Below, in pieces: positions 1 through 64,000 of a stretch of 64,000 nt of DNA. The DNA comes from Geothrix sp. 21YS21S-2. GTDB taxonomy: Bacteria; Acidobacteriota; Holophagae; Holophagales; Holophagaceae. Numbering within the stretch: position 1 is the first letter of the stretch; every line of letters starts with the position of its first letter. Both the position numbers and the translations under genes were made by a program. A model generated the notes under the pieces. It saw only the letters and a list, made by a program, of their open reading frames with translations. It was not told the origin of the DNA and ran no database searches. The stretch covers positions 1,708,001-1,772,000 of the forward strand of contig NZ_CP132910.1 in the NCBI RefSeq assembly GCF_030846775.1. Reading direction: 5' to 3'.

Positions 1-1
1 C

Positions 2-73
2 GCCGAGGCCGTCGACGCGGCGCCCGCGGACACGGGCAGGTGGAAGCCCTGCGACCGGTGCGTGATCCTCTAG
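2..73 (+). CDS. C-terminal end of a truncated gene
   Basis: An open frame enters from the left edge and stops at TAG 71-73. The 23 visible residues end in WKPCDRCVIL. Codons are strongly C/G-ending, as in the rest of the window. A CxxC pair close to the C-terminus could bind metal or be redox active, but the fragment is too short to assign to a family. About 130 bases without an obvious gene follow before the convergent mlaD stop. Confidence 0.35.
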   Translation, partial: AEAVDAAPADTGRWKPCDRCVIL

Positions 74-202
74 CAGACCCTGGGCTCCCCGGACCCAGGA
101 TGCAGGGGGCGGTTCAAGGCAGGAAGATCCCCATCCATCCCATGAATCGGATTGAGGGGAAAAGGCAGGATAGGGGCTGGCGGGGCCTTTTCCTGGGTCT
201 GC

Positions 203-1291
203 CTACGGCCCTTGGAACACCAGTATTTCCACCCACCGCTCCCTCCCCGGCTCACCTGTCGTCACTTCGCCCATGGCCTTCGTCCGGATCCTGGCGTCAT
301 CCAGGTCGAAGCGTTCCGCCAGGTAGGACCGGACGACCATGGCCTGGCCCTGGGTGAGGATCAGGTTGGCGTCCCTGTCGCCCTTGCCGCCGGAGAAGGC
401 CCGCACGACCACGAGGCTGAAGGGGGTCTTCTCCAGGTAGGCGCCCACCTCGTTGAGGGCCTTGCGGCCCTTGAGCTGGGCGGCGTCGGGCCGGGCGAAC
501 AGGGCCTGGGCGGTGAAGGTGAAGGTCCTGACCGGGGGGCCGGCGGGCAGCGCGGAAACCTCCCACTTCGTCAGCTCGGAGGCATCCGCGTAGCCCCGGT
601 CCTTGAAATACCCCCGGAACAGGATGTTCGCCTTGAGGGCCTTCATGTCGTCGTCGAACGCGGCGGCGCCGGACCGGGCGTGGACCATGGCCTCGTGGGC
701 CTCGGAGGCGGTCGCGGACAGGCTGTCGTAAAGGGTCCGTTCGTGCAGGAGCGCGCCCACGCTCCCTTCCCCGCGGTTGATGCGGGCGGTCATGGTCGCC
801 AGTTCGGCCGAGGAGGCCTCCAGGTGCTTCAGGGTGCTCTGGGTGGAATCCATGATCGCGTTGGTCTTCCTGATGATGTCGGACACGTCGAGCAGGGGGG
901 CGCTGGCCAGGGTGGCCCCGTCGCGCACCTCGGGGGCCCCGGGGCTGCCGAAGGTCAGGGCGATGAACTTGTTCCCCAGCAGGCCCTCGGTCTCGATGGC
1001 GGCCACGGAGTCGGTCTTCACCAGCCGGGCGGCGGCGGCGTCCAGGGAAAGGGTCACCCGCACCTGCGACCGGGAGTCGGCCGGCAGGCGGATCTCCTCC
1101 ACGGTCCCCTTGCGGAGCCCGCCCAGGCGAACCTCGGCCCCGGCCAGGAGGCCCGAGACCGTGGGGAACTGCGCCTGGAGGCGGTAGGTGCGGGTGAACA
1201 TCCGGTTCTTGCTTCCGATGACGAACACCCCCGTCAGGAGGATCGCCAGCGCACCGGAAATGAACAAGCCAAGCAGTGCCCTTTGGTTCAT
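203..1291 (-). CDS. mlaD: MlaD-type MCE protein with C-terminal OmpA-like domain
   Basis: Predicted periplasmic substrate-binding subunit of an Mla-type phospholipid transporter, 362 aa. An N-terminal anchor helix (about residues 7-25) is followed by one MCE domain (about 35-130), containing segments such as GAEVRLGGLRKGTVEEI and TEGLLGNKFIAL. A helical linker comes next. The last 110 residues resemble an OmpA-like domain (ALFARPDAAQLKGRKALNEV, later GRERWVEILVF). Canonical MlaD of E. coli is much shorter and lacks this domain. The Asp and Arg that usually bind peptidoglycan in OmpA domains seem replaced (AFSGGKGD and TQGQAMVV), so wall binding is doubtful. The ATG at 1291 overlaps the mlaF stop, which implies translational coupling. 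mlaA, mlaB and mlaC are not in the window. Confidence 0.85.
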   Translation of the reverse strand: MNQRALLGLFISGALAILLTGVFVIGSKNRMFTRTYRLQAQFPTVSGLLAGAEVRLGGLRKGTVEEIRLPADSRSQVRVTLSLDAAAARLVKTDSVAAIETEGLLGNKFIALTFGSPGAPEVRDGATLASAPLLDVSDIIRKTNAIMDSTQSTLKHLEASSAELATMTARINRGEGSVGALLHERTLYDSLSATASEAHEAMVHARSGAAAFDDDMKALKANILFRGYFKDRGYADASELTKWEVSALPAGPPVRTFTFTAQALFARPDAAQLKGRKALNEVGAYLEKTPFSLVVVRAFSGGKGDRDANLILTQGQAMVVRSYLAERFDLDDARIRTKAMGEVTTGEPGRERWVEILVFQGP

Positions 1292-2031
1292 CGGGTTTGC
1301 CTCGGTTCCAGGAAGTGGGCGGCCACGGGATCCGGGCACGCCGCCAGGCCTTCGAAAGCGCCGTCGAAGACGATCCGGCCGCGGTCCAGCAGGGCGACCC
1401 GGTTCGAGATCGCCCGGGCGCTGAGCATGTCGTGGGTGACGACGACCGAGGACATGGCGCGTTCGGCCTGGAGCGCCAGGATCAGGTCGCTGATCTCCCC
1501 CGAGGTGATGGGGTCCAGGCCCGCCGTGGGTTCGTCGTAGAGCATGAGCTCGGGGTCCAGGGCCAGGGCCCGGGCCAGCCCCGCGCGCTTCTTCATGCCT
1601 CCGGAGATGTCCGTGGGCAGCTTGCCGGCCGCGGCCTGCAGCTCCACCCGGGCCAGGAGCGCCATGGCCTTCTCGCGGCGCTGGGCGGGCGTCAGGGTGG
1701 TGTGGTACTTCAGCGGGAACGCGACGTTCTCCACCACCGTCAGGGAGTCGTACAGCGCCGCGTTCTGGAAGACGAAGCCGACCCGCCTGCGGATCGCGTT
1801 CAGCGGCCCTTCGGCCAGCTCCCGGAGGTCCCGGCCCAGCACCCGGAGGGTGCCGGAATCCGGCCACCGCAGCCCGATCAGGTGCCGGAGCAGGACGCTC
1901 TTGCCGGTGCCGCTCCGGCCCAGCACGACCAGGGTCTCGCCCGGGGCGACCGCCAGGCTCACGCCGTCCAGGACCTTCTGGTCACCGAAGGCGGTGCGGA
2001 GGTCCGTGACCTGGATGACGGGGGCGCTCAT
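1288..2031 (-). CDS. mlaF: Mla-type ABC transporter ATPase
   Basis: Cytoplasmic ATPase that would drive the MlaE permease, 247 aa. Visible motifs are Walker A (GRSGTGKS), the Q-loop (VFQNAALYDSLTVVENVAF), the signature SGGMKKRAGLARAL characteristic of the MlaF/MCE-type ATPases, Walker B with ELMLYDEPTAGLDP, and the switch His in VVVTHD. The start ATG at 2031 overlaps the end of mlaE by four bases, and the stop overlaps mlaD by four, so the three genes form a tight operon in the order E-F-D. Its length is normal for the family. Confidence 0.93.
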   Translation of the reverse strand: MSAPVIQVTDLRTAFGDQKVLDGVSLAVAPGETLVVLGRSGTGKSVLLRHLIGLRWPDSGTLRVLGRDLRELAEGPLNAIRRRVGFVFQNAALYDSLTVVENVAFPLKYHTTLTPAQRREKAMALLARVELQAAAGKLPTDISGGMKKRAGLARALALDPELMLYDEPTAGLDPITSGEISDLILALQAERAMSSVVVTHDMLSARAISNRVALLDRGRIVFDGAFEGLAACPDPVAAHFLEPRQTR

Positions 2032-2831
2032 AGGATCTGGATGAGGCGCACGAGGCCCACGTCCGCGAGGATCACGAACAGGGTGGAAAGCACGACGGCG
2101 CTGGTGGCCGAGCGCGCCACGCCTTCCGTGCCTCCGGAGGTCCGGAAGCCCTGGAAGCAGCCGATCAGGCCAATGATGAACCCGAACACCGCCGTCCGAA
2201 GGGTCGCGGGAACGAGTTCCCGGAAGGTGATGCCCTTCAGGCCATCGGCCAGGAAGCGGCCCAGGGGGACGTGCTCGATGAGGGTGTTGGCCGCCCACCC
2301 GGACAGGATTCCGGAGGCGTCCGCCACGACGGTCAGCAGGGGGAGCATCAGGAGGCAGGCCAGCACCCGGGTCACCACCAGCAGCCGGAAGGCGTTGACC
2401 CCGGAAGCCTCGATGGCGTCGATCTGCTCGGTCACCTTCATGGAGCCCAGCTGGGCGCCGATGCCCGCGCCCACCCGGCCGCACACCACCAGGGCCGTGA
2501 TGATCGGCCCGCTCTCCTTTAGGATCGTCAGGGCGATGACCACCGGCAGGAGGGACTTCGCCCCGAACCGCACGAGGCTCTCGCGGGTCTGCAGGCTGAG
2601 GACGATCCCGGTGGACACGCTCGCCAGGACCACCAGGGGCAGGGAGCGGGAGCCCACCTCGTGCATCTGGTCGAGCAGCTCGCGCCCGTGGAAGGGCCGC
2701 GAGCACGCCGCCCTGGCCAGCCGCCCCGTGAAGGCGCCCAGGTCGCCGAACCACTCCAGGAAGGAGAGGATCCGGGAGGTGCCTTGCGGTTCTGCTGCCA
2801 TCGGGGCCGGCCTGGGGTTCTGCCGGGGCAT
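2028..2831 (-). CDS. mlaE: MlaE-family ABC transporter permease
   Basis: Inner-membrane permease of the Mla/MCE lipid transporter, up to 267 aa. The MlaE/YrbE family is evident from GIVLSLQTRESLVRFG, the glycine-rich VCGRVGAGIGAQLGSMKVTEQIDAIEA motif region and several hydrophobic segments (near residues 65-85, 95-120, 150-175, 205-230 and 240-262). The start is uncertain: ATG 2831 and ATG 2801 are both possible and neither has a strong Shine-Dalgarno sequence. It is first in the mlaE-F-D operon, and the 170 bases upstream probably hold the promoter, although no clear -35/-10 stands out. Confidence 0.92.
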   Translation of the reverse strand: MPRQNPRPAPMAAEPQGTSRILSFLEWFGDLGAFTGRLARAACSRPFHGRELLDQMHEVGSRSLPLVVLASVSTGIVLSLQTRESLVRFGAKSLLPVVIALTILKESGPIITALVVCGRVGAGIGAQLGSMKVTEQIDAIEASGVNAFRLLVVTRVLACLLMLPLLTVVADASGILSGWAANTLIEHVPLGRFLADGLKGITFRELVPATLRTAVFGFIIGLIGCFQGFRTSGGTEGVARSATSAVVLSTLFVILADVGLVRLIQIL

Positions 2832-3003
2832 GCCTGCCCCGGAATGGGCATGGCCTGAGGAAGCAGGTAGGATGCCAGAAGGTAACCAGACAAATCATTG
2901 CAATTAGATTGTCAGCTCCCTTCCGGGCAGGCGCCGGGTCGATCAAGATGATCGCGTTTCCGGGAACCGCCGCCCGGTACCATGCAGGTGCTGTCTGGAC
3001 TGG

Positions 3004-4209
3004 CTACCTGGCCCCAGCCACCATGGCCGCGGCCACCAGCCGGCCGACCTTGTGGCCCATGGCCTCCCCCACCTGGGTGGAATTCCGGAAGTGGACGCCG
3101 GACCAGACCCTGGCGTTGGCCACCTCTTCGACCATCGCGGACGTGCTGCTCCACGAGCGGACTACCCCGGGCGCGGTGAGGCTGGTGGCGGAGAGCTTCA
3201 CCACTCCGCTCCCGGACAGGCCCGCCTCCAGCACCTCGGCGAAGGCTGCGGCGTTGATGCAGTGGGCGCAAGGGTATTCCGGGTGCATGGGCGTATCGAT
3301 GAGGGGCGCCCAGCCGGGATCCCGCTCCGTCGCCTCGTTCCCGTCCTGGTCCGCGTTGCGGATGGCGGTGAGGGGGCGCCAGAAGAGGTAGGCGTACTTC
3401 GCGTCGAACACGGCGATGGTGGCGTCGTCCAGCGCGGTCGCCGCGAAGGCGAACCACCGCGCATTGGCGGCCAGCTCCCGCCCCGGGGCCTCGGCCACGG
3501 AGCGCAGGACGCCGAAATAGATTCCCGGGGTGTTGTCCTCCCAGAATTTTCCGATGGCGGTCTGCTCCGGGGTCCGCTCCCGGCTGGCCCTGCCGCCCAG
3601 GGTCCTGGATTCGTTCAGGTCACGGGCCCAGGTGGCGCTGGCGAGGGCCGGGGGAGGGCCGGGCCGGAACTGGGCGGCCGCCTCCAGGTGCCAGGGCTTG
3701 CGGCCCGGCCACTGGGAAAACGCGGGGGTCACGGTGGGCACGTAGACGCCCGGGGCCGTGCGGGGCCGGTAGGTCTCCGGCACGGACGCGCCGTCGTCGG
3801 CCTTCAGGGCCAGGACGCCGGCCGCGGCCCGCTCGCCCAGGGCAATCCCTTCGGTCCTGGCGGTCCCCCCGGGGACCCGGGCGAGCGCCTCCGCGTACCA
3901 GGCTTCGATGGCCGGCTTCTCGAGCGGCACGAGCGCGAGGAGCGTGCCCCGGGTCGCCGCGGCCACCGCCGCGGCCGGAGAGGCCCCCGGTGAGGGCGCC
4001 AGCCGCAGCCGGGTGTCCTTGTAGGTTCCGGTCGCCGCGTTCACGGCTTCATGGACGGCGACCTGCGTGATGGCCAGCACTCTGCGGGAGGGGCCCGGCG
4101 GCGTCCGGGCCGCGAGGATGGCGCAGGTCCGCGCATTGGCCTCGGTCACCTCGTCCGCGCGCATGGCAGGGGACCCGAGGACCAGGAGGGTGAGCAGGGC
4201 AGTTCTCAT
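3004..4209 (-). CDS. secreted vanadium-dependent haloperoxidase / PAP2-like protein
   Basis: A 401-aa protein with an apparent signal peptide (MRTALLTLLVLGSPAMRA). It belongs to the vanadate-peroxidase/PAP2 phosphatase superfamily. The three active-site motifs appear in order as KYAYLFWRP, HPEYPCAHC (in place of the usual PSGH) and ARVWSGVHFRNS, which supplies an Arg and the axial or phosphorylated His. Members coordinate vanadate or hydrolyse phosphate esters outside the cytoplasm. Sequence alone does not decide which activity applies. The Cys replacing Ser in motif 2 occurs in related uncharacterised bacterial proteins, as far as I recall. It lies 172 bases upstream of mlaE on the same strand, so co-transcription is possible. 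Confidence 0.8.
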   Translation of the reverse strand: MRTALLTLLVLGSPAMRADEVTEANARTCAILAARTPPGPSRRVLAITQVAVHEAVNAATGTYKDTRLRLAPSPGASPAAAVAAATRGTLLALVPLEKPAIEAWYAEALARVPGGTARTEGIALGERAAAGVLALKADDGASVPETYRPRTAPGVYVPTVTPAFSQWPGRKPWHLEAAAQFRPGPPPALASATWARDLNESRTLGGRASRERTPEQTAIGKFWEDNTPGIYFGVLRSVAEAPGRELAANARWFAFAATALDDATIAVFDAKYAYLFWRPLTAIRNADQDGNEATERDPGWAPLIDTPMHPEYPCAHCINAAAFAEVLEAGLSGSGVVKLSATSLTAPGVVRSWSSTSAMVEEVANARVWSGVHFRNSTQVGEAMGHKVGRLVAAAMVAGAR

Positions 4210-4383
4210 GATTCCTCCACATGGGAACACGGCCCCGGCCAGGTTGCAGATCCAAGGCCTGCCGGGCAGGAAATCGAGACGGCGTCTCAACGGAAAAGGC
4301 CCGGCCAATATGCAACCGGTTCGGGCACCAGTCAAGGGAGCGTACGGAGATCGGCCCTCCCCTTTCCCGAAGCGGAGAAGGGA

Positions 4384-6738
4384 CTAGCCGATCGCCCGTA
4401 GCCGCTCCCGGAGATCCACGAGGCCGAACGGTTTGGGCAGGAGGGATACCCCGGCGTGGCCCGCCGCCACGTCCAGGGCCTCCTGGTCGGCTCGGCCGGT
4501 GGCGAGGAGGACGGGGACCTCCGGGCGCAGGGCCCGGAGGCGCGGCAGGGTGCCCCGCCCCCCCAGGCCGGGCATGTTCATGTCCAGGATCACCACATCG
4601 ACCTGGAGGCCCCGCTCCAGCAGGATCAGGGCGTCCTCCCCGCAGGCGGCGGTCGCCACGGCGTGGCCCTGCACCTCCAGCAGCAGGCGCGTGGAGGTGA
4701 GGACCAGTTCGTCGTCATCCACCACCAGCGCGGCCAGGACCCTTCCAGCCGGCTCCGGGCCCGGGGCGGGCGGGGCCTGCACGGGGAGTTCCCGGCGGAC
4801 GCCGGGCAGGAGGAGGCTGATCCGCGTTCCCCGCCCGGGCGCGCTGTCGATGTCCAGCTTCCCGTGGTGGGCCCTGACGGTGGAGTAGACCATGGACAGG
4901 CCCAGGCCCGTGCCCTTGCCGACGTCCTTGGTCGTGAAGAAGGGATCCAGGGCCCGCGCCAGGACCTCGGGGGCCATCCCGCAGCCCGAGTCCTCCACCT
5001 GCACTTCCGCCAGGTCCTCGCCCACGTTGCGGGTCCGGAGGGCGAGGGTCCCGCCCTCGGGCATGGCGTCCACCGCGTTCACGCAGAGATTCATGATGGC
5101 GTGGGCCAGGGCGCCGCCGTCGCCGTTGACGGTGCGCAGGTCCGGCGCGAGGTCCAGGTCCAGGCGGACCTTGGCCAGGGTGGTGCGCTCCAGGAGGCGG
5201 GCCTCCTCCAGCAGGAGGGCGTTCAGGTCCAGGGCCCGCCGTTCGGCGGGGCTCTTGCGCGCGAAGTTCAGAAGGCTCTTGACCAGGTTCCCGCCGCGGG
5301 TGGCGGCCTCCTGGATGGTCCCGAAGGCCTTGCGGGCCGGACTGCCCTCGGGCTCCAGGGTCAGGTGGGCCGAGGCCAGCCCCAGCACCGCCCCCAGCAC
5401 GTTGTTCATGTCGTGGGCCACGCCGCCCGCGAGGAGGCCCAGGCTCTCCATCTTCTGGGACTGGAGGAGCTGGGCGTGGAGGTGGGCGTTCTCCCGCTCG
5501 GCGCGCTTGCGGTCGGTGATGTCGTGGAGCACCCCGAAGACGACGCGCCTGGCCGGATCGTATTCGGCCAGGGAATGGACCTCGCGCTCCTCGCCGTCGC
5601 AGGCCCGTTGGATGACGAACTCGACGTTGTAGGGGACGCCCCGCTCGACCAGGTCCCCCAGGGCGGCGTCGAGCACGGGCCGGAACCCGGGCAGCACCCG
5701 GGCCTGCACCTCGGCCAGGGCCAGGTCGTCCCCCTCGAGGCCGTAGATCAGGTGGGCGCCCCTGGATGCGCGCATGAAGCCGTCGGCCAGGTTCAGCTCC
5801 CAGTTCCCGAAGGCGGCGACGCTCTCGGCCCGCTGCATCCGCGCGCGGCTGTCCCGGAGGGAGGCCTCGGCTTCCAGGCGGCGCTCCTCCAACGCCAGAT
5901 GGTCGAGGGCGAAGGAGATGTCCCCCGCGGCCTCCTCCATCAGGGCCACCTCGTGGACGCCGAAAAGGTCCCGCTCGGGCGCGTAGACGGTGAGGGCCCC
6001 GCGGACCACCCCCCCCAAGCGGATGGGGAAGGCGGCATAGGCCTTGAAACCGGCGCGGAGGGCGGCCCCATGCCACGGGCCCGAGAGGGCCGAGCCGAGG
6101 AAATCGTTGATCACGCAGGTGCGCCCGGTGCGTACCGCCGTCCCCGTTCCCCCGTATCCAAGGGGCGTGTCGTCGCTTCGGACCACCAGCCCCTCCAGGT
6201 AGCCCGTCGTGTCCCCATGGCTGGCCACGACCGCCACTTCGCGGGTGAGCGGGTCGTCCCAGCCGATCCAGGCCATGGTGAACGCCCCGAAGTCCACCAT
6301 CACTTCGCAGATCCTGGCCAGCAGGCCCTCCCGGGTGGGGGACCACACGATGGCCTGGTTCACCTGGCTGAGGGCGGCGTACAGCCGGGTCATCCGCTCG
6401 AGGCTCGCCTTCTGCGCGCGGGCCTCCGTGATGTCCTGGAGGACCACCAGCGTCCCGCAACCGGCGCCGGATTCCGCGGACACCCCCAGCCAGCGGGAGG
6501 CGCCGTCAGGTCCCGGCCACTCCAGGGCGCCCGTCCCGTCGAGGACTCCGGGCAGGGGCCGGGACAGCAGGAGGCGCCGGTCCACGCCCAGGATCCGCGA
6601 CGCCGCCGGGTTCGCCTCGATGCAGATGCCGGCGTCGTCCACCAGGATCACCCCCTGGGGCAGCGCGTCGAGAAGCGGCGTCCATCCCAGGGCCCCGGGA
6701 TCCAATGGCCTTCGCGTCTCCGTCGGGGAGCTTCCCAA
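4384..6738 (-). CDS. hybrid sensor histidine kinase (PAS-GAF-PAS-HisKA-HATPase-REC)
   Basis: A cytoplasmic hybrid kinase of 784 aa with no membrane segment. Order: PAS near residues 20-110, GAF near 120-290, second PAS near 305-410, HisKA with phospho-acceptor His about 442 in LLAGGVAHDMNNVLGAVL, HATPase with N-box NLCVNAVDAM and glycine boxes DSGCGM and GKGTGLGLS, then a receiver with phospho-acceptor Asp about 719 in VVILDMNMPG and KPFG. The TTG at 6738 is chosen because GGGAGG lies five bases upstream of it. An extended frame from TTG 6774 lacks such a site. The AHDMNN motif and the C-terminal receiver are typical of hybrid kinases. No output regulator is adjacent, so the partner is unknown. 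Confidence 0.88.
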   Translation of the reverse strand: MGSSPTETRRPLDPGALGWTPLLDALPQGVILVDDAGICIEANPAASRILGVDRRLLLSRPLPGVLDGTGALEWPGPDGASRWLGVSAESGAGCGTLVVLQDITEARAQKASLERMTRLYAALSQVNQAIVWSPTREGLLARICEVMVDFGAFTMAWIGWDDPLTREVAVVASHGDTTGYLEGLVVRSDDTPLGYGGTGTAVRTGRTCVINDFLGSALSGPWHGAALRAGFKAYAAFPIRLGGVVRGALTVYAPERDLFGVHEVALMEEAAGDISFALDHLALEERRLEAEASLRDSRARMQRAESVAAFGNWELNLADGFMRASRGAHLIYGLEGDDLALAEVQARVLPGFRPVLDAALGDLVERGVPYNVEFVIQRACDGEEREVHSLAEYDPARRVVFGVLHDITDRKRAERENAHLHAQLLQSQKMESLGLLAGGVAHDMNNVLGAVLGLASAHLTLEPEGSPARKAFGTIQEAATRGGNLVKSLLNFARKSPAERRALDLNALLLEEARLLERTTLAKVRLDLDLAPDLRTVNGDGGALAHAIMNLCVNAVDAMPEGGTLALRTRNVGEDLAEVQVEDSGCGMAPEVLARALDPFFTTKDVGKGTGLGLSMVYSTVRAHHGKLDIDSAPGRGTRISLLLPGVRRELPVQAPPAPGPEPAGRVLAALVVDDDELVLTSTRLLLEVQGHAVATAACGEDALILLERGLQVDVVILDMNMPGLGGRGTLPRLRALRPEVPVLLATGRADQEALDVAAGHAGVSLLPKPFGLVDLRERLRAIG

Positions 6739-6833
6739 GATTTCCTCCCGCGGGCCGCTGGACAGGCACCACAACCAGAAGATGAAAATTCAATTATTGC
6801 AGAAGGACGGGGCCAACGGGTAGGCATGCCCGC

Positions 6834-7508
6834 CTACCAGGGCAGCCCCAGCGCCTTGGCCAGGAACTTCTGCAGCGGGGCGTTCCGGCGGCAGATCTCC
6901 GTGTAGGCCTCCAGGAAGTCCCCGGCGCATATCTCCTTCTGCGTCAGGGGCTGGTGGGTGTAGAAGTCCTTGAGCTTCAGGTCCTCCGCCAGGGGGTGGG
7001 CCGCGTCGAAGCCCTGGGGCACGCGCACCAGGGACTCCCCCAGGACCTCCACGCCGGCCCCGCGGATGGCCTTCCATTCCCGGGGGTGGCCGACGATGCG
7101 GTCCCGCACGGCCTTCAGGGCCGCCGCGTCGGGACGCCACAGGCCCGCGCTGGCGAAGCAGCCGCCGGGCTCCAGGTGCAGGTAGAACCCGGGCGAGTGC
7201 ACGTCCCTGGAGCAGGCGCCGTGGCGGAACTGGGCGCCGACGTTGGTCTTGTAGGGGGACTTGTCCCGGGAGAAGCGCGTGTCCCGGAAGATGCGGAACA
7301 TGGAGCCGCCGCTGGGCCTGGGGTCGGCGAGGAAGTGGCGGCTGACGCCCGAGAGGGGCTCGCCGAAGGCCAGGATGAAGGCGAGGAGGGGGTCGCGCAC
7401 GTCCTCCTCGTACCGGGACCGGTTGTCCTGGAACCATTCCCGCGTGTTGTTCTCCCGCAGCTCCGTCAGGAACCGGAAGAAGGCCGGCGTGAACCACGGA
7501 TTCGCCAT
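6834..7508 (-). CDS. DUF2461 (TIGR02453-type) protein
   Basis: A conserved 224-aa cytoplasmic protein of unknown function. The family is recognisable from the N-terminal [22 protein letters not shown], the central [20 protein letters not shown] and the [10 protein letters not shown] segment, all diagnostic for DUF2461. The ATG at 7508 is preceded by GGAGG with good spacing. It is divergent from pgi across 75 bases, which must contain both promoters. The family has no established biochemical role that I can name with confidence. Confidence 0.85.
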
Positions 7509-7583
7509 TCCTGGACCTCCAGGCGCCCATTATCCCAGACGGGGCGCGGTTCCGCTAATCTGGAGGAAGAATTCGAGGCGCCC

Positions 7584-9209
7584 ATGACTCCGCTCACCCA
7601 ATCCCCAGCCTGGAAGGCGCTCCAAAGTCACCACCAGGAGATCCGGGGCCTCCACCTGCGCAGCCTCTTCGCCCAGGATCCGGGCCGCGGCGAGGCCATG
7701 GCCTGCGAGGCCGCGGGGCTGTACCTGGACTACTCCAAGAACCGGGCCACGGCCGCGACCCTGGGCCTGCTCACGGCCCTGGCCAGGGAGCGGGGGCTGG
7801 CCGAACGCATCGCGGCCATGTTCCGGGGGGACCGCATCAACATCACCGAGAACCGCGCCGTCCTCCACGTGGCCCTGCGGGCCCCCAGGGGAGCCGTGAT
7901 CGAGGTGGACGGCCGCAACGTCGTCCCGGAGGTCCACGCGGTCCTGGACCGTTGTGCCGCCTTCGCCGACGGCATCCGCTCGGGCTCCCGGAAGGGCTTC
8001 ACGGGCGAGGCCATCCGCACGGTGGTCAACATCGGCATCGGCGGCTCCGACCTGGGCCCGGCCATGGCCTACGAGGCCCTGCGCGCATACTCCGCGCGCG
8101 ACCTGCAGTTCCGGTTCGTCTCCAACGTGGACGCCACCGACTTCACCGAGGCGGTGAGGGACCTGGACCCCCGCACCACCCTCTTCGTGATCTCCAGCAA
8201 GACCTTCACGACCCAGGAGACCATGGCCAACGCCGCCAGCGCCCGGGCCTGGTGCCTGGAGACCCTGAAGGACGAGGCGGCCATCGCCAGCCACTTCGTC
8301 GCCGTCTCCACGGACGCCGCCAGGGTCTCGGCCTTCGGCATCGACACCGCCAACATGTTCGGGTTCTGGGACTGGGTCGGGGGCCGCTACTCCATGGACT
8401 CCGCCATCGGGCTCTCCACCATGATCGCCATCGGCCCCGGGCGGTTCCGGGAGTTCCTGGACGGCTTCCACGCCATGGACGAGCACTTCCGCACCGCCCC
8501 CTTCGAGCGGAACCTGCCGGTCATCATGGGCCTGCTGGGGGTCTGGTACGCCGACTTCTTCGGGGCCGGGACCGTCGCCGTGCTCCCCTACGACCACTAC
8601 CTGCGGCGCTTCCCGGCCTACCTCCAGCAGCTGGTCATGGAGAGCAACGGCAAGTCCGTCACCCTGGGCGGCGCGAAGGTGGACCACGCCACCAGCCCCG
8701 TGTACTGGGGCGAACCCGGCACCAACGGCCAGCACTCCTTCTACCAGCTCATCCACCAGGGCACCCACCTGATTCCCTGCGACTTCATCGCCTTCGCGAC
8801 CTCCCTCAACCCGCTGGGCGGCCACCACGCGATGCTGCTCAGCAACGTCCTCGCCCAGACCGAGGCCCTGGCCTTCGGCAAGACCGCCGAAGCCGTGGCC
8901 GGGGAAGGCACCCCCGCCTGGCTCGTGCCCCACCGGACCTTCGAAGGCAACCGCCCCTCCAACGTCCTCCTGGCCCCGCGCCTCACACCGGCGGTCCTGG
9001 GCAGCCTCGTGGCGCTGTACGAGCACGTGGTCTTCACCCAGGGCGCCATCTGGGACCTGAACTCCTTCGACCAGTGGGGGGTGGAGCTGGGCAAGGAGCT
9101 CTCCCGCAGGATCCTCCCCGAGCTGGAGGCCCGGGAGGAGCCCCTCCTGGCCCACGACAGCTCCACCAACGCGCTGATCCGCAGGCTGAGGGACGCAGCC
9201 CAATCCTGA
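7584..9209 (+). CDS. pgi: glucose-6-phosphate isomerase
   Basis: Interconverts glucose 6-phosphate and fructose 6-phosphate in glycolysis, gluconeogenesis and the pentose phosphate shunt. The protein is 541 aa, close to the long bacterial/eukaryotic form. Recognisable motifs are [37 protein letters not shown], catalytic Glu in MESNGKSV and [16 protein letters not shown] with the catalytic His, followed by the C-terminal [17 protein letters not shown] 7584 has GAGG five bases upstream. The CBS-pair gene follows after 98 bases with its own possible promoter. The zwf-pgl-gnd operon near 57 kb draws on the same substrate. Confidence 0.97.
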
Positions 9210-9253
9210 CGCCCGGCTCCTCAAATACAGATCCCAAAACACCTGCACGCCCG

Positions 9254-9281
9254 TTGACGAATCGGCGCAATGGTCTACCCT
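9254..9281 (+). promoter_or_regulatory. possible sigma-70 promoter for the CBS-pair gene
   Basis: TTGACG at 9254-9259 and TACCCT at 9276-9281 are separated by 16 bases. The -35 is good and the -10 matches only three of six positions. It lies 27 bases before the start codon. Confidence 0.3.
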
Positions 9282-9307
9282 TGAGCCAATCCTGAGGAGA
9301 ACAAGGC

Positions 9308-9751
9308 ATGACGGACATGAAGCGCATCCTGGACGCGAAGGGCTACACCTTCTTCTTCATATCGGCCGAGGCCAAGGTCGCCGACGCCGTGCGCCTCCTG
9401 GAGCAGAAGAAGGTGGGCTTCCTGCTGGTGATGGACGGCGAGCGCATGGAAGGCGTCTTCTCCGAGCGCGACGTGGTCAAGCTCATGGCCCGCAAGGGCC
9501 CCGGCGCCCTGGACCTGAAGGTGGAGGAGGTGATGACCACCTCCGTCTACCACGTCGGCATCCGGACGTCCGTGGACGAGGTCATGGGCCTCATGAGCGA
9601 GAAGGGCATCCGCCACGTGCCGGTGATGGACGGCAAGATGGTGGTGGGCGTGGTCTCGATCCGCGACGTGGTGGCCGAGGTCGTGGCGGACCGGGAGATC
9701 ACCATCAAGGGGCTGGAGAACTACATCGTCGGGACGGATTTCCGGACCTAG
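9308..9751 (+). CDS. CBS-domain pair protein
   Basis: A 147-aa protein consisting of two CBS motifs (about residues 12-65 and 78-135; for example GVFSERDVVKLMARKG and VVGVVSIRDVVAEV) with almost nothing else. Such stand-alone Bateman modules bind adenosine ligands such as AMP or ATP, or SAM, and regulate partner proteins. The ligand cannot be read here. The start has an AGGAG sequence in good position. It may be an energy-state sensor, but that is inference from the family only. Confidence 0.85.
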   Translation: MTDMKRILDAKGYTFFFISAEAKVADAVRLLEQKKVGFLLVMDGERMEGVFSERDVVKLMARKGPGALDLKVEEVMTTSVYHVGIRTSVDEVMGLMSEKGIRHVPVMDGKMVVGVVSIRDVVAEVVADREITIKGLENYIVGTDFRT

Positions 9752-9766
9752 GCAAAGACTGGCTGG

Positions 9767-9928
9767 TCAAAGCCTGGGCCTGATGACGGGACACGCGATC
9801 GTGACCATGGCCTCATGATTTCGGGTGTGCTTCCTTTTGGCGAACAGATTCTCCACTGCCTGGCGCGCCTGGTGGAGGAAGGCTTCATGGTCGATGGGGG
9901 CCTTCCATAGCTTTGGGATTGCCGTCAC
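9767..9928 (-). CDS. possible small or remnant gene, unrecognised
   Basis: A 53-codon frame from GTG 9928 to TGA. It contains AVENLFAKRKHTRNHEAM and ends in ACPVIRPRL. It lies between the stop of the CBS gene and the stop of nadE. Third positions are roughly two-thirds G/C, below the surrounding genes but above random expectation. It begins only nine bases after the nadE stop on the same strand. I do not recognise the sequence. It may be the tail of a decayed gene fused behind nadE, or not coding at all. Confidence 0.25.
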   Translation of the reverse strand: MTAIPKLWKAPIDHEAFLHQARQAVENLFAKRKHTRNHEAMVTIACPVIRPRL

Positions 9929-9936
9929 ACCCCAGG

Positions 9937-11649
9937 CTATTTGGCCGTCAGCGGGATTCGCCGTCCCCTCCCGAAGGCCCAGGGGCTCACCTTCAGGCTG
10001 AAGGGCAGCTGGCGCCGCTTGAATTCCGAATTCCGCAGCAGGGCGAAGACCCGGGGAAGCGCCGCCCGGGCCTGGTCCAGGGCCGGTCCGTCCAGCACGC
10101 AGGCCAGGTCCTCGAAGACAAGCTCCTCCTCCCGCCTCGCCTCCAGCAGGATCCCCAGGATCGCGTCCAGTTGGGCGTAGGGCATCAGGCTGGCCTCGTC
10201 GGTCTGGTCCGGCCTGAGCTCGGCGGTGGGCCTGCGGTTCAGGATGCCCGCGGGGATGGCGTCGCCCAGGTCCCTGGCCAGCGCGAAGACCCGCGCCTTG
10301 AGGCAGTCCCCCAGGATGCCGAAGGCGCCGATGCCGTCGCCGTAGAGGGTGAAGTAGCCGGTGGCGGCCTCGCTCTTGTTGCCGGTGTTCAGCACGGCGA
10401 CGCGGGTGGTGCCCAGGAGGCGGTGCACGGCGGGTTCCGAGGTGGCGCCCATGAGGAGCATGCCCCGGCAGCGGCTCTGGAAGTTCTCGTCGGTGAGGCC
10501 GAACTGGCGGTCCGGGAAGGCGGCCTCCAGGGCCTTGGCGGCCCCCGTGAAGGGCAGGCCGGCATCCAGCTCCAGGAAGGGGATGCCCAGCACCCGGGCC
10601 TGCTCCCGGGCCAGGGAGAGGCTCTCCTGGCTGGTGTAGGACGTGGGCAGCGCGATGCCCAGCACCCGCTCCGGGCCCAGGCTCCCGGCGGCCATCGCGG
10701 CCACCACGGAGCTGTCGATGCCGCCCGACAGGCCCACCACGGCCGCCTCCAGGCCCTGCTTGTCCATGTTCTCCCGCAGGCCGGTGCCCAGGGCCCGGCG
10801 CAGCCAGGCCTCCTCGCTGGGTTCGGCCGGCCAGGGCGAACCGGGCACGGAGGTGTCGGTCATGACCACCCCCTCCTTGAAGAACTCGTCCCGCTGCCAG
10901 GTGCCGTCGGGCAGCACGAGCCCCGAGCCGCCGTCGAAGGTGAGCCAGCTCTCCGAACCCACGCGGCTCGCGTAGGCGATGGGGAGCCCGTGCCGGGAGG
11001 CGTGGCCCTGGAGGAGCCTCTTGCGCAGGGCCAGCTTGGAGGGCGCGGCCCACGGGGCGGTGCGGCCCGGGGGCAGGAAGCTGCCCAGGTGGCCGGGGCT
11101 GGCGGAGGCGTTGAGGATGAGGGTGGCCCCCTGCTCCGCCAGATCCGCGATGGGGTCGAAGGCGTAGCGGATGGGACCCGGGGCGAGCTCGGCGTTGGCC
11201 CACAGGTCCTCGCAGACCGACAGGCCCACCTGCTCGCCCCGGTACGCCACCAGCGCCTGGCGCCCGTGGTCGGCCTCGAAGTACCGGCTCTCGTCGAACA
11301 CGTCGTAGGCGGGCAGGATGCGCTTGCGGGCCACGGTGCGCACCCGGCCCTCCTCGCACCACCACAGCTCGTTCCAGAGCCGGCCCGTGGGCGACGGGCT
11401 GCAGGTGCCGAACACCAGGGGCACGGCCCCGGAGAGCCCGGCCAGGCGCTCCGATTCCCGGGTCACGGCCCGGCGCAGCCCGGCCTCCCACAGGCGGTCC
11501 TCGGCCAGGTAGCCGCCCACGGCCATCTCGGCCGAGAGGACGAGGTCGGCCCCCAGGGACAGGGCCTCCCGGTAGGCGTCCTCCAGGGCGCGGCCGTTGG
11601 CTTCCGGGTCGCCCAGGCGGGAGTTGAGCTGGAGGAGGGCGATGCGCAT
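9937..11649 (-). CDS. nadE: glutamine-dependent NAD+ synthetase
   Basis: Makes NAD+ from deamido-NAD+, ATP and glutamine-derived ammonia. The 570-aa protein has an N-terminal nitrilase-fold glutaminase domain (about 1-250) with the Glu of LVLSAEMAVGGYL, the Lys of VARKRILPAYDVF and nucleophilic Cys in GLSVCEDLW. The C-terminal synthetase domain (about 285-560) has the P-loop VVGLSGGIDSSVVAAM and LNTGNKSEAATGYFTLYGD. Both halves are intact, so free ammonia is not required. It starts 18 bases after the truA stop, so the two genes are probably one transcript. Confidence 0.96.
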   Translation of the reverse strand: MRIALLQLNSRLGDPEANGRALEDAYREALSLGADLVLSAEMAVGGYLAEDRLWEAGLRRAVTRESERLAGLSGAVPLVFGTCSPSPTGRLWNELWWCEEGRVRTVARKRILPAYDVFDESRYFEADHGRQALVAYRGEQVGLSVCEDLWANAELAPGPIRYAFDPIADLAEQGATLILNASASPGHLGSFLPPGRTAPWAAPSKLALRKRLLQGHASRHGLPIAYASRVGSESWLTFDGGSGLVLPDGTWQRDEFFKEGVVMTDTSVPGSPWPAEPSEEAWLRRALGTGLRENMDKQGLEAAVVGLSGGIDSSVVAAMAAGSLGPERVLGIALPTSYTSQESLSLAREQARVLGIPFLELDAGLPFTGAAKALEAAFPDRQFGLTDENFQSRCRGMLLMGATSEPAVHRLLGTTRVAVLNTGNKSEAATGYFTLYGDGIGAFGILGDCLKARVFALARDLGDAIPAGILNRRPTAELRPDQTDEASLMPYAQLDAILGILLEARREEELVFEDLACVLDGPALDQARAALPRVFALLRNSEFKRRQLPFSLKVSPWAFGRGRRIPLTAK

Positions 11650-11667
11650 CCCTAGAGAATAACGCGT

Positions 11668-12468
11668 TCAGTCCCGGGGCGGCTCCTCCGGCCAGGGGGA
11701 GGGCTCGAGGATGCCCCATCTCCTCTGGTACCAGACTTCTTCAAGGTAGAGGCCGTGGGGGGGGGCGGTGATGCCGGCCCTGGAGCGGTCCCGGGCCTCC
11801 AGCATGGCGGGCACGTCCTGCGCCCGGTAGCGGCCCTTGCCCACCTCCATGAGGGTCCCCGCCAGGATGCGCACCATGTGCATGAGGAACCGGTTCCCCT
11901 CGAAGACGAGGTCCAGGGCCGGCCCCCGCCCTTCCATGCGGATGGCGTAGATCTCCTTGACGGGGGACAGGGCGGCGCACTCCTGGTGCCTGAAGCTGGA
12001 GAAGTCGTGGACCCCCTCCAGGTGCGCGCAGGCCTCGGCCATGGCGCCGCGGTCCAGGGGCTGGGCGCCGTGCACGTGCCAGCGCCGCTGGTGCAGGAAC
12101 GGGTCCGCGGCGGGACCCTCCTGCAGGCGGTACACGTAGCGCTTGGCCACGGCGTGGGCCCGGGGGAAGAACCCTTCGGGGGCGGGGAGGACCGCCATGA
12201 TCCGCACGTCCGGGGCCAGGTGGGCGTTGAATGCGGCCAGGAGCCGGTAGGGGTCCCAGGGTTTCGAGAGCTGCACCAGCACGCCCTGGGCCCGGGCGTG
12301 GACCCCGGCGTCGGTGCGCCCCGTGCCCTGGGGCATGGGGGCGCCGGGCTCGAAGGTGCGCAGGGCCTTCCACAGATCCCCCTGGACGCTGCGCAGGGTC
12401 GACTGGATCTGGAACCCGGAAAAGCCCGTGCCCACGTAGGCACAGCGGAGGAAATAAGGGTAGGCCAT
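11668..12468 (-). CDS. truA: tRNA pseudouridine(38-40) synthase
   Basis: Isomerises uridines 38-40 in the anticodon arm of many tRNAs. The 266-aa protein carries the diagnostic GTGRTDAGVHARAQ motif with the catalytic Asp near residue 53, preceded by the N-terminal YVGTGFSGFQIQ strand motif. Later family segments are FSSFRHQECA and FLMHMVRILAGTLMEVGKG. Length is normal. It heads a likely truA-nadE transcript reading away from the hup promoter region. Confidence 0.95.
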   Translation of the reverse strand: MAYPYFLRCAYVGTGFSGFQIQSTLRSVQGDLWKALRTFEPGAPMPQGTGRTDAGVHARAQGVLVQLSKPWDPYRLLAAFNAHLAPDVRIMAVLPAPEGFFPRAHAVAKRYVYRLQEGPAADPFLHQRRWHVHGAQPLDRGAMAEACAHLEGVHDFSSFRHQECAALSPVKEIYAIRMEGRGPALDLVFEGNRFLMHMVRILAGTLMEVGKGRYRAQDVPAMLEARDRSRAGITAPPHGLYLEEVWYQRRWGILEPSPWPEEPPRD

Positions 12469-12840
12469 GGGTCCATTCTATCCCCACGGCGCGGATTCCC
12501 CATACGGGCGGTCTTCGGGGCACCGCCCCCCCCAGGAGCCGCGTGGAATCAGCATATGTAATTCCTGCTTGGGTTATGACCCTTGGTATGGGCCAGTCGA
12601 AGGGGTGGCCCGGTACCTAGACGTCCCATTGCCGCCATTCTTCAAAAAAAAAATCCCGGAAAGCCTTGACACCTTTACATCGCAGGCCTAACCTGCTGGT
12701 AGTTTAGTTGAAGACTAGAATCCATAAGGGTTTCAGGGCATTACTCCCTTTAGAACTGAGCACCGGCGGGTCTTCCCAAATCCCCCCCCCGCCGTTTCCT
12801 TTCCACCGGGGATACAAGTCCCCATTTTGGAGGTTTCCTC
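12469..12840. other. divergent intergenic region between truA and hup
   Basis: About 370 bases without a convincing gene. It holds a ten-base A run near 12645-12655, homopolymer stretches and the likely hup promoter. Several short open frames cross it but lack codon bias and family matches. Confidence 0.6.
12666..12694 (+). promoter_or_regulatory. likely promoter of the HU gene
   Basis: A consensus -35 TTGACA (12666-12671) is followed after 17 bases by TAACCT (12689-12694), a weak -10. The transcript would have a leader of about 140 bases before the ATG, with GGAGG just upstream of the start. Confidence 0.5.
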
Positions 12841-13137
12841 ATGAACAAGGCCGAACTGATCAGCGCCGTCGCTGAGAAGGCTGACATCAACAAGTCCAAG
12901 GCCGCCGCCGCCCTGGATACCATCATCGCCAGCGTCTCCGCCGCCCTGCGCGCCGGCGACAAGGTCACCCTCGTTGGCTTCGGCACCTTCTCCGTCGCCA
13001 CCCGCGGACCCCGCACGGGCCGCAACCCCCGTGACGGCGCGAAGATCAAGATCGCCGCCAAGAAGGTCGCCAAGTTCAAGCCCGGCAAGAAGCTCGCTGA
13101 CGACGTCAACGGCAAGGGCGGCAAGAAGAAGAAGTAG
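12841..13137 (+). CDS. hup: HU-family DNA-binding protein
   Basis: A nucleoid-associated architectural protein of 98 aa that bends DNA as a dimer. It opens with MNKAELISAVAEKADINKSKA, written here in part only. The arm region is GFGTFSVATRGPRTGRNPRDG and the tail is Lys-rich (GKGGKKKK), a little longer than E. coli HU. It has a strong ribosome-binding site, a TTGACA promoter and a perfect terminator, so it is a well-expressed single-gene unit. Confidence 0.96.
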   Translation: MNKAELISAVAEKADINKSKAAAALDTIIASVSAALRAGDKVTLVGFGTFSVATRGPRTGRNPRDGAKIKIAAKKVAKFKPGKKLADDVNGKGGKKKK

Positions 13138-13154
13138 GCTTTACCGATCCCCCC

Positions 13155-13186
13155 AAGCGGCCCGGTTACCGGGCCGCTTGTTTTTT
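13155..13186 (+). terminator. rho-independent terminator after hup
   Basis: A perfect 11-bp GC-rich stem (AAGCGGCCCGG / CCGGGCCGCTT) with a three-base loop is followed by G and six T. It lies 18 bases after the hup stop. Confidence 0.92.
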
Positions 13187-13431
13187 GGCCGAGATTCCGG
13201 ATCGCGTGCAAAATGGGACCGCTATCGTCCCCATTGCCCCGAACGGGTCAAACGCCCCGCTCCGCGTCCTTTCATGGGAATCGGGTCCTGGAAATGCCGG
13301 ACCCGTTGGCAGGGGTGGCCTCCGCCCCTGGAATTGCTGGTTCGGTGCCAAGATTCAGGGCGAGGGCTCCCCCTTCCGATAAGATGGCTTGTCCATTTGA
13401 AAAGGTTCGGGACCATGGATCGGGAGCACTC

Positions 13432-14043
13432 ATGAAGAAGATGATCATATTCGGCGGCATCGGACTGGTGGTCCTCCTGCTCCTGGGCGGGGGCGGGTTC
13501 TTCGTCTGGAAGAGCATGAGCGCCAAGAAGGTCGCCGCGGCCCTGCCCGGGGACGCCGCCCAGCACGAGGGGGCCGCGCCCAAGGAGGGCGAGGCCAAGG
13601 GCGCCGCCAAGGAGGAGGAGGACGACGAGGAGGAGGCTCCGGCCAAGGGCGGCGAGGGCGAAGGCGCCTCGGGCCCCCCGGTCATGACCCTCAACCGCCT
13701 CATCGTGAACCTCGAGGGACGCAAGAACGCCTTCCTCAAGTGCGACATCCACATCCTCTTCCGGAACCACGAACTGGGCAAGCTGGCCGCCAGCGACAAG
13801 CCCTCCCCGGAAAACAGCATCATCCGGTCCATGGTCCTGGAAGCCATCTCCGGCAAGACGGTGGAAGCCGCCTCCGACATGGAGACCCGGGAGTCCATCC
13901 GCCAGGAGATCAAGGAGAAGCTCAACGCCAAGTTCGCGAACAAGCACTCCAAGGAGGAGCTGGACAAGGCCAAGAAGTCCGGCAAGAAGGTCAAGCCCCC
14001 CATCAAGGACGTCCTGATCGTGGACTGGGCCCTCCAGCAATAG
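13432..14043 (+). CDS. fliL: flagellar basal-body protein FliL
   Basis: A single-pass inner-membrane protein of 203 aa associated with the stator around the flagellar motor. The N-terminus has a short positive segment, then a hydrophobic helix (about residues 4-25). A long Glu/Lys/Ala-rich linker (about 35-75, including a run of acidic residues) comes next. The conserved FliL domain contains LNRLIVNLEGRKNAFLKCDI and a C-terminal VKPPIKDVLIVDW, which resembles the usual V-x-D-V-x-x-x-x-F ending. The acidic linker is longer than in E. coli FliL. ATG 13432 follows AGATGG/GGAG-like sequence weakly. fliN follows after 77 bases. No other flagellar genes are present. Confidence 0.85.
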   Translation: MKKMIIFGGIGLVVLLLLGGGGFFVWKSMSAKKVAAALPGDAAQHEGAAPKEGEAKGAAKEEEDDEEEAPAKGGEGEGASGPPVMTLNRLIVNLEGRKNAFLKCDIHILFRNHELGKLAASDKPSPENSIIRSMVLEAISGKTVEAASDMETRESIRQEIKEKLNAKFANKHSKEELDKAKKSGKKVKPPIKDVLIVDWALQQ

Positions 14044-14120
14044 GGGGCAAGTCTGGCACAGCGGTTGCCGATACCTAGTCATGCGTCCGTTTCTTGACGG
14101 GCGCCCCTTCCCGGATCCCC

Positions 14121-14426
14121 ATGGCCAAGCGCAGCGACAGGCTCGACACCGACCGCGTCCTCACCTTCGAGACGGTGATCGGGGAGCTGATGCCGTTCAT
14201 CGACACCCGGTTCCGGCTGGAGATCCAGCTGGGCACGGCCACCATGACCATCCGGGAACTCCTGGACCTGGACGTGGGCTCCCTGGTGGAGCTCAAGAAG
14301 AGCGCCGGCGAACCCATGGAGGTCCTGTGCAAGGGCCGCCCCGTCATGCGCGGCGAGGTCACGGTGCTGGAGGACTCGCTGGGCCTGCGGATCGTGGAGA
14401 TCATCGACCCGCACCGGAAGGTCTAA
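14121..14426 (+). CDS. fliN: FliN/SpoA-domain flagellar switch protein
   Basis: A 101-aa protein made almost entirely of one SpoA (FliM/FliN C-terminal) domain: FRLEIQLGTATMTIRELLDLDVGSLVELKK followed, about 10 residues on, by VLCKGRPVMRGEVTVLED. In the C-ring FliN controls export and rotor switching. ATG 14121 is preferred; a longer frame from TTG 14094 exists without better initiation signals. It follows fliL, supporting a flagellar rather than type III secretion role. thiD starts 13 bases downstream, so the two may be co-transcribed although functionally unrelated. Confidence 0.85.
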   Translation: MAKRSDRLDTDRVLTFETVIGELMPFIDTRFRLEIQLGTATMTIRELLDLDVGSLVELKKSAGEPMEVLCKGRPVMRGEVTVLEDSLGLRIVEIIDPHRKV

Positions 14427-14439
14427 TATCCTCTATAAC

Positions 14440-15246
14440 GTGACCGACGCCTCCTCTCCCGCCGTCCCCGTGGCCCTTTGCCTCGGTGGCATGGATCCGT
14501 CCGCGGGTGCCGGGATCCTGCGGGATGTCATGACCTTGGCGGCCCTGGGTGTCCATCCCATGGCCGTGAGCACGGCCGACACGGTGCAGAACGGCCTGGT
14601 CTGCCTGGCCATCCGGCCCCCCCGGAACCCGCTGCCCGTCTTCGACGCCCTGGTCCCGCACCTGGGGGGCGCCTGGGGGGTGAAGCTGGGGCTCTGCGCC
14701 CTGGAGCCGGGCACCCTGCGGGACCTGGCCACCCGCCTCGAGACCCAGGGGCCCGCGGCGCGCATCTGGGACCCCATCCTCGCCCCCACCTCGGGGGTGG
14801 GCCTCCACGATGCCGGCGGCCTGCGGGCCATGGCCGGGCTCCTGCTCCGCTCCGGCCCCTGGGTGGTCTCCCCCAACCTTCTCGAGGCCGCGGCCCTGGC
14901 GGGCCTGCCCCGGGACGCGGATCCTGCGAGCCTGGGCCGGCCCCTGCTGGAGATGGGCGCAGAGGCCGTGTGGCTCAAGGGCGGCCACGGCGCCGGGGAC
15001 ACGGTGGAGGATTTCTGGATCACGGCATCGGGCGCCCTCAGCCTCGGCCGCAAGGCCCGGCTTCCCGGGGACCGCCGCGGCACCGGGTGCACCCTGGCCG
15101 CGGCCTGGCTGGGATTCCGCCTGAGGGGCCTGGAGGGCCCGGAGGCGGCCTCGGCCGCCGCCGGCTTCCTGCGGGACGCCTGGGAGCCCGGGGCGCGCCC
15201 CGGAGGCCAGGGCCGGCCCTGCTTCGCACCCGCGGTGCGGGCGTGA
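14440..15246 (+). CDS. thiD: hydroxymethylpyrimidine (phosphate) kinase
   Basis: Phosphorylates HMP-P to HMP-PP for thiamine synthesis, 268 aa. The ribokinase-fold motif near the N-terminus reads CLGGMDPSAGAGILRD, the glycine-rich anion hole reads RRGTGCTLAAAW, and VVSPNLLEAAALAG is the usual central segment. Start is GTG 14440. The GGMDPS variant and length are within the ThiD range. The stop overlaps the next gene start by three bases (GTGA). No other thi gene is nearby. Confidence 0.88.
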   Translation: MTDASSPAVPVALCLGGMDPSAGAGILRDVMTLAALGVHPMAVSTADTVQNGLVCLAIRPPRNPLPVFDALVPHLGGAWGVKLGLCALEPGTLRDLATRLETQGPAARIWDPILAPTSGVGLHDAGGLRAMAGLLLRSGPWVVSPNLLEAAALAGLPRDADPASLGRPLLEMGAEAVWLKGGHGAGDTVEDFWITASGALSLGRKARLPGDRRGTGCTLAAAWLGFRLRGLEGPEAASAAAGFLRDAWEPGARPGGQGRPCFAPAVRA

Positions 15247-16415
15247 GGCGCCAGGAAGGACGGGGCTGGCTGCTCCACACCGGCGACGACGTCCCCTACG
15301 CCGGCTGGGGCGGCGTGCGCGCCCTGGACGCGGCCATGTCCGTCGCCACGGCGCCCTGGGAGGGCCTCGGGGTGCTGACGGACCTGGCGGGGCGCCTGCC
15401 CCGGGGCTTCTCGCTCCTGTGGGACGGACCCGTGGACTGGATCCGGGAGCTCGCCCCCGAGGTGCGCCTGGGCTGGTGGAAGCTGCTCACCCACACCCCC
15501 GGCCTCACCCTGCACGTGAAGGACGAGGGCTTCGCCGACCTGTTCCGGGAACCGGCCCGGATCGCCTTCCACGCTCCCCGGATGCCCGGGGGCGAGCTGG
15601 GTCTGGCCTGGCGCCAGGGCCGGATCGCCTGGGTACCGCAGGATTCCGGAGCCTGGTCCCTGCCCGGCAAGGGCGGCGCCGCCGAGACGGACAACCCCGG
15701 CTGGCTCTGGGGCGAGCTCATCCTGCCCCTGGGAGCCGTGGAGCACCAGGACCCGGCGGAGCTGGCACGGTTGCTGGAGGACGCCCAGGCGCGCTCGGAG
15801 AAGGCCATCAGCCTGCGCATGGAGGCCGGCGCCTGGCCCATGGCCCTGCCCTTCCAGCGCCGGCGCACCGGCTGGCGCGTGTCCTTCCTGGGCGGCCGGG
15901 AGTGGCAGCTGTCGGGAGCCGACTGGGACCGGGCCGCCCAGGCCGTGCAGGCCCTCACCGCCCACCTGGAGAAGACCCTGCGCTGCCCCATCCACGCCGG
16001 CGTGAGCGCCAGCCACCGCGCCGCCGCCGACCTGGGCCGCCAGGCCATGAACGAGGGCCTGCCCTGGCGCGCCGCCCTGCCCCTGCCCCCCGCGCCCCCC
16101 ACCTTCACCCCCGGCCTGGGCGCCGACCCGCGGGACCCGGTCTCCCTGGAGTCCCGCTGCGCCTTCCCCCGCGCCCTGGCCGAAGTGCTCCTGCCGCCCG
16201 AGGCGCGCCTGCGGGTGCCCGCGGTGCCCCTGGAGGGCGCCGTCCAGGCCTTCCTGGGCGCGCTTCAGACCCCCCCCTCCATCCGCTGGTTCCCCCCCGA
16301 CGTGGAGCCCCCCGGCCCGTTCACGCCGGAGCGTCCCTGGGCGGCCCTCAAGGACTACCCGCCCCTGGCCGACACCACCCAGGTCCTCCAGCCTTCCCTG
16401 TTCGACGACCTCTAG
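15243..16415 (+). CDS. unrecognised 390-aa protein coupled to thiD
   Basis: Begins with GTG 15243 inside the thiD stop (GTGA overlap), so it is almost certainly translated from the thiD message. It shows the high GC third-position bias of a real gene along its whole length. There is no signal peptide or membrane helix. It is Trp-rich (GRGWLLHTGDDVPYAGWGG; LGWWKLLTHTPGLTLH; WVPQDSGAWSLPG) and Pro-rich near the C-terminus, ending in QPSLFDDL. That tail resembles a short linear motif such as a sliding-clamp-binding peptide (QxxLF-like), which is inference only. I do not recognise a domain and assign no function. The HVSASH-like segment near residue 255 (AGVSASHRAAADLG) is the best candidate for an active or binding site. 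Confidence 0.8.
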   Translation: MRRQEGRGWLLHTGDDVPYAGWGGVRALDAAMSVATAPWEGLGVLTDLAGRLPRGFSLLWDGPVDWIRELAPEVRLGWWKLLTHTPGLTLHVKDEGFADLFREPARIAFHAPRMPGGELGLAWRQGRIAWVPQDSGAWSLPGKGGAAETDNPGWLWGELILPLGAVEHQDPAELARLLEDAQARSEKAISLRMEAGAWPMALPFQRRRTGWRVSFLGGREWQLSGADWDRAAQAVQALTAHLEKTLRCPIHAGVSASHRAAADLGRQAMNEGLPWRAALPLPPAPPTFTPGLGADPRDPVSLESRCAFPRALAEVLLPPEARLRVPAVPLEGAVQAFLGALQTPPSIRWFPPDVEPPGPFTPERPWAALKDYPPLADTTQVLQPSLFDDL

Positions 16416-16427
16416 TCCCTCCCTTCG

Positions 16428-17306
16428 TCACCTTGCGGGGCCGGCGGAATCAAGCTGCTCGATGACCTCGGGTGCGAGCTTCAGGCTGGCCACGCCGAGG
16501 TTTTCACGCAGGTGGATGCGGCTGGAGGTTCCAGCGATGAGCAGGATGTTGGGGGAGCGATGCAGGAGCCACGCCTGGGCGACCTGCATGGGTGTGACGC
16601 CGAGTGAGGCTGCGACCGAATCCAGGACGGAGGACTGCAGCGGGCTGAAACCGCCGAGGGGGAAGTACGGGACATAGGCGATGCCCTGCAGGGCGAGGCG
16701 GTCAATGAACGCATCATCGCCGCGGTTGGCCAGATTGTAGAAGTTCTGAACGCAGACGACGTCTGTCAGGGATTGGGCCTCGACGAACTGGTCCGGCGTG
16801 ACGGTGCTGAGGCCGATGTGGCGAACGAGGCCCTGCCGCTTGAGTTCGATGAGCACGTTGAGAGGTTCCGCAAGGGATCCGGGCTCCGGCGCGAACATGC
16901 CGCCCATGCGCAGGTTGACGATATCGAGGGTTTCGAGGCCGAGGTTGCGCAGGTTGTCGTGGACGCTCCCGATCAGGTTTTCACGGGAACGATCGAGAAT
17001 CCACGAGCCGTCATCCCCCCGGCGGGCACCGACCTTGGTGACGATGGTGAGGCCTTCGGGATAGGGATGAAGCGCTTCCCTGATGATCCGGTTGGTGATG
17101 TGAGGGCCGTAGAAATCGCTGGTGTCGATGTGATCGACGCCGGAGGCGATCGCCTCGCGCAGGACGGCGACGGCTTCGGGGCGGTCGCGGGGCGGCCCGA
17201 AGACGTGGGGGCCGGCGAGCTGCATGGCGCCGTAGCCGATGCGGTGGACCGCGATCGTCGTGCCGGGGAATTTGAAGGTGCCGGAAAGCTGGGTCCGTCT
17301 GGTCAT
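16428..17306 (-). CDS. aldo/keto reductase
   Basis: An NADPH-dependent oxidoreductase of the AKR superfamily, 292 aa. Visible features are GYGAMQLAG, the catalytic DTSDFYGPH with Asp and Tyr, catalytic Lys in TIVTKVG, a variant of the His position (DIVNLRMGG where many AKRs have LxxLHxP), GLSTVTPDQF, and the cofactor segment LIAGTSSRIHLRENL. Substrate is unknown. Codon choice differs from its neighbours (more GCG, TCG, GAT and CGC), which suggests recent acquisition. It converges on the thiD partner gene with 12 bases between stops. About 280 gene-free bases separate it from yihY. Confidence 0.88.
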   Translation of the reverse strand: MTRRTQLSGTFKFPGTTIAVHRIGYGAMQLAGPHVFGPPRDRPEAVAVLREAIASGVDHIDTSDFYGPHITNRIIREALHPYPEGLTIVTKVGARRGDDGSWILDRSRENLIGSVHDNLRNLGLETLDIVNLRMGGMFAPEPGSLAEPLNVLIELKRQGLVRHIGLSTVTPDQFVEAQSLTDVVCVQNFYNLANRGDDAFIDRLALQGIAYVPYFPLGGFSPLQSSVLDSVAASLGVTPMQVAQAWLLHRSPNILLIAGTSSRIHLRENLGVASLKLAPEVIEQLDSAGPAR

Positions 17307-17590
17307 GGGTGTGTCTCCGATCTCGGGTGACCCGCTGGGGTGTCCCGATATGGTAGGCCGTGCCGGCAAAGCGAAGATCGAGATTCGCTGGCCGGGAATG
17401 ATGCCTGGGGATGGAACGGGGGGCTTGATACTCGAGGTGGAGGATGTCCGATAACACCTGCTGCGACCCATCCCAGCGTTGGCCCTGCCGAAACAGGGAT
17501 TAACGCAGATATTTGGGATAAAAGGGGATGGGTTCTCCTGGGAGTTGCCACTTATCTTTGTTTGGAATTACTCCAGGTCTGCCGACAGGC

Positions 17591-18496
17591 CTAGTGTCCC
17601 CGGAATATGTCGTGCGTCCCGGTCTCGTGCCGGTAGAACGCGGCGGTCACCTCCGCCCCCAGCATGAAGATCGCGCAGCTGTAGTAGAGGAAGACCAGCG
17701 CCGCCATGAGGCTGCCCAGGGAGCCGTACAGGATGCCCCAGGTGGGGGTGTGGATCAGGTAGTAGCCGAAGCCCACCTTGGCCACCCACCAGAGGAGGGT
17801 GGTGACCGCCGCGCCCAGGAAGGCGTGGCGGAACTTCACGTGGCGCCGGGGGATGTGCTGGAGGATGAGGGTGATGAGCAGGAGGCCCAGGCATGGGGGC
17901 AGGAAGGTGTACATCAGGATGGGGGAGAACGGGGCCTGGCGGCGCAGGCTCCACTCGAAGCCCGCCGTCAGGAGGATCACCAGGAAGGCCAGGCCCATGA
18001 GCACCACGCCCAGGCGCCGCAGCAGGTTGTGCTTGCGGGTCTGGCGGTGCACCTTGATGCGCAGGCCGAAGATGTGGGACAGGGAGCGGTCCAGCTGGTT
18101 CACGCCCCAGTGCGCGCCGACGAGGAGCACCACCCAGCTCAGGCCGATGCCGCCGATCTTCCGGCTGTGGGCGATGCTGTCGCTGATGAAGCCCTGGGGC
18201 AGGTAGGGATACATGGTCCCGATGGCCCGCTGCAGGGAGGCGCTGTAGGCCCCGCTGCCCAGCATCAGCACGAGCAGCTTGAAGAACAGCGTCGTCAGCG
18301 GGATCAGCGAGATGGTGAGGAAGAAGCTGAGGCTGGCCGCATAGGAGAGGCAGTCGTCATGGTGGTACTTCCGCAGGACTTCGCGGATGAAGGATCCCGC
18401 CTCCCCCAGGGGGGGGAAGGCCCGCGCGGCCCGGCCGTACAGGCCGCTGGCGTGGTTCGCCAGGCTCGTGCGAAATCCCAGGAGCGACTGTTCCAT
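17591..18496 (-). CDS. YihY/BrkB-family inner-membrane protein
   Basis: A polytopic inner-membrane protein of 301 aa with about six hydrophobic segments. Family motifs are DDCLSYAASLSFFLTISLIPL near residues 46-66 (written here to 20 residues or fewer: DDCLSYAASLSFFLTISLIP), FGLRIKVHRQ and YGSLGSLMAALVFLYYSCAIFMLG near the C-terminus. The family was once misnamed ribonuclease BN. Its function is not settled, with transport or envelope roles suggested. It starts three bases after the small membrane protein stop and is last in the rel-nudix-small protein-yihY operon. Confidence 0.88.
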   Translation of the reverse strand: MEQSLLGFRTSLANHASGLYGRAARAFPPLGEAGSFIREVLRKYHHDDCLSYAASLSFFLTISLIPLTTLFFKLLVLMLGSGAYSASLQRAIGTMYPYLPQGFISDSIAHSRKIGGIGLSWVVLLVGAHWGVNQLDRSLSHIFGLRIKVHRQTRKHNLLRRLGVVLMGLAFLVILLTAGFEWSLRRQAPFSPILMYTFLPPCLGLLLITLILQHIPRRHVKFRHAFLGAAVTTLLWWVAKVGFGYYLIHTPTWGILYGSLGSLMAALVFLYYSCAIFMLGAEVTAAFYRHETGTHDIFRGH

Positions 18497-18499
18497 GCC

Positions 18500-18700
18500 C
18501 TAGAACCTGATGGGATGCTGGGGCAGGACGTACATCACCCACGCGAGGATGAGGCCGATGCCCAGGAGGCCCCCGGCGTACTTCAGGATGCTCTGGCGGG
18601 TGCGCTCGGGCCGGGACGTGGGCGTGAGCAGGCCCAGGATCACGGAGACCCCGACGCCCATGATGAGGAACTGGATCACGTGGCTGCTGAGGAATTTCAC
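18500..18700 (-). CDS. small two-helix membrane protein
   Basis: A 66-aa protein from GTG 18700 with two hydrophobic helices (about residues 9-24 and 40-60) separated by a polar turn with Arg/Glu (TSRPERTRQS). A longer frame to 18754 has a Pro-rich start that does not look coding. It sits between the nudix and yihY genes with tiny gaps, so it is translated as part of that operon. No family recognised; it may be an accessory of the YihY protein, which is inference from position. Confidence 0.65.
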   Translation of the reverse strand: MKFLSSHVIQFLIMGVGVSVILGLLTPTSRPERTRQSILKYAGGLLGIGLILAWVMYVLPQHPIRF

Positions 18701-18769
18701 GGGGGGACCTGTGGGTTCGGGAGGTGGGAGGGCGCAGGCTCTGGGCCAGGACAACAGGGTATCAGCCCG

Positions 18770-19393
18770 TCAGGTGTTGCGCAGCACGTCCAGCCAGGCC
18801 TTGAGGACGAAGGCGGTGGCCCCCCAGAGGGGCGCCGTGGGCAGTTCCAGCCGGGGGATGTCCAGGGCCGTGCCCCTCAGCTCAAGGCGCTGCATCCCCC
18901 AAGGAGCGCTCATCAGGGGCTCCAGGGGCAGGCGCAGGACGGCCTGGATCTCCGAGCTGAGCGTGAACCGGGGCTCCGGGTCCTCCCAGCGCAGGAAGAG
19001 CGGCGTGAACCGGGTGTGGGCCTTGGCCACCCCGTCGGGGAAGCATCCCATCTCCCACAGGCCGTCCTTCACCCCCAGCTCCTCCTCCAGTTCGCGGCGG
19101 GCCGTGGCGGTGAGGTCCCGGTCCCCGGGCTCGGCCATGCCCCCGGGGAAGGCCAGCTCCCCGGCGTGCTGGGGCGCGGTGGAGCCCCGCTGCACCAGCA
19201 CCACCTCCCGGGCGCCCCGGGCGTCCCCCCAGAGCAGCACCGCCACCGCGGCGCGCCGGGGGTTCTCGGGCGTCCTCGGGGACAGCTTGAAGGGGTTCGG
19301 CCAGCGCTGGGCGATGCGCAGGCTCTCCTCCACCCGGGCCCAGGCCACGGGCTCGCCCCCGGGGGGCGGGACCCATCTATTTGATGGTTCCAA
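18770..19393 (-). CDS. Nudix hydrolase, CoA-pyrophosphatase type
   Basis: A Nudix hydrolase of 207 aa. The Nudix box lies near residues 84-106 (from GGMAEPGD to RRELEEELGV). The upstream RGSTAPQHAGELAFPGG segment is typical of CoA diphosphatases (NudL-like), which cleave CoA to phosphopantetheine and 3',5'-ADP. TTG 19393 is used as the start because AGGGGG is placed seven to eight bases before it. This start lies inside the last codons of rel, a 17-base overlap that implies coupling. GTG codons further in are alternatives. Confidence 0.85.
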   Translation of the reverse strand: MEPSNRWVPPPGGEPVAWARVEESLRIAQRWPNPFKLSPRTPENPRRAAVAVLLWGDARGAREVVLVQRGSTAPQHAGELAFPGGMAEPGDRDLTATARRELEEELGVKDGLWEMGCFPDGVAKAHTRFTPLFLRWEDPEPRFTLSSEIQAVLRLPLEPLMSAPWGMQRLELRGTALDIPRLELPTAPLWGATAFVLKAWLDVLRNT

Positions 19394-21578
19394 AATAGGA
19401 CCCCCTGACGCGATCGACGGTGAAGACGCCCTTGAGCTTCCGGATCGTGCCCATGAGCTCGACGATGTGGTTGCGGTCCTTCACCCTCAGGGCGATGTAG
19501 AAGACCCCGCCGCCCTCCTCGGAGCTGGACCCGCTGAACCGCTGCATGTTGTGGCCGGCCTTCTGGATGGCGTTGGAGATGGAGGCCACCATGCCGGGGC
19601 GGTCCTCGGTGGTCACCACCAGCTCTGTGTTGAAGAGCCCCTTGGAGGCCTTGCCCCAGGCCACGCTCACCAGGCGCTCCGGATTGGGGGCCGACGAGCT
19701 GAGGTGGGGGCAGTTGGCCCGGTGGATGGAGATGCCGCGGCCCCTCGTGGTGTAGCCGACGATCTCGTCGCCCCAGATGGGCTTGCAGCACACCGCCAGG
19801 GAGTAGAGGATCCCCACGTTGTCGTCCACCAGCACCGTGTCGTGGAAGACCTCGGGCGGCTTCTCCTCCTTGGCGGCCTTGGACGCCTCGGGCACCAGGG
19901 GCTCCAGGAGCTTGCGGCAGGTGATGCGGTTGAAGCCCACCTGGGCGTAGAAGGCGTCCCAGGAGGGGATCTTGAGCTCCTTGAGCCGGGCCTCCAGGGC
20001 CACGTGGGACTCGGGCGCGTCCAGGCGGATGCCCAGGGTGCGGGCCTCCCGGTCCAGGCGCTCCTTGCCGATCAGGATCGCGTGGGCCCGCTCCTCCTCG
20101 CGGATGTAGGTCTGGATCTTGGCCTTGGCCCCGGCCGACACCACCACGCTCAGCCAGTCGCGGCTGGGCTTGTGGTCGGCCCTCGTGAAGATCTCCACGC
20201 GGTCGCCGTTCTGGAGGGGGTGGCGCAGCGGCACCATGCGCCCGTTGACCTTGGCGCCCACGCAGTGGTGGCCCACCTCGGTGTGGATGGAGTAGGCGAA
20301 GTCGATGGGGGTGGAGTTCTCCGGCAGGCTGCGCAGGTCGCCCTTGGGCGTGAACACCTGGATGCGCTGGAAGCTGAGCTCGCCCTTGAGGTTGGCCACC
20401 AGGTCCCGGCTGTCCCGGGACTCCTGGTGCAGCTCCACCATTCGCCGCAGGAAGGAGGCCTGGTTGATCTCCTGCTTGTTGGCGATCTTGCCTTCCTTGT
20501 AGGTCCAATGGGCGGCGATGCCGGCCTCGGCGTGGTCGTCCATGTCCTGGGTGCGGAACTGCACCTCGAAGGAGTCCCCGCCGGGCATGAGCACGCTGGT
20601 GTGGATGCTCTGGTAGCCGTTGTCCTTGGGCAGGCTGATGTAGTCCTTGAACCGGCCCGGGATGGGCTTGTAGAGGGCGTGCACCAGGCCCATGGCCGTG
20701 TAGCAGGAGGCCCGGTCGGGGCAGAGGATGCGGTAGGCGAGCCAGTCGTGGATGTCGTCCAGGCTCTTCTCCTGGAGTCCCATCTTCTTCCAGATGCCGT
20801 AGAGGTGCTTCTCCCGGTAGAGGATCTCGGCGTGGATGCCCTGCGCCCGCAGGGCGGACTGGAGCGTCTTCTTGATCTCCTCCACCATGGGCGCGCTCTT
20901 GCTGCGCTTCTGGTCGATGACCTTGCGCATCTCCGCGAACCGCTCGGGCTCGAGGTTGGCAAATGCCAGGTCCTCCAGCTCGGCGCGCACGGTGCCCATG
21001 CCCAGGCGGTTGGCCAGCGGCGCGTAGAGCTCCAGGGTCTCCCGGGCGATTCGGCGGCGCTTCTCCTCCCGCATGGAGGCCAGGGTGCGCATGTTGTGGA
21101 GCCGGTCGGCGAGCTTGACCAGCAGCACGCGCACGTCCTTGCCCATGGCCACCAGGAGCTTGCGCACGTTCTCGGCGTTGAGCAGCGTGCGGTCCGTGAA
21201 GCTGAGCTTGCTCATCTTGGTGAGGCCGTCGACGATGTCGGCCACCTCCTCCCCGAACTGCTTGCGGACCTCCTCGATGGTCATGAGGGTGTCCTCCACC
21301 GTGTCGTGGAGGATGGCGCAGGCCACGCTCACCGCGTCCAGGCGCCACTCCGCCAGGGAGTCCGCCACGGCCAGGGGGTGGAAGAAGTAGGGCTCGCCGC
21401 TCTTGCGCTTCTGGGTGGCGTGCATCTTCTTGCCGACCTTGAAGGCCCGGTCGAGCAGCGCGGTGTCGCCGTCGGGGTGGTGGAAGAGGAACTTGGAGCG
21501 GACCTGGTCGTAGGCCCCTTCGAGAGTAAGGCACGAGCCCCCGCCAGGGGAGGCGTCATTCACGACCGTCGTTGTCAT
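19377..21578 (-). CDS. rel: bifunctional (p)ppGpp synthetase/hydrolase
   Basis: Controls the stringent response by making and degrading (p)ppGpp. The 733-aa protein has an HD hydrolase domain (about 30-190) with intact AILHDTVEDT and LVKLADRLHNMRTL, a synthetase domain (about 235-350) with SLPKDNGYQSIHTSV and FEVQFRTQDMDDHAEAGIA, a TGS domain (about 390-450, VFTPKGDLRSLPENSTPIDF), a helical/zinc-finger region with CCKPIWGDEIVGY and a C-terminal ACT domain (about 650-725). Both catalytic centres look functional. It heads a four-gene operon with the nudix, small membrane protein and yihY genes and is divergent from moeA. Confidence 0.96.
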   Translation of the reverse strand: MTTTVVNDASPGGGSCLTLEGAYDQVRSKFLFHHPDGDTALLDRAFKVGKKMHATQKRKSGEPYFFHPLAVADSLAEWRLDAVSVACAILHDTVEDTLMTIEEVRKQFGEEVADIVDGLTKMSKLSFTDRTLLNAENVRKLLVAMGKDVRVLLVKLADRLHNMRTLASMREEKRRRIARETLELYAPLANRLGMGTVRAELEDLAFANLEPERFAEMRKVIDQKRSKSAPMVEEIKKTLQSALRAQGIHAEILYREKHLYGIWKKMGLQEKSLDDIHDWLAYRILCPDRASCYTAMGLVHALYKPIPGRFKDYISLPKDNGYQSIHTSVLMPGGDSFEVQFRTQDMDDHAEAGIAAHWTYKEGKIANKQEINQASFLRRMVELHQESRDSRDLVANLKGELSFQRIQVFTPKGDLRSLPENSTPIDFAYSIHTEVGHHCVGAKVNGRMVPLRHPLQNGDRVEIFTRADHKPSRDWLSVVVSAGAKAKIQTYIREEERAHAILIGKERLDREARTLGIRLDAPESHVALEARLKELKIPSWDAFYAQVGFNRITCRKLLEPLVPEASKAAKEEKPPEVFHDTVLVDDNVGILYSLAVCCKPIWGDEIVGYTTRGRGISIHRANCPHLSSSAPNPERLVSVAWGKASKGLFNTELVVTTEDRPGMVASISNAIQKAGHNMQRFSGSSSEEGGGVFYIALRVKDRNHIVELMGTIRKLKGVFTVDRVRGSYFGTIK

Positions 21579-21615
21579 GCTCCTATCCCAATCCCCCTCG
21601 ACTACGATATATACC

Positions 21616-22740
21616 ATGTGCGCCGCCCCCCTCCTCCCCCTTGAAGATGCCCTCCGGATCCTGGCCGCCGCCTTTCCTCCCCCGGAAACCCCGGAAATCC
21701 GCGCCGACCGGGACGATCCGGCCCTGGACCTGAGCTCCATGGACGGAGCCGCCCTCAGCAGCCGGGACCTCGCCGCGCCCCGCCGGGTCCTGGGCACCCT
21801 CTTCGCCGGGGACGACCCCGCCGCCTTCCGGGTGGAACCCGGCACCTGCGTGCGCATCATGACCGGGGCCGCCCTGCCCCCCGGGGCCGACGCCGTGGTG
21901 CCCGTGGAGGACCTCGTCCAGGGGCCCGAGGGCCTGACCCCGGCGGCGCCCCCCCCGCCCGGATCCAATGTGCGCCCCCGGGGCTCCCAGGCCCGGAAGG
22001 GGGACCTGCTTCTGGCCGCCGGCGCCGCGGCGGGAGCGGGCCGGGCGGGTCTCCTGGCCCAGGTGGGGATGCCGGCGCCCCCCCTCGCACGGGTCCGCGT
22101 GGGGATCGTCCCCACCGGCGACGAGCTCACCGACCGTCCCGCGCCCCACCAGATCCGGGACAGCAACGGGCCCATGCTGGAGGCCCTGGCCCACGCCCTG
22201 GGCGCCGACGTGGTCCGGCTCCCCCCCCTCCCGGACCGCCCCGAGGCCGTGCGCGACTTCCTCCGGGGCCTGGGCTCCCTGCAGATACTGGTCACCTCCG
22301 GCGGCGTGTCGGCCGGGGACAAGGACCACCTCCCCCGGGTCCTGGAGGACCTGGGCGCCCGCATCCTCTTCCACAAGATCCGCCTCAAGCCCGGCAAGCC
22401 CATGCTCACGGCCCTCCTGGACGGGCGGGTGATCCTGGGCCTCCCCGGCAACCCGGTGTCCTCCTACATGAACGCCCTGCTCTTCCTGCCCGTGGCCATG
22501 GCGGGGATCCAGGGCCGGCGCGCCCCCGACCCGTGGAAGGAGGGGCGCCTGGCCGCCGCGGTGCGCAACCCCGGGGACCGGCCCCTGCTCCAGCCCTGCC
22601 GGCGCGACGGGAAGGAACTCCATCCCCTGGAAAGCAAGGGCTCCGCGGACCTGGTGCGCCTGGCCCAGGCCGACGCCTTCGCGTGGGTGCCCGAGGGCGG
22701 AATGGAGGCCGGCCCGACCCGGTACCTGGACGTCCTATAG
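21616..22740 (+). CDS. moeA: molybdopterin molybdenumtransferase
   Basis: Inserts molybdate into adenylated molybdopterin to finish the molybdenum cofactor. The 374-aa protein is slightly shorter than E. coli MoeA (411). Key segments are SSMDGAALSSRDL near residue 40, IMTGAALPPGADAVVPVED, the MoCF-like domain with VGIVPTGDELTD and VTSGGVSAGDKDHL, FHKIRLKPGKPML, and LGLPGNPVSS. Start ATG 21616 lies 37 bases from the divergent rel start; a longer frame from 21577 would overlap rel. Its stop overlaps that of the convergent chemoreceptor gene by six bases. No other moa/mob gene is in the window. Confidence 0.93.
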   Translation: MCAAPLLPLEDALRILAAAFPPPETPEIRADRDDPALDLSSMDGAALSSRDLAAPRRVLGTLFAGDDPAAFRVEPGTCVRIMTGAALPPGADAVVPVEDLVQGPEGLTPAAPPPPGSNVRPRGSQARKGDLLLAAGAAAGAGRAGLLAQVGMPAPPLARVRVGIVPTGDELTDRPAPHQIRDSNGPMLEALAHALGADVVRLPPLPDRPEAVRDFLRGLGSLQILVTSGGVSAGDKDHLPRVLEDLGARILFHKIRLKPGKPMLTALLDGRVILGLPGNPVSSYMNALLFLPVAMAGIQGRRAPDPWKEGRLAAAVRNPGDRPLLQPCRRDGKELHPLESKGSADLVRLAQADAFAWVPEGGMEAGPTRYLDVL

Positions 22741-24267
22741 CCTGAACTTCTGCACCAGGTCCTTCATCTCCTCCGCAACGCCGGAGAGTTCCTCTGCGGT
22801 CCGGGTGATCTCGTGGACGGTGGCCGACAGCTCCGCGGTGGCCGCGGCGTTCTGCTCCAGGCGGGTGGAGGTGTGCTCCATCAGGCCCTTCACCTCCACC
22901 CCGGTCTGCCCCTGTTCCCGTGCGAGGCCCTCGATGCCGCGGATGCTGCCGGACACCTCGGAGATGCGGCTCCGGATGTCGTCCAGGCGCTCCAGGGTGG
23001 TGGCGACGCTCTGCACCCCGCCCTTCACGGCGTCCTGGGTCTGGCCGATGATCTCCTCGATCTCCCGGGCGGCCAGGGCGCTGCGTTCGGCCAGCTTGCG
23101 GACCTCCTCGGCCACCACGGCGAAGCCCTTGCCCTGGGCCCCGGCCTTGGCGGCCTCGATGGCGGCGTTGAGCGAAAGCAGGTTGGTCTGCCGGGCGATG
23201 TCCTGGATGACCCGGATGGCCTGGTTGATGCGGGAGGTGGCCTGTTCGATCTGCTGCATCCCTTGTGCCGCGCCCTGGCCGGCCAGGGCGCCCTGGTCCG
23301 TGTCCCGCACCGCGACGCCGGTCTCCGCCACCGTGCGCCGGGTGTGCTCGTCCATGGCCTGGACGTTGCCCATGAGGCGCTGCAGGGCCGTCATCACCTG
23401 CTGTCCGGCCTCCCGCAGGGCCTCGCCCCCCCGGGCCGCGTCGTCCACCGTCCGCACCATCTCGTCGGCGCTGGCCGCGAGTTCGGTGCTGCCCGAGGCC
23501 ACCTGTTCCGAGGCCTTCTCCACCCTGAGCAGCGCCCCGTTGAGGTCGTGGACCATCCCGTTGAAGGCCGACCCCAGCTGGCCGATCTCGTCGTCGCTGC
23601 GCACCTCGGTGCGGACGGTGAGATCCCCCTGGGCGATCCTCAGGATCGACCCTGACAGTTCAGCCAGGGGGGCCAGGATGACCCGCCGGACGAAGTAGGT
23701 GATCAGGGCGCTGATCGCCGCGAGCACCAGGAGCCCAGCCCCCAGGCACAGGATCCTGAGGTTGCGCACCTCCCGGCGCAGGGGCTCCATGGAGACGGAG
23801 ACCCCGAAGGCCGCCACCAGGTCCCCCACCTTGCTTCCCTTGAACCGGTCGATGCCGAAGGCCTGGTGGCAGGTCACGCAGGATTCGGCGATCCGGGCCG
23901 GGGCGAAGGCCACGAGGTTGGGTCTGCCTTCGCCGTCCGTGAACTCCCGGGCCATCGACTCCAGCTTCGCGTCGCCCCCGAAGGACCGCAGGACGCTCTG
24001 CTCGTAGGCGCCCTCCTCCCCGGCCTCGGCCTTGTCCCCCACGATGACCCGGTGGAACTTCATGCCCCGGGAGCGGCAGTAGTCCTCCGCCTCCGAATGC
24101 ATCATGGACCGGGAGGTGGTGGCCAGGGAGGTGAGGTGCTCCCGGAAGGCCTGCTCCGCCCTCCGGGTCTGGAGGGACCCGATGAAGAGCACCACCACCC
24201 CCACCACCAGGGCCAGGGCGCCGCCGACGGGAAGGAAGAACTTCAACGCCAGACCACGCTTGGCCAT
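22735..24267 (-). CDS. methyl-accepting chemotaxis protein with c-type haem sensor
   Basis: A transmembrane chemoreceptor of 510 aa. TM1 spans about residues 9-31 and TM2 about 171-193. The periplasmic part (32-170) contains ESCVTCHQAFG, a CxxCH site (Cys130, Cys133, His134) for covalent haem c, in a domain resembling the Tll0287/DUF3365 haem sensors. A HAMP linker follows TM2 (ILAPLAELSGSILRIAQGDL). The signalling tip is present (QTNLLSLNAAIEAAKAGAQG and AVVAEEVRKLAERS). Covalent haem implies sensing of redox state, NO or O2, as described for Geobacter receptors. ATG 24267 has GGAG at good spacing. No C-terminal CheR/CheB pentapeptide is visible. Confidence 0.92.
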   Translation of the reverse strand: MAKRGLALKFFLPVGGALALVVGVVVLFIGSLQTRRAEQAFREHLTSLATTSRSMMHSEAEDYCRSRGMKFHRVIVGDKAEAGEEGAYEQSVLRSFGGDAKLESMAREFTDGEGRPNLVAFAPARIAESCVTCHQAFGIDRFKGSKVGDLVAAFGVSVSMEPLRREVRNLRILCLGAGLLVLAAISALITYFVRRVILAPLAELSGSILRIAQGDLTVRTEVRSDDEIGQLGSAFNGMVHDLNGALLRVEKASEQVASGSTELAASADEMVRTVDDAARGGEALREAGQQVMTALQRLMGNVQAMDEHTRRTVAETGVAVRDTDQGALAGQGAAQGMQQIEQATSRINQAIRVIQDIARQTNLLSLNAAIEAAKAGAQGKGFAVVAEEVRKLAERSALAAREIEEIIGQTQDAVKGGVQSVATTLERLDDIRSRISEVSGSIRGIEGLAREQGQTGVEVKGLMEHTSTRLEQNAAATAELSATVHEITRTAEELSGVAEEMKDLVQKFRL

Positions 24268-24349
24268 GGAAGGCTCCGGAGAAGGGATTTGTGCTGATTA
24301 TCGGCAATCCACAAGCGGCCCTTAATTTTTTCAAGGCCCGGACCGAAGG

Positions 24350-25090
24350 TCACTTCGTGGCCGGGTCGATCCGTTTCCGGGTCGTCGGCGTCATGGCCCG
24401 GCTGACGGTCAGTTCCACCCGGGGCGCGACCAGCACCTTGATCCTTCCCGTGGCCAGGGGCCGGAACCCCCTGACCATTTCGGGGCGCAGGAGGATGTGG
24501 CGCTGGATGCGCAGCATGCCTTCCTCGGGGAACGCGTCCTCCACATCGGAAAGCGTGGTCCAGCGGGTCAGGTACCTGTTCAGGCCCCGGAACGCCCAGA
24601 CCCGGTCCTGGCTGAGCTCGAAATGGGTCACGTGGCTCAATTCCATGAAGATCTCCCCTTCCCCCGCAAGGATCGGAAACCGCGGGAGCGTGGGGAGAAG
24701 GCTGCGCAACTCGGAGGGGCTGAGGCGCCGGACCAGGCGCTCCCGGACCCGCTGGAGGCACTTGAACAGGCGTTCCTCGAAAACGGGCTTCAGGAGGTAG
24801 TCCACCGCCGAGAGTTCGAAGGCCCGGACCGCGTATTCCGAAAAGGCCGTCACGAATACGACCGGGGGGGGATTCCGCGCGTCGGCCAGGACCTCCATGC
24901 AATTGGGTCCCGGCATCTGGATGTCGAGGAAGATCACGTCAGCCTCGGCGGGCCCCTGGAGCCACTCCAGGAGGGCCAGGCCATTCCCGAGGTTGCCGAC
25001 CACTTCGCAGCCGGCCTCCTCGAGGAGCCGCGTCATTCGTTCCCGGGCCAAAGGTTCATCATCCACGACCAAGGCATTCAGACGTCGCAT
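24350..25090 (-). CDS. LytTR-family response regulator
   Basis: A 246-aa transcription regulator. The receiver domain (about 1-120) has the acidic pair VVDDEP, phospho-acceptor Asp56 in IFLDIQMPG and Lys103 in YLLKP. The LytTR DNA-binding domain (about 145-235) has HFELSQDRVWAFRGLNRYL and the terminal MLRIQRHILLRPEMVRGF signature. LytTR proteins bind two direct repeats in an elongated beta fold. The kinase gene ends 12 bases upstream, so they form one unit. Two matching repeat pairs lie in the divergent promoter at 26435-26490, the likely targets. After Asp56 the motif reads IQMPGPN, an ordinary receiver. Confidence 0.92.
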   Translation of the reverse strand: MRRLNALVVDDEPLARERMTRLLEEAGCEVVGNLGNGLALLEWLQGPAEADVIFLDIQMPGPNCMEVLADARNPPPVVFVTAFSEYAVRAFELSAVDYLLKPVFEERLFKCLQRVRERLVRRLSPSELRSLLPTLPRFPILAGEGEIFMELSHVTHFELSQDRVWAFRGLNRYLTRWTTLSDVEDAFPEEGMLRIQRHILLRPEMVRGFRPLATGRIKVLVAPRVELTVSRAMTPTTRKRIDPATK

Positions 25091-25102
25091 GGGTAGAGAC
25101 CC

Positions 25103-26107
25103 CTAGAGGATTTTAAGTTCGATCCGGGCGAGGGTGCCGCCTTCGGAGGCTCCCAGCGAGAACTGCGCCTCGTCCCCGTAGGCAAGCGCCAGGCGGGCCC
25201 TGAGGTTCTTCACGCCGACGCCCTGGCTTTGCCGTTTCAGGAGGAAGGGCTCACCGGAATTCCAGATCTGGAAGGTGACCAGGCCGTCCGCCCCCTGCGC
25301 CCGGACGATCAGGTCGCCGCCCTCGAGACTCGGGGAAATCCCGTGCTTGATGGCGTTCTCCACGAGCGGTTGCAGAAGGAGGGGCGGGATTTCCAGGGTA
25401 TCCAGGCGGTCGTCCCACTCCCAGGCCACCCGGAGCCGGCTTCCCAGGCGCATGGATTCGATGGCCAGATAGTCCGTCACGAGGCTGCGCTCCTCGCCAA
25501 GGGGGAAGGTCGCCTGTTCCGAGGCCCGCAGGATCCGCCGCAGGAGGTCCGAAAGGTGATGGATGGCCCGCTCCGCCGACACGGGGTCCTTGTGGACCAG
25601 CTCCGCCAACCCGTTCAGTGCGTTGAAAAGCACATGGGGATGGATCTGGCTCTGGAGGAGCCGCGTCTTGGCGATCTGGGCTTCGGTCATCGAGGCTTCT
25701 CGAAGTTCTTCGGAACGGGCCCGGGCGGCGATGAGACCTCCCACGACCATCAGGGCCGGCCCCACCAGGGACGTGTAGAGGAGGACGACCTTGCGGAAAT
25801 TGAAATCGAATCGGCCATTGGCAAGCATCCAGGCATCAGGGAACGGGAGCGCCGCGGCCACCAGTTCGCAACCGGCAAGGGAGAGCAGAAGCCCCAGGAT
25901 GAAGGCCCAGGGAGTCCGGAACCGCTGCGTCAGGAGCCACGGCAGGGGAGCGAGGAAAACGAACGTCACGACGTGCGTGAAGGGGGAGATGACCGCGTTC
26001 CCCCACAACCAGGGATTGCCGAGCCTTCCGTTCAGGCCGTGTCCGACGAGAACGGCGAGGACCCACAGGAGGTAGCAGGCCAGGATCGAAACCCTGCTCT
26101 TCCACAT
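25103..26107 (-). CDS. LytS/AgrC-like sensor histidine kinase
   Basis: A 334-aa membrane kinase of the His_kinase (PF06580) type. Four hydrophobic segments occupy the first 130 residues (near 7-24, 40-62, 65-88 and 106-127). The cytoplasmic part has the phospho-acceptor His about 158 in QIHPHVLFNALNG, the N-box LLQPLVENAIKHGI and the G-box GVGVKNLRARL. It pairs with the LytTR regulator directly downstream. ATG 26107 is chosen because the longer frame from ATG 26239 starts with Ser/Pro codons ending mostly in A, unlike this genome, and overlaps the better-supported peptide gene. Neither ATG has a good Shine-Dalgarno, so the start is unsure. Kinases of this architecture often sense peptides. 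Confidence 0.85.
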   Translation of the reverse strand: MWKSRVSILACYLLWVLAVLVGHGLNGRLGNPWLWGNAVISPFTHVVTFVFLAPLPWLLTQRFRTPWAFILGLLLSLAGCELVAAALPFPDAWMLANGRFDFNFRKVVLLYTSLVGPALMVVGGLIAARARSEELREASMTEAQIAKTRLLQSQIHPHVLFNALNGLAELVHKDPVSAERAIHHLSDLLRRILRASEQATFPLGEERSLVTDYLAIESMRLGSRLRVAWEWDDRLDTLEIPPLLLQPLVENAIKHGISPSLEGGDLIVRAQGADGLVTFQIWNSGEPFLLKRQSQGVGVKNLRARLALAYGDEAQFSLGASEGGTLARIELKIL

Positions 26108-26180
26108 CGGGAAGTAGGCGATCCGGCCGGCCCCCGCGGCCCCGAATCCATAGGGGACCAGGTCCGCGGGCCCGATGGGC

Positions 26181-26360
26181 TCAGTCCAGCCAATCGGTGT
26201 GGGTGAGGGTCGTGGTGATGGTGATGCTGGCCTCTCCATGGTTAATCGCCGAGCGCCCCCCCCGGGTGTCCTGCTTCAAAGGGGACTTGCCTGCCAGGCT
26301 TCCACTTGCGGCACTGGCGGGCTGGAGGGATTCCTTCCGAAAGGGGAATGGGCTGGTCAT
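26181..26360 (-). CDS. candidate RiPP precursor peptide, Thr-rich, cysteine-free
   Basis: A 59-aa frame found by reading the minus strand upstream of the kinase. TTGGAG lies at ideal spacing (five bases) before ATG 26360, and a TATAAA box is 60 bases upstream. The peptide starts MTSPFPFRKESLQ. It continues through a Ser/Ala/Gly/Lys-rich middle that includes SAASGSLAGKSP and TRGGRSAINHG, and ends with EASITITTTLTHTDWLD, where seven of 16 residues after Glu are Ser or Thr. There is no Cys, so lanthionine rings are impossible without partners. The last 20 codons are almost all C/G-ending, whereas the overlapping kinase frame there is mostly A-ending. FRKESLQ recalls the K-x-[ST]-L box of class I lanthipeptide leaders (inference). 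Location across the promoter from lanB makes it the probable dehydratase substrate. Confidence 0.65.
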   Translation of the reverse strand: MTSPFPFRKESLQPASAASGSLAGKSPLKQDTRGGRSAINHGEASITITTTLTHTDWLD

Positions 26361-26419
26361 GGGAACTCCAAGGTCGCGTCACCGGACGCAACCTTGGTGT
26401 AACCTCCCACCCACCCGGC

Positions 26420-26450
26420 TTTATAGAAATTCCCATGAACGGAATGTAAA
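26420..26450 (-). promoter_or_regulatory. possible promoter of the peptide-kinase-regulator operon
   Basis: TTTACA (26450-26445) and TATAAA (26425-26420), read on the minus strand, are separated by 19 bases. The -10 is good; the long spacer suits an activated promoter. One LytTR box lies inside the spacer. Confidence 0.45.
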
Positions 26451-26490
26451 CCACGGCCGAACGGTTGGGCGCAAAAAAAACACCGTTCAC
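26435..26490. promoter_or_regulatory. divergent LytTR operator (two direct-repeat pairs)
   Basis: The published LytTR consensus is [TA][AC][CA]GTTN[AG][TG] twice, with a 12-13 bp spacer. On the minus strand ACCGTTCGG (26465-26457) and TCCGTTCAT (26443-26435) both match at 9/9 with a 13-bp spacer. On the plus strand ACGGTTGGG (26461-26469) and ACCGTTCAC (26482-26490) each match at 8/9 with a 12-bp spacer. The two pairs overlap at the centre and point to the peptide operon and lanB respectively. The inner boxes also share downstream sequence (14 of 17 positions, CCGTTCA to ATTYC). Confidence 0.6.
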
Positions 26491-26506
26491 GCGAATTCCA
26501 TGGCTT

Positions 26507-26521
26507 CACGGCCAGGCCGTG
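26507..26521. promoter_or_regulatory. short palindrome in the lanB leader
   Basis: CACGGCC-A-GGCCGTG is a perfect 7-bp inverted repeat 40 bases before the lanB ATG. It could be an additional operator or a leader hairpin; nothing more can be said. Confidence 0.3.
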
Positions 26522-26560
26522 GCCACCTGGAATCCCATTCCGATCCTGGGAAGACCGACC

Positions 26561-29500
26561 ATGCGCCCACCCGCCCTTTGCCATGCTTCAACCCGGTTCC
26601 TGCTCCGGAGCCCCGCCCTGCCCCTCGAGGTGCTTCAGGCCTGGGCGCAGGACGGCCCGTCCTCCGGGGACGGGGAGGAGGCGCGTGAGGCCCTCCGCCG
26701 GAGGATGCGGTCGAGCCTGGAGAAGAACGCCGTCCTGGAAGCCTTGGCGGTCGCGTCGCCGGACCTTTCATCCCGGATCCAGGCCTGGGCCGACGGCGGC
26801 CTGCGGGGCAAGGAGGCCCGGAACCTCGACCATGGCCTGGTGAAGTACCTGGCCCGCATGGCCTCCCGATGCACGCCCTTCGGTCTTTTCGCGTCCGTCT
26901 CCCTCGGCGGGTGGGGCGATGGCAATTCCCTGGCCCTGGGGCCATGGGAGGAGGCAAGGCGCCATGCGCGGCTGGATTGGGGGGTGGTGGGGCGGCTGCA
27001 GGCCCTTCTGGAGGACATGCCGCAGGCCGTCGCGTCCGCAAGCTACCGGCCCAACACGACCCTGCACCCCTTCGGGGGCTGGTACCGGTATCTGAAGGTC
27101 TCGCACGAGGGCGGCAGGGGGGCCGCCTACCACCTCGAGGCGGTCGAACAGACCCGCCCGCTGCGGTGGGTGATCGACCGTTCCGGCACGGGCGCCCGGC
27201 TCGGGGAGCTGGCCGGGGAGCTGGCCCGTTTCATGGGAACCCGGGAAGACGAAGCCAGGGCGTACCTGGATCTCCTGGCCGAATCCCAGGTCCTGGCCGG
27301 GGATCTGCAGCCCCCCCTCACCCAGGGCGATCCCATCGACCGGCTGTTGGAGCGGTCCGGGGAGGGTCCCCGGCCCGGCCCCTGGAAGGCAGCCCTGGAG
27401 GCGGTCCGGAACGGGATCGGAGAGCTGGGCCGGACACCCGTCGGGAGCCACCCGGAAGGGTACCGGCAGGTGGTGGCGCCGCTGGAGGAGCTCGGACTGC
27501 CGGACCTGCAGGATCCCCTGCAGGTCGACGTGTTCCGCCCCGCGCCGGGCCTCATGCTCTCGGGGGCGGTCCGCGCCGCGCTGGAGGCGGGCATCGAAAC
27601 CCTCCGCCGGGTGACGCCCGCAAGGACCGGAGGCCCCATGGCGCGGTTCCGGAGCGCCTTCCGGGAGCGCTATGGGGATCGGTGGGTTCCACTCCTGGAG
27701 GTCCTGGACGAGGAGTCGGGCATCGGCTTCGACGGGGAGGTCCCGGTGGCCTCCCCCCTGCTCGAGGGGCTCGGGATCCCCACCGGGGAGGGCCCGTCGC
27801 CTCCCCCCTATCCCGAAAGGGACCGGTTCCTCGCGGGCCGGCTGCAGCGGCTGGACGGGGCCCGGGTCCTGGACCTGGGCCCGGAGGACCTGGACGCCTT
27901 GGCGCCGGGGGACCTTCCGGCCCTGCCGGCCTCCTTCGCCGCCATGGCCGTCCTGGCCGCCTCCTCCATGGACGCGCTGGACGGGGGGGATTTCCAGTTC
28001 TTCATGGAAGGCTATTCGGGGCCCAGCTCGGCGCGGTTGCTGGGGCGTTTCGCCCCCGGCGAACCCGGACTCGAGGCCGCGCTGGTGGAGGACCTTCGCC
28101 GGGAGGAGGCGCTCAGGCCGGACGCGGTCTTCGCCGAAGTGGTCCACAACCCCGGCGGCCGCCTGGGCAATGTCCTGGTCCGCCCCCGGTTGAGGCCGTT
28201 CGAGATTCCGGTCCTCGCGACCCCAGGCGTCCCCTGGTCCCATGCCATCCTGCTTTCGGACCTGCGGGTGCGGGTCGTTTCCGACCGCGCGGTGCTGGCG
28301 TCGGCGAGACTGGGCAAGGAAGTGATTCCCCGCCTCTCCACCGCCCACAATTTCAGGCTCGGCCCCCCCGCCTACCGGTTCCTGGCGCACCTCCAGGACC
28401 AGGAATGTCCGCCGGGAGGGTGGTCATGGGGCACCCTGGCGGACCTGCCGTTCCTGCCCAGGGTGACCTGCGGGCGCCACGTGCTGAGCAAGGCGCGGTG
28501 GCGGCTGTCGGGCCCTGAACTGCGGGCCGCTTTGGCCGGAGCCTCCCGGAGCGCCTGCGAAGCCTTCGGGCGCCTGCGCAGGCAGCGCGGCCTTCCCCGG
28601 CACGTGGTGCTCGCCGACGCGGACAACGCCCTCCCCTTCGACCTCGATCAGGAGCTCTGGGTGGAGACGCTCTGCCACCTTGTGGCGGGGCGGGAGGCCT
28701 TCACCCTCACGGAGTGCTTTCCCCCCTTCGGTCAGGGCCTGGCGTCGGCCCCCGAGGGAACCTTCGCCCACGAGCTGGTGGTCCCGTTCGAATCCGAGCC
28801 GCCGCCGCCGCCCAGCCCCGCCCGCCTCCTGCAGTCGCTCGAGGCGCCCCAGGTCCGCTCCTTCCTGCCGGGGTCCGAATGGCTCTTCCTGAAGGTCTAC
28901 TGCGGGCATGCCGCGGCCGACCGGATCCTGGCCGAGCTCGCCCCGGCGTTTCGCGCGGCGAAGGAGGAGGGGTGGTGGGACCAGTGGTTCTTCCTGCGAT
29001 ACGGGGACCCGGGCGATCACCTCAGGTTGCGGTTCCATGGGGCTCCGGGCCTGCTGCTCGGCGTATGGCTGCCGCGCCTTTCGGAGCACCTCGAGCGGCT
29101 CCGGGGCCAGGGGCTGCTCTGGAAGGTCCAGGTCGACACCTACGAGCCGGAACAGGCCCGCTACGGAGGACCCGAAGGCCTTCGCCTGGCGGAGGCCTGG
29201 TTCCATGAGGACAGCCAGGCGGTACTGGATTCCATCCTTGCGGGGGATGACCACGCGACGCGGTGGCAGAGGGGGCTGGCCGAGGTCGACCGGATCTGGA
29301 CCGGCCTCGGGCTGGACCTCCAGGCCAGGAAGGCCCTGGCCGTGAATTCACGAATCGCCTTCCGGAAGGAATTCGGCGACCCGGGAGCGGCCGGGACGGG
29401 GAAGACCTTCCGAAGGTTCAGGGAGGCCCTGGAGACGCGGGTCCCCGCGCCGGAAGGCCCCGCCGCGGATCCCGTGAGCCCCGCGCTCCTGGCCCTGAGG

Positions 29501-29731
29501 GAGGCCGGGGCCCGGGGCCAGCTGCAGGGGACGATCCAGGACCTGGCTTCGAGCCTCTCCCACATGCACCTCAATCGCCTTCTCCGAAGCCACCAGCGTG
29601 CGCAGGAATGGGTGCTCATGGAATTCCTCGCCCGGTTGTACGATTCCGCCCAGGCGAAAGAACGGCACCGCGGGGAAAGGAAAGGCCTGGGCGCCGCCCT
29701 CCGGCTTCCTGGATCCCCGGACCCGGACTGA
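26561..29731 (+). CDS. full-length lantibiotic dehydratase (LanB)
   Basis: A 1056-aa enzyme of the class I lanthipeptide dehydratase family. The N-terminal glutamylation domain (about 1-740) shows the family motif MASRCTPFGLFASVSLG near residues 100-116. The C-terminal SpaB-type elimination domain (about 760-1040) has EWLFLKVYCG and WFFLRYGDPGDHLRLRFHG. Known LanBs attach glutamate from glutamyl-tRNA to Ser/Thr and then eliminate it to give dehydroalanine or dehydrobutyrine. Both halves are joined and complete, unlike split thiopeptide enzymes. ATG 26561 is preceded by GGGAAG; an upstream TTG would lie inside the operator. No LanC cyclase, protease or exporter gene is adjacent. The divergent peptide and LytTR genes are its likely partners. 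Confidence 0.93.
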   Translation: MRPPALCHASTRFLLRSPALPLEVLQAWAQDGPSSGDGEEAREALRRRMRSSLEKNAVLEALAVASPDLSSRIQAWADGGLRGKEARNLDHGLVKYLARMASRCTPFGLFASVSLGGWGDGNSLALGPWEEARRHARLDWGVVGRLQALLEDMPQAVASASYRPNTTLHPFGGWYRYLKVSHEGGRGAAYHLEAVEQTRPLRWVIDRSGTGARLGELAGELARFMGTREDEARAYLDLLAESQVLAGDLQPPLTQGDPIDRLLERSGEGPRPGPWKAALEAVRNGIGELGRTPVGSHPEGYRQVVAPLEELGLPDLQDPLQVDVFRPAPGLMLSGAVRAALEAGIETLRRVTPARTGGPMARFRSAFRERYGDRWVPLLEVLDEESGIGFDGEVPVASPLLEGLGIPTGEGPSPPPYPERDRFLAGRLQRLDGARVLDLGPEDLDALAPGDLPALPASFAAMAVLAASSMDALDGGDFQFFMEGYSGPSSARLLGRFAPGEPGLEAALVEDLRREEALRPDAVFAEVVHNPGGRLGNVLVRPRLRPFEIPVLATPGVPWSHAILLSDLRVRVVSDRAVLASARLGKEVIPRLSTAHNFRLGPPAYRFLAHLQDQECPPGGWSWGTLADLPFLPRVTCGRHVLSKARWRLSGPELRAALAGASRSACEAFGRLRRQRGLPRHVVLADADNALPFDLDQELWVETLCHLVAGREAFTLTECFPPFGQGLASAPEGTFAHELVVPFESEPPPPPSPARLLQSLEAPQVRSFLPGSEWLFLKVYCGHAAADRILAELAPAFRAAKEEGWWDQWFFLRYGDPGDHLRLRFHGAPGLLLGVWLPRLSEHLERLRGQGLLWKVQVDTYEPEQARYGGPEGLRLAEAWFHEDSQAVLDSILAGDDHATRWQRGLAEVDRIWTGLGLDLQARKALAVNSRIAFRKEFGDPGAAGTGKTFRRFREALETRVPAPEGPAADPVSPALLALREAGARGQLQGTIQDLASSLSHMHLNRLLRSHQRAQEWVLMEFLARLYDSAQAKERHRGERKGLGAALRLPGSPDPD

Positions 29732-29776
29732 CCCGGCCTCGAAGCCCGCGCCCACCCCCCGTTCGGCCCCGGAAAT

Positions 29777-29898
29777 GGACGGTTCGGGGGAATCCGCGAG
29801 GTTTCGGCCCCAGGAAGGGCAGGATCGAGTCACCTCGCATAAGGGGACCCATCGGGAGGAAAGATGACACCGTACGCGGACGGTTCCGGAGAATCCGC
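29777..29898 (+). repeat. 21-bp imperfect direct repeat around the KTSC-like gene start
   Basis: GGACGGTTCGGGGGAATCCG at 29777 (21 bp with its last base) recurs at 29878-29898 with two mismatches. Both copies read DGSGESA in the same relative frame, so the upstream copy looks like a remnant of a duplicated gene start. Confidence 0.6.
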
Positions 29899-30088
29899 CA
29901 TTCAGGCCTACGAGCTTGGCGAAGGGCAGCTCACCGTCAAGTTCAAGGACGGCCGGGTCCGCCTCTACACCAACGCCAGCGCGGGAGCCTTCAACATCCA
30001 GCAGATGCAGGTCCTGGCTTCGGCGGGCAGGGGCCTGGGCACCTTCATCGACCTTTTCGTCGGCATCGGGTACGAAAGGAAGTGGTAG
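29864..30088 (+). CDS. small KTSC-like domain protein
   Basis: A 74-aa protein with a perfect GGAGG ribosome-binding site. The core SAIQAYELGEGQLTVKFKDG, then RVRLYTNASAGAFNI and a glycine-containing helix (ASAGRGLGTFID), follows the pattern of KTSC-domain proteins: beta hairpins plus a C-terminal helix, often linked to nucleic-acid or tRNA-synthetase contexts. The exact KTSC residues are not conserved, so the match is tentative. It follows lanB by 132 bases on the same strand and may be co-expressed. Whether it takes part in peptide modification is unknown. Confidence 0.6.
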   Translation: MTPYADGSGESAIQAYELGEGQLTVKFKDGRVRLYTNASAGAFNIQQMQVLASAGRGLGTFIDLFVGIGYERKW

Positions 30089-30185
30089 GAAGCCCCCGGA
30101 ACCCCCGCCAGGGGTGGACGCACGCCGGATGGGGCCGGGGGGATGCACCGCTGGCCCCTCCTCCGGACGCACGGCCTCCCACGGC

Positions 30186-30223
30186 CAGAAAAAGCTAAGC
30201 CCCTGATTTTGCAGGGGCTTAGC
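30186..30223 (-). terminator. terminator downstream of tRNA-Ser(GCU)
   Basis: A perfect 12-bp stem (GCTAAGCCCCTG / CAGGGGCTTAGC) with a six-base loop is followed on the minus strand by TTTTTCTG. It begins eight bases after the tRNA end. Confidence 0.9.
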
Positions 30224-30231
30224 AGTCTATC

Positions 30232-30324
<93 letters not shown>

Positions 30325-30634
30325 AGGTGGCTTTCCATCGTAACCGTTGGGGACGCCCCGGGCAAGGTACCATCCGGGGTCGCCGCGAAGCCACCGCCCA
30401 CGGCCGGGTTGCAGGCAATGAAACATCGCTGGAATTAATACTATTTCGACATTAAATTTGAATAAGTATTTTTTTTCCAGCTAATACCGTGACTTCTATT
30501 GACATGCAAGACCGGAAGACTATCGTTCCGTTCAATCACACCCCGGCGGGAACGAACCCGTAGCCTACTCCGGCCGTCCGGGGTCCGTATCCACGGGAAC
30601 CCGCATCAGGCCCACGCCGGGCCCTGGAGGATCC
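30325..30634. other. AT-rich spacer between tRNA-Ser and the M4 protease
   Basis: About 310 bases with no credible gene. The stretch 30420-30500 is unusually AT-rich for this genome, with a run of eight T, and leads into the protease promoter. Confidence 0.6.
30499..30526 (+). promoter_or_regulatory. likely promoter of the M4 protease gene
   Basis: Consensus TTGACA at 30499-30504 and TATCGT at 30521-30526, spacer 16. An AT-rich tract directly upstream resembles an UP element. The start codon is about 100 bases downstream. Confidence 0.5.
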
Positions 30635-32239
30635 ATGCCCCGACCGCCCCTCACCCTTGCCGCCCTCGCCCTCTGCTCCACCCTTCCGGCCCAGGAGGCG
30701 TCCTTCATCGGCTCCCCGGAGCAGCTGCTGATCCAGGAGCTCAAGCCCGGCCTGGGCCTGGGCCGGGAGGACGCGGTGCGGGTCCGCAGCATCGTGCCGG
30801 ACCCCCTCACCCAGGGGCGCGACGCCCGCATCCTCCAGTACTACAAAGGCGTCAAGGTCTTCGGCGGCGAGGGCATCCTCCATCTCTCGGGCCCCCGGAC
30901 CCGGTCGGTCACGGACGCCTTCGTGAAGGACCTGGACCTGGACACCAACCCGGGCGTGCCCCCGGCGGAGGCCCTGGCCGTGGCCATGGCGGCGCTTGCC
31001 CCCAGGGGGCGCTGCCGGGTCCCGCCCACCACCGAGCTGGTGGTGGCGAGGCTCGCCGCCGGGGATGTCCTGGCCTACCGCGTCCACCTGGAAGTGGAGA
31101 ACGGGGCGAGGGAGACGGCCCACGTGGATTTCCTGGTGGACGCCCGCACCTCGGGCATCCTCAAGCGGTGGTCCTCCCTGCACACCGGCAGGGCCGCGAC
31201 CGGCACCGGGATCTCCCAGTACAACGGCACCGTGGCCCTCAACACCACGGTGCGGGCCAAGGGCGGCGGCTTCGAACTGCGGGACTGGACCCGGGGCAGG
31301 ACGGGGAACACGACGATCAACCTCGACCACAGGACCGGGGACGACGACGGGACGATCTTCACGAGCACCACCAACACCTGGGGGGACGGCCGGAACTACG
31401 AGGGGGGCGCCACGGCGGGCGCCAGCGGGGAGACCACGGCGGTGGACGCCGCCTACGGCCTGCAGGTCACCTGGGACTACTTCGCCAGGATCCTGGGCCG
31501 CAAGGGCCTCGACGACAAGGGCACGGCCGTGACCATGCGGGTGCACTACGACAGCGACTACGACAACGCGTTCTGGGGCGACACCTGCATGTGCGTGACC
31601 CTGGGCGACGGCCGCTATTTCAAGAACCTGGCCTCCCTGGACGTGGTCGCGCACGAGCTCAGCCACGGCTTCTGCTCCAGCACCGCGCACCTCGAGTACT
31701 TCGGCGAGAGCGGCGGCCTCAACGAAGCCAACTCGGACATCAACGCGGCCCTCATCGAGTTCTACGCCCGCGGGGGCTCGGGCGACCTCATCGGGAACTG
31801 GGGCGGGAACTGGACCATCGGGGAGTCGGTGGTCCGGTCCAGCCATCCCCAGCCGCTGCGCTTCATGTACAAACCCAGCAAGGACGGCGCCAGCCCCGAC
31901 GCCTGGTCACCGGAGCTCCAGTTCATGGACGTGCACGAGAGTTCGGGCCCGATGAACCGGTGCTTCTTCTTCCTGAGCCAGGGGGCCAGTTCCAACCCGA
32001 AATCCGACTTCTACACCTGCGCCCTTCCCAAGGGGATGGAAGGCCTCGGCAACGACCGCGCGGGGCGGATCTGGAACCGGGCCATGGTCCACTACCTCAC
32101 CTCCACCAGCGGCTACAAGGAGGCCAGGGAGGCCTGCATCACGTCCGCCAGGGATCTGTACGGCGCGGGCGGACCCGAGGAGAAGGCCGTGTGGGACGCC
32201 TTCCACGGCATCAGCCTCGGCCCCGCATGGCCCCGGTGA
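30635..32239 (+). CDS. secreted M4 (thermolysin-like) metalloprotease
   Basis: An extracellular zinc protease of 534 aa. A short signal peptide (RPPLTLAALALCSTLPAQ) precedes an FTP/PepSY-type propeptide (about 30-180). The catalytic domain has the zinc motif VAHELSHGF near residue 340 and GGLNEANSD with the third ligand Glu about 25 residues later. It ends with the helical M4 C-terminal domain (SGPMNRCFFFLSQGA; AGRIWNRAMVHYLTS). All catalytic residues are present. GGAGG lies just before ATG 30635. It has its own promoter and is separated from the RiPP locus by a tRNA and terminator, so it is probably independent, although M4-like proteases can act on small peptides. Confidence 0.93.
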   Translation: MPRPPLTLAALALCSTLPAQEASFIGSPEQLLIQELKPGLGLGREDAVRVRSIVPDPLTQGRDARILQYYKGVKVFGGEGILHLSGPRTRSVTDAFVKDLDLDTNPGVPPAEALAVAMAALAPRGRCRVPPTTELVVARLAAGDVLAYRVHLEVENGARETAHVDFLVDARTSGILKRWSSLHTGRAATGTGISQYNGTVALNTTVRAKGGGFELRDWTRGRTGNTTINLDHRTGDDDGTIFTSTTNTWGDGRNYEGGATAGASGETTAVDAAYGLQVTWDYFARILGRKGLDDKGTAVTMRVHYDSDYDNAFWGDTCMCVTLGDGRYFKNLASLDVVAHELSHGFCSSTAHLEYFGESGGLNEANSDINAALIEFYARGGSGDLIGNWGGNWTIGESVVRSSHPQPLRFMYKPSKDGASPDAWSPELQFMDVHESSGPMNRCFFFLSQGASSNPKSDFYTCALPKGMEGLGNDRAGRIWNRAMVHYLTSTSGYKEAREACITSARDLYGAGGPEEKAVWDAFHGISLGPAWPR

Positions 32240-32350
32240 CTCCGTTTTTTCACCACGCTAGGAAGGGTGTCAGGGCCTTTGGGGCGCTTCAGTGCAACCC
32301 GGAAATGCATCTGCTAACATGCGCATTGCCATTTCCCTGGAGTCCCGCCT

Positions 32351-34174
32351 TTGGTTCAGACCATTGCAGAGCTGTTTTATGAAAGTCTGAAGTTTGACTT
32401 GCCCGATGCCCTGGCCTCCAAGGTCGATGGAGCCTACAAGCCCATCTCCCACAAGGAACTGCAGGCGAAAGTCGAGCGTCTCTGCCTGGCGATGGAGGCT
32501 CGGGGTCTCCGCAAGGGGGACCGGGTCGGCATCCTCTGCGACAACCGCCCAGCCTGGGCCATCATGGACTTCGCATGCTCGCTGCTGGGGCTGGTGAGCG
32601 TGCCCATCTACCACACCCTCACCGCGGAACAGACGTCCTACATTCTCCAGCACAGCGGCTCCCGCTGGATCCTCACGTCCAACGGCGCGCAGTTCAACAA
32701 GATCAAGGCCTCCGCGGACAGGCTTCCCGAACTGGAGACCGTGGTGGTCCTGGACGGCGTCCCGCCCGAGCCGCATGGCATGAACTGCCTGCCCTGGGAC
32801 ACCCTCATGGCCGAGGGCGAGGCCCTCGACGCGCGCCGTCCCGAAGTGCGGGCCTGGGCCGCCCAGCGGGTTCCCGGCGATCTCCTCACCCTCATCTACA
32901 CCTCCGGCACCACCGGCGACCCCAAGGGGGCGATGCTGACCCAGGGCAACCTGGCCTCGAACATCGAGGCCGTGGTGGAGGTGGCCATCGTGGCCCTGCG
33001 CCCCGAGCGCGGGGACCGGTGCCTGTCCGTGCTCCCCCTGTCCCACATCTTCGAGCGCACCGCGGGCCACTACACCATGTTCCATCTGGGCATCGGCATC
33101 TACTATGCCGAGAGCCTCATCTCCCTGCCCCAGAACCTCCTGGAGGTCCAGCCCGCCGTCCTCATGGCCGTGCCCCGGATCTTCGAGAAGATCTACGCCA
33201 AGGTGCGGGACGCCCTGACCTCGGGCGGCCTCGCCCAGCGCATGGTGTTCAGCTGGGCCCGCTCCACCTGCCACCGGGTGGTGCGCTACCTCTACTTCGA
33301 CAAGCAGCCCGGAGGCCTCACCAACCTGGCCTGGAGGCTCGCCGACCGCATCCTTTTGTCCAAGGTCCGGGCCAAGACCGGCGGGCGCCTTCGCTTCTGC
33401 GTCACCGGCGGCGCCGGCATCAACCCCACGATCATGGAATTCTTCTGGGCCATGGGCGTGCCCATCTACGAGGGCTACGGCCTGACGGAGACCAGCCCCA
33501 TCCTCACCCTCAACAAGATCGGCCGGGTGCGGCCCGGCTACGTGGGCCACCCCATCCTCAAGTCCTGGAATGGACGGCCCTTCCTAAAGCTCGCCCCCGA
33601 CGGCGAGATCCTCTGCCAGGGCCCCAACGTCATGCAGGGCTACTGGAAGGACGAGGCGGCCACCCGGGAGGTCTTCGACGCGGAAGGCTACTTCTGCACG
33701 GGCGACGTGGGCGAGATCGACCCCCAGGGCCGCGTGAAGATCACCGACCGCAAGAAGGAGATCATCGTCACCAACGGCGGCAAGAACGTGGCCCCCCAGC
33801 CCATCGAGAACGCCCTGAGGGACGATCCCTACATCGAGCAGGCCGTGGTCGTGGGCGACCACCGCAACCACCTGGCCGCCCTCATCGTCCCCCACTTCCC
33901 CGCCCTGAGGGACTGGTGCCAGCGCAAGCAGCTGCCCTTCAAGGACGACGCGGAGATGCTGGCCAACCCCAAGGTCTACGCCAAGATCATGACCCGCGTG
34001 AACCACACCAACTCCCAGCTCCCCGCCTACGAGCGCGTGCGCAAGATCGCCCTCCTGGAGAAGGAGCTGACCCCCGAAAGCGGCCTTCTGACCCCGTCGC
34101 TCAAGCTCAAGCGGCGGGTGGTGAACGAGGCGTTCAAGGACGTGATCGAGGGGCTCTACCGGGCCAACGCGTAG
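32351..34174 (+). CDS. long-chain acyl-CoA synthetase (AMP-binding)
   Basis: Activates fatty acids to acyl-CoA through an acyl-adenylate, 607 aa. Motifs: P-loop LIYTSGTTGDPKGAMLTQGN, A-region HIFERTAGHYTMFHLG, YEGYGLTETSPILTLN, YFCTGDVGEIDPQGRVKITDRKKEII and the C-terminal TNGGKNVAPQPIEN. It is of the FAA1/FadD15-like bacterial type. The start is TTG 32351, with GGAG eight bases before it; the next Met lies well inside the domain. It could serve beta-oxidation or phospholipid remodelling. No other fatty-acid gene is adjacent, so the symbol is left open. Confidence 0.93.
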   Translation: MVQTIAELFYESLKFDLPDALASKVDGAYKPISHKELQAKVERLCLAMEARGLRKGDRVGILCDNRPAWAIMDFACSLLGLVSVPIYHTLTAEQTSYILQHSGSRWILTSNGAQFNKIKASADRLPELETVVVLDGVPPEPHGMNCLPWDTLMAEGEALDARRPEVRAWAAQRVPGDLLTLIYTSGTTGDPKGAMLTQGNLASNIEAVVEVAIVALRPERGDRCLSVLPLSHIFERTAGHYTMFHLGIGIYYAESLISLPQNLLEVQPAVLMAVPRIFEKIYAKVRDALTSGGLAQRMVFSWARSTCHRVVRYLYFDKQPGGLTNLAWRLADRILLSKVRAKTGGRLRFCVTGGAGINPTIMEFFWAMGVPIYEGYGLTETSPILTLNKIGRVRPGYVGHPILKSWNGRPFLKLAPDGEILCQGPNVMQGYWKDEAATREVFDAEGYFCTGDVGEIDPQGRVKITDRKKEIIVTNGGKNVAPQPIENALRDDPYIEQAVVVGDHRNHLAALIVPHFPALRDWCQRKQLPFKDDAEMLANPKVYAKIMTRVNHTNSQLPAYERVRKIALLEKELTPESGLLTPSLKLKRRVVNEAFKDVIEGLYRANA

Positions 34175-34225
34175 GCCCGAGCCCCAAATGGACGCCCCGG
34201 GTGAGCCGTGGCATGATTCTGGGAT

Positions 34226-34316
34226 GGAAGGCTGGCCGAGTGGTTTATGGCTCTCGTCTTGAAAACGAGCGTGGGTGATGAGCCCACCGGGGGTTCGAAT
34301 CCCTCGCCTTCCGCCA
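34226..34316 (+). tRNA. tRNA-Ser(UGA)
   Basis: A 91-nt class II tRNA with encoded CCA. GGAAGGC pairs with GCCTTCC, the T loop is GGTTCGAATC, and a long variable arm is present. The anticodon loop CTTGAAA reads UGA, for UCA and other UCN codons. Confidence 0.96.
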
Positions 34317-34325
34317 TTCCCGCCG

Positions 34326-36290
34326 TCACCGGATGAAGGTCAGGCCCTGATCCGCCAGGGCCTGGAACAGGGACCGGTCCTTCTTCCAGGCCGCGACGGC
34401 CCCGGCCCGGGCATCCCCGTCGAAGCGCGCCTCCTTCTGTTCGTCGTCAAGTTCCACCCGGACGCTGCGGTCCTCGGCCAGGACCCGCCAGGCTACGGTG
34501 CGGAACGGCGAATCGGAGCGCCGCTCCGGCAGCGCAGGGCGGACGGGATGGGGGAAGGTCCAGGTGGCCCGCAGGCTCCGGACCATGGCCTCGCGCACGG
34601 CCACCGGCAACCGGCGCGGGATCCCCGGCTTCTGGATGATCCCCGGCGCCGGCGGCAGGCCCCAGCCCACCAGGACCAGGCTGGATCCCCGCGGGGTGGC
34701 GCCGTTGGGATGGTCGAGGACGAAGGTCACCTCGAAGGGGTGGTCCAGGTCCAGCGGGTCGCTGGAGGCCAGTTCGCTCAGGCGCCCCGCGGGAGGCAGG
34801 TGGAAGCCCTGGGAGAGCAGCAGCGGCTCCAGGGCCCCTAGGCCCGCCATCAGCCGGTGGGCCCGCAGGCCTGTGGCATTGCCGGTCTCCCGGAGGCGCA
34901 CCTTCGCCCGCACCGCCCCGCCCTCGGAGACGGTTCCCGTGAGTTCCACCTCAAGCCGCTCCGGGACCGTGGCGCTGGCGGGGACCGTGACCCATACGGC
35001 TCCCTGGGGCGTGCAGATGAGCAGCCGGCGGCCCCGGTGATCCGCGGGGAGCAGTCCGAACGGGCAGGTGCGGTCGGTGGCGTCCACCAGCAGGAAGCGA
35101 CCAGCCTCGGTGGTCACCTCGGCGGCCAGGCCCAGGGAGGTCTTCAGGCGCAGCGCCGCGATCGCATGGTTGAAGACGTAGGGAAAGGGCTCCTGGCCGG
35201 CCTCGATCTCCCCCTGGCCTATGCGGCACAGCACAGGGAAGGGCTCGAACCCGAGCCCGGCGGCCTCCCCCAGGAAGCAGGCCGCATGGTCCTTGCAGTC
35301 CCCATACCGCTTGCGAACCACCTCTGGGCCCGGCTCCGGCAACCAGCCCCGCTCCGGGGCCAGATAGACCACCTTGTACACCAGTTCCTTCGCCATCCAG
35401 CGGTAGGCCGCGGCCAGGGCGTCGCCGGGCGGCAGCCCCTTCAGGGGCAGCCTCCCGGACGGAGTGATGGCCGGCAGGTAGCGGGCATGGATCCAGCTCG
35501 CCAAGGTGTCCCAGGTCCGGCAGGAGGGGGCCCCGGCGAAGTTGGCGTCCAGGAAGGTCAATTCCACCGAAGGCCAGACATTGTTCCGGTAGGGCGCGAC
35601 CCTCTCATCCCTTGGGAAGGCAGAGATGCCGCTGGCCGCCACCCCACCGTCCGGAAGGGCTTCCTGGGCCAGGCCCCAGCCCTGCCAATGCCGCGTCCGC
35701 AGACGCACCTCCACCTCCCGGAGGTCCGAGAAAAAGCCGCCGCGGCGGGCGACGGCCACCTCGAAGCGCCGCACCGGTTCCGCTTCCGGAAGGTAGAAAC
35801 CCATGCACGGGCCCATGGGCATCCGGGCCACTTCTTCCGATTCGAAGGCCACCAGGCTGCCCGGGGCCACCCGCGCGATCTCGGCGACGGTGACGTGATC
35901 GCTGCTGAATCCATCACCGGGATCGCTGTCCTGCACGGCGATGCCATCCCGGGACAGGCGGACCATTTCGCCGTCCGGGCGGAGGTTCCAGCCCCGGAGG
36001 TGGCGCACCTCCTGCGCCTTGCCGCCCAGGCTTTGCAGGGAGAACGTGCCTTCGGGCAGGCCCCGTTCACCCAGGATCCGCACCAGGCGAAGGCTGCGGA
36101 TCCGCATTTCACCTTCGCCGGCGTAGGCGACCTCATACCGTTTCAACAGCACCCAGGCGCCGGCCCCGGCAGGCGGGACCTCGGCCTGGGCGGCGGCAGC
36201 CGGGCCCCGGGCCCATTCCGGCAGCCCCGAAAGATCCTGCCCTGAAAGGGGCAGGAAGAGGAGGCAGCCCAGGAGCAGCCAGGGCCTCAT
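34326..36290 (-). CDS. DUF3857/transglutaminase-like secreted protein, intact triad
   Basis: A 654-aa exported protein (signal MRPWLLLGCLLFLPLSGQ). The N-terminal DUF3857 beta domain (about 45-240) is followed by a transglutaminase-like domain (about 290-430) with catalytic Cys in RYGDCKDHAACF, His in YVFNHAIAAL and Asp in FLLVDATDRTCPFG. A C-terminal beta-rich DUF2569/3858-like region ends the protein. The architecture matches periplasmic DUF3857 proteins of unknown substrate. Its start overlaps the stop of the upstream paralogue by four bases, so the two are made from one message. The stop lies just past the divergent-strand tRNA-Ser(UGA). Confidence 0.85.
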   Translation of the reverse strand: MRPWLLLGCLLFLPLSGQDLSGLPEWARGPAAAAQAEVPPAGAGAWVLLKRYEVAYAGEGEMRIRSLRLVRILGERGLPEGTFSLQSLGGKAQEVRHLRGWNLRPDGEMVRLSRDGIAVQDSDPGDGFSSDHVTVAEIARVAPGSLVAFESEEVARMPMGPCMGFYLPEAEPVRRFEVAVARRGGFFSDLREVEVRLRTRHWQGWGLAQEALPDGGVAASGISAFPRDERVAPYRNNVWPSVELTFLDANFAGAPSCRTWDTLASWIHARYLPAITPSGRLPLKGLPPGDALAAAYRWMAKELVYKVVYLAPERGWLPEPGPEVVRKRYGDCKDHAACFLGEAAGLGFEPFPVLCRIGQGEIEAGQEPFPYVFNHAIAALRLKTSLGLAAEVTTEAGRFLLVDATDRTCPFGLLPADHRGRRLLICTPQGAVWVTVPASATVPERLEVELTGTVSEGGAVRAKVRLRETGNATGLRAHRLMAGLGALEPLLLSQGFHLPPAGRLSELASSDPLDLDHPFEVTFVLDHPNGATPRGSSLVLVGWGLPPAPGIIQKPGIPRRLPVAVREAMVRSLRATWTFPHPVRPALPERRSDSPFRTVAWRVLAEDRSVRVELDDEQKEARFDGDARAGAVAAWKKDRSLFQALADQGLTFIR

Positions 36291-38254
36291 GGCCGCTCCA
36301 GCAGGATCCGGCGCCGGCAGGCCTGGTCGATCCAGTCCATGAAGGTCCTGAATTCCCGGTAGGCCTCCGGCGGGGCCGAAGGGCGCAGGACTTCCACCTT
36401 GAATACCGCCTTGACCCGCGTCCCTTCTCCCTGGGGGGCCGATGAAACCCAGAACCCGACCTTGCCGAAGCTGTTTTCCTGCACGAACGGCTCGGAAGCG
36501 GCCAGGCGATACCCGGCGGGCAGGTCGAATTCGCTGGTCGCCACCTGGATCCCGAGGTGTTCAAGGACGACCGGCTCGGTGCGCCGCTCCGGCCAGGATG
36601 CCGGCTGGGCCAGGGGGCTGGGCATGCCCGGGAACGGGTTGAAGTGGAAACTGCCCGGACCTGGGCGGTCCAGCGCGCCTTCCGCGCTCCAGGTGACATT
36701 GGCGTCGGGGTCGGAGGCGTGCTGGACGGCCGCGGTCACAGTGGCCTCCGGGAGGATCTTCTCCAGGGCCTCCTTCAGGGTCCTGGCCTGTTCCTCCGGC
36801 GACCGGGACATGAACCGCCGCCGCTGCCGGTATTCCGGATACCCGGTGAAGTCCGCCTTCACCTGGAACGTCCACGCATCCTCGGGGAAGGCATGGGTGA
36901 AGGCGTACCTGGAGACGTTGACGGCAGCCGGCTGGATGGGCACCATGCCCTTTTCGGGCTGCCATCGGGCTGTATCGAGCAGCAGGGCGTCCCAGCCCTG
37001 GTAATCGGGATGGACCAGTCCGGGCGCGGCGAAGCGCAGCCCGGGATCCAGCCACAGGATGCCGCGCCCGGCCATCGGAACCCCCACCAGCACGTCGTCC
37101 ATCTGGAAGACGTTGGGCACCGCCAGCCGGAGCAGGCTGCGGGTCCTGTCCTGCACCAGCGCCAGCCGGGGGTGGATGCCCGCCTTTTCCAGCAGGGTGA
37201 TGAAGAGGAAGCCCATTTCTTCGGCCGTGGCGGCGCCGCGCCGGACGATCTGCTCCAGGTCGTGCCGGGCATCGTAGTCGTCGGCCTGTATGGCCACGAC
37301 GTCCAGGCTGGATTTCTCGGCAAGGGTCGGGAAGCTGACATTGCGGATCCGCCGGTCCAGGCGCCGCAGAAGGAGGGAGGCGGCTTCGGCCGGGTCCGCG
37401 GGAAGGCCGGCGGTCAATTCCTCGGCCAGGGCCCGGAAGGCCCTCCCGGTCTTGATCCAGCCCTTGAAGTGCTGTTCCCAGTAGTTACGGGCGGCCATCT
37501 GCCAGTAGTTCTCGAGGTTGCCGTGGGCCTGCCCCACCAGCAGCTCCGGCTGGTACCAGGCCATCACGACCGGCCGATCGGCAAGGGGGGCCAGGGAGAA
37601 GGGCACCTCCTCCCGGGCGGGCAGGTCGCGGAAAACGAAGGTGCGGGTCCGGCCCGAGTTCCGGACTTCAGGCTGTGGACCACCCCGGCCCGGCAGCACC
37701 GTGGCGCTCCATTTGTAGCCGCTGCCGAATTCCACCACGTCCTCGAGGACCTTGTACCGGCCGCCCAGCCTCCATTCCGCCGAATAGCCAAGGCTCGTCG
37801 GCAGCTGGCGCCCCACGCCCCCTCCGACGAGTTCCGCCCAGCGCACTTCGACCACGCAATCCGGGGTGACCCCGGGCGGAACCAGTCCCTTCTGCACGTA
37901 CGCGTCGCCCCCCTCACTGAGGGTCTTGCCTGTGAAATCACCTACCTTGTCGTACAGAACCACCGAACCGTCCCGCTGCACGGTGCGTCCTTCCAGTTCG
38001 CAGGATTCCGGCGTGAGGCCCAGGTAGGCGACGGCAGCGCGCCCCGCTTCCGAGAGCACCCGCACCCTCACCCGATGCTGGACCGCCATGCCGGTGAACG
38101 TCATGCGCCGCTCCAGCACCACGGCGCCCTTGACTCCTTGGGCCGGATCCTCCTTCATGTCCCAGACGTTCTGGGGGATCGGCGCCCAGCTTCCCGCATG
38201 CAAGGAGACGCAAAGGCATACGGCCATCGGTGCGGAAATTGACATATCATTCAT
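36287..38254 (-). CDS. DUF3857-family protein with degenerate transglutaminase domain
   Basis: A 655-aa paralogue of its downstream neighbour, with a weak signal sequence (SISAPMAVCLCVSLHAGSWA). The DUF3857 domain (about 50-250) is clear. In the transglutaminase-like region the position of GDCKD reads RRGAATAEEMGFLFITLLEKAG, 22 residues whose key point is Ala/Thr in place of Cys. The His motif reads VFQMDDVLVGV. Only the Asp (ILWLDPGLRF) remains. It is therefore expected to be catalytically dead. It may act as a binding partner of the active copy (inference). ATG 38254 is chosen; ATG 38245 is equally possible, and no strong ribosome-binding site is seen. Confidence 0.78.
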   Translation of the reverse strand: MNDMSISAPMAVCLCVSLHAGSWAPIPQNVWDMKEDPAQGVKGAVVLERRMTFTGMAVQHRVRVRVLSEAGRAAVAYLGLTPESCELEGRTVQRDGSVVLYDKVGDFTGKTLSEGGDAYVQKGLVPPGVTPDCVVEVRWAELVGGGVGRQLPTSLGYSAEWRLGGRYKVLEDVVEFGSGYKWSATVLPGRGGPQPEVRNSGRTRTFVFRDLPAREEVPFSLAPLADRPVVMAWYQPELLVGQAHGNLENYWQMAARNYWEQHFKGWIKTGRAFRALAEELTAGLPADPAEAASLLLRRLDRRIRNVSFPTLAEKSSLDVVAIQADDYDARHDLEQIVRRGAATAEEMGFLFITLLEKAGIHPRLALVQDRTRSLLRLAVPNVFQMDDVLVGVPMAGRGILWLDPGLRFAAPGLVHPDYQGWDALLLDTARWQPEKGMVPIQPAAVNVSRYAFTHAFPEDAWTFQVKADFTGYPEYRQRRRFMSRSPEEQARTLKEALEKILPEATVTAAVQHASDPDANVTWSAEGALDRPGPGSFHFNPFPGMPSPLAQPASWPERRTEPVVLEHLGIQVATSEFDLPAGYRLAASEPFVQENSFGKVGFWVSSAPQGEGTRVKAVFKVEVLRPSAPPEAYREFRTFMDWIDQACRRRILLERP

Positions 38255-38904
38255 CCATGGTTGTTTGATGAATAATACAGCCACAATTCGGCCAGAACAG
38301 GGGAAAAAAGGAGTCTGCAATCGCATCCCCCTGCCCGAATCGGAAAAAGGGTGAGGGGGTGCCGGTTTTCAGCGCCTCTTCAAAACCCCAGCGCCCCGGC
38401 GTCTTATCCGGTCTTTTGAAGCATCCGTTCGAATGGGCAGCGGACCAGCTTGCGGGATTCCCTTGAAAAGGTGAAACGGTGGGGCGCTGGGCACGGCAGA
38501 AGAAAGCACATCCGGTCCTGGATCTTATTCCAAGGTATTTGCACGATGCAGTACTCGTTCATTTAACTGCATGACCACGGGAGAGGATAGATCGAAATCA
38601 TGATCCTATTTTATAAGATTCTAGGACCCTGGAACCAGGAGCAGGAAAAACCGAGCTAATGCTCGACCGCCCATTTATGGTCCTGGGCTGACCCCAGCCA
38701 CGCGCGGCTTGAATGCAATTTTTTTACAAGCATTGTTCTTTTCCTGCCAAACGAATTTGCTTTGTCCCTTTCATTCACCTATGATGGGAATCCGGCGATT
38801 CATATCGACCTGATCAACATCTCAACACATTTTAATTACTTATTTTATTTATTTATTTTCCACCCCCCAAGGCAGGAAATGGCCTTGGGAGGGAAGGAGG
38901 TCAG
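38255..38904. other. 650-base divergent intergenic region
   Basis: No coding sequence with this genome's codon bias is visible on either strand. Base composition falls well below the genomic average, especially at 38520-38880, with AT-rich runs next to the sigma-54 activator start. It presumably holds two divergent promoters. No -24/-12 element, tRNA or terminator was convincing. Confidence 0.6.
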
Positions 38905-40404
<1,500 letters not shown>

Positions 40405-42267
40405 ACTCCTTGGCCGCCCCCTGCACCGCGTGCAGGGCATCGGGGCTCCAGGCCCCGGGTGGACGCTTCTCCGCGAGGGTATCCCGGATGAGGTCCGCCA
40501 GGGCCGACCAGGTCTCCGGATGCGCCATCCGGACCTCCACCAGGGCGTTCACCACCCGCAGCCGGAGGGCCCAGGGGTTGCGGTCCATCCAGGAACGGCG
40601 CACCTGGTGCAGGAGCATCGCGCCGTTCTGCGCCGGCATCGCGGGCCCGGATGCGCCGTGGGCCGCGCCCAGGGCCTCCACGGCGATGCAGTGCAGGAAC
40701 GGCAGCTTGATGGCGTCGGCCTTGGCACAGAGGGCCAGGGCCACCTCGGGGTCCCGCATGCCCATCAGGGCCTCGCCCACGATGGTCTGGATCCGGAGGC
40801 TCTGGCCCGAATGGAGCATCTCCAGGAGCTGGGCGGCGACCTGGCCTCCCCCCACGGCGCCCAGGGTCTCGATGACCTGCAGGGTGGTCTCCTCCCGGGT
40901 GCTGGTCCGCACCAGCTCCAGGAGGTCCGGAACCAGCTCGGGGAACCTCCGTTGGGCCGTCAGCCGGAGGCCCAGGGACAGGTCCTGGGGCGTGGGGCTG
41001 TGCAGGAGGGTACGGGCCAGCTCGAGGGCCCCCGGCAGGCGCCCCAGGTGGAACAGGGCCCGGTCCGCGATGTCCGTGAGCGGGTCCCGGCAGGCCTGCA
41101 GCAGCACCGGCAGGAGGGCGGCCTCCTCCCGGCCGCCCAGCACTTCCACGGCGGCGGCACGCTGGGCGCCGTCGGGGCCGCCCAGGATGAGCTGATGGAC
41201 CTTCCCCGCGTCCGCGGGCACGAGCTTGGCCAGGGCCCGGGCGAGCCCCTCCCTGCCCGTCTGTTCCTGGTAGCCCATCACCAGGAGGTCCAGGATCCGG
41301 TCCGCGTCGAGGAGTTCCTTCTTCACGTACGACGCCAGGCCCTCGGCCGAGCAATCCACGGCGAAGCTCAGGCGGCGGGCCCGCTGGTGCATGGCCTCCA
41401 TCGCCTGGGTGAAGACCGTCGCGAGGGCGCCCGGCTTGCCGCCTTCCTCCGTGGCGGCGAGGATGTCCTTGAGAAAGCCCTTGATCAGGGGCGGGGCGTC
41501 CAGGGCCTCCCCGGCCTCCATGGCCCGGAGGGCCTCCAGGGCCGCCTCCCGGGCGTCCGGCGCCTGCAGGGACCGGAACTGGGCCACCCGCTCCTTGAGC
41601 AACCGGTCCGACAGGACCTCGTGGTGGCTGTCCTCGAAGATGTCGGCGAGGACCTCCGCGGCCTCGGCGGTGGGAATCATGGCCAGCAGGAGGAGGCCAT
41701 GGCGGAACACCAGGAGATCCGGGTGCTGGGCCACCATGCGCAGGGCCTCGAGGTTGGGGCCGGCCACCAGCGCCGCCAGCCGCTGGGCGGCCTCGTTGGC
41801 GGCGCCTGGATTGGCCGACCCCTCCAGGAGCCGGCCCAGATAATGGTCGAAGGCTTCCTGGGGATCCGTCTGGGTCAGCACGTCCGCCAGGATCTCCTTG
41901 AAATCCGCCCCCTGGCGCATGGTGTTGAGCTCCCTCAGGACGTCCAGGGCGCCGGGCGTGCCGATGCGGCCCAGGGCCCGGGCGCCGGTTTCGAAGATCG
42001 CCAGTTCCGATTCATAGCGCAGGATGCGGGCGAGGATCTCCAGCCAGTCCGGCCAGGGGAAGTAGAAGGCTGCCTCCATGGCCAGCTGCCGCAGGGCCCT
42101 GGGCGCCCGGGACCCGGGCAGGCGCCCGTCCAGCTCCAGCACCACCTCGGGCCCCGCCGCGAGCACGCAGCTGAAGAACTCCAGCTGATCCCGCCGGTCC
42201 TCCCCGTCCAGGTGATCGAGAACCGCTCTGAAGTGATCCAGTGCCTTCGAGGCCATGCCTTCCTTTC

Positions 42268-42693
42268 CTAATTAGGTTCCACGTGGCCGTCGATGAGGGC
42301 CTGGACGAAGGGGGTGATCATGGTGAACTCGACCCCCGCCAGGAGGTAGCCGCTGGTCTTGCCGGGCACCTTTCCCAGGAGGCGCACCACCGTGCCCTGC
42401 AGGGGCACGCAGGGAAGGTCCGGGTGGAGGATGCAGAGGTTTTCCAGCACGGAGCCCGTGTCCAGGTCCCAGGCATCCACCATCTGGATCTCCAGGCCGC
42501 AGCCGCCGGCGCTGATGTTGGCGAGCCGCGCGCCGGCCACCATGCGGTCGTGCAGGTGGAAGACCACCTGGTAGGGGCCCCCGGACGTGCTCATGCGCGT
42601 GAATCGCCTCCGCTCCTGCCCGTCGCCTCCCAAGCCCCGCCCCCGAAGGTGAAAGGGTATCAGTTTCCTGGCGCCAGGGGCGCGATGGAGCAC
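42268..42693 (-). CDS. PilZ-domain protein
   Basis: A small c-di-GMP receptor-type protein. The PilZ domain is defined by ERRRFTR (RxxxR) and, about 30 residues later, [12 protein letters not shown] ([D/N]xSxxG), followed by the beta barrel with [22 protein letters not shown]. Up to 141 aa from GTG 42693; TTG 42633 would start four residues before the RxxxR motif and is also plausible. The ATG just inside would delete the RxxxR and is unlikely. It lies between the efflux ATPase gene and the HEAT-repeat gene on the same strand, 35 and 11 bases away. Confidence 0.82.
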
Positions 42694-42727
42694 ATATACA
42701 TATGGCTCATATAATTGAATTTACGGC

Positions 42728-43400
<673 letters not shown>

Positions 43401-43408
<8 letters not shown>

Positions 43409-44615
43409 GGCGGATGGCCACGGCGGGGTCAAGGCGCGCAGCGCGCCGCGCCGGGAGCCAGGCCCCCAGGAGCCCCGTGCCCAGGGCGATGAGCCCGGTG
43501 CGCAGGAACAGCCACGGCGTGAGGTTCACGGGGAAGGTGGGGCTCCCGTCGGGATTGGTGGCGAGGGTCTGGAAGAAGAGCCCCAGCACGATGCCCAGCG
43601 CCATGCCCAGCACCGCCCCCACCCCGCCCAGCAGCCCGCCCTGCAGGAGGAAGATGCGCATGACCTGCTCCCTGGACGTGCCGAAGGCCCTGAGAATGCC
43701 GATCTCCCGGGACTTCTGGACCACGGAGACCACCAGCACCGAGGCGATGCCGAGCACCACGGCGATGATGATGAAGACCTGGATCATGTAGGAGCTGCTG
43801 TTCTGGCTGCGCAGCCCCACCAGGAGCTGGGCGTTGAGCTTCATCCAGCTGTCGGCCTGGAGCCCCGTGCGGGCCGCGAGCCGCTGGGCCATGGCCTCGG
43901 CCTCGAAGAGGCGGTCCACCTTCACCTCCAGGGTGCTCACCCCGCCGGCCAGGTCCAGGAGGGTCTGCGCGTTGCGCAGGCTCAGGAAGACCCACCTCAG
44001 GTTCAGGTCCTTGTTGCCCACGTCGAAGATGCCCGTCACCGTGAACACCTCGTTCTGGCCCGCGGGGGTCTGGAGGCGCACCTTGTCTCCGGTGGTCAGG
44101 CCCAGCTCGTGGGCCAGCTCCGTGCCCACCACCGCGTTGGTCCCGGCCACGTCGAACGCGCCCTCGGTGATGCGGGGCGCCAGGTCGAGGATGGCCCGGT
44201 AGGACGGGTCGACGCCCCGCAGGGCCACGCTGCGGTTCGCGGCGCCCTTGAGGGCGAAGGCGGCCCCGGCGACCGTGGGCGAGGCCGCGGTGACCCCGGG
44301 CGTGGCCCGCAGGAGGGCCAGGCTCTGGGGCCAGGCCAGGATGGAGCGCAGGCGCTGCTCCGGGCGCTGGATCCGGTCCAGCACCAGGCCGGCCCCGCGG
44401 TCCAGCTGGGGCCGGGCCACGTCGTCGGGCTGGCGCAGGACGATGTGGGCCTGGGTGCCCAGGGTCCGGTCCACGAGGCTCTCTTGCAGCCCCGTGATCA
44501 GCGCCGACAGGAAGACGATGACCCCCACGCCCGTGGCCAGCCCCGCGAGGATGAGCAGGGTCTGGGCGCGCCCCTCCCGCAGGAAGCGCACGGCGACGGT
44601 CCAGGTGAAGGGCAT
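43401..44615 (-). CDS. MacB/LolE-like permease (FtsX fold)
   Basis: A 404-aa inner-membrane permease. TM1 (about 19-42) precedes a large periplasmic MacB_PCD domain (about 43-270, including [20 protein letters not shown]). Three more helices lie in the C-terminal FtsX domain (about 283-310, 330-360 and 372-395). Unlike E. coli MacB the ATPase is a separate gene. It is the middle gene of an adaptor-permease-ATPase operon; its start is one base after the adaptor stop. The likely function is export or lipoprotein/small-molecule handling across the envelope. Confidence 0.9.
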
Positions 44616-44616
44616 C

Positions 44617-45774
44617 TCAGCGGGCCTGCAGGGCCGCGCGGTACCGCCCCCCGGGCCGGGCCGCGGGCGAGAGGAAGACGTCCTCCCCCTCCTTCAGCCC
44701 CTGCAGGATCTCCACGTCCGTCTCCCCCCGCATGCCGACCCCCACCGGGACCTTCTCGGCCCGCCCCCCGCGGCGCACCAGAACGTAGGGCGCGACCTGC
44801 AGGTCGCGCACCGCTGCCAGGGGCAGCACCACCGCTCCCGAGCGGTGCCCCAGGCGGATCTCCACGGACACGGTCATGTCCGGCCGGAGGAAGGCCGGCG
44901 GGGCGGGGACCTTCAGCTTGAGATCGACCGTGCCGCGCTGGGCGTCCACGGCGGGGGCGATGTAGGCGACCTCCCCGCCGAACCGTTCCAGGGGCCGCGC
45001 GTCGGTGCTGGCCGTGGCCTGCTGCCCCAGGGCGAGCGCGCCCAGGTGCTTCTCGTCGGGCTGCACCAGGAGCTGGAGCGGTTCGTCGAGGCTCAGGGTG
45101 TAGAGCACCTTGCCGGGCTGCACCAGGTCCCCCGCCTCCACGGCGCGGGTGAGCACCACGCCCCGGGCCGGGGCGGCGACCCGCATCTGCCTCAGCTTGG
45201 CGCCGGCCAGGTCCACCGCGGCCACCGCGGCGCGCAGGTCGGCACCGCCCTGGGCGCTGCGGGCCTGGGCCAGGGCCCCCTCCCGGCCCGCCAGGGCCGT
45301 CTCGAACGCCTTGCGGAGCTCATCGGTCTGGCTGGCGCTGAGGATGCCGTCCCGGGCCAGACGCTGGCCCCGCTCCCAGGCCAGGCGCGCCTGCACCAGG
45401 GCGCTGTCGGCCTGGTCCAGGGCCGCCCGGGCCGAGGGCGCCGCGCTCTCCTTGAGCTGGTCCAGCCTCGCCTGGGCCTGGGCCAGCGCCGCCCGCTGCT
45501 CCGAGTCCTCCAGTTCCGCCAGCACCTGCCCCGCCTCCACCCGGTCCCCCTCCTCCACCAGCCTGCGGGAGACGACGCTGGCCTGCAGCGCCCCCAGGGA
45601 GACGCGCCGGGGCGCCAGGACCCGGCCGTTGAGCACCAGCGTCCGCACGAGGTCGCGGCGCGCCACCCGCACCGCCTCGAGGGCCGGTCCCAGGAGGAGG
45701 CGCGGCAGGAAGGCGGCCAGCACCAGCGCAAGGCCGCAAAGGGCCGCTCCTCGTAGAACGGTGGACCTGGACAT
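44617..45774 (-). CDS. HlyD/MacA-like periplasmic adaptor
   Basis: A 385-aa membrane-fusion protein. N-terminal anchor helix (about 8-28), first half of the biotinyl-lipoyl domain (LNGRVLAPRRVSLGALQASV), a long alpha-helical hairpin (about 90-190, Ala/Gln/Leu-rich), second lipoyl half (MRVAAPARGVVLTRAVEAGD), then beta-barrel and membrane-proximal domains (LRPDMTVSVEIRLG). It connects the inner-membrane MacB-like pump to an outer-membrane channel, which is not encoded here. First gene of the efflux operon; about 200 AT-richer bases upstream probably contain its promoter. Confidence 0.92.
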   Translation of the reverse strand: MSRSTVLRGAALCGLALVLAAFLPRLLLGPALEAVRVARRDLVRTLVLNGRVLAPRRVSLGALQASVVSRRLVEEGDRVEAGQVLAELEDSEQRAALAQAQARLDQLKESAAPSARAALDQADSALVQARLAWERGQRLARDGILSASQTDELRKAFETALAGREGALAQARSAQGGADLRAAVAAVDLAGAKLRQMRVAAPARGVVLTRAVEAGDLVQPGKVLYTLSLDEPLQLLVQPDEKHLGALALGQQATASTDARPLERFGGEVAYIAPAVDAQRGTVDLKLKVPAPPAFLRPDMTVSVEIRLGHRSGAVVLPLAAVRDLQVAPYVLVRRGGRAEKVPVGVGMRGETDVEILQGLKEGEDVFLSPAARPGGRYRAALQAR

Positions 45775-45978
45775 CCGGCACTCCTCGGGTAGAAGGATCC
45801 TTCCATGGCGAGTTCATTAAATCAACACATTCCCCAGCGTTTGGAACGCAATCCAACGGATGTTGAATCAACTCTGGCCACACCAAAAAATATTTATTTA
45901 ATACTTTAGCCACCCCTCCCCGGCGCAGGCGCCCTGCCACCGGAAGAAGAGGTTAAAAGTTATTATAATTATCTTTGT

Positions 45979-47244
45979 CTATCCAAGCGCCTGCCGGAGA
46001 TCCTCCACCAGGTCCCCGGGATCCTCGATGCCCACCGAGAGGCGGATGAGGCCGTCGCCGATGCCGGCGTTCCTGCGGGCCTCCGGGGTCATGGACGCGT
46101 GGGTCATGCTGGCGGGGTGGGCCACGAGGCTCTCCACGCCGCCCAGGCTCTCGGCCAGGGTGAACCAGTGCAGGGCCAGGAGGACCCGGTTCACCGCGGC
46201 CGGGGTGGCGTCCTTCAGCTCGAAGCTGAGCATGGCGCCGAAGCCCTTCTGCTGGGCCCGGGCCAGGGCGTGCTGGGGGTGGGTGGGCAGGCCGGGGTAG
46301 TTCACGGAGGCCACGGCGGGGTGGGCGGCCAGCGCCTGGGCCACGGCCAGGGCCCCCGCCTCGTGGGCCAGCATGCGCACCCGGAGGGTCTTGAGGCCGC
46401 GCAGCACCAGGTAGCAGTCGTGGGGGCTCTGGCTGGTGCCCAGGAGGTTGTTCATGGCGGCGATGCGCTGGGCCAGGGCCTCGCGGCCGGGGCCCGCCAC
46501 CACGGCGCCGCCCACCACGTCGCTGTGGCCGTTGAGGTACTTGGTGGTGCTGTGCACCACCAGGTCCGCCCCGAAGTCGAAGGGCCGCTGGAGGACGGGG
46601 GAGAGGAAGGTGTTGTCCACCACCAGCAGCGCGCCCGCACCCGCGGCGATTCCGGCCAGGGCGCCCAGGTCCGAGAGGCGCAGGAGGGGGTTGGAGGGGG
46701 TCTCGACCCAGATCATCCGGGTGTTGGGGCGCAGCGCCGCCCGCACCGCCGCGGCGTCGGCCAGGTCCAGGTAGGTGACCTCCAGGCCGTAGACCTTGCG
46801 GGCGTGCTCCAGGGTGCGGAAGGTGCCGCCGTAGCAGTCCACGGTGCAGAGCACGTGGCTGCCGTGCTCCAGGAGGTTCAGGGCCACGAGGACCGCGCTC
46901 ATGCCCGAGCTGGTGCAGGTGGCTCCCGAGCCCCCCTCCAGGGTGGCGATGGCCGTCTCCAGGCGCTCCCGGGTGGGGTTGCCGCTGCGGGTGTAGTCGA
47001 AGCCGCCGTTGCTGCCGATGTCCGAGAAGGCGAAGGTGCTGGTGAGGTAGAGGGGAGGCGTCACGGCCCCGTAGGCGGGGTCCGGCTGGGAGCCGGCGTG
47101 GATGCACTGGGTGCCGGGTCCGGCCCCGGCCAGGAGGTCCGCCCTCCGGGCCCAGCCCGCCACGGGCTCCGTGCCCGGGGGCACGACCGTGAAATGGTAG
47201 GCCGGGTTGCCGGGCACGTTGCTGTCGAGGTGGTTGTCGCTCAT
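45979..47244 (-). CDS. metB: cystathionine gamma-synthase / Cys-Met metabolism PLP enzyme
   Basis: A PLP-dependent enzyme of 421 aa in the Cys/Met metabolism family. Features: [45 protein letters not shown], the PLP Asp and Ser in VVDNTFLSP and the Schiff-base Lys in [18 protein letters not shown], then [20 protein letters not shown] (20 residues). Sequence alone cannot separate synthase, lyase and O-acylhomoserine sulfhydrylase activities, but the SAM-I riboswitch in its leader places it in methionine biosynthesis. GGAGG precedes ATG 47244. The N-terminal extension of about 40 residues before the fold is longer than usual. Confidence 0.9.
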
Positions 47245-47320
47245 GGGGTCCTCCGGGTGGGAGGATCGCCGCCGTTCCGGCCCGATCGTGGGGAATCCCT
47301 GATTCGTCAGCTCGCTGCAG

Positions 47321-47428
47321 CTCGCCATCTTCCCCCGGCTTGCGCCGCAGGCAGGAATTGGCACCTTGCCCGGAAGCAGGTTGCCAAGGTTTCACAGGGC
47401 CCGTCCCTCCACCTTTCTGGATATCGCG
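47321..47428 (-). promoter_or_regulatory. SAM-I (S-box) riboswitch
   Basis: On the minus strand the leader contains, in order, ATCCAGAAAGGTGGAGGGA, GGCCCTGTGAAACC, TTGGCAACCTGC and AGGTGCCAATTCCTGC. These are the conserved S-box core segments, including the GCAACC/GGUGCCAA pairing and the k-turn. It ends about 80 bases before the metB ATG. No T-run follows the downstream stems, so control may be translational. High SAM should reduce metB expression. Confidence 0.9.
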
Positions 47429-47582
47429 CTATGGAACTGGCAAGGATCCGCAAAGAACAAGAGTGCCGCAGGGCCGGGTTCCGCGCAAAGGCGAAAAAAA
47501 ACCGATCGGAACCGGAACCCGCCCAGCCGGAAATGGGCTAGGGTGGACAAGGCCCCCTCCACCGCCCCCACCCGGAATCCCC

Positions 47583-50117
47583 ATGCACACGACCCTCTAC
47601 GACCTCCTCCCCCAGGCAGCCGGCGCCGGCAGCGACGAACTGCTCGGCCGGTTCCTGGAGTACGTGGAAGGCCGGCGCCTCACCCTCTACCCCGCCCAGG
47701 AGGCCGCCATCCTCGAACTGTTCGAGGGGAAGAACGTCATCCTCAACACGCCCACGGGGTCGGGCAAGTCCCTGGTGGCGGCGGCGCTGCACTTCAAGGC
47801 CCTGGCCCAGGGGCGGCGCTCCATCTACACCTGCCCCATCAAGGCCCTGGTCAACGAGAAGTGGCTGGCCCTGTGCCGGGACTTCGGGCCCGGGAACGTG
47901 GGGCTCAGCACGGGCGACGCCTCGGTGAACCGGGACGCGCCGATCCTCTGCTGCACCGCCGAGATCCTGGCCAACATCGCCCTGCGCGAGGGCGCGGACG
48001 CCGACGTGCGGGACGTGATCATGGACGAGTTCCACTACTACGCCGACCGGGAGCGGGGCGTGGCGTGGCAGGTGCCGCTGCTCACGCTGCCCCAGTGCCG
48101 GTTCCTGCTCATGTCCGCCACCCTGGGCGACACGGCCTTCTTCGAGGAGGAGCTGACCCGGCTCACGGGAACCCCCACGGTCTCGGTGAAATCCACGGAC
48201 CGCCCGGTGCCCCTGGGCTTCACCTACGCCGAATCCCCGCTCTCGCTCACCCTGGAGCGCCTGGTGGAGGAGGGCAAGGCGCCCATCTACCTGGTGCACT
48301 TCACCCAGCTGGAGGCGGCCACCAGCGCCCAGGACTTCACCAGCATCAACCTCTGCACGAAGGAGGAGAAGGCCGCCATCCAGAAGGAGATGGAGGGCTT
48401 CAAGTTCAACAGCCCCTACGGCCCGGACCTCAAGCGTTGGCTGCGCCACGGCATCGGGCTGCACCATGCGGGGCTCCTGCCCAAGTACCGCATCCTGGTG
48501 GAGCAGCTGGCCCAGAAGGGCCTCCTGAAGGTCATCTGCGGCACGGACACCCTGGGGGTCGGCATCAACGTGCCGATCCGCACGGTGCTCTTCACCAAGC
48601 TGTGCAAGTACGACGGGCAGAAGACGGGCATCCTGAGCGCGCGGGACTTCCACCAGATCTCGGGCCGGGCGGGGCGCAAGGGCTTCGACGACGTGGGCTG
48701 GGTGGTGGCCCAGGCCCCCGAGCACTGGATCGAGAACATGAAGCTGGCCGCCAAGGCCGCCGCCGGCGGCCGGAAGTACACCAGGCGCCTGCCACCGGAG
48801 CGGAACTTCACGAACTGGGACAAGCAGACCTTCGAGAGGCTCGTGGCGGCCCAGCCGGAGCGCCTGGTGTCGCGGTTCCAGGTGACCCACGGCATGCTGC
48901 TCAACGTCCTGAGCCGCCGCGGGGACGGCTGCGGCGCCATGCGCGGGCTCATCCGAGGCTGCCACGACAACGAGCGCGCGAAGGCGGCCCATTTCAGGCG
49001 CGGCTGGCAGCTGTTCCGCGCCCTGCTGGACCGGAAGATCGTGGAGTTCACGGGCGAGGGCCACAACCTGCGGGTGAACGTGGACCTGCAGGACGACTTC
49101 TCCATGAACCAGACCCTCAGCCTCTACCTGCTCGACACGATCCCGCTCCTGGATCCGGACAGCCCCGAGTACGCCCTGGACCTCATCACCCTGGTGGAGT
49201 CCATCCTGGAGAACCCCGAGGTCATCCTGCGCAAGCAGCTGGACCGCCTCAAGGGCCGGCGCGTGGCCGAGATGAAGATGGCCGGCATCGAGTACGAGGA
49301 GCGCATGGCCGAGCTGGAGAAGCTCGAGTACCCCAAGCCCCAGCGCGATTTCATCTACGGCACCTTCAACGCCTTCGCCGTCAAGCACCCATGGGTGGGC
49401 GAGGAGAACATCCGCCCCAAGTCCATCGCCCGGGAGATGTTCGAGGACTACCGCTCCTTCTCCGACTACGTGCGCGAGTACGACATCCAGCGCTCGGAAG
49501 GCCTCCTCCTGCGCCACCTGAACAGCGTGTTCAAGGTGCTGGCCCAGACCGTGCCCGATTCCGCCAAGAGCGAGGAAGTGAGGGAGATGGAGCTCTACCT
49601 GGGCGCCATGCTCCGCCAGGTGGACTCCAGCCTCCTGGACGAGTGGGAGAAGATGCGCGACGGGAGCTACCGCCCCGGGGAAGCCGCGGAGCTGCGCCCC
49701 CCCGGCGCCGAGGAGGCCGACCTGGACGTCACGAGGGACCGCAAGGCCTTCACCGCCGCCGTGCGCAACCGGATCTTCACGTGGATGAGGAGCCTGGTGG
49801 TGGGCGACTGGGAGGAGGCGGCAAACCTGCTGGCCGAGTACGGCGAGCCCGCCGACGCCGAAGGCCAGGCGTGGACCCCCGACCGCCTCAAGGCCCTGGC
49901 GGAAGCGTACCGCATGGACCACAAGGGCCCCCGCCTGGATTCCGAGGGCCGCAACCTGCGCCACACCTACGTCCTCCCCGACTGGCGGGTCCAGCAGATG
50001 CTGGTGGACGAGGCCGGGGACAACGACTGGGTCGCCGAGTTCCAGGTGGACCTGGACGCCTCCCGCAAGGCCGGGGCGCCGGTGATGAACCTGGCGCGGC
50101 TAGGGAGCTACAGATAG
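47583..50117 (+). CDS. Ski2-like DEAD/DEAH helicase with DUF3516
   Basis: An 844-aa superfamily 2 helicase. Motifs: Q/P-loop [18 protein letters not shown], Ia [53 protein letters not shown] and [12 protein letters not shown]. After the core (about 1-400) comes a C-terminal DUF3516 region (about 400-840) found in bacterial helicases of this type. The role in RNA or DNA metabolism is not established. It is divergent from metB, with the SAM leader between. The mobile-element block begins immediately after its stop codon, which remains intact. Confidence 0.9.
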
Positions 50118-50136
50118 TTTCTTTTATCGCTTTTCA
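50118..50136 (+). repeat. left arm of a palindrome split by the group II intron
   Basis: TTTCTTTTATCGCTTTTCA directly after the helicase stop is nearly the reverse complement of 52199-52217. Joined to 52136 onward, it restores one continuous palindrome, so the intron inserted in this arm. Confidence 0.7.
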
Positions 50137-52135
50137 GTCGGGTAGGCCGGGGAGCTTGCGCCCCCGGCCCCCCTCAGATCCGGACGTGCGGGACTACCGC
50201 ATCCGGCTCCTCGTCACGGTCGCTGAGGACGTAGTTTCGATGCGTAACTGATGGCTGGGGCCAGTGGGAACCGAGCCAGAAGCTTGTTCATGCGATCCCA
50301 GGTCATGCGGGCCCGCTGGGACCTCCGGTTGAGCCATCCACGCCACCTTCGCCCAACTTCATAGCGGAAGTGCGCCAGGGCCCTGGAGTTCCCCGTGATC
50401 CCGTAATACCTGAAGTGACCGACCAGTTTCTGGTTGATCGTCCGCCATTGCTCGCGCACCGGGAGGTGGCGGTGTTTGGCCATCCACTCCCCGATCTTCG
50501 TGAGCGCCCGACTCATCCGGCTCTTCGCGGTCTTCCGCTTCACCACCCACCGGCCGTTCTTGGCCGTGGCCCAGTAGTGGGTGAATCCCAGGAAGTCGAA
50601 GTGGCCTGGTCCCCCATTGGGGTCCCTGGGCTCCCTCGGCTTCCAGAACTCCACCAGCCGGGTCTTATCCGGGTGGATCGTCAGGCCATACCGCTCGAAC
50701 CGCTTGGGCAGGACTTCCATAACCCGCTTGGCATCCTCCTCCTGGGCAAAGCCCATCACGAAGTCGTCCGCGTAGCGCACCAGGAAGGCCCGACCCCGGA
50801 GTCGGGGCTTGACCTCCCTTTCAAACCACACGTCCAGCACCTCGTGGAGGTAGATGTTGGCGAGCATCGGACTGACCACCCCGCCCTGGGGCGAGCCGGT
50901 TTCCGGGTGCGTGATGCATCCTTTCTCCAGCACGCCCGCGTTGAGCCATTTGCCGATCAGGCGCCTCAGAACGCCGTCCTTCATCCGCAGGTCAAGGATT
51001 TCCCGCAGCTTCCCGTGGTCCAAAGTATCGAAATACTTACGGATATCCACGTCAAGCACCCAGCCTCCCCCCATGTCCATCAACCCCTGCCAAATCGCCT
51101 CCAGCGCCATGTGCGCGGAGCGCCCGGGCCTGAACCCGTAGGAGCAGTCCAGGAAGTCCTGCTCATAGAGCGGTTCCATCACCATCACCACGGCCCTTTG
51201 CAGGACCTTGTCTTCGAAGGCGGGAATGCCCAGGGGGCGTTGGCTGCCATCCCCTTTCGGGATGTAGGTTCTCCGGACTGGAGGGGCCTTGTAGGTGTCG
51301 CCGTTCTTAGCCCGGTTCAGGAGGCTCTGGAGGTTGGACTCCAGGTTTTCCCCGTATTCCTTGCCCGTCACGCCGTCCACCCCGGTCGCCCCATCCTTGC
51401 GGGTGCGCCCGAAGGCTTCCTTCATCCAGTCCAGGTCCATGTGGTAGGCCAAGGAGGTGAAAGCCACCTCCGGGTGGATCCTGGCCAGTTCTGCGATCCG
51501 TTGTTGTTTCGTGGAGACGCTGTTGGATGTCATTGCACCCATTATCTTTCCCTTCAACGGTTCCGTGATCCGGCAGCTCCTTGGCTCCAGCGGGTCCCGG
51601 CGGCCCGGTTCCCCGCGATCATCGCTACTATGAGCTGCTCCGACTTCCGGCCACCCCTCCCGCGCTCCTTCGTTTCCTTCAGTTTGCGGTACCGCCCTGT
51701 GCCGGCTGTTCGCTCCCGCCGGGGGCGGCACCCCCCGGCGAGCCTGGGTTCGTTTTACGTGGCTTCCCTCACCACTGGGTTGTTGGCGGAGATGGCTGGA
51801 TCTCCCAGGTTCCTGGGGAACCCCTGTGCACGTGCCCTGCTCTATGACCCCGGTGGGACCCTACGGTCAGGCCCTTGCGACCTTCGGGTGCTGTCTTCCG
51901 ATCGGAGAACGGCGTCGACTCCCACGGTTGGATGCTTTCGGGGCTCCATCACACGGCCCATGCACTCCCTGTCTACGCTTCACGAGGTCGGTCGCCCTTC
52001 CCCACGCAAGACTCGGTTCCGGCTGCTGGCCAGCTTTGCCGGGCGGGGCTTGCTGCCTCCCCGCTGGGCTCCATTGCGAGGTTTCAGTCTGTCTTAGGTC
52101 ATCCATCCTCCTCGCCCAGGCTTGGCCTGGCGCAC
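50137..52135 (-). mobile_element. group II intron (complete, 1999 nt)
   Basis: The 5' end at 52135 begins GTGCGCC, matching the group II GUGYG consensus. Domain V is clear at 50212-50176 (GAGCCGGATGCGG ... CCGCACGTCCGGATC). Domain VI follows as a GC-rich hairpin and the element ends CTACCCGAC at 50137. Domains I-III occupy about 51543-52135, and the maturase is encoded in domain IV. It lies in reverse orientation to the upstream helicase. The domain V triad reads AGC, which fits IIA/IIB-type introns better than IIC, although the hairpin target is IIC-like. Confidence 0.85.
50214..51542 (-). CDS. ltrA: group II intron reverse transcriptase/maturase
   Basis: A 442-aa intron-encoded protein. 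It has reverse transcriptase blocks (RRTYIPKGDGSQRPLGIPAF, DCSYGFRPGRSAHMAL, DVDIRKYFDTLDH, GSPQGGVVSPMLANIYLHEV) and the catalytic VRYADDFV. A maturase X domain follows (LVGHFRYYGITGNSRALAHF). There is no HNH endonuclease domain, so target-primed reverse transcription would need a nick from elsewhere, such as a replication fork. The frame is intact, so the intron may still be mobile. ATG 51542 is used; ATG 51533 is an alternative. Confidence 0.92.
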   Translation of the reverse strand: MGAMTSNSVSTKQQRIAELARIHPEVAFTSLAYHMDLDWMKEAFGRTRKDGATGVDGVTGKEYGENLESNLQSLLNRAKNGDTYKAPPVRRTYIPKGDGSQRPLGIPAFEDKVLQRAVVMVMEPLYEQDFLDCSYGFRPGRSAHMALEAIWQGLMDMGGGWVLDVDIRKYFDTLDHGKLREILDLRMKDGVLRRLIGKWLNAGVLEKGCITHPETGSPQGGVVSPMLANIYLHEVLDVWFEREVKPRLRGRAFLVRYADDFVMGFAQEEDAKRVMEVLPKRFERYGLTIHPDKTRLVEFWKPREPRDPNGGPGHFDFLGFTHYWATAKNGRWVVKRKTAKSRMSRALTKIGEWMAKHRHLPVREQWRTINQKLVGHFRYYGITGNSRALAHFRYEVGRRWRGWLNRRSQRARMTWDRMNKLLARFPLAPAISYASKLRPQRP

Positions 52136-52217
52136 TCCCCGTCCATCCCCGGCAATTTAAGCGTTTAATTCGCCGGGAATGAACGGGGAGGGACGGGGAT
52201 GGAAAAGCGATGAAGGA
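52136..52217. repeat. terminator-like palindrome forming the intron target
   Basis: 52136-52189 form a hairpin with arms TCCCCGTCCATCCCCGGC and GCCGGGAATGAACGGGGA and an AT-rich centre. A second outer copy (GGACGGGGATGGAAAAGCG, to 52217) pairs with the arm left of the intron at 50118-50136. Without the intron this would be one continuous palindrome of roughly 100 bases. Confidence 0.7.
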
Positions 52218-52352
52218 AAAAATCGGTTCTTCACGGATTTGAGGGGTGGCGCCGACCCACACTCACTTTAGCTTGGTGCTGACGAGGAGGCCGGGTCCGG
52301 TCGATAGGGGCCGTTCTGAGCCCGTCATCCAGGTAAGTTGAAACGAAAAGCT

Positions 52353-52444
52353 TATCGCCGAGGCGCCGAGGGGCCGAGGTTCGCCGAGAAAAGATCTTCT
52401 TTTTATTCCTCGGCGATCCTCGGCTCCTCGGCGCCTCGGCGATA
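52353..52444. repeat. 92-bp GCCGAGG-rich hairpin inside the ISL3 element
   Basis: Arms 52353-52388 and 52409-52444 are 36 bases each and complementary except at two positions, with a 20-base AT-rich loop. Each arm holds four copies of a GCCGAG unit. It resembles REP/MITE-like palindromes rather than a normal IS leader. Confidence 0.85.
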
Positions 52445-52509
52445 GGCCCTTCGATCGAGATTGCCGGATTCATCGGGTAACAGGTCGGCAGCAGTGGACT
52501 TCAGGCATC

Positions 52510-53781
52510 TTGGAGTTGTCGAGAAACCAGGATGAGAGGAGGCCGCTGCTGCCTACCAAGGAGCTTATTGCCCGTTTGGGCGGATGGAAAGGGCATCGCG
52601 TCGGAACCGTGGAAAGGTTCGAACCGGGGGAGAAGGGTACCCGCGCCCAGGTCTGGATCGAGTTGCTCGGCTTCGGTGTCCACCCTCGGACCTGCAGCGG
52701 CTGCCAGCGCAAGGTTTCAGCGGTGCACGACTGGTCCCAGCGAGAGATCCGGGACCTGCCCGTGTTCGACGCGGATACCGTGTTGGTGGTCTGGCGTGCC
52801 CGGGTGGCCTGCCCTGCCTGCGGACCCAAGCTGGAGGCCCTGGACTGGCTGGAACCCTATGCACGGGTCACCAACCGCATGGCCGAGAGTGTGGCCCGCA
52901 TGTGCAAGGTCATGCCCATCAAGCGGGCTGCCGAGCATTATGGCCTCCACTGGGGCACAGTGAAGGACATCGACAAGGCCTATCTGGAGCGCACGCTGGA
53001 GCCAGCCAGACCAGGCAAGGTCCGGCTGCTCATGATGGACGAGTTCGCCCTCCATAAGGGGCAGAGCTACGCCACGGTGTTCGCCGATACCGAAACCCGC
53101 CAAGTGCTTTGGGTGGGCAAAGGCCGGGGCAAGGCGGATATCAGGCCCTTCTTCGAATGGCTCGGCAAGCGGCGGTGCCGCAAGATCGCGGCGGTGGCCA
53201 TGGACATGTCCCCCACTTTCGAAGCGGAAGTCCGCCAACACTGCCCCAATGCCGAGATCGTCCTGGACCAGTTCCATGTCCTGGCCAATTTCGGAAAGCA
53301 GGTGCTCGACCGAATCCGGGTCAACGAGGCCAATCGGTGCCGGGACGACAAGGCCGCCCGGGAACTCATCAAGGGGGCCAAGTGGCTCCTGCTGGGCAAC
53401 TGGGAGAACCTGCCCAACCGGGAGAGCAAGACCAGGCTCAACGCGCTCCTGGAGGCGAACCAAGCCCTCATGACGGCCTACGTCATGAAGGACGCCCTTA
53501 AGGCCCTGTGGGGCTTTAAGCGAGAGGGCTGGGCCCGGAAGGCCTGGGAGAACTGGCTGGCCATGGCCACCTCAAGCGGCCTGCCGCCTTTGGTACGTTT
53601 TGCGAAAAACCTGGCCAAGCGGATCGAGGACATCCTCTCGCACTGCCGGTGGCACCTGAACACCAGCATCCTGGAGGAGATCAACAACAAGATCAAGGTC
53701 CTGAAGCGGATCGCCTATGGGTACCGGGATGAGGCCTACTTCTTCCTCAAGATCCGTGCGGCCTTCCCCGGAAATCCGTGA
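52510..53781 (+). CDS. tnp: ISL3-family transposase
   Basis: A 423-aa DDE transposase. The N-terminal zinc-ribbon has HPRTCSGCQRK and RVACPACGPK. The DDE core begins with RLLMMDEFALHKGQSYATVF. A second Asp is in AVAMDMSPTFEAEV, followed by the family signature IVLDQFHVLANFGKQVLD, and the C-terminal Glu is in LNTSILEEINNKIKVLKRIA, then YGYRDEAYFFLKIRA. It is full length and uninterrupted. Start TTG 52510 is the track-length choice; no strong ribosome-binding site is apparent, so the true start could be slightly downstream. Confidence 0.93.
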   Translation: MELSRNQDERRPLLPTKELIARLGGWKGHRVGTVERFEPGEKGTRAQVWIELLGFGVHPRTCSGCQRKVSAVHDWSQREIRDLPVFDADTVLVVWRARVACPACGPKLEALDWLEPYARVTNRMAESVARMCKVMPIKRAAEHYGLHWGTVKDIDKAYLERTLEPARPGKVRLLMMDEFALHKGQSYATVFADTETRQVLWVGKGRGKADIRPFFEWLGKRRCRKIAAVAMDMSPTFEAEVRQHCPNAEIVLDQFHVLANFGKQVLDRIRVNEANRCRDDKAARELIKGAKWLLLGNWENLPNRESKTRLNALLEANQALMTAYVMKDALKALWGFKREGWARKAWENWLAMATSSGLPPLVRFAKNLAKRIEDILSHCRWHLNTSILEEINNKIKVLKRIAYGYRDEAYFFLKIRAAFPGNP

Positions 53782-53801
53782 AGAACCCAAAAATCCCTGT
53801 T

Positions 53802-54329
53802 TCAGTCCCCTTCGAACTCCGTAAGCGTGAAGACCTTGTGGCCCATGGCCTCCAGGCGCCGGCGGCCTCCGAGGTCGGGCAGATCCACCAGGAACGCGGT
53901 CTCCACGACGACCCCGCCCAGCCTTTCGATCAGCTTCAGGGCGGCCTCGGCGGTGCCGCCCGTGGCGATGAGGTCGTCCACCAGCAGGACCCGCTCCCCG
54001 GGGACGATGGCGTCCTCGTGGATCTCGATGCGGTCGGTGCCGTATTCCAGGGCGTAGTCCTCGTGGATCACGGGCCCGGGGAGCTTGCCCTTCTTGCGGA
54101 TGGGCACGAAGCCCGCGCCCAGGTGGTGGGCCAGGGCGGCGCCGACGATGAAGCCCCGGGACTCGATGCCCGCCACGAGGTGGACGGCCTGCTCCCGGTA
54201 CCGCTCCGCAAGGAGGTCGATGGCGCGGCCGAACCCCTCGGGGTTCTTCATCAGGGTCGTGACGTCCCGGAACTGGATCCCCGGCTTGGGGTAGTCGGGA
54301 ATGGTGCGGATGAGGGACTTGAGGGTCAT
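53802..54329 (-). CDS. apt: adenine phosphoribosyltransferase
   Basis: Salvages adenine to AMP with PRPP, 175 aa. Motifs: IPDYPKPGIQFRDVTTLMKN at the N-terminus, GIESRGFIVGAALAHHLGAG, and the PRPP-binding RVLLVDDLIATGGTAEAAL. Length is normal. ATG 54329 (MTLKSLIRTIPDYPKPG) is preferred over the upstream ATG at 54368 because the extra residues are not conserved in the family. The stop is only 14 bases from the ISL3 right end, so the element has probably replaced or displaced any natural terminator. Confidence 0.95.
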   Translation of the reverse strand: MTLKSLIRTIPDYPKPGIQFRDVTTLMKNPEGFGRAIDLLAERYREQAVHLVAGIESRGFIVGAALAHHLGAGFVPIRKKGKLPGPVIHEDYALEYGTDRIEIHEDAIVPGERVLLVDDLIATGGTAEAALKLIERLGGVVVETAFLVDLPDLGGRRRLEAMGHKVFTLTEFEGD

Positions 54330-54437
54330 GGGGGATCCCGGGGAAGGCGAAACGACCATGGTATCCATAATTCCTTCCGCCTCCCCCCTCTTCTGGTTCG
54401 TGGTTACATGGAATGTGACCTTCCTTGAAAGAACCGA

Positions 54438-56255
54438 ATGGCGAACCCGAAGACCCCCACCAAGATCAACACCCGCAGGGCCTGGAGGGAAGCGCGGGAG
54501 CTGCTCTACCACCACCGGAAGTCCCTGGCCATCGGCCTGGCCCTGATGGTCGTCAGCCGGCTCGCGGGCCTGGTCCTTCCGGCGAGCACCAAGTACCTGA
54601 TCGACGAAGTGATCGGCAAGCACAACAGCCACCTCCTCCTGCCCCTGGCCCTGGCGGCGGGCGCGGCCACCCTGGTGCAGGCGGTGGCGGGCTACGCCAA
54701 CTCCCAGGTGGTGTCCGTGGCCGCCCAGCGCGCCATCATGGACATGCGCCAGCGGGTTCAGGACCACATCCTGCGCCTTCCCATCCGCTACTTCGACACC
54801 ACCAAGAGCGGCATCGTCATCGCCCGGGTCATGAACGACGCCGAGGGCATCCGCAACCTGGTGGGCACGGGCCTCATCCAGCTGGCGGGGGGCCTGCTCA
54901 CGGCCGTGCTGGCCCTGGGGGTCCTGTTCTGGCTGAACTGGAAGCTCACCCTGGCCACCCTGGTGTTCCTGGCGGTCTTCGGGGGCGCCATGGCCCTGGC
55001 CTTCAACCACCTCAGGCCGCTATTCCGCAAGCGCAGCGAGCTCACCGCCGACATCACGGGGCGGCTGGGCGAGTCCGTGGGCGGCGTGCGGATCCTCAAG
55101 ATCTACGTGGCCGAGGACCGGGAGTCGCGGATCTTCGCGGAGGGCGCCGAGAAGCTCTTCCGGAACGTGGCGGGCACCATCACCGGCATGAGCGCGATCT
55201 CGGCCTTCTCCACGGCCATCATCGGGGTGGTGGGCGTGCTCATCATGGTGGTGGGCGGCAACGCGATCTTCGCGGGGCGCATGACCCTGGGCGACCTGAT
55301 CATGTACACCTTCTTCGTGGGGCTGCTGGCCGCGCCCGTCGTGCAGATCGCCAACATCGGCACCCAGGTGAGCGAGGCCTTCGCGGGCCTGGACCGCATC
55401 CGGGAGACCCTCGACATGCCCACCGAGGACCAGGAGGACCTGGCCCGGGCGCCCCTGCCCGCCATGGAGGGCCGGGTGGAGCTGGACGACGTCTGGTTCG
55501 AGTACGAGAAGGACACCCCCGTGCTGCGCGGCATCTCCTTCCAGGTGCCCGCGGGCTCCACCGTGGCCCTGGTGGGTTCCAGCGGCTCGGGCAAGAGCAC
55601 CATCATCGGGCTCCTCATGGCCTTCAACCACCCCCAGCGGGGCCGGGTCCTGGTGGACGGCCGGGACGTCATGTCGGTGCGCCTGCGGGACTACCGCTCG
55701 AAGCTGGGCGTCGTGATGCAGGACAACTTCCTCTTCGACGGCACCGTGGCCGACAACATCGGCTTCGCCAAGCCGGGGGCATCGCGCGCGGAGATCGAGG
55801 CGGTGGGCGCCATCGCCCACGTGGACGAGTTTGTGGAGCGCTTCGAGGCAGGCTACGACACCATCGTCGGCGAGCGCGGCGTCAAGCTCTCCGGCGGCCA
55901 GCGCCAGCGGGTCGCCATCGCCCGGGCCATCCTGGCCGACCCGCGGATCCTCATCCTGGACGAGGCCACCTCGAGCCTGGACAGCGAGAGCGAGGCCATG
56001 ATCCGCGACGGCCTGCGCCGGCTGCGCACGGGCCGCACCACCTTCGTCATCGCCCACCGCCTGAGCACCATCGAGACCGCCGACCAGATCCTCGTGGTGG
56101 AGGGGGGCGAGATCGTGGAGCGCGGCCGCCACGACGAGCTCCTGGCCCTGGGCGGGCGCTACCGCCAGCTCCACGACCGCCAGCAGAGCAGCGAGCTGGA
56201 CAAGTTCATCAACCCGGGTGAGGACTTCACGGTGCAGGGCACCGTGCCGGCCTAG
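54438..56255 (+). CDS. MsbA-like ABC exporter (fused TMD-NBD)
   Basis: A 605-aa half-transporter that would work as a homodimer. The six-helix exporter domain spans about 25-320 (coupling segment ILRLPIRYFDTTKSGIVIAR). The nucleotide-binding domain (about 350-585) has Walker A GSSGSGKST, Q-loop VVMQDNFLFDGTVADNIGFA, signature [16 protein letters not shown] and Walker B ILILDEATSSLDSES, then H-loop VIAHRLST. Substrate could be lipid A precursor or drugs. It is divergent from apt; zwf starts ten bases after its stop, so the exporter and pentose phosphate genes may share transcripts. Confidence 0.93.
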   Translation: MANPKTPTKINTRRAWREARELLYHHRKSLAIGLALMVVSRLAGLVLPASTKYLIDEVIGKHNSHLLLPLALAAGAATLVQAVAGYANSQVVSVAAQRAIMDMRQRVQDHILRLPIRYFDTTKSGIVIARVMNDAEGIRNLVGTGLIQLAGGLLTAVLALGVLFWLNWKLTLATLVFLAVFGGAMALAFNHLRPLFRKRSELTADITGRLGESVGGVRILKIYVAEDRESRIFAEGAEKLFRNVAGTITGMSAISAFSTAIIGVVGVLIMVVGGNAIFAGRMTLGDLIMYTFFVGLLAAPVVQIANIGTQVSEAFAGLDRIRETLDMPTEDQEDLARAPLPAMEGRVELDDVWFEYEKDTPVLRGISFQVPAGSTVALVGSSGSGKSTIIGLLMAFNHPQRGRVLVDGRDVMSVRLRDYRSKLGVVMQDNFLFDGTVADNIGFAKPGASRAEIEAVGAIAHVDEFVERFEAGYDTIVGERGVKLSGGQRQRVAIARAILADPRILILDEATSSLDSESEAMIRDGLRRLRTGRTTFVIAHRLSTIETADQILVVEGGEIVERGRHDELLALGGRYRQLHDRQQSSELDKFINPGEDFTVQGTVPA

Positions 56256-56265
56256 GAGCGAAGCC

Positions 56266-57705
56266 ATGAAGCAGCTCGTCCAGATCGTCATCTTCGGGGC
56301 CAGCGGAGACCTGGCGGTGCGGAAACTGGTGCCGGCGCTCCTGGCCCTGGCGGCCAAGGGCGCCGCGAACCTGCAGCTTGTGGGCACGGCCCGCAGGCCC
56401 TACACCGACGGCGAGTTCCGGGCCACCCTCCGGGAGCGGCTCGCGCCCGGTGAGCAGACGGCCCTCGACGCCTTCGCGGAAAGGGTCCACTACGTGCAGG
56501 GGGACGCGGAGGCCGACCTCCAGCCCCTCGAAAGGCGCCTGGCCGAACTCGCCGGGGGCGCCCCGGCGGGCCGGATCTTCTACCTCTCCCTGAAGCCGGA
56601 CCTCTTCGTGCCGGTGCTGGAGAACCTGGGCCGGACCGGCCTCCTCGAGGGCGATCCCTGGCGGCGGGTGATCGTCGAGAAGCCCTTCGGCCACGACCTC
56701 GCCTCGGCCCGGGCCCTGAACGGGACCCTCCACCGGGTGGCCCGGGAGGGGCAGATCTACCGGATCGATCATTACCTGGGCAAGGAAACCGTCCAGAACC
56801 TCTTCGCCTTCCGCTTCAACAACGCGATCTTCGAGCCCCTGTGGAACCGCCGCCACATCGAGCTGGTGCAGATCACGGTGGCCGAGGAGCTGGGGGTGGA
56901 GAAGGGCCGGGCCGGCTACTACGACTCGGTGGGCGCCCTGCGCGACATGGTGCAGAACCACATGCTCCAGATCCTCGCCCTGATCGCCATGGAGCCCCCC
57001 TCGTCCCTGGACCCCGAGACCCTGCGGGACCAGAAGGTGGCCGCCCTCAAGGCCCTGCGCTTCCCCGACGGCGACCCAGCCGTGAGGGCGCGCTACACCG
57101 CGGGCGAGTCGGACGGCCGCCCCGTCCCGGGCTACCTCCAGGAGGAGGGGGTCGGGCCGGATTCGCAGGCCGAGACCTTCGTGGCCCTGCGCGCGGAAGT
57201 GGCGAACTGGCGCTGGGGAGGCGTGCCGTTCCTCCTGCGCCACGGCAAGCGCATGCCCAAGCGCTTCACTGAGGTGAAGGTGCAGTTCAGGGTGCCCCCC
57301 ATCCAGCTCTTCGACGCCTTCGCCGGGGCCCCCGCGGTGGAGGGCATGGCCTGCCAGCTGCGTCCCAACCACCTCACGCTCAGCGTGCAGCCCCGGGAGG
57401 CCATGGCCCTGGGCTTCGGCGTGAAGGTGCCCGGCCCCGGCATGGTCATGACGCCGGCGGAACTGGCCTTCGATTACCACGACCGGTTCGGGGGGCAGAC
57501 CGCCCCGGCCTACGAGCGCCTGCTCCTGGACGCCATCAACGGCGATCCCTCCCTCTTCCTGCGCAACGACGAGGTGGAGGCCGCCTGGAGCGCCGTGGAC
57601 ACCATCCGGGCCCAGCCGTTGCTGGAGTATCCCGCGGGCACCTGGGGGCCGGCCGAGGCGGACCGGCTCTTCCACGGCTGCGAAGGGGGCTGGTCCCATG
57701 GTTGA
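56266..57705 (+). CDS. zwf: glucose-6-phosphate 1-dehydrogenase
   Basis: First enzyme of the oxidative pentose phosphate pathway, 479 aa. N-terminal dinucleotide fold VIFGASGDLAVRKLVPAL, VIVEKPFGHDLASA, and the active-site RIDHYLGKETVQNL with catalytic His. VQFRVPP and AFDYHDRF are also present. GGAG lies upstream of ATG 56266 at good spacing. pgl overlaps its end by eight bases, so synthesis of the two is coupled. Confidence 0.97.
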   Translation: MKQLVQIVIFGASGDLAVRKLVPALLALAAKGAANLQLVGTARRPYTDGEFRATLRERLAPGEQTALDAFAERVHYVQGDAEADLQPLERRLAELAGGAPAGRIFYLSLKPDLFVPVLENLGRTGLLEGDPWRRVIVEKPFGHDLASARALNGTLHRVAREGQIYRIDHYLGKETVQNLFAFRFNNAIFEPLWNRRHIELVQITVAEELGVEKGRAGYYDSVGALRDMVQNHMLQILALIAMEPPSSLDPETLRDQKVAALKALRFPDGDPAVRARYTAGESDGRPVPGYLQEEGVGPDSQAETFVALRAEVANWRWGGVPFLLRHGKRMPKRFTEVKVQFRVPPIQLFDAFAGAPAVEGMACQLRPNHLTLSVQPREAMALGFGVKVPGPGMVMTPAELAFDYHDRFGGQTAPAYERLLLDAINGDPSLFLRNDEVEAAWSAVDTIRAQPLLEYPAGTWGPAEADRLFHGCEGGWSHG

Positions 57706-58354
57706 CGTGGTCCGCACCGGAACGCCCCTGCCGGAGGCCGCCGCCCTCCTGCGCGAGGCCCTGGAGGCCCTGCCCCGGCCGCGCCTGGGGGTCTCGGGCG
57801 GCAGCGCCGCGGCGGTGCTGGGGCTGGCCCGCGCGGCCCTGGGGCCCCGGTGGCGCCAGGTGCGCCTGACCTGGGTGGACGAGCGGCGGGTGCCCTTTTC
57901 CGACCCGGACTCCAACCGGGGCGAGGCCTACCGGCTGGGCTTCCTGGACCCCGCCGATCCGCCGGCCGCGGAACTGCCCCTGTTCCTGGACGGGGAGACC
58001 GCGCCCGGGGCCTGCCGCCGGGTGGAGGCGGCCCTGGACGCGGACTTCGGGGGGGGCCTGGACGTGCTGCTCCTGGGCCTGGGGGAGGACGGCCATTCGG
58101 CGTCCCTCTTTCCCGGCCGCCCCTGGCCCCCGGACCGGGTCCACGCCGTGGACGCGAGCCCCAAGCCGCCCCCCGGCCGCATGACCCTGGGCCGGGACCT
58201 GCTGGCCGCCGTCCCCGTCGCCATCCTGATGGCGTCGGGCGCCGCCAAGGCGCCGGCCCTGCGCAGGCTGCTCCAGGGGGACCCCGCCCTGCCCGCCAGC
58301 GGCTTCCGGGGCCTGACGGTGGTCACCGATCTGCAAGGAGTTACCCATGAATAG
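57698..58354 (+). CDS. pgl: 6-phosphogluconolactonase
   Basis: Hydrolyses 6-phosphogluconolactone to 6-phosphogluconate, 218 aa. Features of the glucosamine-6-phosphate isomerase-like fold: LGVSGGSAAAVLGLA, LTWVDERRVPFSDPDSN and LLGLGEDGHSASLFPG with the conserved Asp/His. It overlaps zwf at its start and gnd at its end by eight bases each. This is a small member of the family but has all the motifs. Confidence 0.94.
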   Translation: MVDVVRTGTPLPEAAALLREALEALPRPRLGVSGGSAAAVLGLARAALGPRWRQVRLTWVDERRVPFSDPDSNRGEAYRLGFLDPADPPAAELPLFLDGETAPGACRRVEAALDADFGGGLDVLLLGLGEDGHSASLFPGRPWPPDRVHAVDASPKPPPGRMTLGRDLLAAVPVAILMASGAAKAPALRRLLQGDPALPASGFRGLTVVTDLQGVTHE

Positions 58355-59735
58355 CGAAATCGGCGTCATCGGACTGGGCGTCATGGGCGCCAACCTCGCC
58401 CGGAACCTCGCCGGCCGCGGCTACGCGGTGGCCGGCTACGACCGCAACCCCGAAGCGGGCCGGAAGCTGGCCGCGGACCACCCCGAGGCCGGCATCGCGG
58501 TGGCGGAGACGCCGGAGGCCTTCGTGGCCTCCCTGGAGCGCCCCAGGAGGATCCTCCTCATGGTGAACGCCGGCCCCGCCGTGGACGCCGTCATCGCCCA
58601 GCTGGACCCCCTGCTGGAGGCCGGCGACGTGCTTGCGGACGCCGGCAACAGCCACTTCACCGACACCGACCGGCGCATCGGAGCGGAACGGGCCTGGTCC
58701 TTCATGGGCATGGGCGTCTCCGGCGGCGAGGAGGGCGCCCTGAAGGGCCCGGCCATCATGCCCGGCGGGGACCATGCGGCCTTCGAGACCCTTCGCCCCT
58801 ACCTGGAGGCCATGGCCGCCCGCTCCGCCTCCGGCCCCTGCGTGGCGTACTGCGGCGCGGGCTCCGCGGGCCACTTCGTCAAGATGGTCCACAACGGCAT
58901 CGAGTACGGCGACATGCAGCTCATCGCCGAGACCGCCTTCCTCCTGCGCCGGGGCCTGGGCCTGACCGCGCCCGGCGCCGCGCAGGTCTTCGAGGACTGG
59001 AACCGCGGGGAGCTGGACAGCTACCTGGTGGAGATCACCGCCCGCATCCTGCGCACCCCCGACCCCCAGAGCTCCGGCTTCCTGGTGGACGCCATCCTCG
59101 ACCAGGCCGGCCAGAAGGGCACCGGCGCCTGGACGGTGCTGGCCGCCGCCGAAGCGGGCGTCCCCATCCCCACCATCGCCGCCGCCGTGGAGGCCCGGAG
59201 CCTCAGCTCCGCCCGCCCGCGCCGCCTGGCCGCGGCCGGCCTCTTCCCCGCCGAGGCCGCAGCCCTGCCCGGGATCTCCCTGGACGACCTGCGGGACGCC
59301 CTCTACGCCTCCAAGATCGCCAGCTACGCCCAGGGCTTCGACCTCCTGCGCGCCGCCAGCGCGAGCCGCGGCTACGGCACCGAGCTTTCCGAAATGGCCC
59401 GCATCTGGACCGCCGGCTGCATCATCCGCGCCCGGTTCCTGGAGGACGTGCGCGAGGCGTTCCTGAAGCCCCCCGTCCCGGACCTGCTGGCCTTCGCCCC
59501 CTTCTTCGCCGGGGAGCTGCGCCGGCGGGAACCCGCGTGGCGCCGGGTGGTGTCGGCGGGGGTGCTCGCGGGCCTGCCCATTCCGGGCCTGTCGGCCTCC
59601 CTGGCCTGGTTCGACACCCTGCGGGAGGGGCGCGGCACCGCGTCGATGATCCAGGCGCAGAGGGACTTCTTCGGGGCGCACACCTACGAGCGCTTCGACC
59701 GGCCGGGGGTGGCCGTGCACACGCAGTGGACGTGA
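58347..59735 (+). CDS. gnd: 6-phosphogluconate dehydrogenase, decarboxylating
   Basis: Converts 6-phosphogluconate to ribulose 5-phosphate with CO2 release, 462 aa. GVIGLGVMGANLARNLAGRG binds the cofactor, GVSGGEEGALKGPAIMPGG binds substrate, and the catalytic Lys is in GHFVKMVHNGIEYGDMQLI. DQAGQKGTGAW and the C-terminal ASMIQAQRDFFGAHTYER are also diagnostic. The Asn-Arg after the first strand (YDRNPEAGRK) is consistent with NADP preference. ATG 58347 overlaps pgl by eight bases, with GGAG upstream. Confidence 0.97.
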   Translation: MNSEIGVIGLGVMGANLARNLAGRGYAVAGYDRNPEAGRKLAADHPEAGIAVAETPEAFVASLERPRRILLMVNAGPAVDAVIAQLDPLLEAGDVLADAGNSHFTDTDRRIGAERAWSFMGMGVSGGEEGALKGPAIMPGGDHAAFETLRPYLEAMAARSASGPCVAYCGAGSAGHFVKMVHNGIEYGDMQLIAETAFLLRRGLGLTAPGAAQVFEDWNRGELDSYLVEITARILRTPDPQSSGFLVDAILDQAGQKGTGAWTVLAAAEAGVPIPTIAAAVEARSLSSARPRRLAAAGLFPAEAAALPGISLDDLRDALYASKIASYAQGFDLLRAASASRGYGTELSEMARIWTAGCIIRARFLEDVREAFLKPPVPDLLAFAPFFAGELRRREPAWRRVVSAGVLAGLPIPGLSASLAWFDTLREGRGTASMIQAQRDFFGAHTYERFDRPGVAVHTQWT

Positions 59736-59753
59736 CGGGGAATCCCGCCCGGG

Positions 59754-60428
59754 CTAGGCGCCCCACCCTTCCGCCGTCCGGAAGCTGAAGAAGGTGTCGA
59801 TCCCCAGGATCAGATGGTCGGAAAGGGGGACGCCCAGCGTTCTGCCGGCTTCCCGCAGGCGGCGGGTGAGCATCCGGTCCTCGCTGCTCGGGTTCACGTC
59901 GTTGCTCGGGTGGTTGTGGTACCCGATGGCGGACACGGCTCCGAAGCGAAGGGCTTCCCGGTAGAACTCGCGCGGGGAAATCAGGGTGGCATTGCTCAGG
60001 CCGTGGCTGAGGATCCGGTCCGCGATCAGCGCGCCCCTGCCGTTGAGAGCCAGCAGGCCGAACCGTTCCTCCGTCCAGCCCTGGCTGCGCGGCAGCAGAT
60101 AATCCCCCGCTGCCCTGGGCGAATTGAGGCGAGGCGGGTCCTGCCTCCGGCGGGCCCGCCGCGCCAGCTCCAGGCTTGCCCATAACTGACCGGCCCTGGC
60201 GGGCCCGATCCCGGGGAACCGGTCCCAATCCGCAAGCCCGAGACCGAGGAAGCCGTGCAGCCCCCCGCACGTGGTGAGCATGGCCTGGCCCAGTTCAACG
60301 GCGCTCCGGCCCTTCAGGCCGGATCCCCAGATCAGGGCCAGCACCTCGGCATCACTCAAATGCTCGCCAAACCCGGCGAAAAGCCGTTCGCGGGGCCGCT
60401 GGTCCTGCGAAAGGTCATGTAATTTCAT
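59754..60428 (-). CDS. radC: RadC-family JAB-domain protein
   Basis: A 224-aa RadC/UPF0758 protein. An N-terminal helix-hairpin-helix region (about 1-95, including LADWDRFPGIGPARAGQL) precedes a JAB metalloprotease-like domain. The zinc site is GYHNHPSNDVNPSSED, where Asn replaces the more usual Gly. Historically called a DNA-repair protein, it has an unproven role. ATG 60428 is chosen because the frame upstream lacks coding character. It converges with gnd, 18 bases apart. Confidence 0.9.
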   Translation of the reverse strand: MKLHDLSQDQRPRERLFAGFGEHLSDAEVLALIWGSGLKGRSAVELGQAMLTTCGGLHGFLGLGLADWDRFPGIGPARAGQLWASLELARRARRRQDPPRLNSPRAAGDYLLPRSQGWTEERFGLLALNGRGALIADRILSHGLSNATLISPREFYREALRFGAVSAIGYHNHPSNDVNPSSEDRMLTRRLREAGRTLGVPLSDHLILGIDTFFSFRTAEGWGA

Positions 60429-60616
60429 GAAAACCACCACGCTGCATCGTGCCCGGCCACGGGAAGACCCCTTGGCCACCGGGGCATTCCCGTTAGATGC
60501 CGGCATCGGGGGCCCCAACCGATGGCGGCGTGGCCGACGGGGCCGGCCGAAGGGATGCCTGATTTGGGTTCCACCCATCCGCCCGCTAGAATGCAAAAGG
60601 GGGTATCCGAAGGGTG

Positions 60617-61045
60617 ATGGCGCACTGGGGCAGTTTGTGGCTGCTGCTGGCCTTGGTTGCCAGCATGCTCGGCGTCGGTTCAACACCGACGGCCGGAAGC
60701 TGGCCCTCCGGCGCCCCAACCGCCATCCACGGCTGGGCATCCCATCCGCATTCGATCCTGGTGGAACCCCCCGGCGAGCGAGCCTCGGCCAAGGCCCCCT
60801 TCGGAGCCTCGTCCGGCCGAAGCAACCTCGCCCTGCAGAAGAAGCGGGCCACGGACGGGGACGGCGCTCCTCCGAAGGGGCGGCAGGGCTCGGCGTTCCT
60901 GCCCTCGATCTTCCCGATTGAACCGTGCTCCAGCGGGGATCCGGGCCCCATGGACCAGCCTCGTCCCCAATGGACGGTCCACCAGGGACTCGAGCCTGAA
61001 CAGGGCGGCCAAAACGGTCCGCCGAGCGGAATGGCGAACGCCTGA
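60617..61045 (+). CDS. hypothetical secreted protein
   Basis: A 142-aa frame from ATG 60617 with a plausible signal peptide (LWLLLALVASMLGVGSTPTA). The rest is low-complexity, rich in Pro, Gly and Ser, with few charged clusters and a single Cys, and has no recognisable domain. Codons mostly end in C or G but less consistently than in neighbours. AAGGG lies very close to the start. It lies between radC and secDF on the secDF strand. It could be a small exported protein or a chance open frame opposite nothing else. Confidence 0.45.
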   Translation: MAHWGSLWLLLALVASMLGVGSTPTAGSWPSGAPTAIHGWASHPHSILVEPPGERASAKAPFGASSGRSNLALQKKRATDGDGAPPKGRQGSAFLPSIFPIEPCSSGDPGPMDQPRPQWTVHQGLEPEQGGQNGPPSGMANA

Positions 61046-61104
61046 AGCTCCATGCGCCGGGCGGAGCCCGGCGCCTGTTCCATCCCCATTTGGCGGAGTT
61101 TGCC

Positions 61105-63900
<2,796 letters not shown>

Positions 63901-63904
63901 ACCG

Positions 63905-63939
63905 CCGGGCGGCGCCGGCCTTCGCCCGGCGCCGCCCGG
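63905..63939 (+). terminator. strong hairpin after secDF without T-run
   Basis: A perfect 14-bp GC stem (CCGGGCGGCGCCGG / CCGGCGCCGCCCGG) with a seven-base loop starts four bases after the secDF stop. There is no T-run, so it may be a processing or partial termination site before the next gene. Confidence 0.5.
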
Positions 63940-63960
63940 AACTTCCCTCCGGAGGATCCC

Positions 63961-64000
63961 GTGCTCATCGCCCTCGCCCCGACCAGTTCACCCGCCATCC
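63961..64000 (+). CDS. start of an unidentified gene, cut by the window edge
   Basis: GTG 63961 with GGAGG five bases upstream opens a frame beginning MLIALAPTSSPAI that runs off the end. Same strand as secDF, 60 bases later. Too short to identify. Confidence 0.5.
   Translation, partial: MLIALAPTSSPAI

Follow-up and report, generated by a model that had tools for sequence, protein, structure and literature searches.

A predicted LanB-dehydrated, cysteine-free peptide and a LytS/LytTR two-component pair: a candidate self-sensing circuit in Holophagaceae

A compact group of genes in a genome of Geothrix, a bacterium of soil and sediment, in which a putative precursor peptide, a sensor histidine kinase and a LytTR-type response regulator lie beside a lanthipeptide dehydratase, raises the question of whether these genes form a self-sensing circuit whose product is a signal rather than an antibiotic, as originally predicted. 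The window that we analyzed is a stretch of 64,000 nucleotides (G000:C1:1708001-1772000) from a single-contig, 5.25 Mb genome of the family Holophagaceae. The proposed gene order and orientation, with peptide, kinase and regulator in line on the minus strand and the modification enzyme divergent on the plus strand, were borne out by Pfam and by a profile search for the peptide, and Pfam likewise upheld the assignment of the kinase to PF06580 and of a LytTR domain to the regulator. Judged by its anatomy, the module is almost certainly a genuine four-gene unit, with the following features:

24350-25090, minus strand: response regulator, 246 aa, receiver plus LytTR DNA-binding domain (Pfam PF00072 and PF04397)
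25103-26161, start uncertain, minus strand: PF06580 (LytS/YehU-type) sensor histidine kinase (Pfam)
26181-26360, minus strand: precursor peptide, 59 aa (homologs at related loci, profile match, synonymous bias)
26368-26397, minus strand: 5'-UTR hairpin (conservation in 26 loci)
26433-26444, minus strand: LytTR half-site R3, TTCCGTTCATGG (ACCGTTCATGG kept in relatives)
26457-26466, minus strand: LytTR half-site R2, AACCGTTCGG, 22 bp from R3 (double-site scan, family-wide search)
26480-26488, minus strand: LytTR half-site R1, GAACGGTGT, 22 bp from R2, reading ACACCGTTC towards lanB
26561-29731, plus strand: LanB dehydratase, 1056 aa, full-length (Pfam, alignment with MibB and NisB, conserved residues)

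An MCP gene located downstream (22735-24267) was considered as a further member of the operon and rejected, being absent from the conserved content of the other modules.

The two-component pair displays the features of a LytS/LytTR system, namely the PF06580 domain (His_kinase, 3e-20), a phospho-acceptor histidine within the conserved motif QIHPHVLFNALNGL, a receiver aspartate (Response_reg, 7e-21) and a LytTR output domain (2e-5). The start listed for the kinase ORF (25103-26239) is doubtful because it entails an out-of-frame overlap with the peptide; the actual start probably lies near or after the peptide stop at 26181, between positions 26178 and 26107. An AlphaFold2 model of the kinase (mean pLDDT 80.8; helices 18-43, 50-70, 85-104, and 122-170), together with hydropathy peaks, predicts four transmembrane helices and no extracytoplasmic domain. 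When this model was searched against PDB folds, kinase cores alone were matched and nothing was recovered for the membrane domain.

The divergent gene, which starts at 26561 and not at the start of the mechanical ORF, encodes a LanB with both the glutamylation and the elimination domains (residues encoded by 26561-29728; Lant_dehydr_N, E 1e-145; Lant_dehydr_C, 1e-56) that aligns to MibB (5ehk), 9g04, and NisB (4wd9). Across the module LanBs, the positions corresponding to NisB Y80/R83/R87/T89, R464, E823/R826, and H961 are kept. R464 and E823/R826 we take to have functional roles; for Y80, R83, R87, and H961, loss of function has been reported (PMC4341554). Almost all copies of the enzyme, which come from several genera, are intact and retain the active-site residues, and the peptide, operator and gene order are retained even where LanB identity falls to approximately 50%. 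Conservation of this kind suggests that LanB very probably dehydrates the peptide. Given that the substrate contains no cysteine and that no LanC was found in any module neighborhood, the product would be a linear peptide bearing Dhb/Dha residues.

The putative substrate was recognized from its relatives; the ORF at 26181-26360 on its own matches no family in Pfam and is missed by NCBIfam NF038153, the family of KLxLxKETI-type (L1a) leaders. A profile built from the relatives alone, with the window excluded, retrieves this single ORF among the 479 of the window (E 2.4e-13; next best 0.7), and it is thus no accident of reading frame. The window peptide, MTSPFPFRKESLQPAS...GEASITITTTLTHTDWLD, carries the leader motif FRKES(I/L)Q and a Thr-rich, Cys-free C terminus, and conforms to the family consensus MNxSLSFRKESIQRSSxASE...AREQxPISLTTLLTL, in which Met1 and Glu10 are invariant and L5, F7, R8, K9, Q13, S16, S19, and one core Thr are nearly so. 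The synonymous fraction in the peptide (leader) frame is 0.50, compared to a mean of 0.26 (sd 0.07, maximum 0.46) in 200 column shuffles, a codon pattern from which we conclude that the peptide sequence itself, beyond its mere translation, is under constraint. The last 14 residues of the peptides are 30% Thr and 0% Cys; 28 of the 29 peptides lack Cys altogether, and the sole exception has it in the leader. Each module encodes one homolog (the genome with two modules, G047, has two), no peptide with this leader rises above background outside the modules in the 77 genomes searched, and no GG cleavage motif occurs in the module peptides. LanC-type clusters elsewhere in the phylum encode KLxLxKETI...GG precursors with Cys cores. 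The module leader (L-x-F-x-K-E-[ST]-[IL]) resembles those of such precursors, a likeness that we treat as resemblance because the NF038153 HMM gives no match to the module peptides.

The LanB search covered 77 genomes of Holophagaceae, the flanks of the hits being then collected and compared; it shows that the LanB/kinase/regulator arrangement recurs at approximately 33 loci in Geothrix and its relatives, including the named strain Geothrix limicola Red804. Kinase and regulator are divergent from LanB in every same-clade locus with intact flanks, the regulator keeps its place beside the kinase in those related loci whose flanks are complete, and wherever the stretch between LanB and the kinase is present at a related locus, it encodes a homologous peptide. 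Clustering of all predicted genes around the modules revealed no other conserved neighbors. This synteny led us to reject a chance neighborhood of the kinase-regulator pair and lanB, and the original prediction thus withstands the comparative check that it had itself proposed. The named relatives of the window's genome include Geothrix limicola and an uncultured Holophagaceae bacterium.

Sister LanBs of Holophagaceae, one of which (L003) is a second LanB of the genome that contains the window, have an adjacent LanC, in several clusters along with HlyD and ABC/peptidase-like genes, and none of these LanC-linked LanBs has an adjacent kinase-regulator pair. In a quick maximum-likelihood tree computed with no bootstrap, the kinase-linked LanBs group together (SH-aLRT 98) next to the LanC-linked ones. 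Elsewhere in the phylum, a LanB-kinase pairing was found only in G177 (L138), in a related LanB-LanC-LytS-LytTR arrangement with a Cys-containing precursor that matches NF038153 weakly (E 0.019, below the cut-off). Most likely, the module arose from a LanC-containing lanthipeptide cluster via loss of the cyclase, the cysteines and the exporter. Furthermore, three copies of the pair (L140-L142, in G010, G011, and one of the copies in G021) retain kinase, regulator and the R2-R3 operator and have lost both LanB and the peptide; they share neighbors and can probably be traced to a single event. The joint loss supports a partnership of LanB and peptide, and it also shows that the kinase pair can be retained in their absence. 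The other G021 copy has the peptide, kinase and regulator beside a truncated LanB.

How the module is regulated is suggested by the gap between peptide and LanB, where three LytTR-like half-sites spaced 22 bp apart occur at nearly all loci, in the forms GAACGGT, AACSGTT, and WCCGTTCATGG upstream of the peptide. Published LytTR sites are 9-bp repeats approximately 12 bp apart (PMC2766830), and a three-repeat case has been described (PMC11347149). R2-R3 is the sole consensus LytTR double site of the 64-kb window (spacers of 8-19). The pattern AACGGTT-N15-WACCGTT occurs exactly once per genome in 28 genomes, always in the peptide-LanB gap, and never in genomes that lack the module; the reversed pattern, searched as a control, had a few matches, all of them unrelated. 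When one mismatch was allowed, ten genomes yielded scattered single matches with no recurrent target, fewer than expected by a rough estimate. Because the regulator's predicted operator sits at the module alone, the anatomy makes it very likely that the circuit regulates itself. In many relatives R1 and R2 also match the consensus when read in the direction of lanB, and the predicted half-sites may therefore control both of the divergent promoters. The 5'-UTR hairpin, with a 13-bp stem in the window, adjoins the Shine-Dalgarno sequence of the peptide (GGAG). Its pairs are 88% kept in 26 loci, compared to 39-49% in slid control structures, and covariation is modest (both sides have changed in 4 pairs; a score as high came up in 6 of 500 shuffles).

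If the peptide is what the kinase senses, the two might be expected to vary together, and an exploratory covariation test on 21-28 sequences with overlapping windows bears on this. Distances among peptide cores track those among the kinase membrane domains after correction for the kinase domain (partial r 0.38; 0.36-0.45), as opposed to a partial r of -0.03 with the kinase domain. Stretches of the leader, the middle part of the peptide, promoter DNA, LanB and the regulator follow the kinase domain, the opposite of the core, and none of 104 control windows, which overlap one another, is as extreme as the core pattern. The signal has two maxima, one at about the first predicted outer loop and one close to the fourth helix. 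A similar tie to the membrane domain (partial r 0.39), however, is seen for the short stretch of non-peptide DNA that separates the core from the kinase, which makes the exchange of linked DNA cassettes a live alternative. On these sequence comparisons, we consider it an even call whether the peptide is the ligand of the kinase.

The best reading of these observations, to which we give about an even chance, is a self-contained circuit that regulates itself and is built on a linear dehydrated peptide. In the genome, the genes for peptide, kinase and LytTR regulator are one co-directional group, from which LanB diverges across the gap that holds the LytTR-like half-sites. LanB would bind the leader LSFRKESIQ, a step well supported by homology, and, again by homology, would use glutamyl-tRNA to dehydrate Thr and Ser residues of the Cys-free C-terminal segment. 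The product, remaining linear, hydrophobic and rich in dehydrobutyrine, could be sensed by the four-helix membrane domain of the kinase, which would drive the regulator onto its single operator. Operator occupancy would then determine how strongly the genes for peptide, kinase and regulator, and probably lanB, are expressed, with feedback that could be positive or negative, and the role of the product would be that of a signal, or of a reporter within the membrane, and not that of an antibiotic for export.

The module would work like an autoinducing peptide circuit, but comparison with known systems places it outside the lanthipeptide, NisRK and Agr families, as defining features tested for each were not found here. 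It shares with class I lanthipeptide clusters, such as that of nisin, a full-length LanB and a short precursor whose leader resembles L-x-[LF]-x-K-E-[TS]-[IL], but not the LanC, Cys, exporter or GG motif of those clusters; lacking Cys and LanC, it is by definition no lanthipeptide system. The parallel drawn originally with NisRK would be one of function only, in that here, as in NisRK/SpaRK, a two-component system is genetically tied to a (predicted) LanB-modified peptide and to its own promoter; it does not extend to protein families, since NisRK consists of a HisKA kinase and an OmpR-type regulator (lanthipeptide clades in PMC10663231) whereas the module uses PF06580 and LytTR. Moreover, unlike the peptides of NisRK/SpaRK, that of the module has no rings and no dedicated exporter. 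The likeness to Agr-type circuits is also partial. In the Agr, Sil, and Blp systems, a kinase and a LytTR regulator act on direct repeats approximately 21-22 bp apart in their own promoters, and the peptide gene lies with them (PMC2766830); the module is laid out likewise, and predicted sites with the Agr-type arrangement of paired 9-bp repeats approximately 12 bp apart are present at its own promoter. In contrast to those systems, it belongs to a Gram-negative acidobacterium and has a different kinase family, a predicted LanB-modified peptide and no AgrB or exporter. Neither an AgrB protease nor a Cys-bearing AgrD thiolactone precursor is conserved near the modules, the peptide being Cys-free, and this part of the Agr parallel falls away. 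A lanthipeptide-synthetase-like protein, CA_C0082 of Clostridium, is also encoded beside a peptide quorum-sensing system, agr, but it resembles LanM, is without catalytic residues and serves as an effector dispensable for signal production (PMC10301443); the module LanB, in contrast, retains the residues of its active site and is paired with a putative substrate peptide of its own. We found no description of the four-gene module in the open-access literature, the scope of our search.

The strongest competing interpretation, which we regard as unlikely though far from negligible, casts the peptide as output, not input: the kinase would sense the state of the envelope or membrane, or a metabolite, and only switch on a LanB-modified peptide that acts elsewhere, for instance on the cell's own membrane. 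A kinase that has four helices in the membrane and lacks an extracytoplasmic domain would suit this role, the uniqueness of the operator makes the module itself the regulated output, and in three genomes kinase, regulator and operator persist without peptide and LanB. The covariation of core and membrane domain, if not due to linkage, speaks against it, and a sole regulated peptide encoded directly upstream of the sensor resembles a ligand and its receptor more than a sensor and its effector. A self-inducing, bacteriocin-like antimicrobial RiPP, with exporter and immunity genes elsewhere in the genome, is improbable. The LanB family is associated with antibiotics, nisin-type clusters are autoinduced by their own product, and a C39 domain protein is encoded elsewhere in the genomes G000, G067, G019, and G034. 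However, several sister LanC-type clusters keep their HlyD/ABC/peptidase-like genes adjacent, whereas the neighbors of the modules include no conserved gene for an exporter, a protease or immunity, so that the lack of a nearby immunity or export gene, as noted originally, holds for the window and extends to its relatives; in 8 of the 13 carriers tested, a C39 peptidase domain is absent from the entire genome; and, with neither Cys nor LanC, the peptide would form no thioether rings, nor does it have a GG motif. With no linked exporter or protease, and most tested carriers devoid of C39, the antibiotic reading is weak, and the module looks less like an antibiotic cluster than like a circuit that senses its own peptide.

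Two further possibilities seem to us very improbable. Loss of LanC, cysteines and exporter, the truncated LanB of G021 and the related arrangement in G177 could be taken as signs of a class I lanthipeptide cluster in decay, a reading that conservation largely refutes, as intact LanBs with their active-site residues, a constrained peptide, and a peptide, operator and gene order kept over deep divergence are not expected of a remnant. By a similarly slim chance, the peptide ORF and hairpin could be a cis-acting leader that controls translation of the kinase, with the glutamyl-tRNA-consuming LanB coupling this control to tRNA charging. The conserved hairpin abutting the Shine-Dalgarno sequence and the near overlap of the peptide and kinase reading frames would fit such a device, but the constraint on the peptide sequence rather than merely on its translation, the resemblance of its leader to those recognized by LanB, and its loss together with LanB all argue against it.

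Returning to the autoregulated circuit, we tentatively propose, as somewhat less than an even bet, a new kind of signaling peptide: linear and Cys-free, it would be dehydrated by LanB and serve as the cognate ligand that a four-helix LytS-type kinase recognizes, in a minimal four-gene self-sensing circuit of Gram-negative Acidobacteriota that has no dedicated exporter. Most known peptide signals that act through two-component systems come from Gram-positive bacteria, and most known LanB products are antibiotics; in the open-access literature, we found no described peptide signaling of this kind in Acidobacteriota. If the proposal is correct, lanthipeptide enzymes would have been recruited to make a linear signal, with a dehydratase, a sensor and an operator and no cyclase or exporter, and the Acidobacteriota would gain a compact, testable peptide-signaling system, for example in Geothrix limicola Red804.

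Close to the four-gene module (peptide, kinase, LytTR regulator and divergent LanB), the window also contains:

22735-24267 (-), methyl-accepting chemotaxis protein whose sensor domain is Tll0287-like, located downstream of the regulator at a distance of 83 nt
29864-30088 (+), hypothetical 74-aa ORF directly downstream of LanB
30232-30324 (-) and 34226-34316 (+), a pair of serine tRNA genes (gct, tga)

The chemotaxis gene is not conserved at other modules; homologs of the 74-aa ORF occupy the equivalent position in loci L048 and L052.

The same genome encodes a second full-length LanB (L003, G000:C1:3157000-3174000), in a cluster that includes LanC and lacks the kinase pair (L003 coordinates):

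5635-7041, LanC
7209-7757, CAAX protease-like gene
7782-11012, full-length LanB

In a third LanB-related gene (L072, G000:C1:1058124-1059029), the match is restricted to the C-terminal elimination-domain part.

In a different Acidobacteriota family, locus L138 (G177:C144) combines LanB and LanC with a related LytS/LytTR pair and a Cys-containing precursor of the KLKLNKETL...GG type, a gene set that possibly represents the ancestral arrangement. Three further loci (L140, L141 and L142) retain the kinase and regulator with the predicted operator; the peptide is deleted and a 78-aa ORF occupies the place of LanB.

Finally, one Holophagaceae genome (G047) carries two complete modules (L062 and L063) with different peptides and kinases, a pair suited to specificity swaps.

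Follow-up and report, generated by a model that had tools for sequence, protein, structure and literature searches.

What does a LanB dehydratase, an enzyme familiar chiefly for carrying out one half of lanthionine formation, act on when the gene divergent from it encodes a peptide without cysteine in its tail? The question is raised by the window analyzed here, a stretch of 64,000 nucleotides from Geothrix sp. 21YS21S-2, for which the earlier note had proposed an unannotated, Thr-rich, Cys-free LanB precursor encoded by a 59-codon minus-strand gene preceded by TTGGAG. We consider it likely that this gene encodes a linear dehydrobutyrine RiPP precursor modified by LanB only and controlled by its own two-component system. 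The reading of peptide and lanB in the earlier note is supported; the note overlooked the two-component system and the operator that complete the module. Such a peptide gene would be overlooked by standard annotation. The features of the module are the following.

24350-25090, minus strand: LytTR response regulator (PF00072 and PF04397), in 23 of 23 loci.
25103-26239, minus strand: membrane histidine kinase (PF06580) with four hydrophobic segments, in 23 of 23 loci.
26181-26360, minus strand: precursor peptide gene, 59 aa, MTSPFPFRKESLQPASAASGSLAGKSPLKQDTRGGRSAINHGEASITITTTLTHTDWLD, with homologues in 30 of 77 family genomes and protein-like substitutions.
26196-26228, minus strand: Thr-rich putative core SITITTTLTHT, without Cys, from the composition across 31 homologues.
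26322-26342, minus strand: putative leader recognition motif FRKESLQ, with F7, K9, E10, S11 and Q13 invariant in a 15-member alignment.
26366-26371, minus strand: Shine-Dalgarno sequence TTGGAG, read from the sequence and kept as CTGGGAG/CTTGGAG in homologues.
26368-26397, minus strand: 5'-leader hairpin CCAAGGT-T-GCGTC-CGGT-GACGC-G-ACCTTGG, with a conserved stem.
26435-26443, minus strand: LytTR-type site TCCGTTCAT on the peptide side, which fits the consensus and is conserved at -83.
26457-26465, minus strand: LytTR-type site ACCGTTCGG, 22 bp from TCCGTTCAT, which fits the consensus.
26482-26490, plus strand: third, lanB-facing LytTR-type site ACCGTTCAC, with 8 of 9 consensus letters and its position kept in homologues.
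26561-29731, plus strand: lanB, a full-length class I dehydratase (PF04738, E 1.5e-145, and PF14028, E 1e-56).

Homologues were searched among 77 Holophagaceae genomes and a wider set of 396 Acidobacteriota genomes in two stages, with the single peptide sequence first and then with a profile from 15 sequences. Across the 77 genomes, the search with the single sequence gave one clear match (E 7e-10), a homologue from a congeneric species that is likewise encoded divergently from lanB; matches in further genera were weaker. The profile gave convincing matches in 30 of the 77 genomes, with best E-values of 4e-12 to 2e-27; another match, in G041 (E 0.003), contains a stop and was discarded. Most of the 30 genomes are Geothrix, including cultured species, and their peptide is divergent from lanB; the peptide-bearing bacteria, more than 30, come from soil and sediment. 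Outside the Holophagaceae, the profile found no match among the 396 genomes of the phylum. PF04738 was detected in 36 of the 77 family genomes: lanB is present in all 30 peptide-bearing genomes and the peptide in none of the 41 lanB-less genomes (Fisher p = 9e-16, uncorrected for shared ancestry). The precursor is genetically tied to LanB, as befits a LanB-dependent RiPP in the broad sense. Homologous frames stand beside orthologous lanB genes in 30 or more genomes, and these, together with the substitutions in the peptide frame, support the proposed precursor.

Six genomes have lanB without a profile match. G001 and G005 contain a LanC-type lanB, G035 has lanB at a contig start with the peptide side missing from the contig, and in G037 a distinct lanB lies where a contig ends. 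In G002 and G003, a diverged peptide subtype (MKxxLVLRKETLHLL...TTIWTTPW) occupies the same position, with the same kinase and regulator. At the lanB of locus L117, no peptide was found within the 400 bp before the contig end. G052 has two copies of the module (L051 and L104) with diverged peptides.

The 3' end of the peptide gene and the start of the kinase ORF share 59 nt, with the kinase in the +1 frame. Third-position GC in this overlap is 0.80 in the peptide frame versus 0.42 in the kinase frame, in agreement with the C/G bias that had been noticed in the C-terminal codons of the peptide and not in the overlapping frame. Among related homologues, substitutions at the three codon positions of the peptide frame are 0.14, 0.15 and 0.30 in the N-terminal part and 0.37, 0.25 and 0.48 in the overlap, so that in the kinase frame it is the middle position that varies most there. 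In the last 45 nt, 11 disjoint pairs show a synonymous excess in the peptide frame (z 2.7), with values of 0.4 in the kinase frame and -1.8 in the third frame. As the core is variable, selection acting on the overlap is of no more than moderate strength; kinase homology starts past the overlap. An excess of substitutions sparing the kinase frame, the outcome that the earlier note had set against the peptide, was not seen; the peptide frame is the one favoured. Long spurious ORFs are abundant in high-GC genomes, which would speak for a chance ORF over the kinase gene; this explanation, whose probability is practically nil, is refuted by the homologues beside lanB in 30 genomes, with E-values down to 1e-27, and by a synonymous excess in the peptide frame only.

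In nearly all homologues the kinase-frame start codon lies ~44-59 nt before the peptide stop, inside the peptide frame, and this arrangement makes translational coupling of peptide and kinase likely. The hairpin is very stable, lies directly before the peptide start and buries part of TTGGAG; its stem has 89% of cells paired in 24 aligned sequences, with weak covariation, and the inner stem is conserved in ~30 homologues. Both the overlap and the hairpin at the ribosome-binding site would suit a small ORF that serves mainly as a leader for translational coupling of the kinase, instead of as a LanB substrate. We regard this as very improbable, because conservation peaks at the FRKES(I/L)Q motif near the N-terminus, a good distance away from the overlap, co-occurrence with lanB is perfect, and kinase orthologues exist without the small ORF.

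Gene order is invariant, with lanB on one side and peptide, kinase and LytTR regulator diverging from it on the other. Across 23 loci of 15-17 kb each, the common protein families are LanB, the PF06580 kinase and the LytTR regulator, plus the peptide; no transporter, protease, LanC or methyltransferase is common to the 23 loci. An M4 metallopeptidase gene of the window (30635-32239) was considered as leader protease and rejected, as it is not conserved with the module. A tRNA-Ser (GCT) is located at 30232-30324 on the minus strand, between lanB and the M4 peptidase gene.

The listed lanB ORF opens with a TTG at 26465, and homology starts close to the ATG at 26561. LanB carries both the glutamylation and the elimination domain of class I lanthipeptide dehydratases. 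Aligned with NisB, it keeps Y80, R83, R87, T89, R784, R786, E823 and R826, and it retains an HMxxNR motif which, matched by motif, we take to be the H961 region of NisB. Essential or important roles have been described for Y80, R83, R87 and H961 of NisB (PMC4341554). The active sites for both half-reactions are intact as judged by these residues, and the presence of an intact elimination domain speaks against an enzyme of the PEARL kind, which only adds amino acids. Some further LanB-related loci were also observed. In L107 (G026:C1:855000-870000), peptide, kinase and regulator are intact beside a LanB remnant of ~150-220 residues, a decaying module. L043 (G000:C1:1058124-1059029), remote from other loci, has a gene resembling only the LanB elimination domain (SpaB_C-like). 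L126 and L127 (G037:C127 and G061:C93) show a more distant LanB type, with 34-35% identity, at contig ends and with no kinase or peptide nearby.

The tail of the 59-aa peptide is SITITTTLTHTDWLD. Across 31 homologues, the last 14 residues contain a mean of 5.2 Ser/Thr, and no Cys occurs in 1013 residues beyond position 20, which bears out a Cys-free peptide with a Ser/Thr-rich tail; the core Cys needed for (Me)Lan rings is absent from all 31. LanC (PF05147) was found in seven of the 77 genomes, in six beside a separate, LanC-paired lanB and in G002 at a distance, and the PF05147 search had no match at any module locus. The absence of LanC from module loci, and from most module genomes, favours a linear dehydropeptide. 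Dehydro residues are electrophilic, and Lys, His or Arg precedes the core in many homologues, so that rings of a non-thioether kind might form by addition of Lys, His or another amine to dehydrobutyrine, or through an unlinked enzyme. This cyclisation seems improbable, as the module is not accompanied by a conserved third enzyme and the positions of the nucleophiles ahead of the core vary.

A linear product, the reading that we prefer, would also fit the history of the enzyme. In a quick tree of 46 LanBs, the 31 LanBs from modules fell into a single clade (SH-aLRT 93), whose sister is formed by LanC-paired LanBs of Geothrix. Since the module clade is nested among LanC-paired LanBs, cyclase and cysteines were probably lost, and the simplest reading of this tree is that LanC and core Cys disappeared together, once. 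In the control LanC-type locus L046, from the same family, the precursors are rich in Cys and have a KETI leader, and Cys-rich precursors with a KET leader also occur at other Acidobacteriota LanB loci; the KET(I/L) motif in precursors of LanC-type loci resembles the leader of the module peptide. This KES/KET likeness was judged by eye, and the NCBIfam class I leader models NF038153 and NF038158 did not match the precursor. Precursors at the sister LanC-type loci L109 and L110 were searched and not found. The genome of the window also has a second, LanC-paired lanB locus (L042, G000:C1:3159000-3172000) with a possible precursor showing a KLSFKAESI leader.

The interval between lanB and the peptide gene contains LytTR-type sites at fixed places, ~131, 109 and 83 nt upstream of the peptide start. 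Matches to the LytTR consensus (TA)(AC)(CA)GTTN(AG)(TG) (PMC8826819) number 71 across 31 loci in this interval, versus 1.8 expected. The site pair of the window is spaced by 22 bp, that is 9 + 13, and spacers of 11-13 bp are typical of LytTR repeats (PMC6193735). The TATAAA box suggested as a promoter element is not conserved in homologues, where the LytTR-type sites and the hairpin at the ribosome-binding site are conserved instead. A sigma-54 promoter reading of a conserved ATGGAAAG...TTGG block was also rejected: the spacing does not fit and the block is absent from the window. Of 18 module genomes, 17 have a single occurrence of the strict operator pattern, and four genomes lacking the module have none; with three mismatches allowed, few extra matches appeared, none of them recurrent at other genes. 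As the operator is found only at the module locus in the tested genomes, the regulator seems, from its sites, to be dedicated to this locus.

Since the genes for peptide, kinase and LytTR regulator follow one another on the same strand behind LytTR repeats, the locus has the layout of a pheromone two-component system, the same order as in peptide quorum-sensing operons, and the kinase consists almost entirely of membrane segments. The peptide could on these grounds be a dedicated pheromone of the ComC/AgrD kind, activated by LanB modification and received by the kinase, with community signalling as output and not an effector function. Three further loci, L162 (G016), L163 (G015) and L164 (the second locus of G026), keep kinase and regulator with one operator site and have neither lanB nor peptide, with a kinase identity of 59%; they could be receiver-only loci, as eavesdroppers would have, or hold a kinase with another input. 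The joint absence of lanB and peptide where kinase and regulator persist indicates that the peptide follows lanB and not the kinase. Against the pheromone stand the operator restricted to the module in the tested genomes, the lack of visible output genes beyond the module, and exporter and protease that are not linked. We give this explanation a real but less than even chance.

For the LanB-only linear peptide that we favour, the following course is suggested by the gene content. LanB would bind the FRKES(I/L)Q leader and, with Glu-tRNA as donor, glutamylate Ser/Thr in the ITITTTLT-type core at the C-terminus; its elimination of the glutamate would then yield dehydrobutyrines. With both Cys and LanC lacking, the product would stay linear, or at least free of lanthionine, and rich in dehydrobutyrine. 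Membrane kinase and LytTR regulator would be co-transcribed with the peptide, and the regulator would bind the 22-bp-spaced sites and activate both lanB and the peptide-kinase-regulator operon. The product, or the envelope stress that it causes, probably feeds back on the kinase, making production self-amplifying; export by housekeeping systems and leader removal would depend on unlinked enzymes. That a linear polydehydrobutyrine peptide made by a cyclase-free class I LanB is itself the autoinducer of the dedicated LytTR system, in a new RiPP class, is a tentative proposal, about which we are rather doubtful.

Among known systems, class I lanthipeptides of the nisin type resemble the module in that their LanB is full length and of the glutamyl-tRNA type and that their short precursor combines a KE(S/T)(I/L) leader motif with a C-terminus rich in Ser/Thr, and nisin also in its two-component control; however, the module lacks LanC and core Cys, and hence (methyl)lanthionine, and no ABC transporter, protease or immunity genes are linked to it. 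As both of these defining features, LanC and core Cys, are missing, the module should not be filed as a lanthipeptide. A linear, dehydrobutyrine-rich peptide is the product type of linaridins such as cypemycin, although these are dehydrated by other enzymes, which are not part of the module; LanB, kinase and regulator are the only enzymes and regulators common to the 23 loci. Goadsporin, thiopeptides and pyritides share LanB-type dehydration without lanthionine rings, but they use split LanB proteins together with azole or [4+2] cyclase enzymes, whereas the full-length LanB of the module stands alone. As in ComCDE and AgrBDCA, the peptide gene directly precedes the genes of a membrane-bound kinase and of a LytTR regulator, and the promoter of the operon has LytTR repeats that fit the consensus; the module differs in its PF06580-type kinase, in the inclusion of LanB, in having neither AgrB nor ComAB, and in its hosts, Gram-negative Acidobacteriota.

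No match was found in the open literature for Geothrix lanthipeptides or for a LanB that stands alone with a precursor lacking Cys. The large lanthipeptide survey of Walker et al. took LanC as its starting point and did not count precursors free of Cys among the lanthipeptides (PMC7268733), so that systems like this module would be missed. The genomes probably encode a linear, dehydrated peptide of a new kind that induces its own production; it would be a LanB-dependent RiPP, and would form a new class if the dehydration chemistry is borne out. The compact module offers a testable linear dehydropeptide system with a built-in promoter. Across the family, a LanB lineage appears to have lost its cyclase and the matching cysteines while keeping a Thr-rich substrate. 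If the product were also the autoinducer, it would be a dehydropeptide signal made by LanB, from a Gram-negative phylum whose RiPP chemistry is little known.
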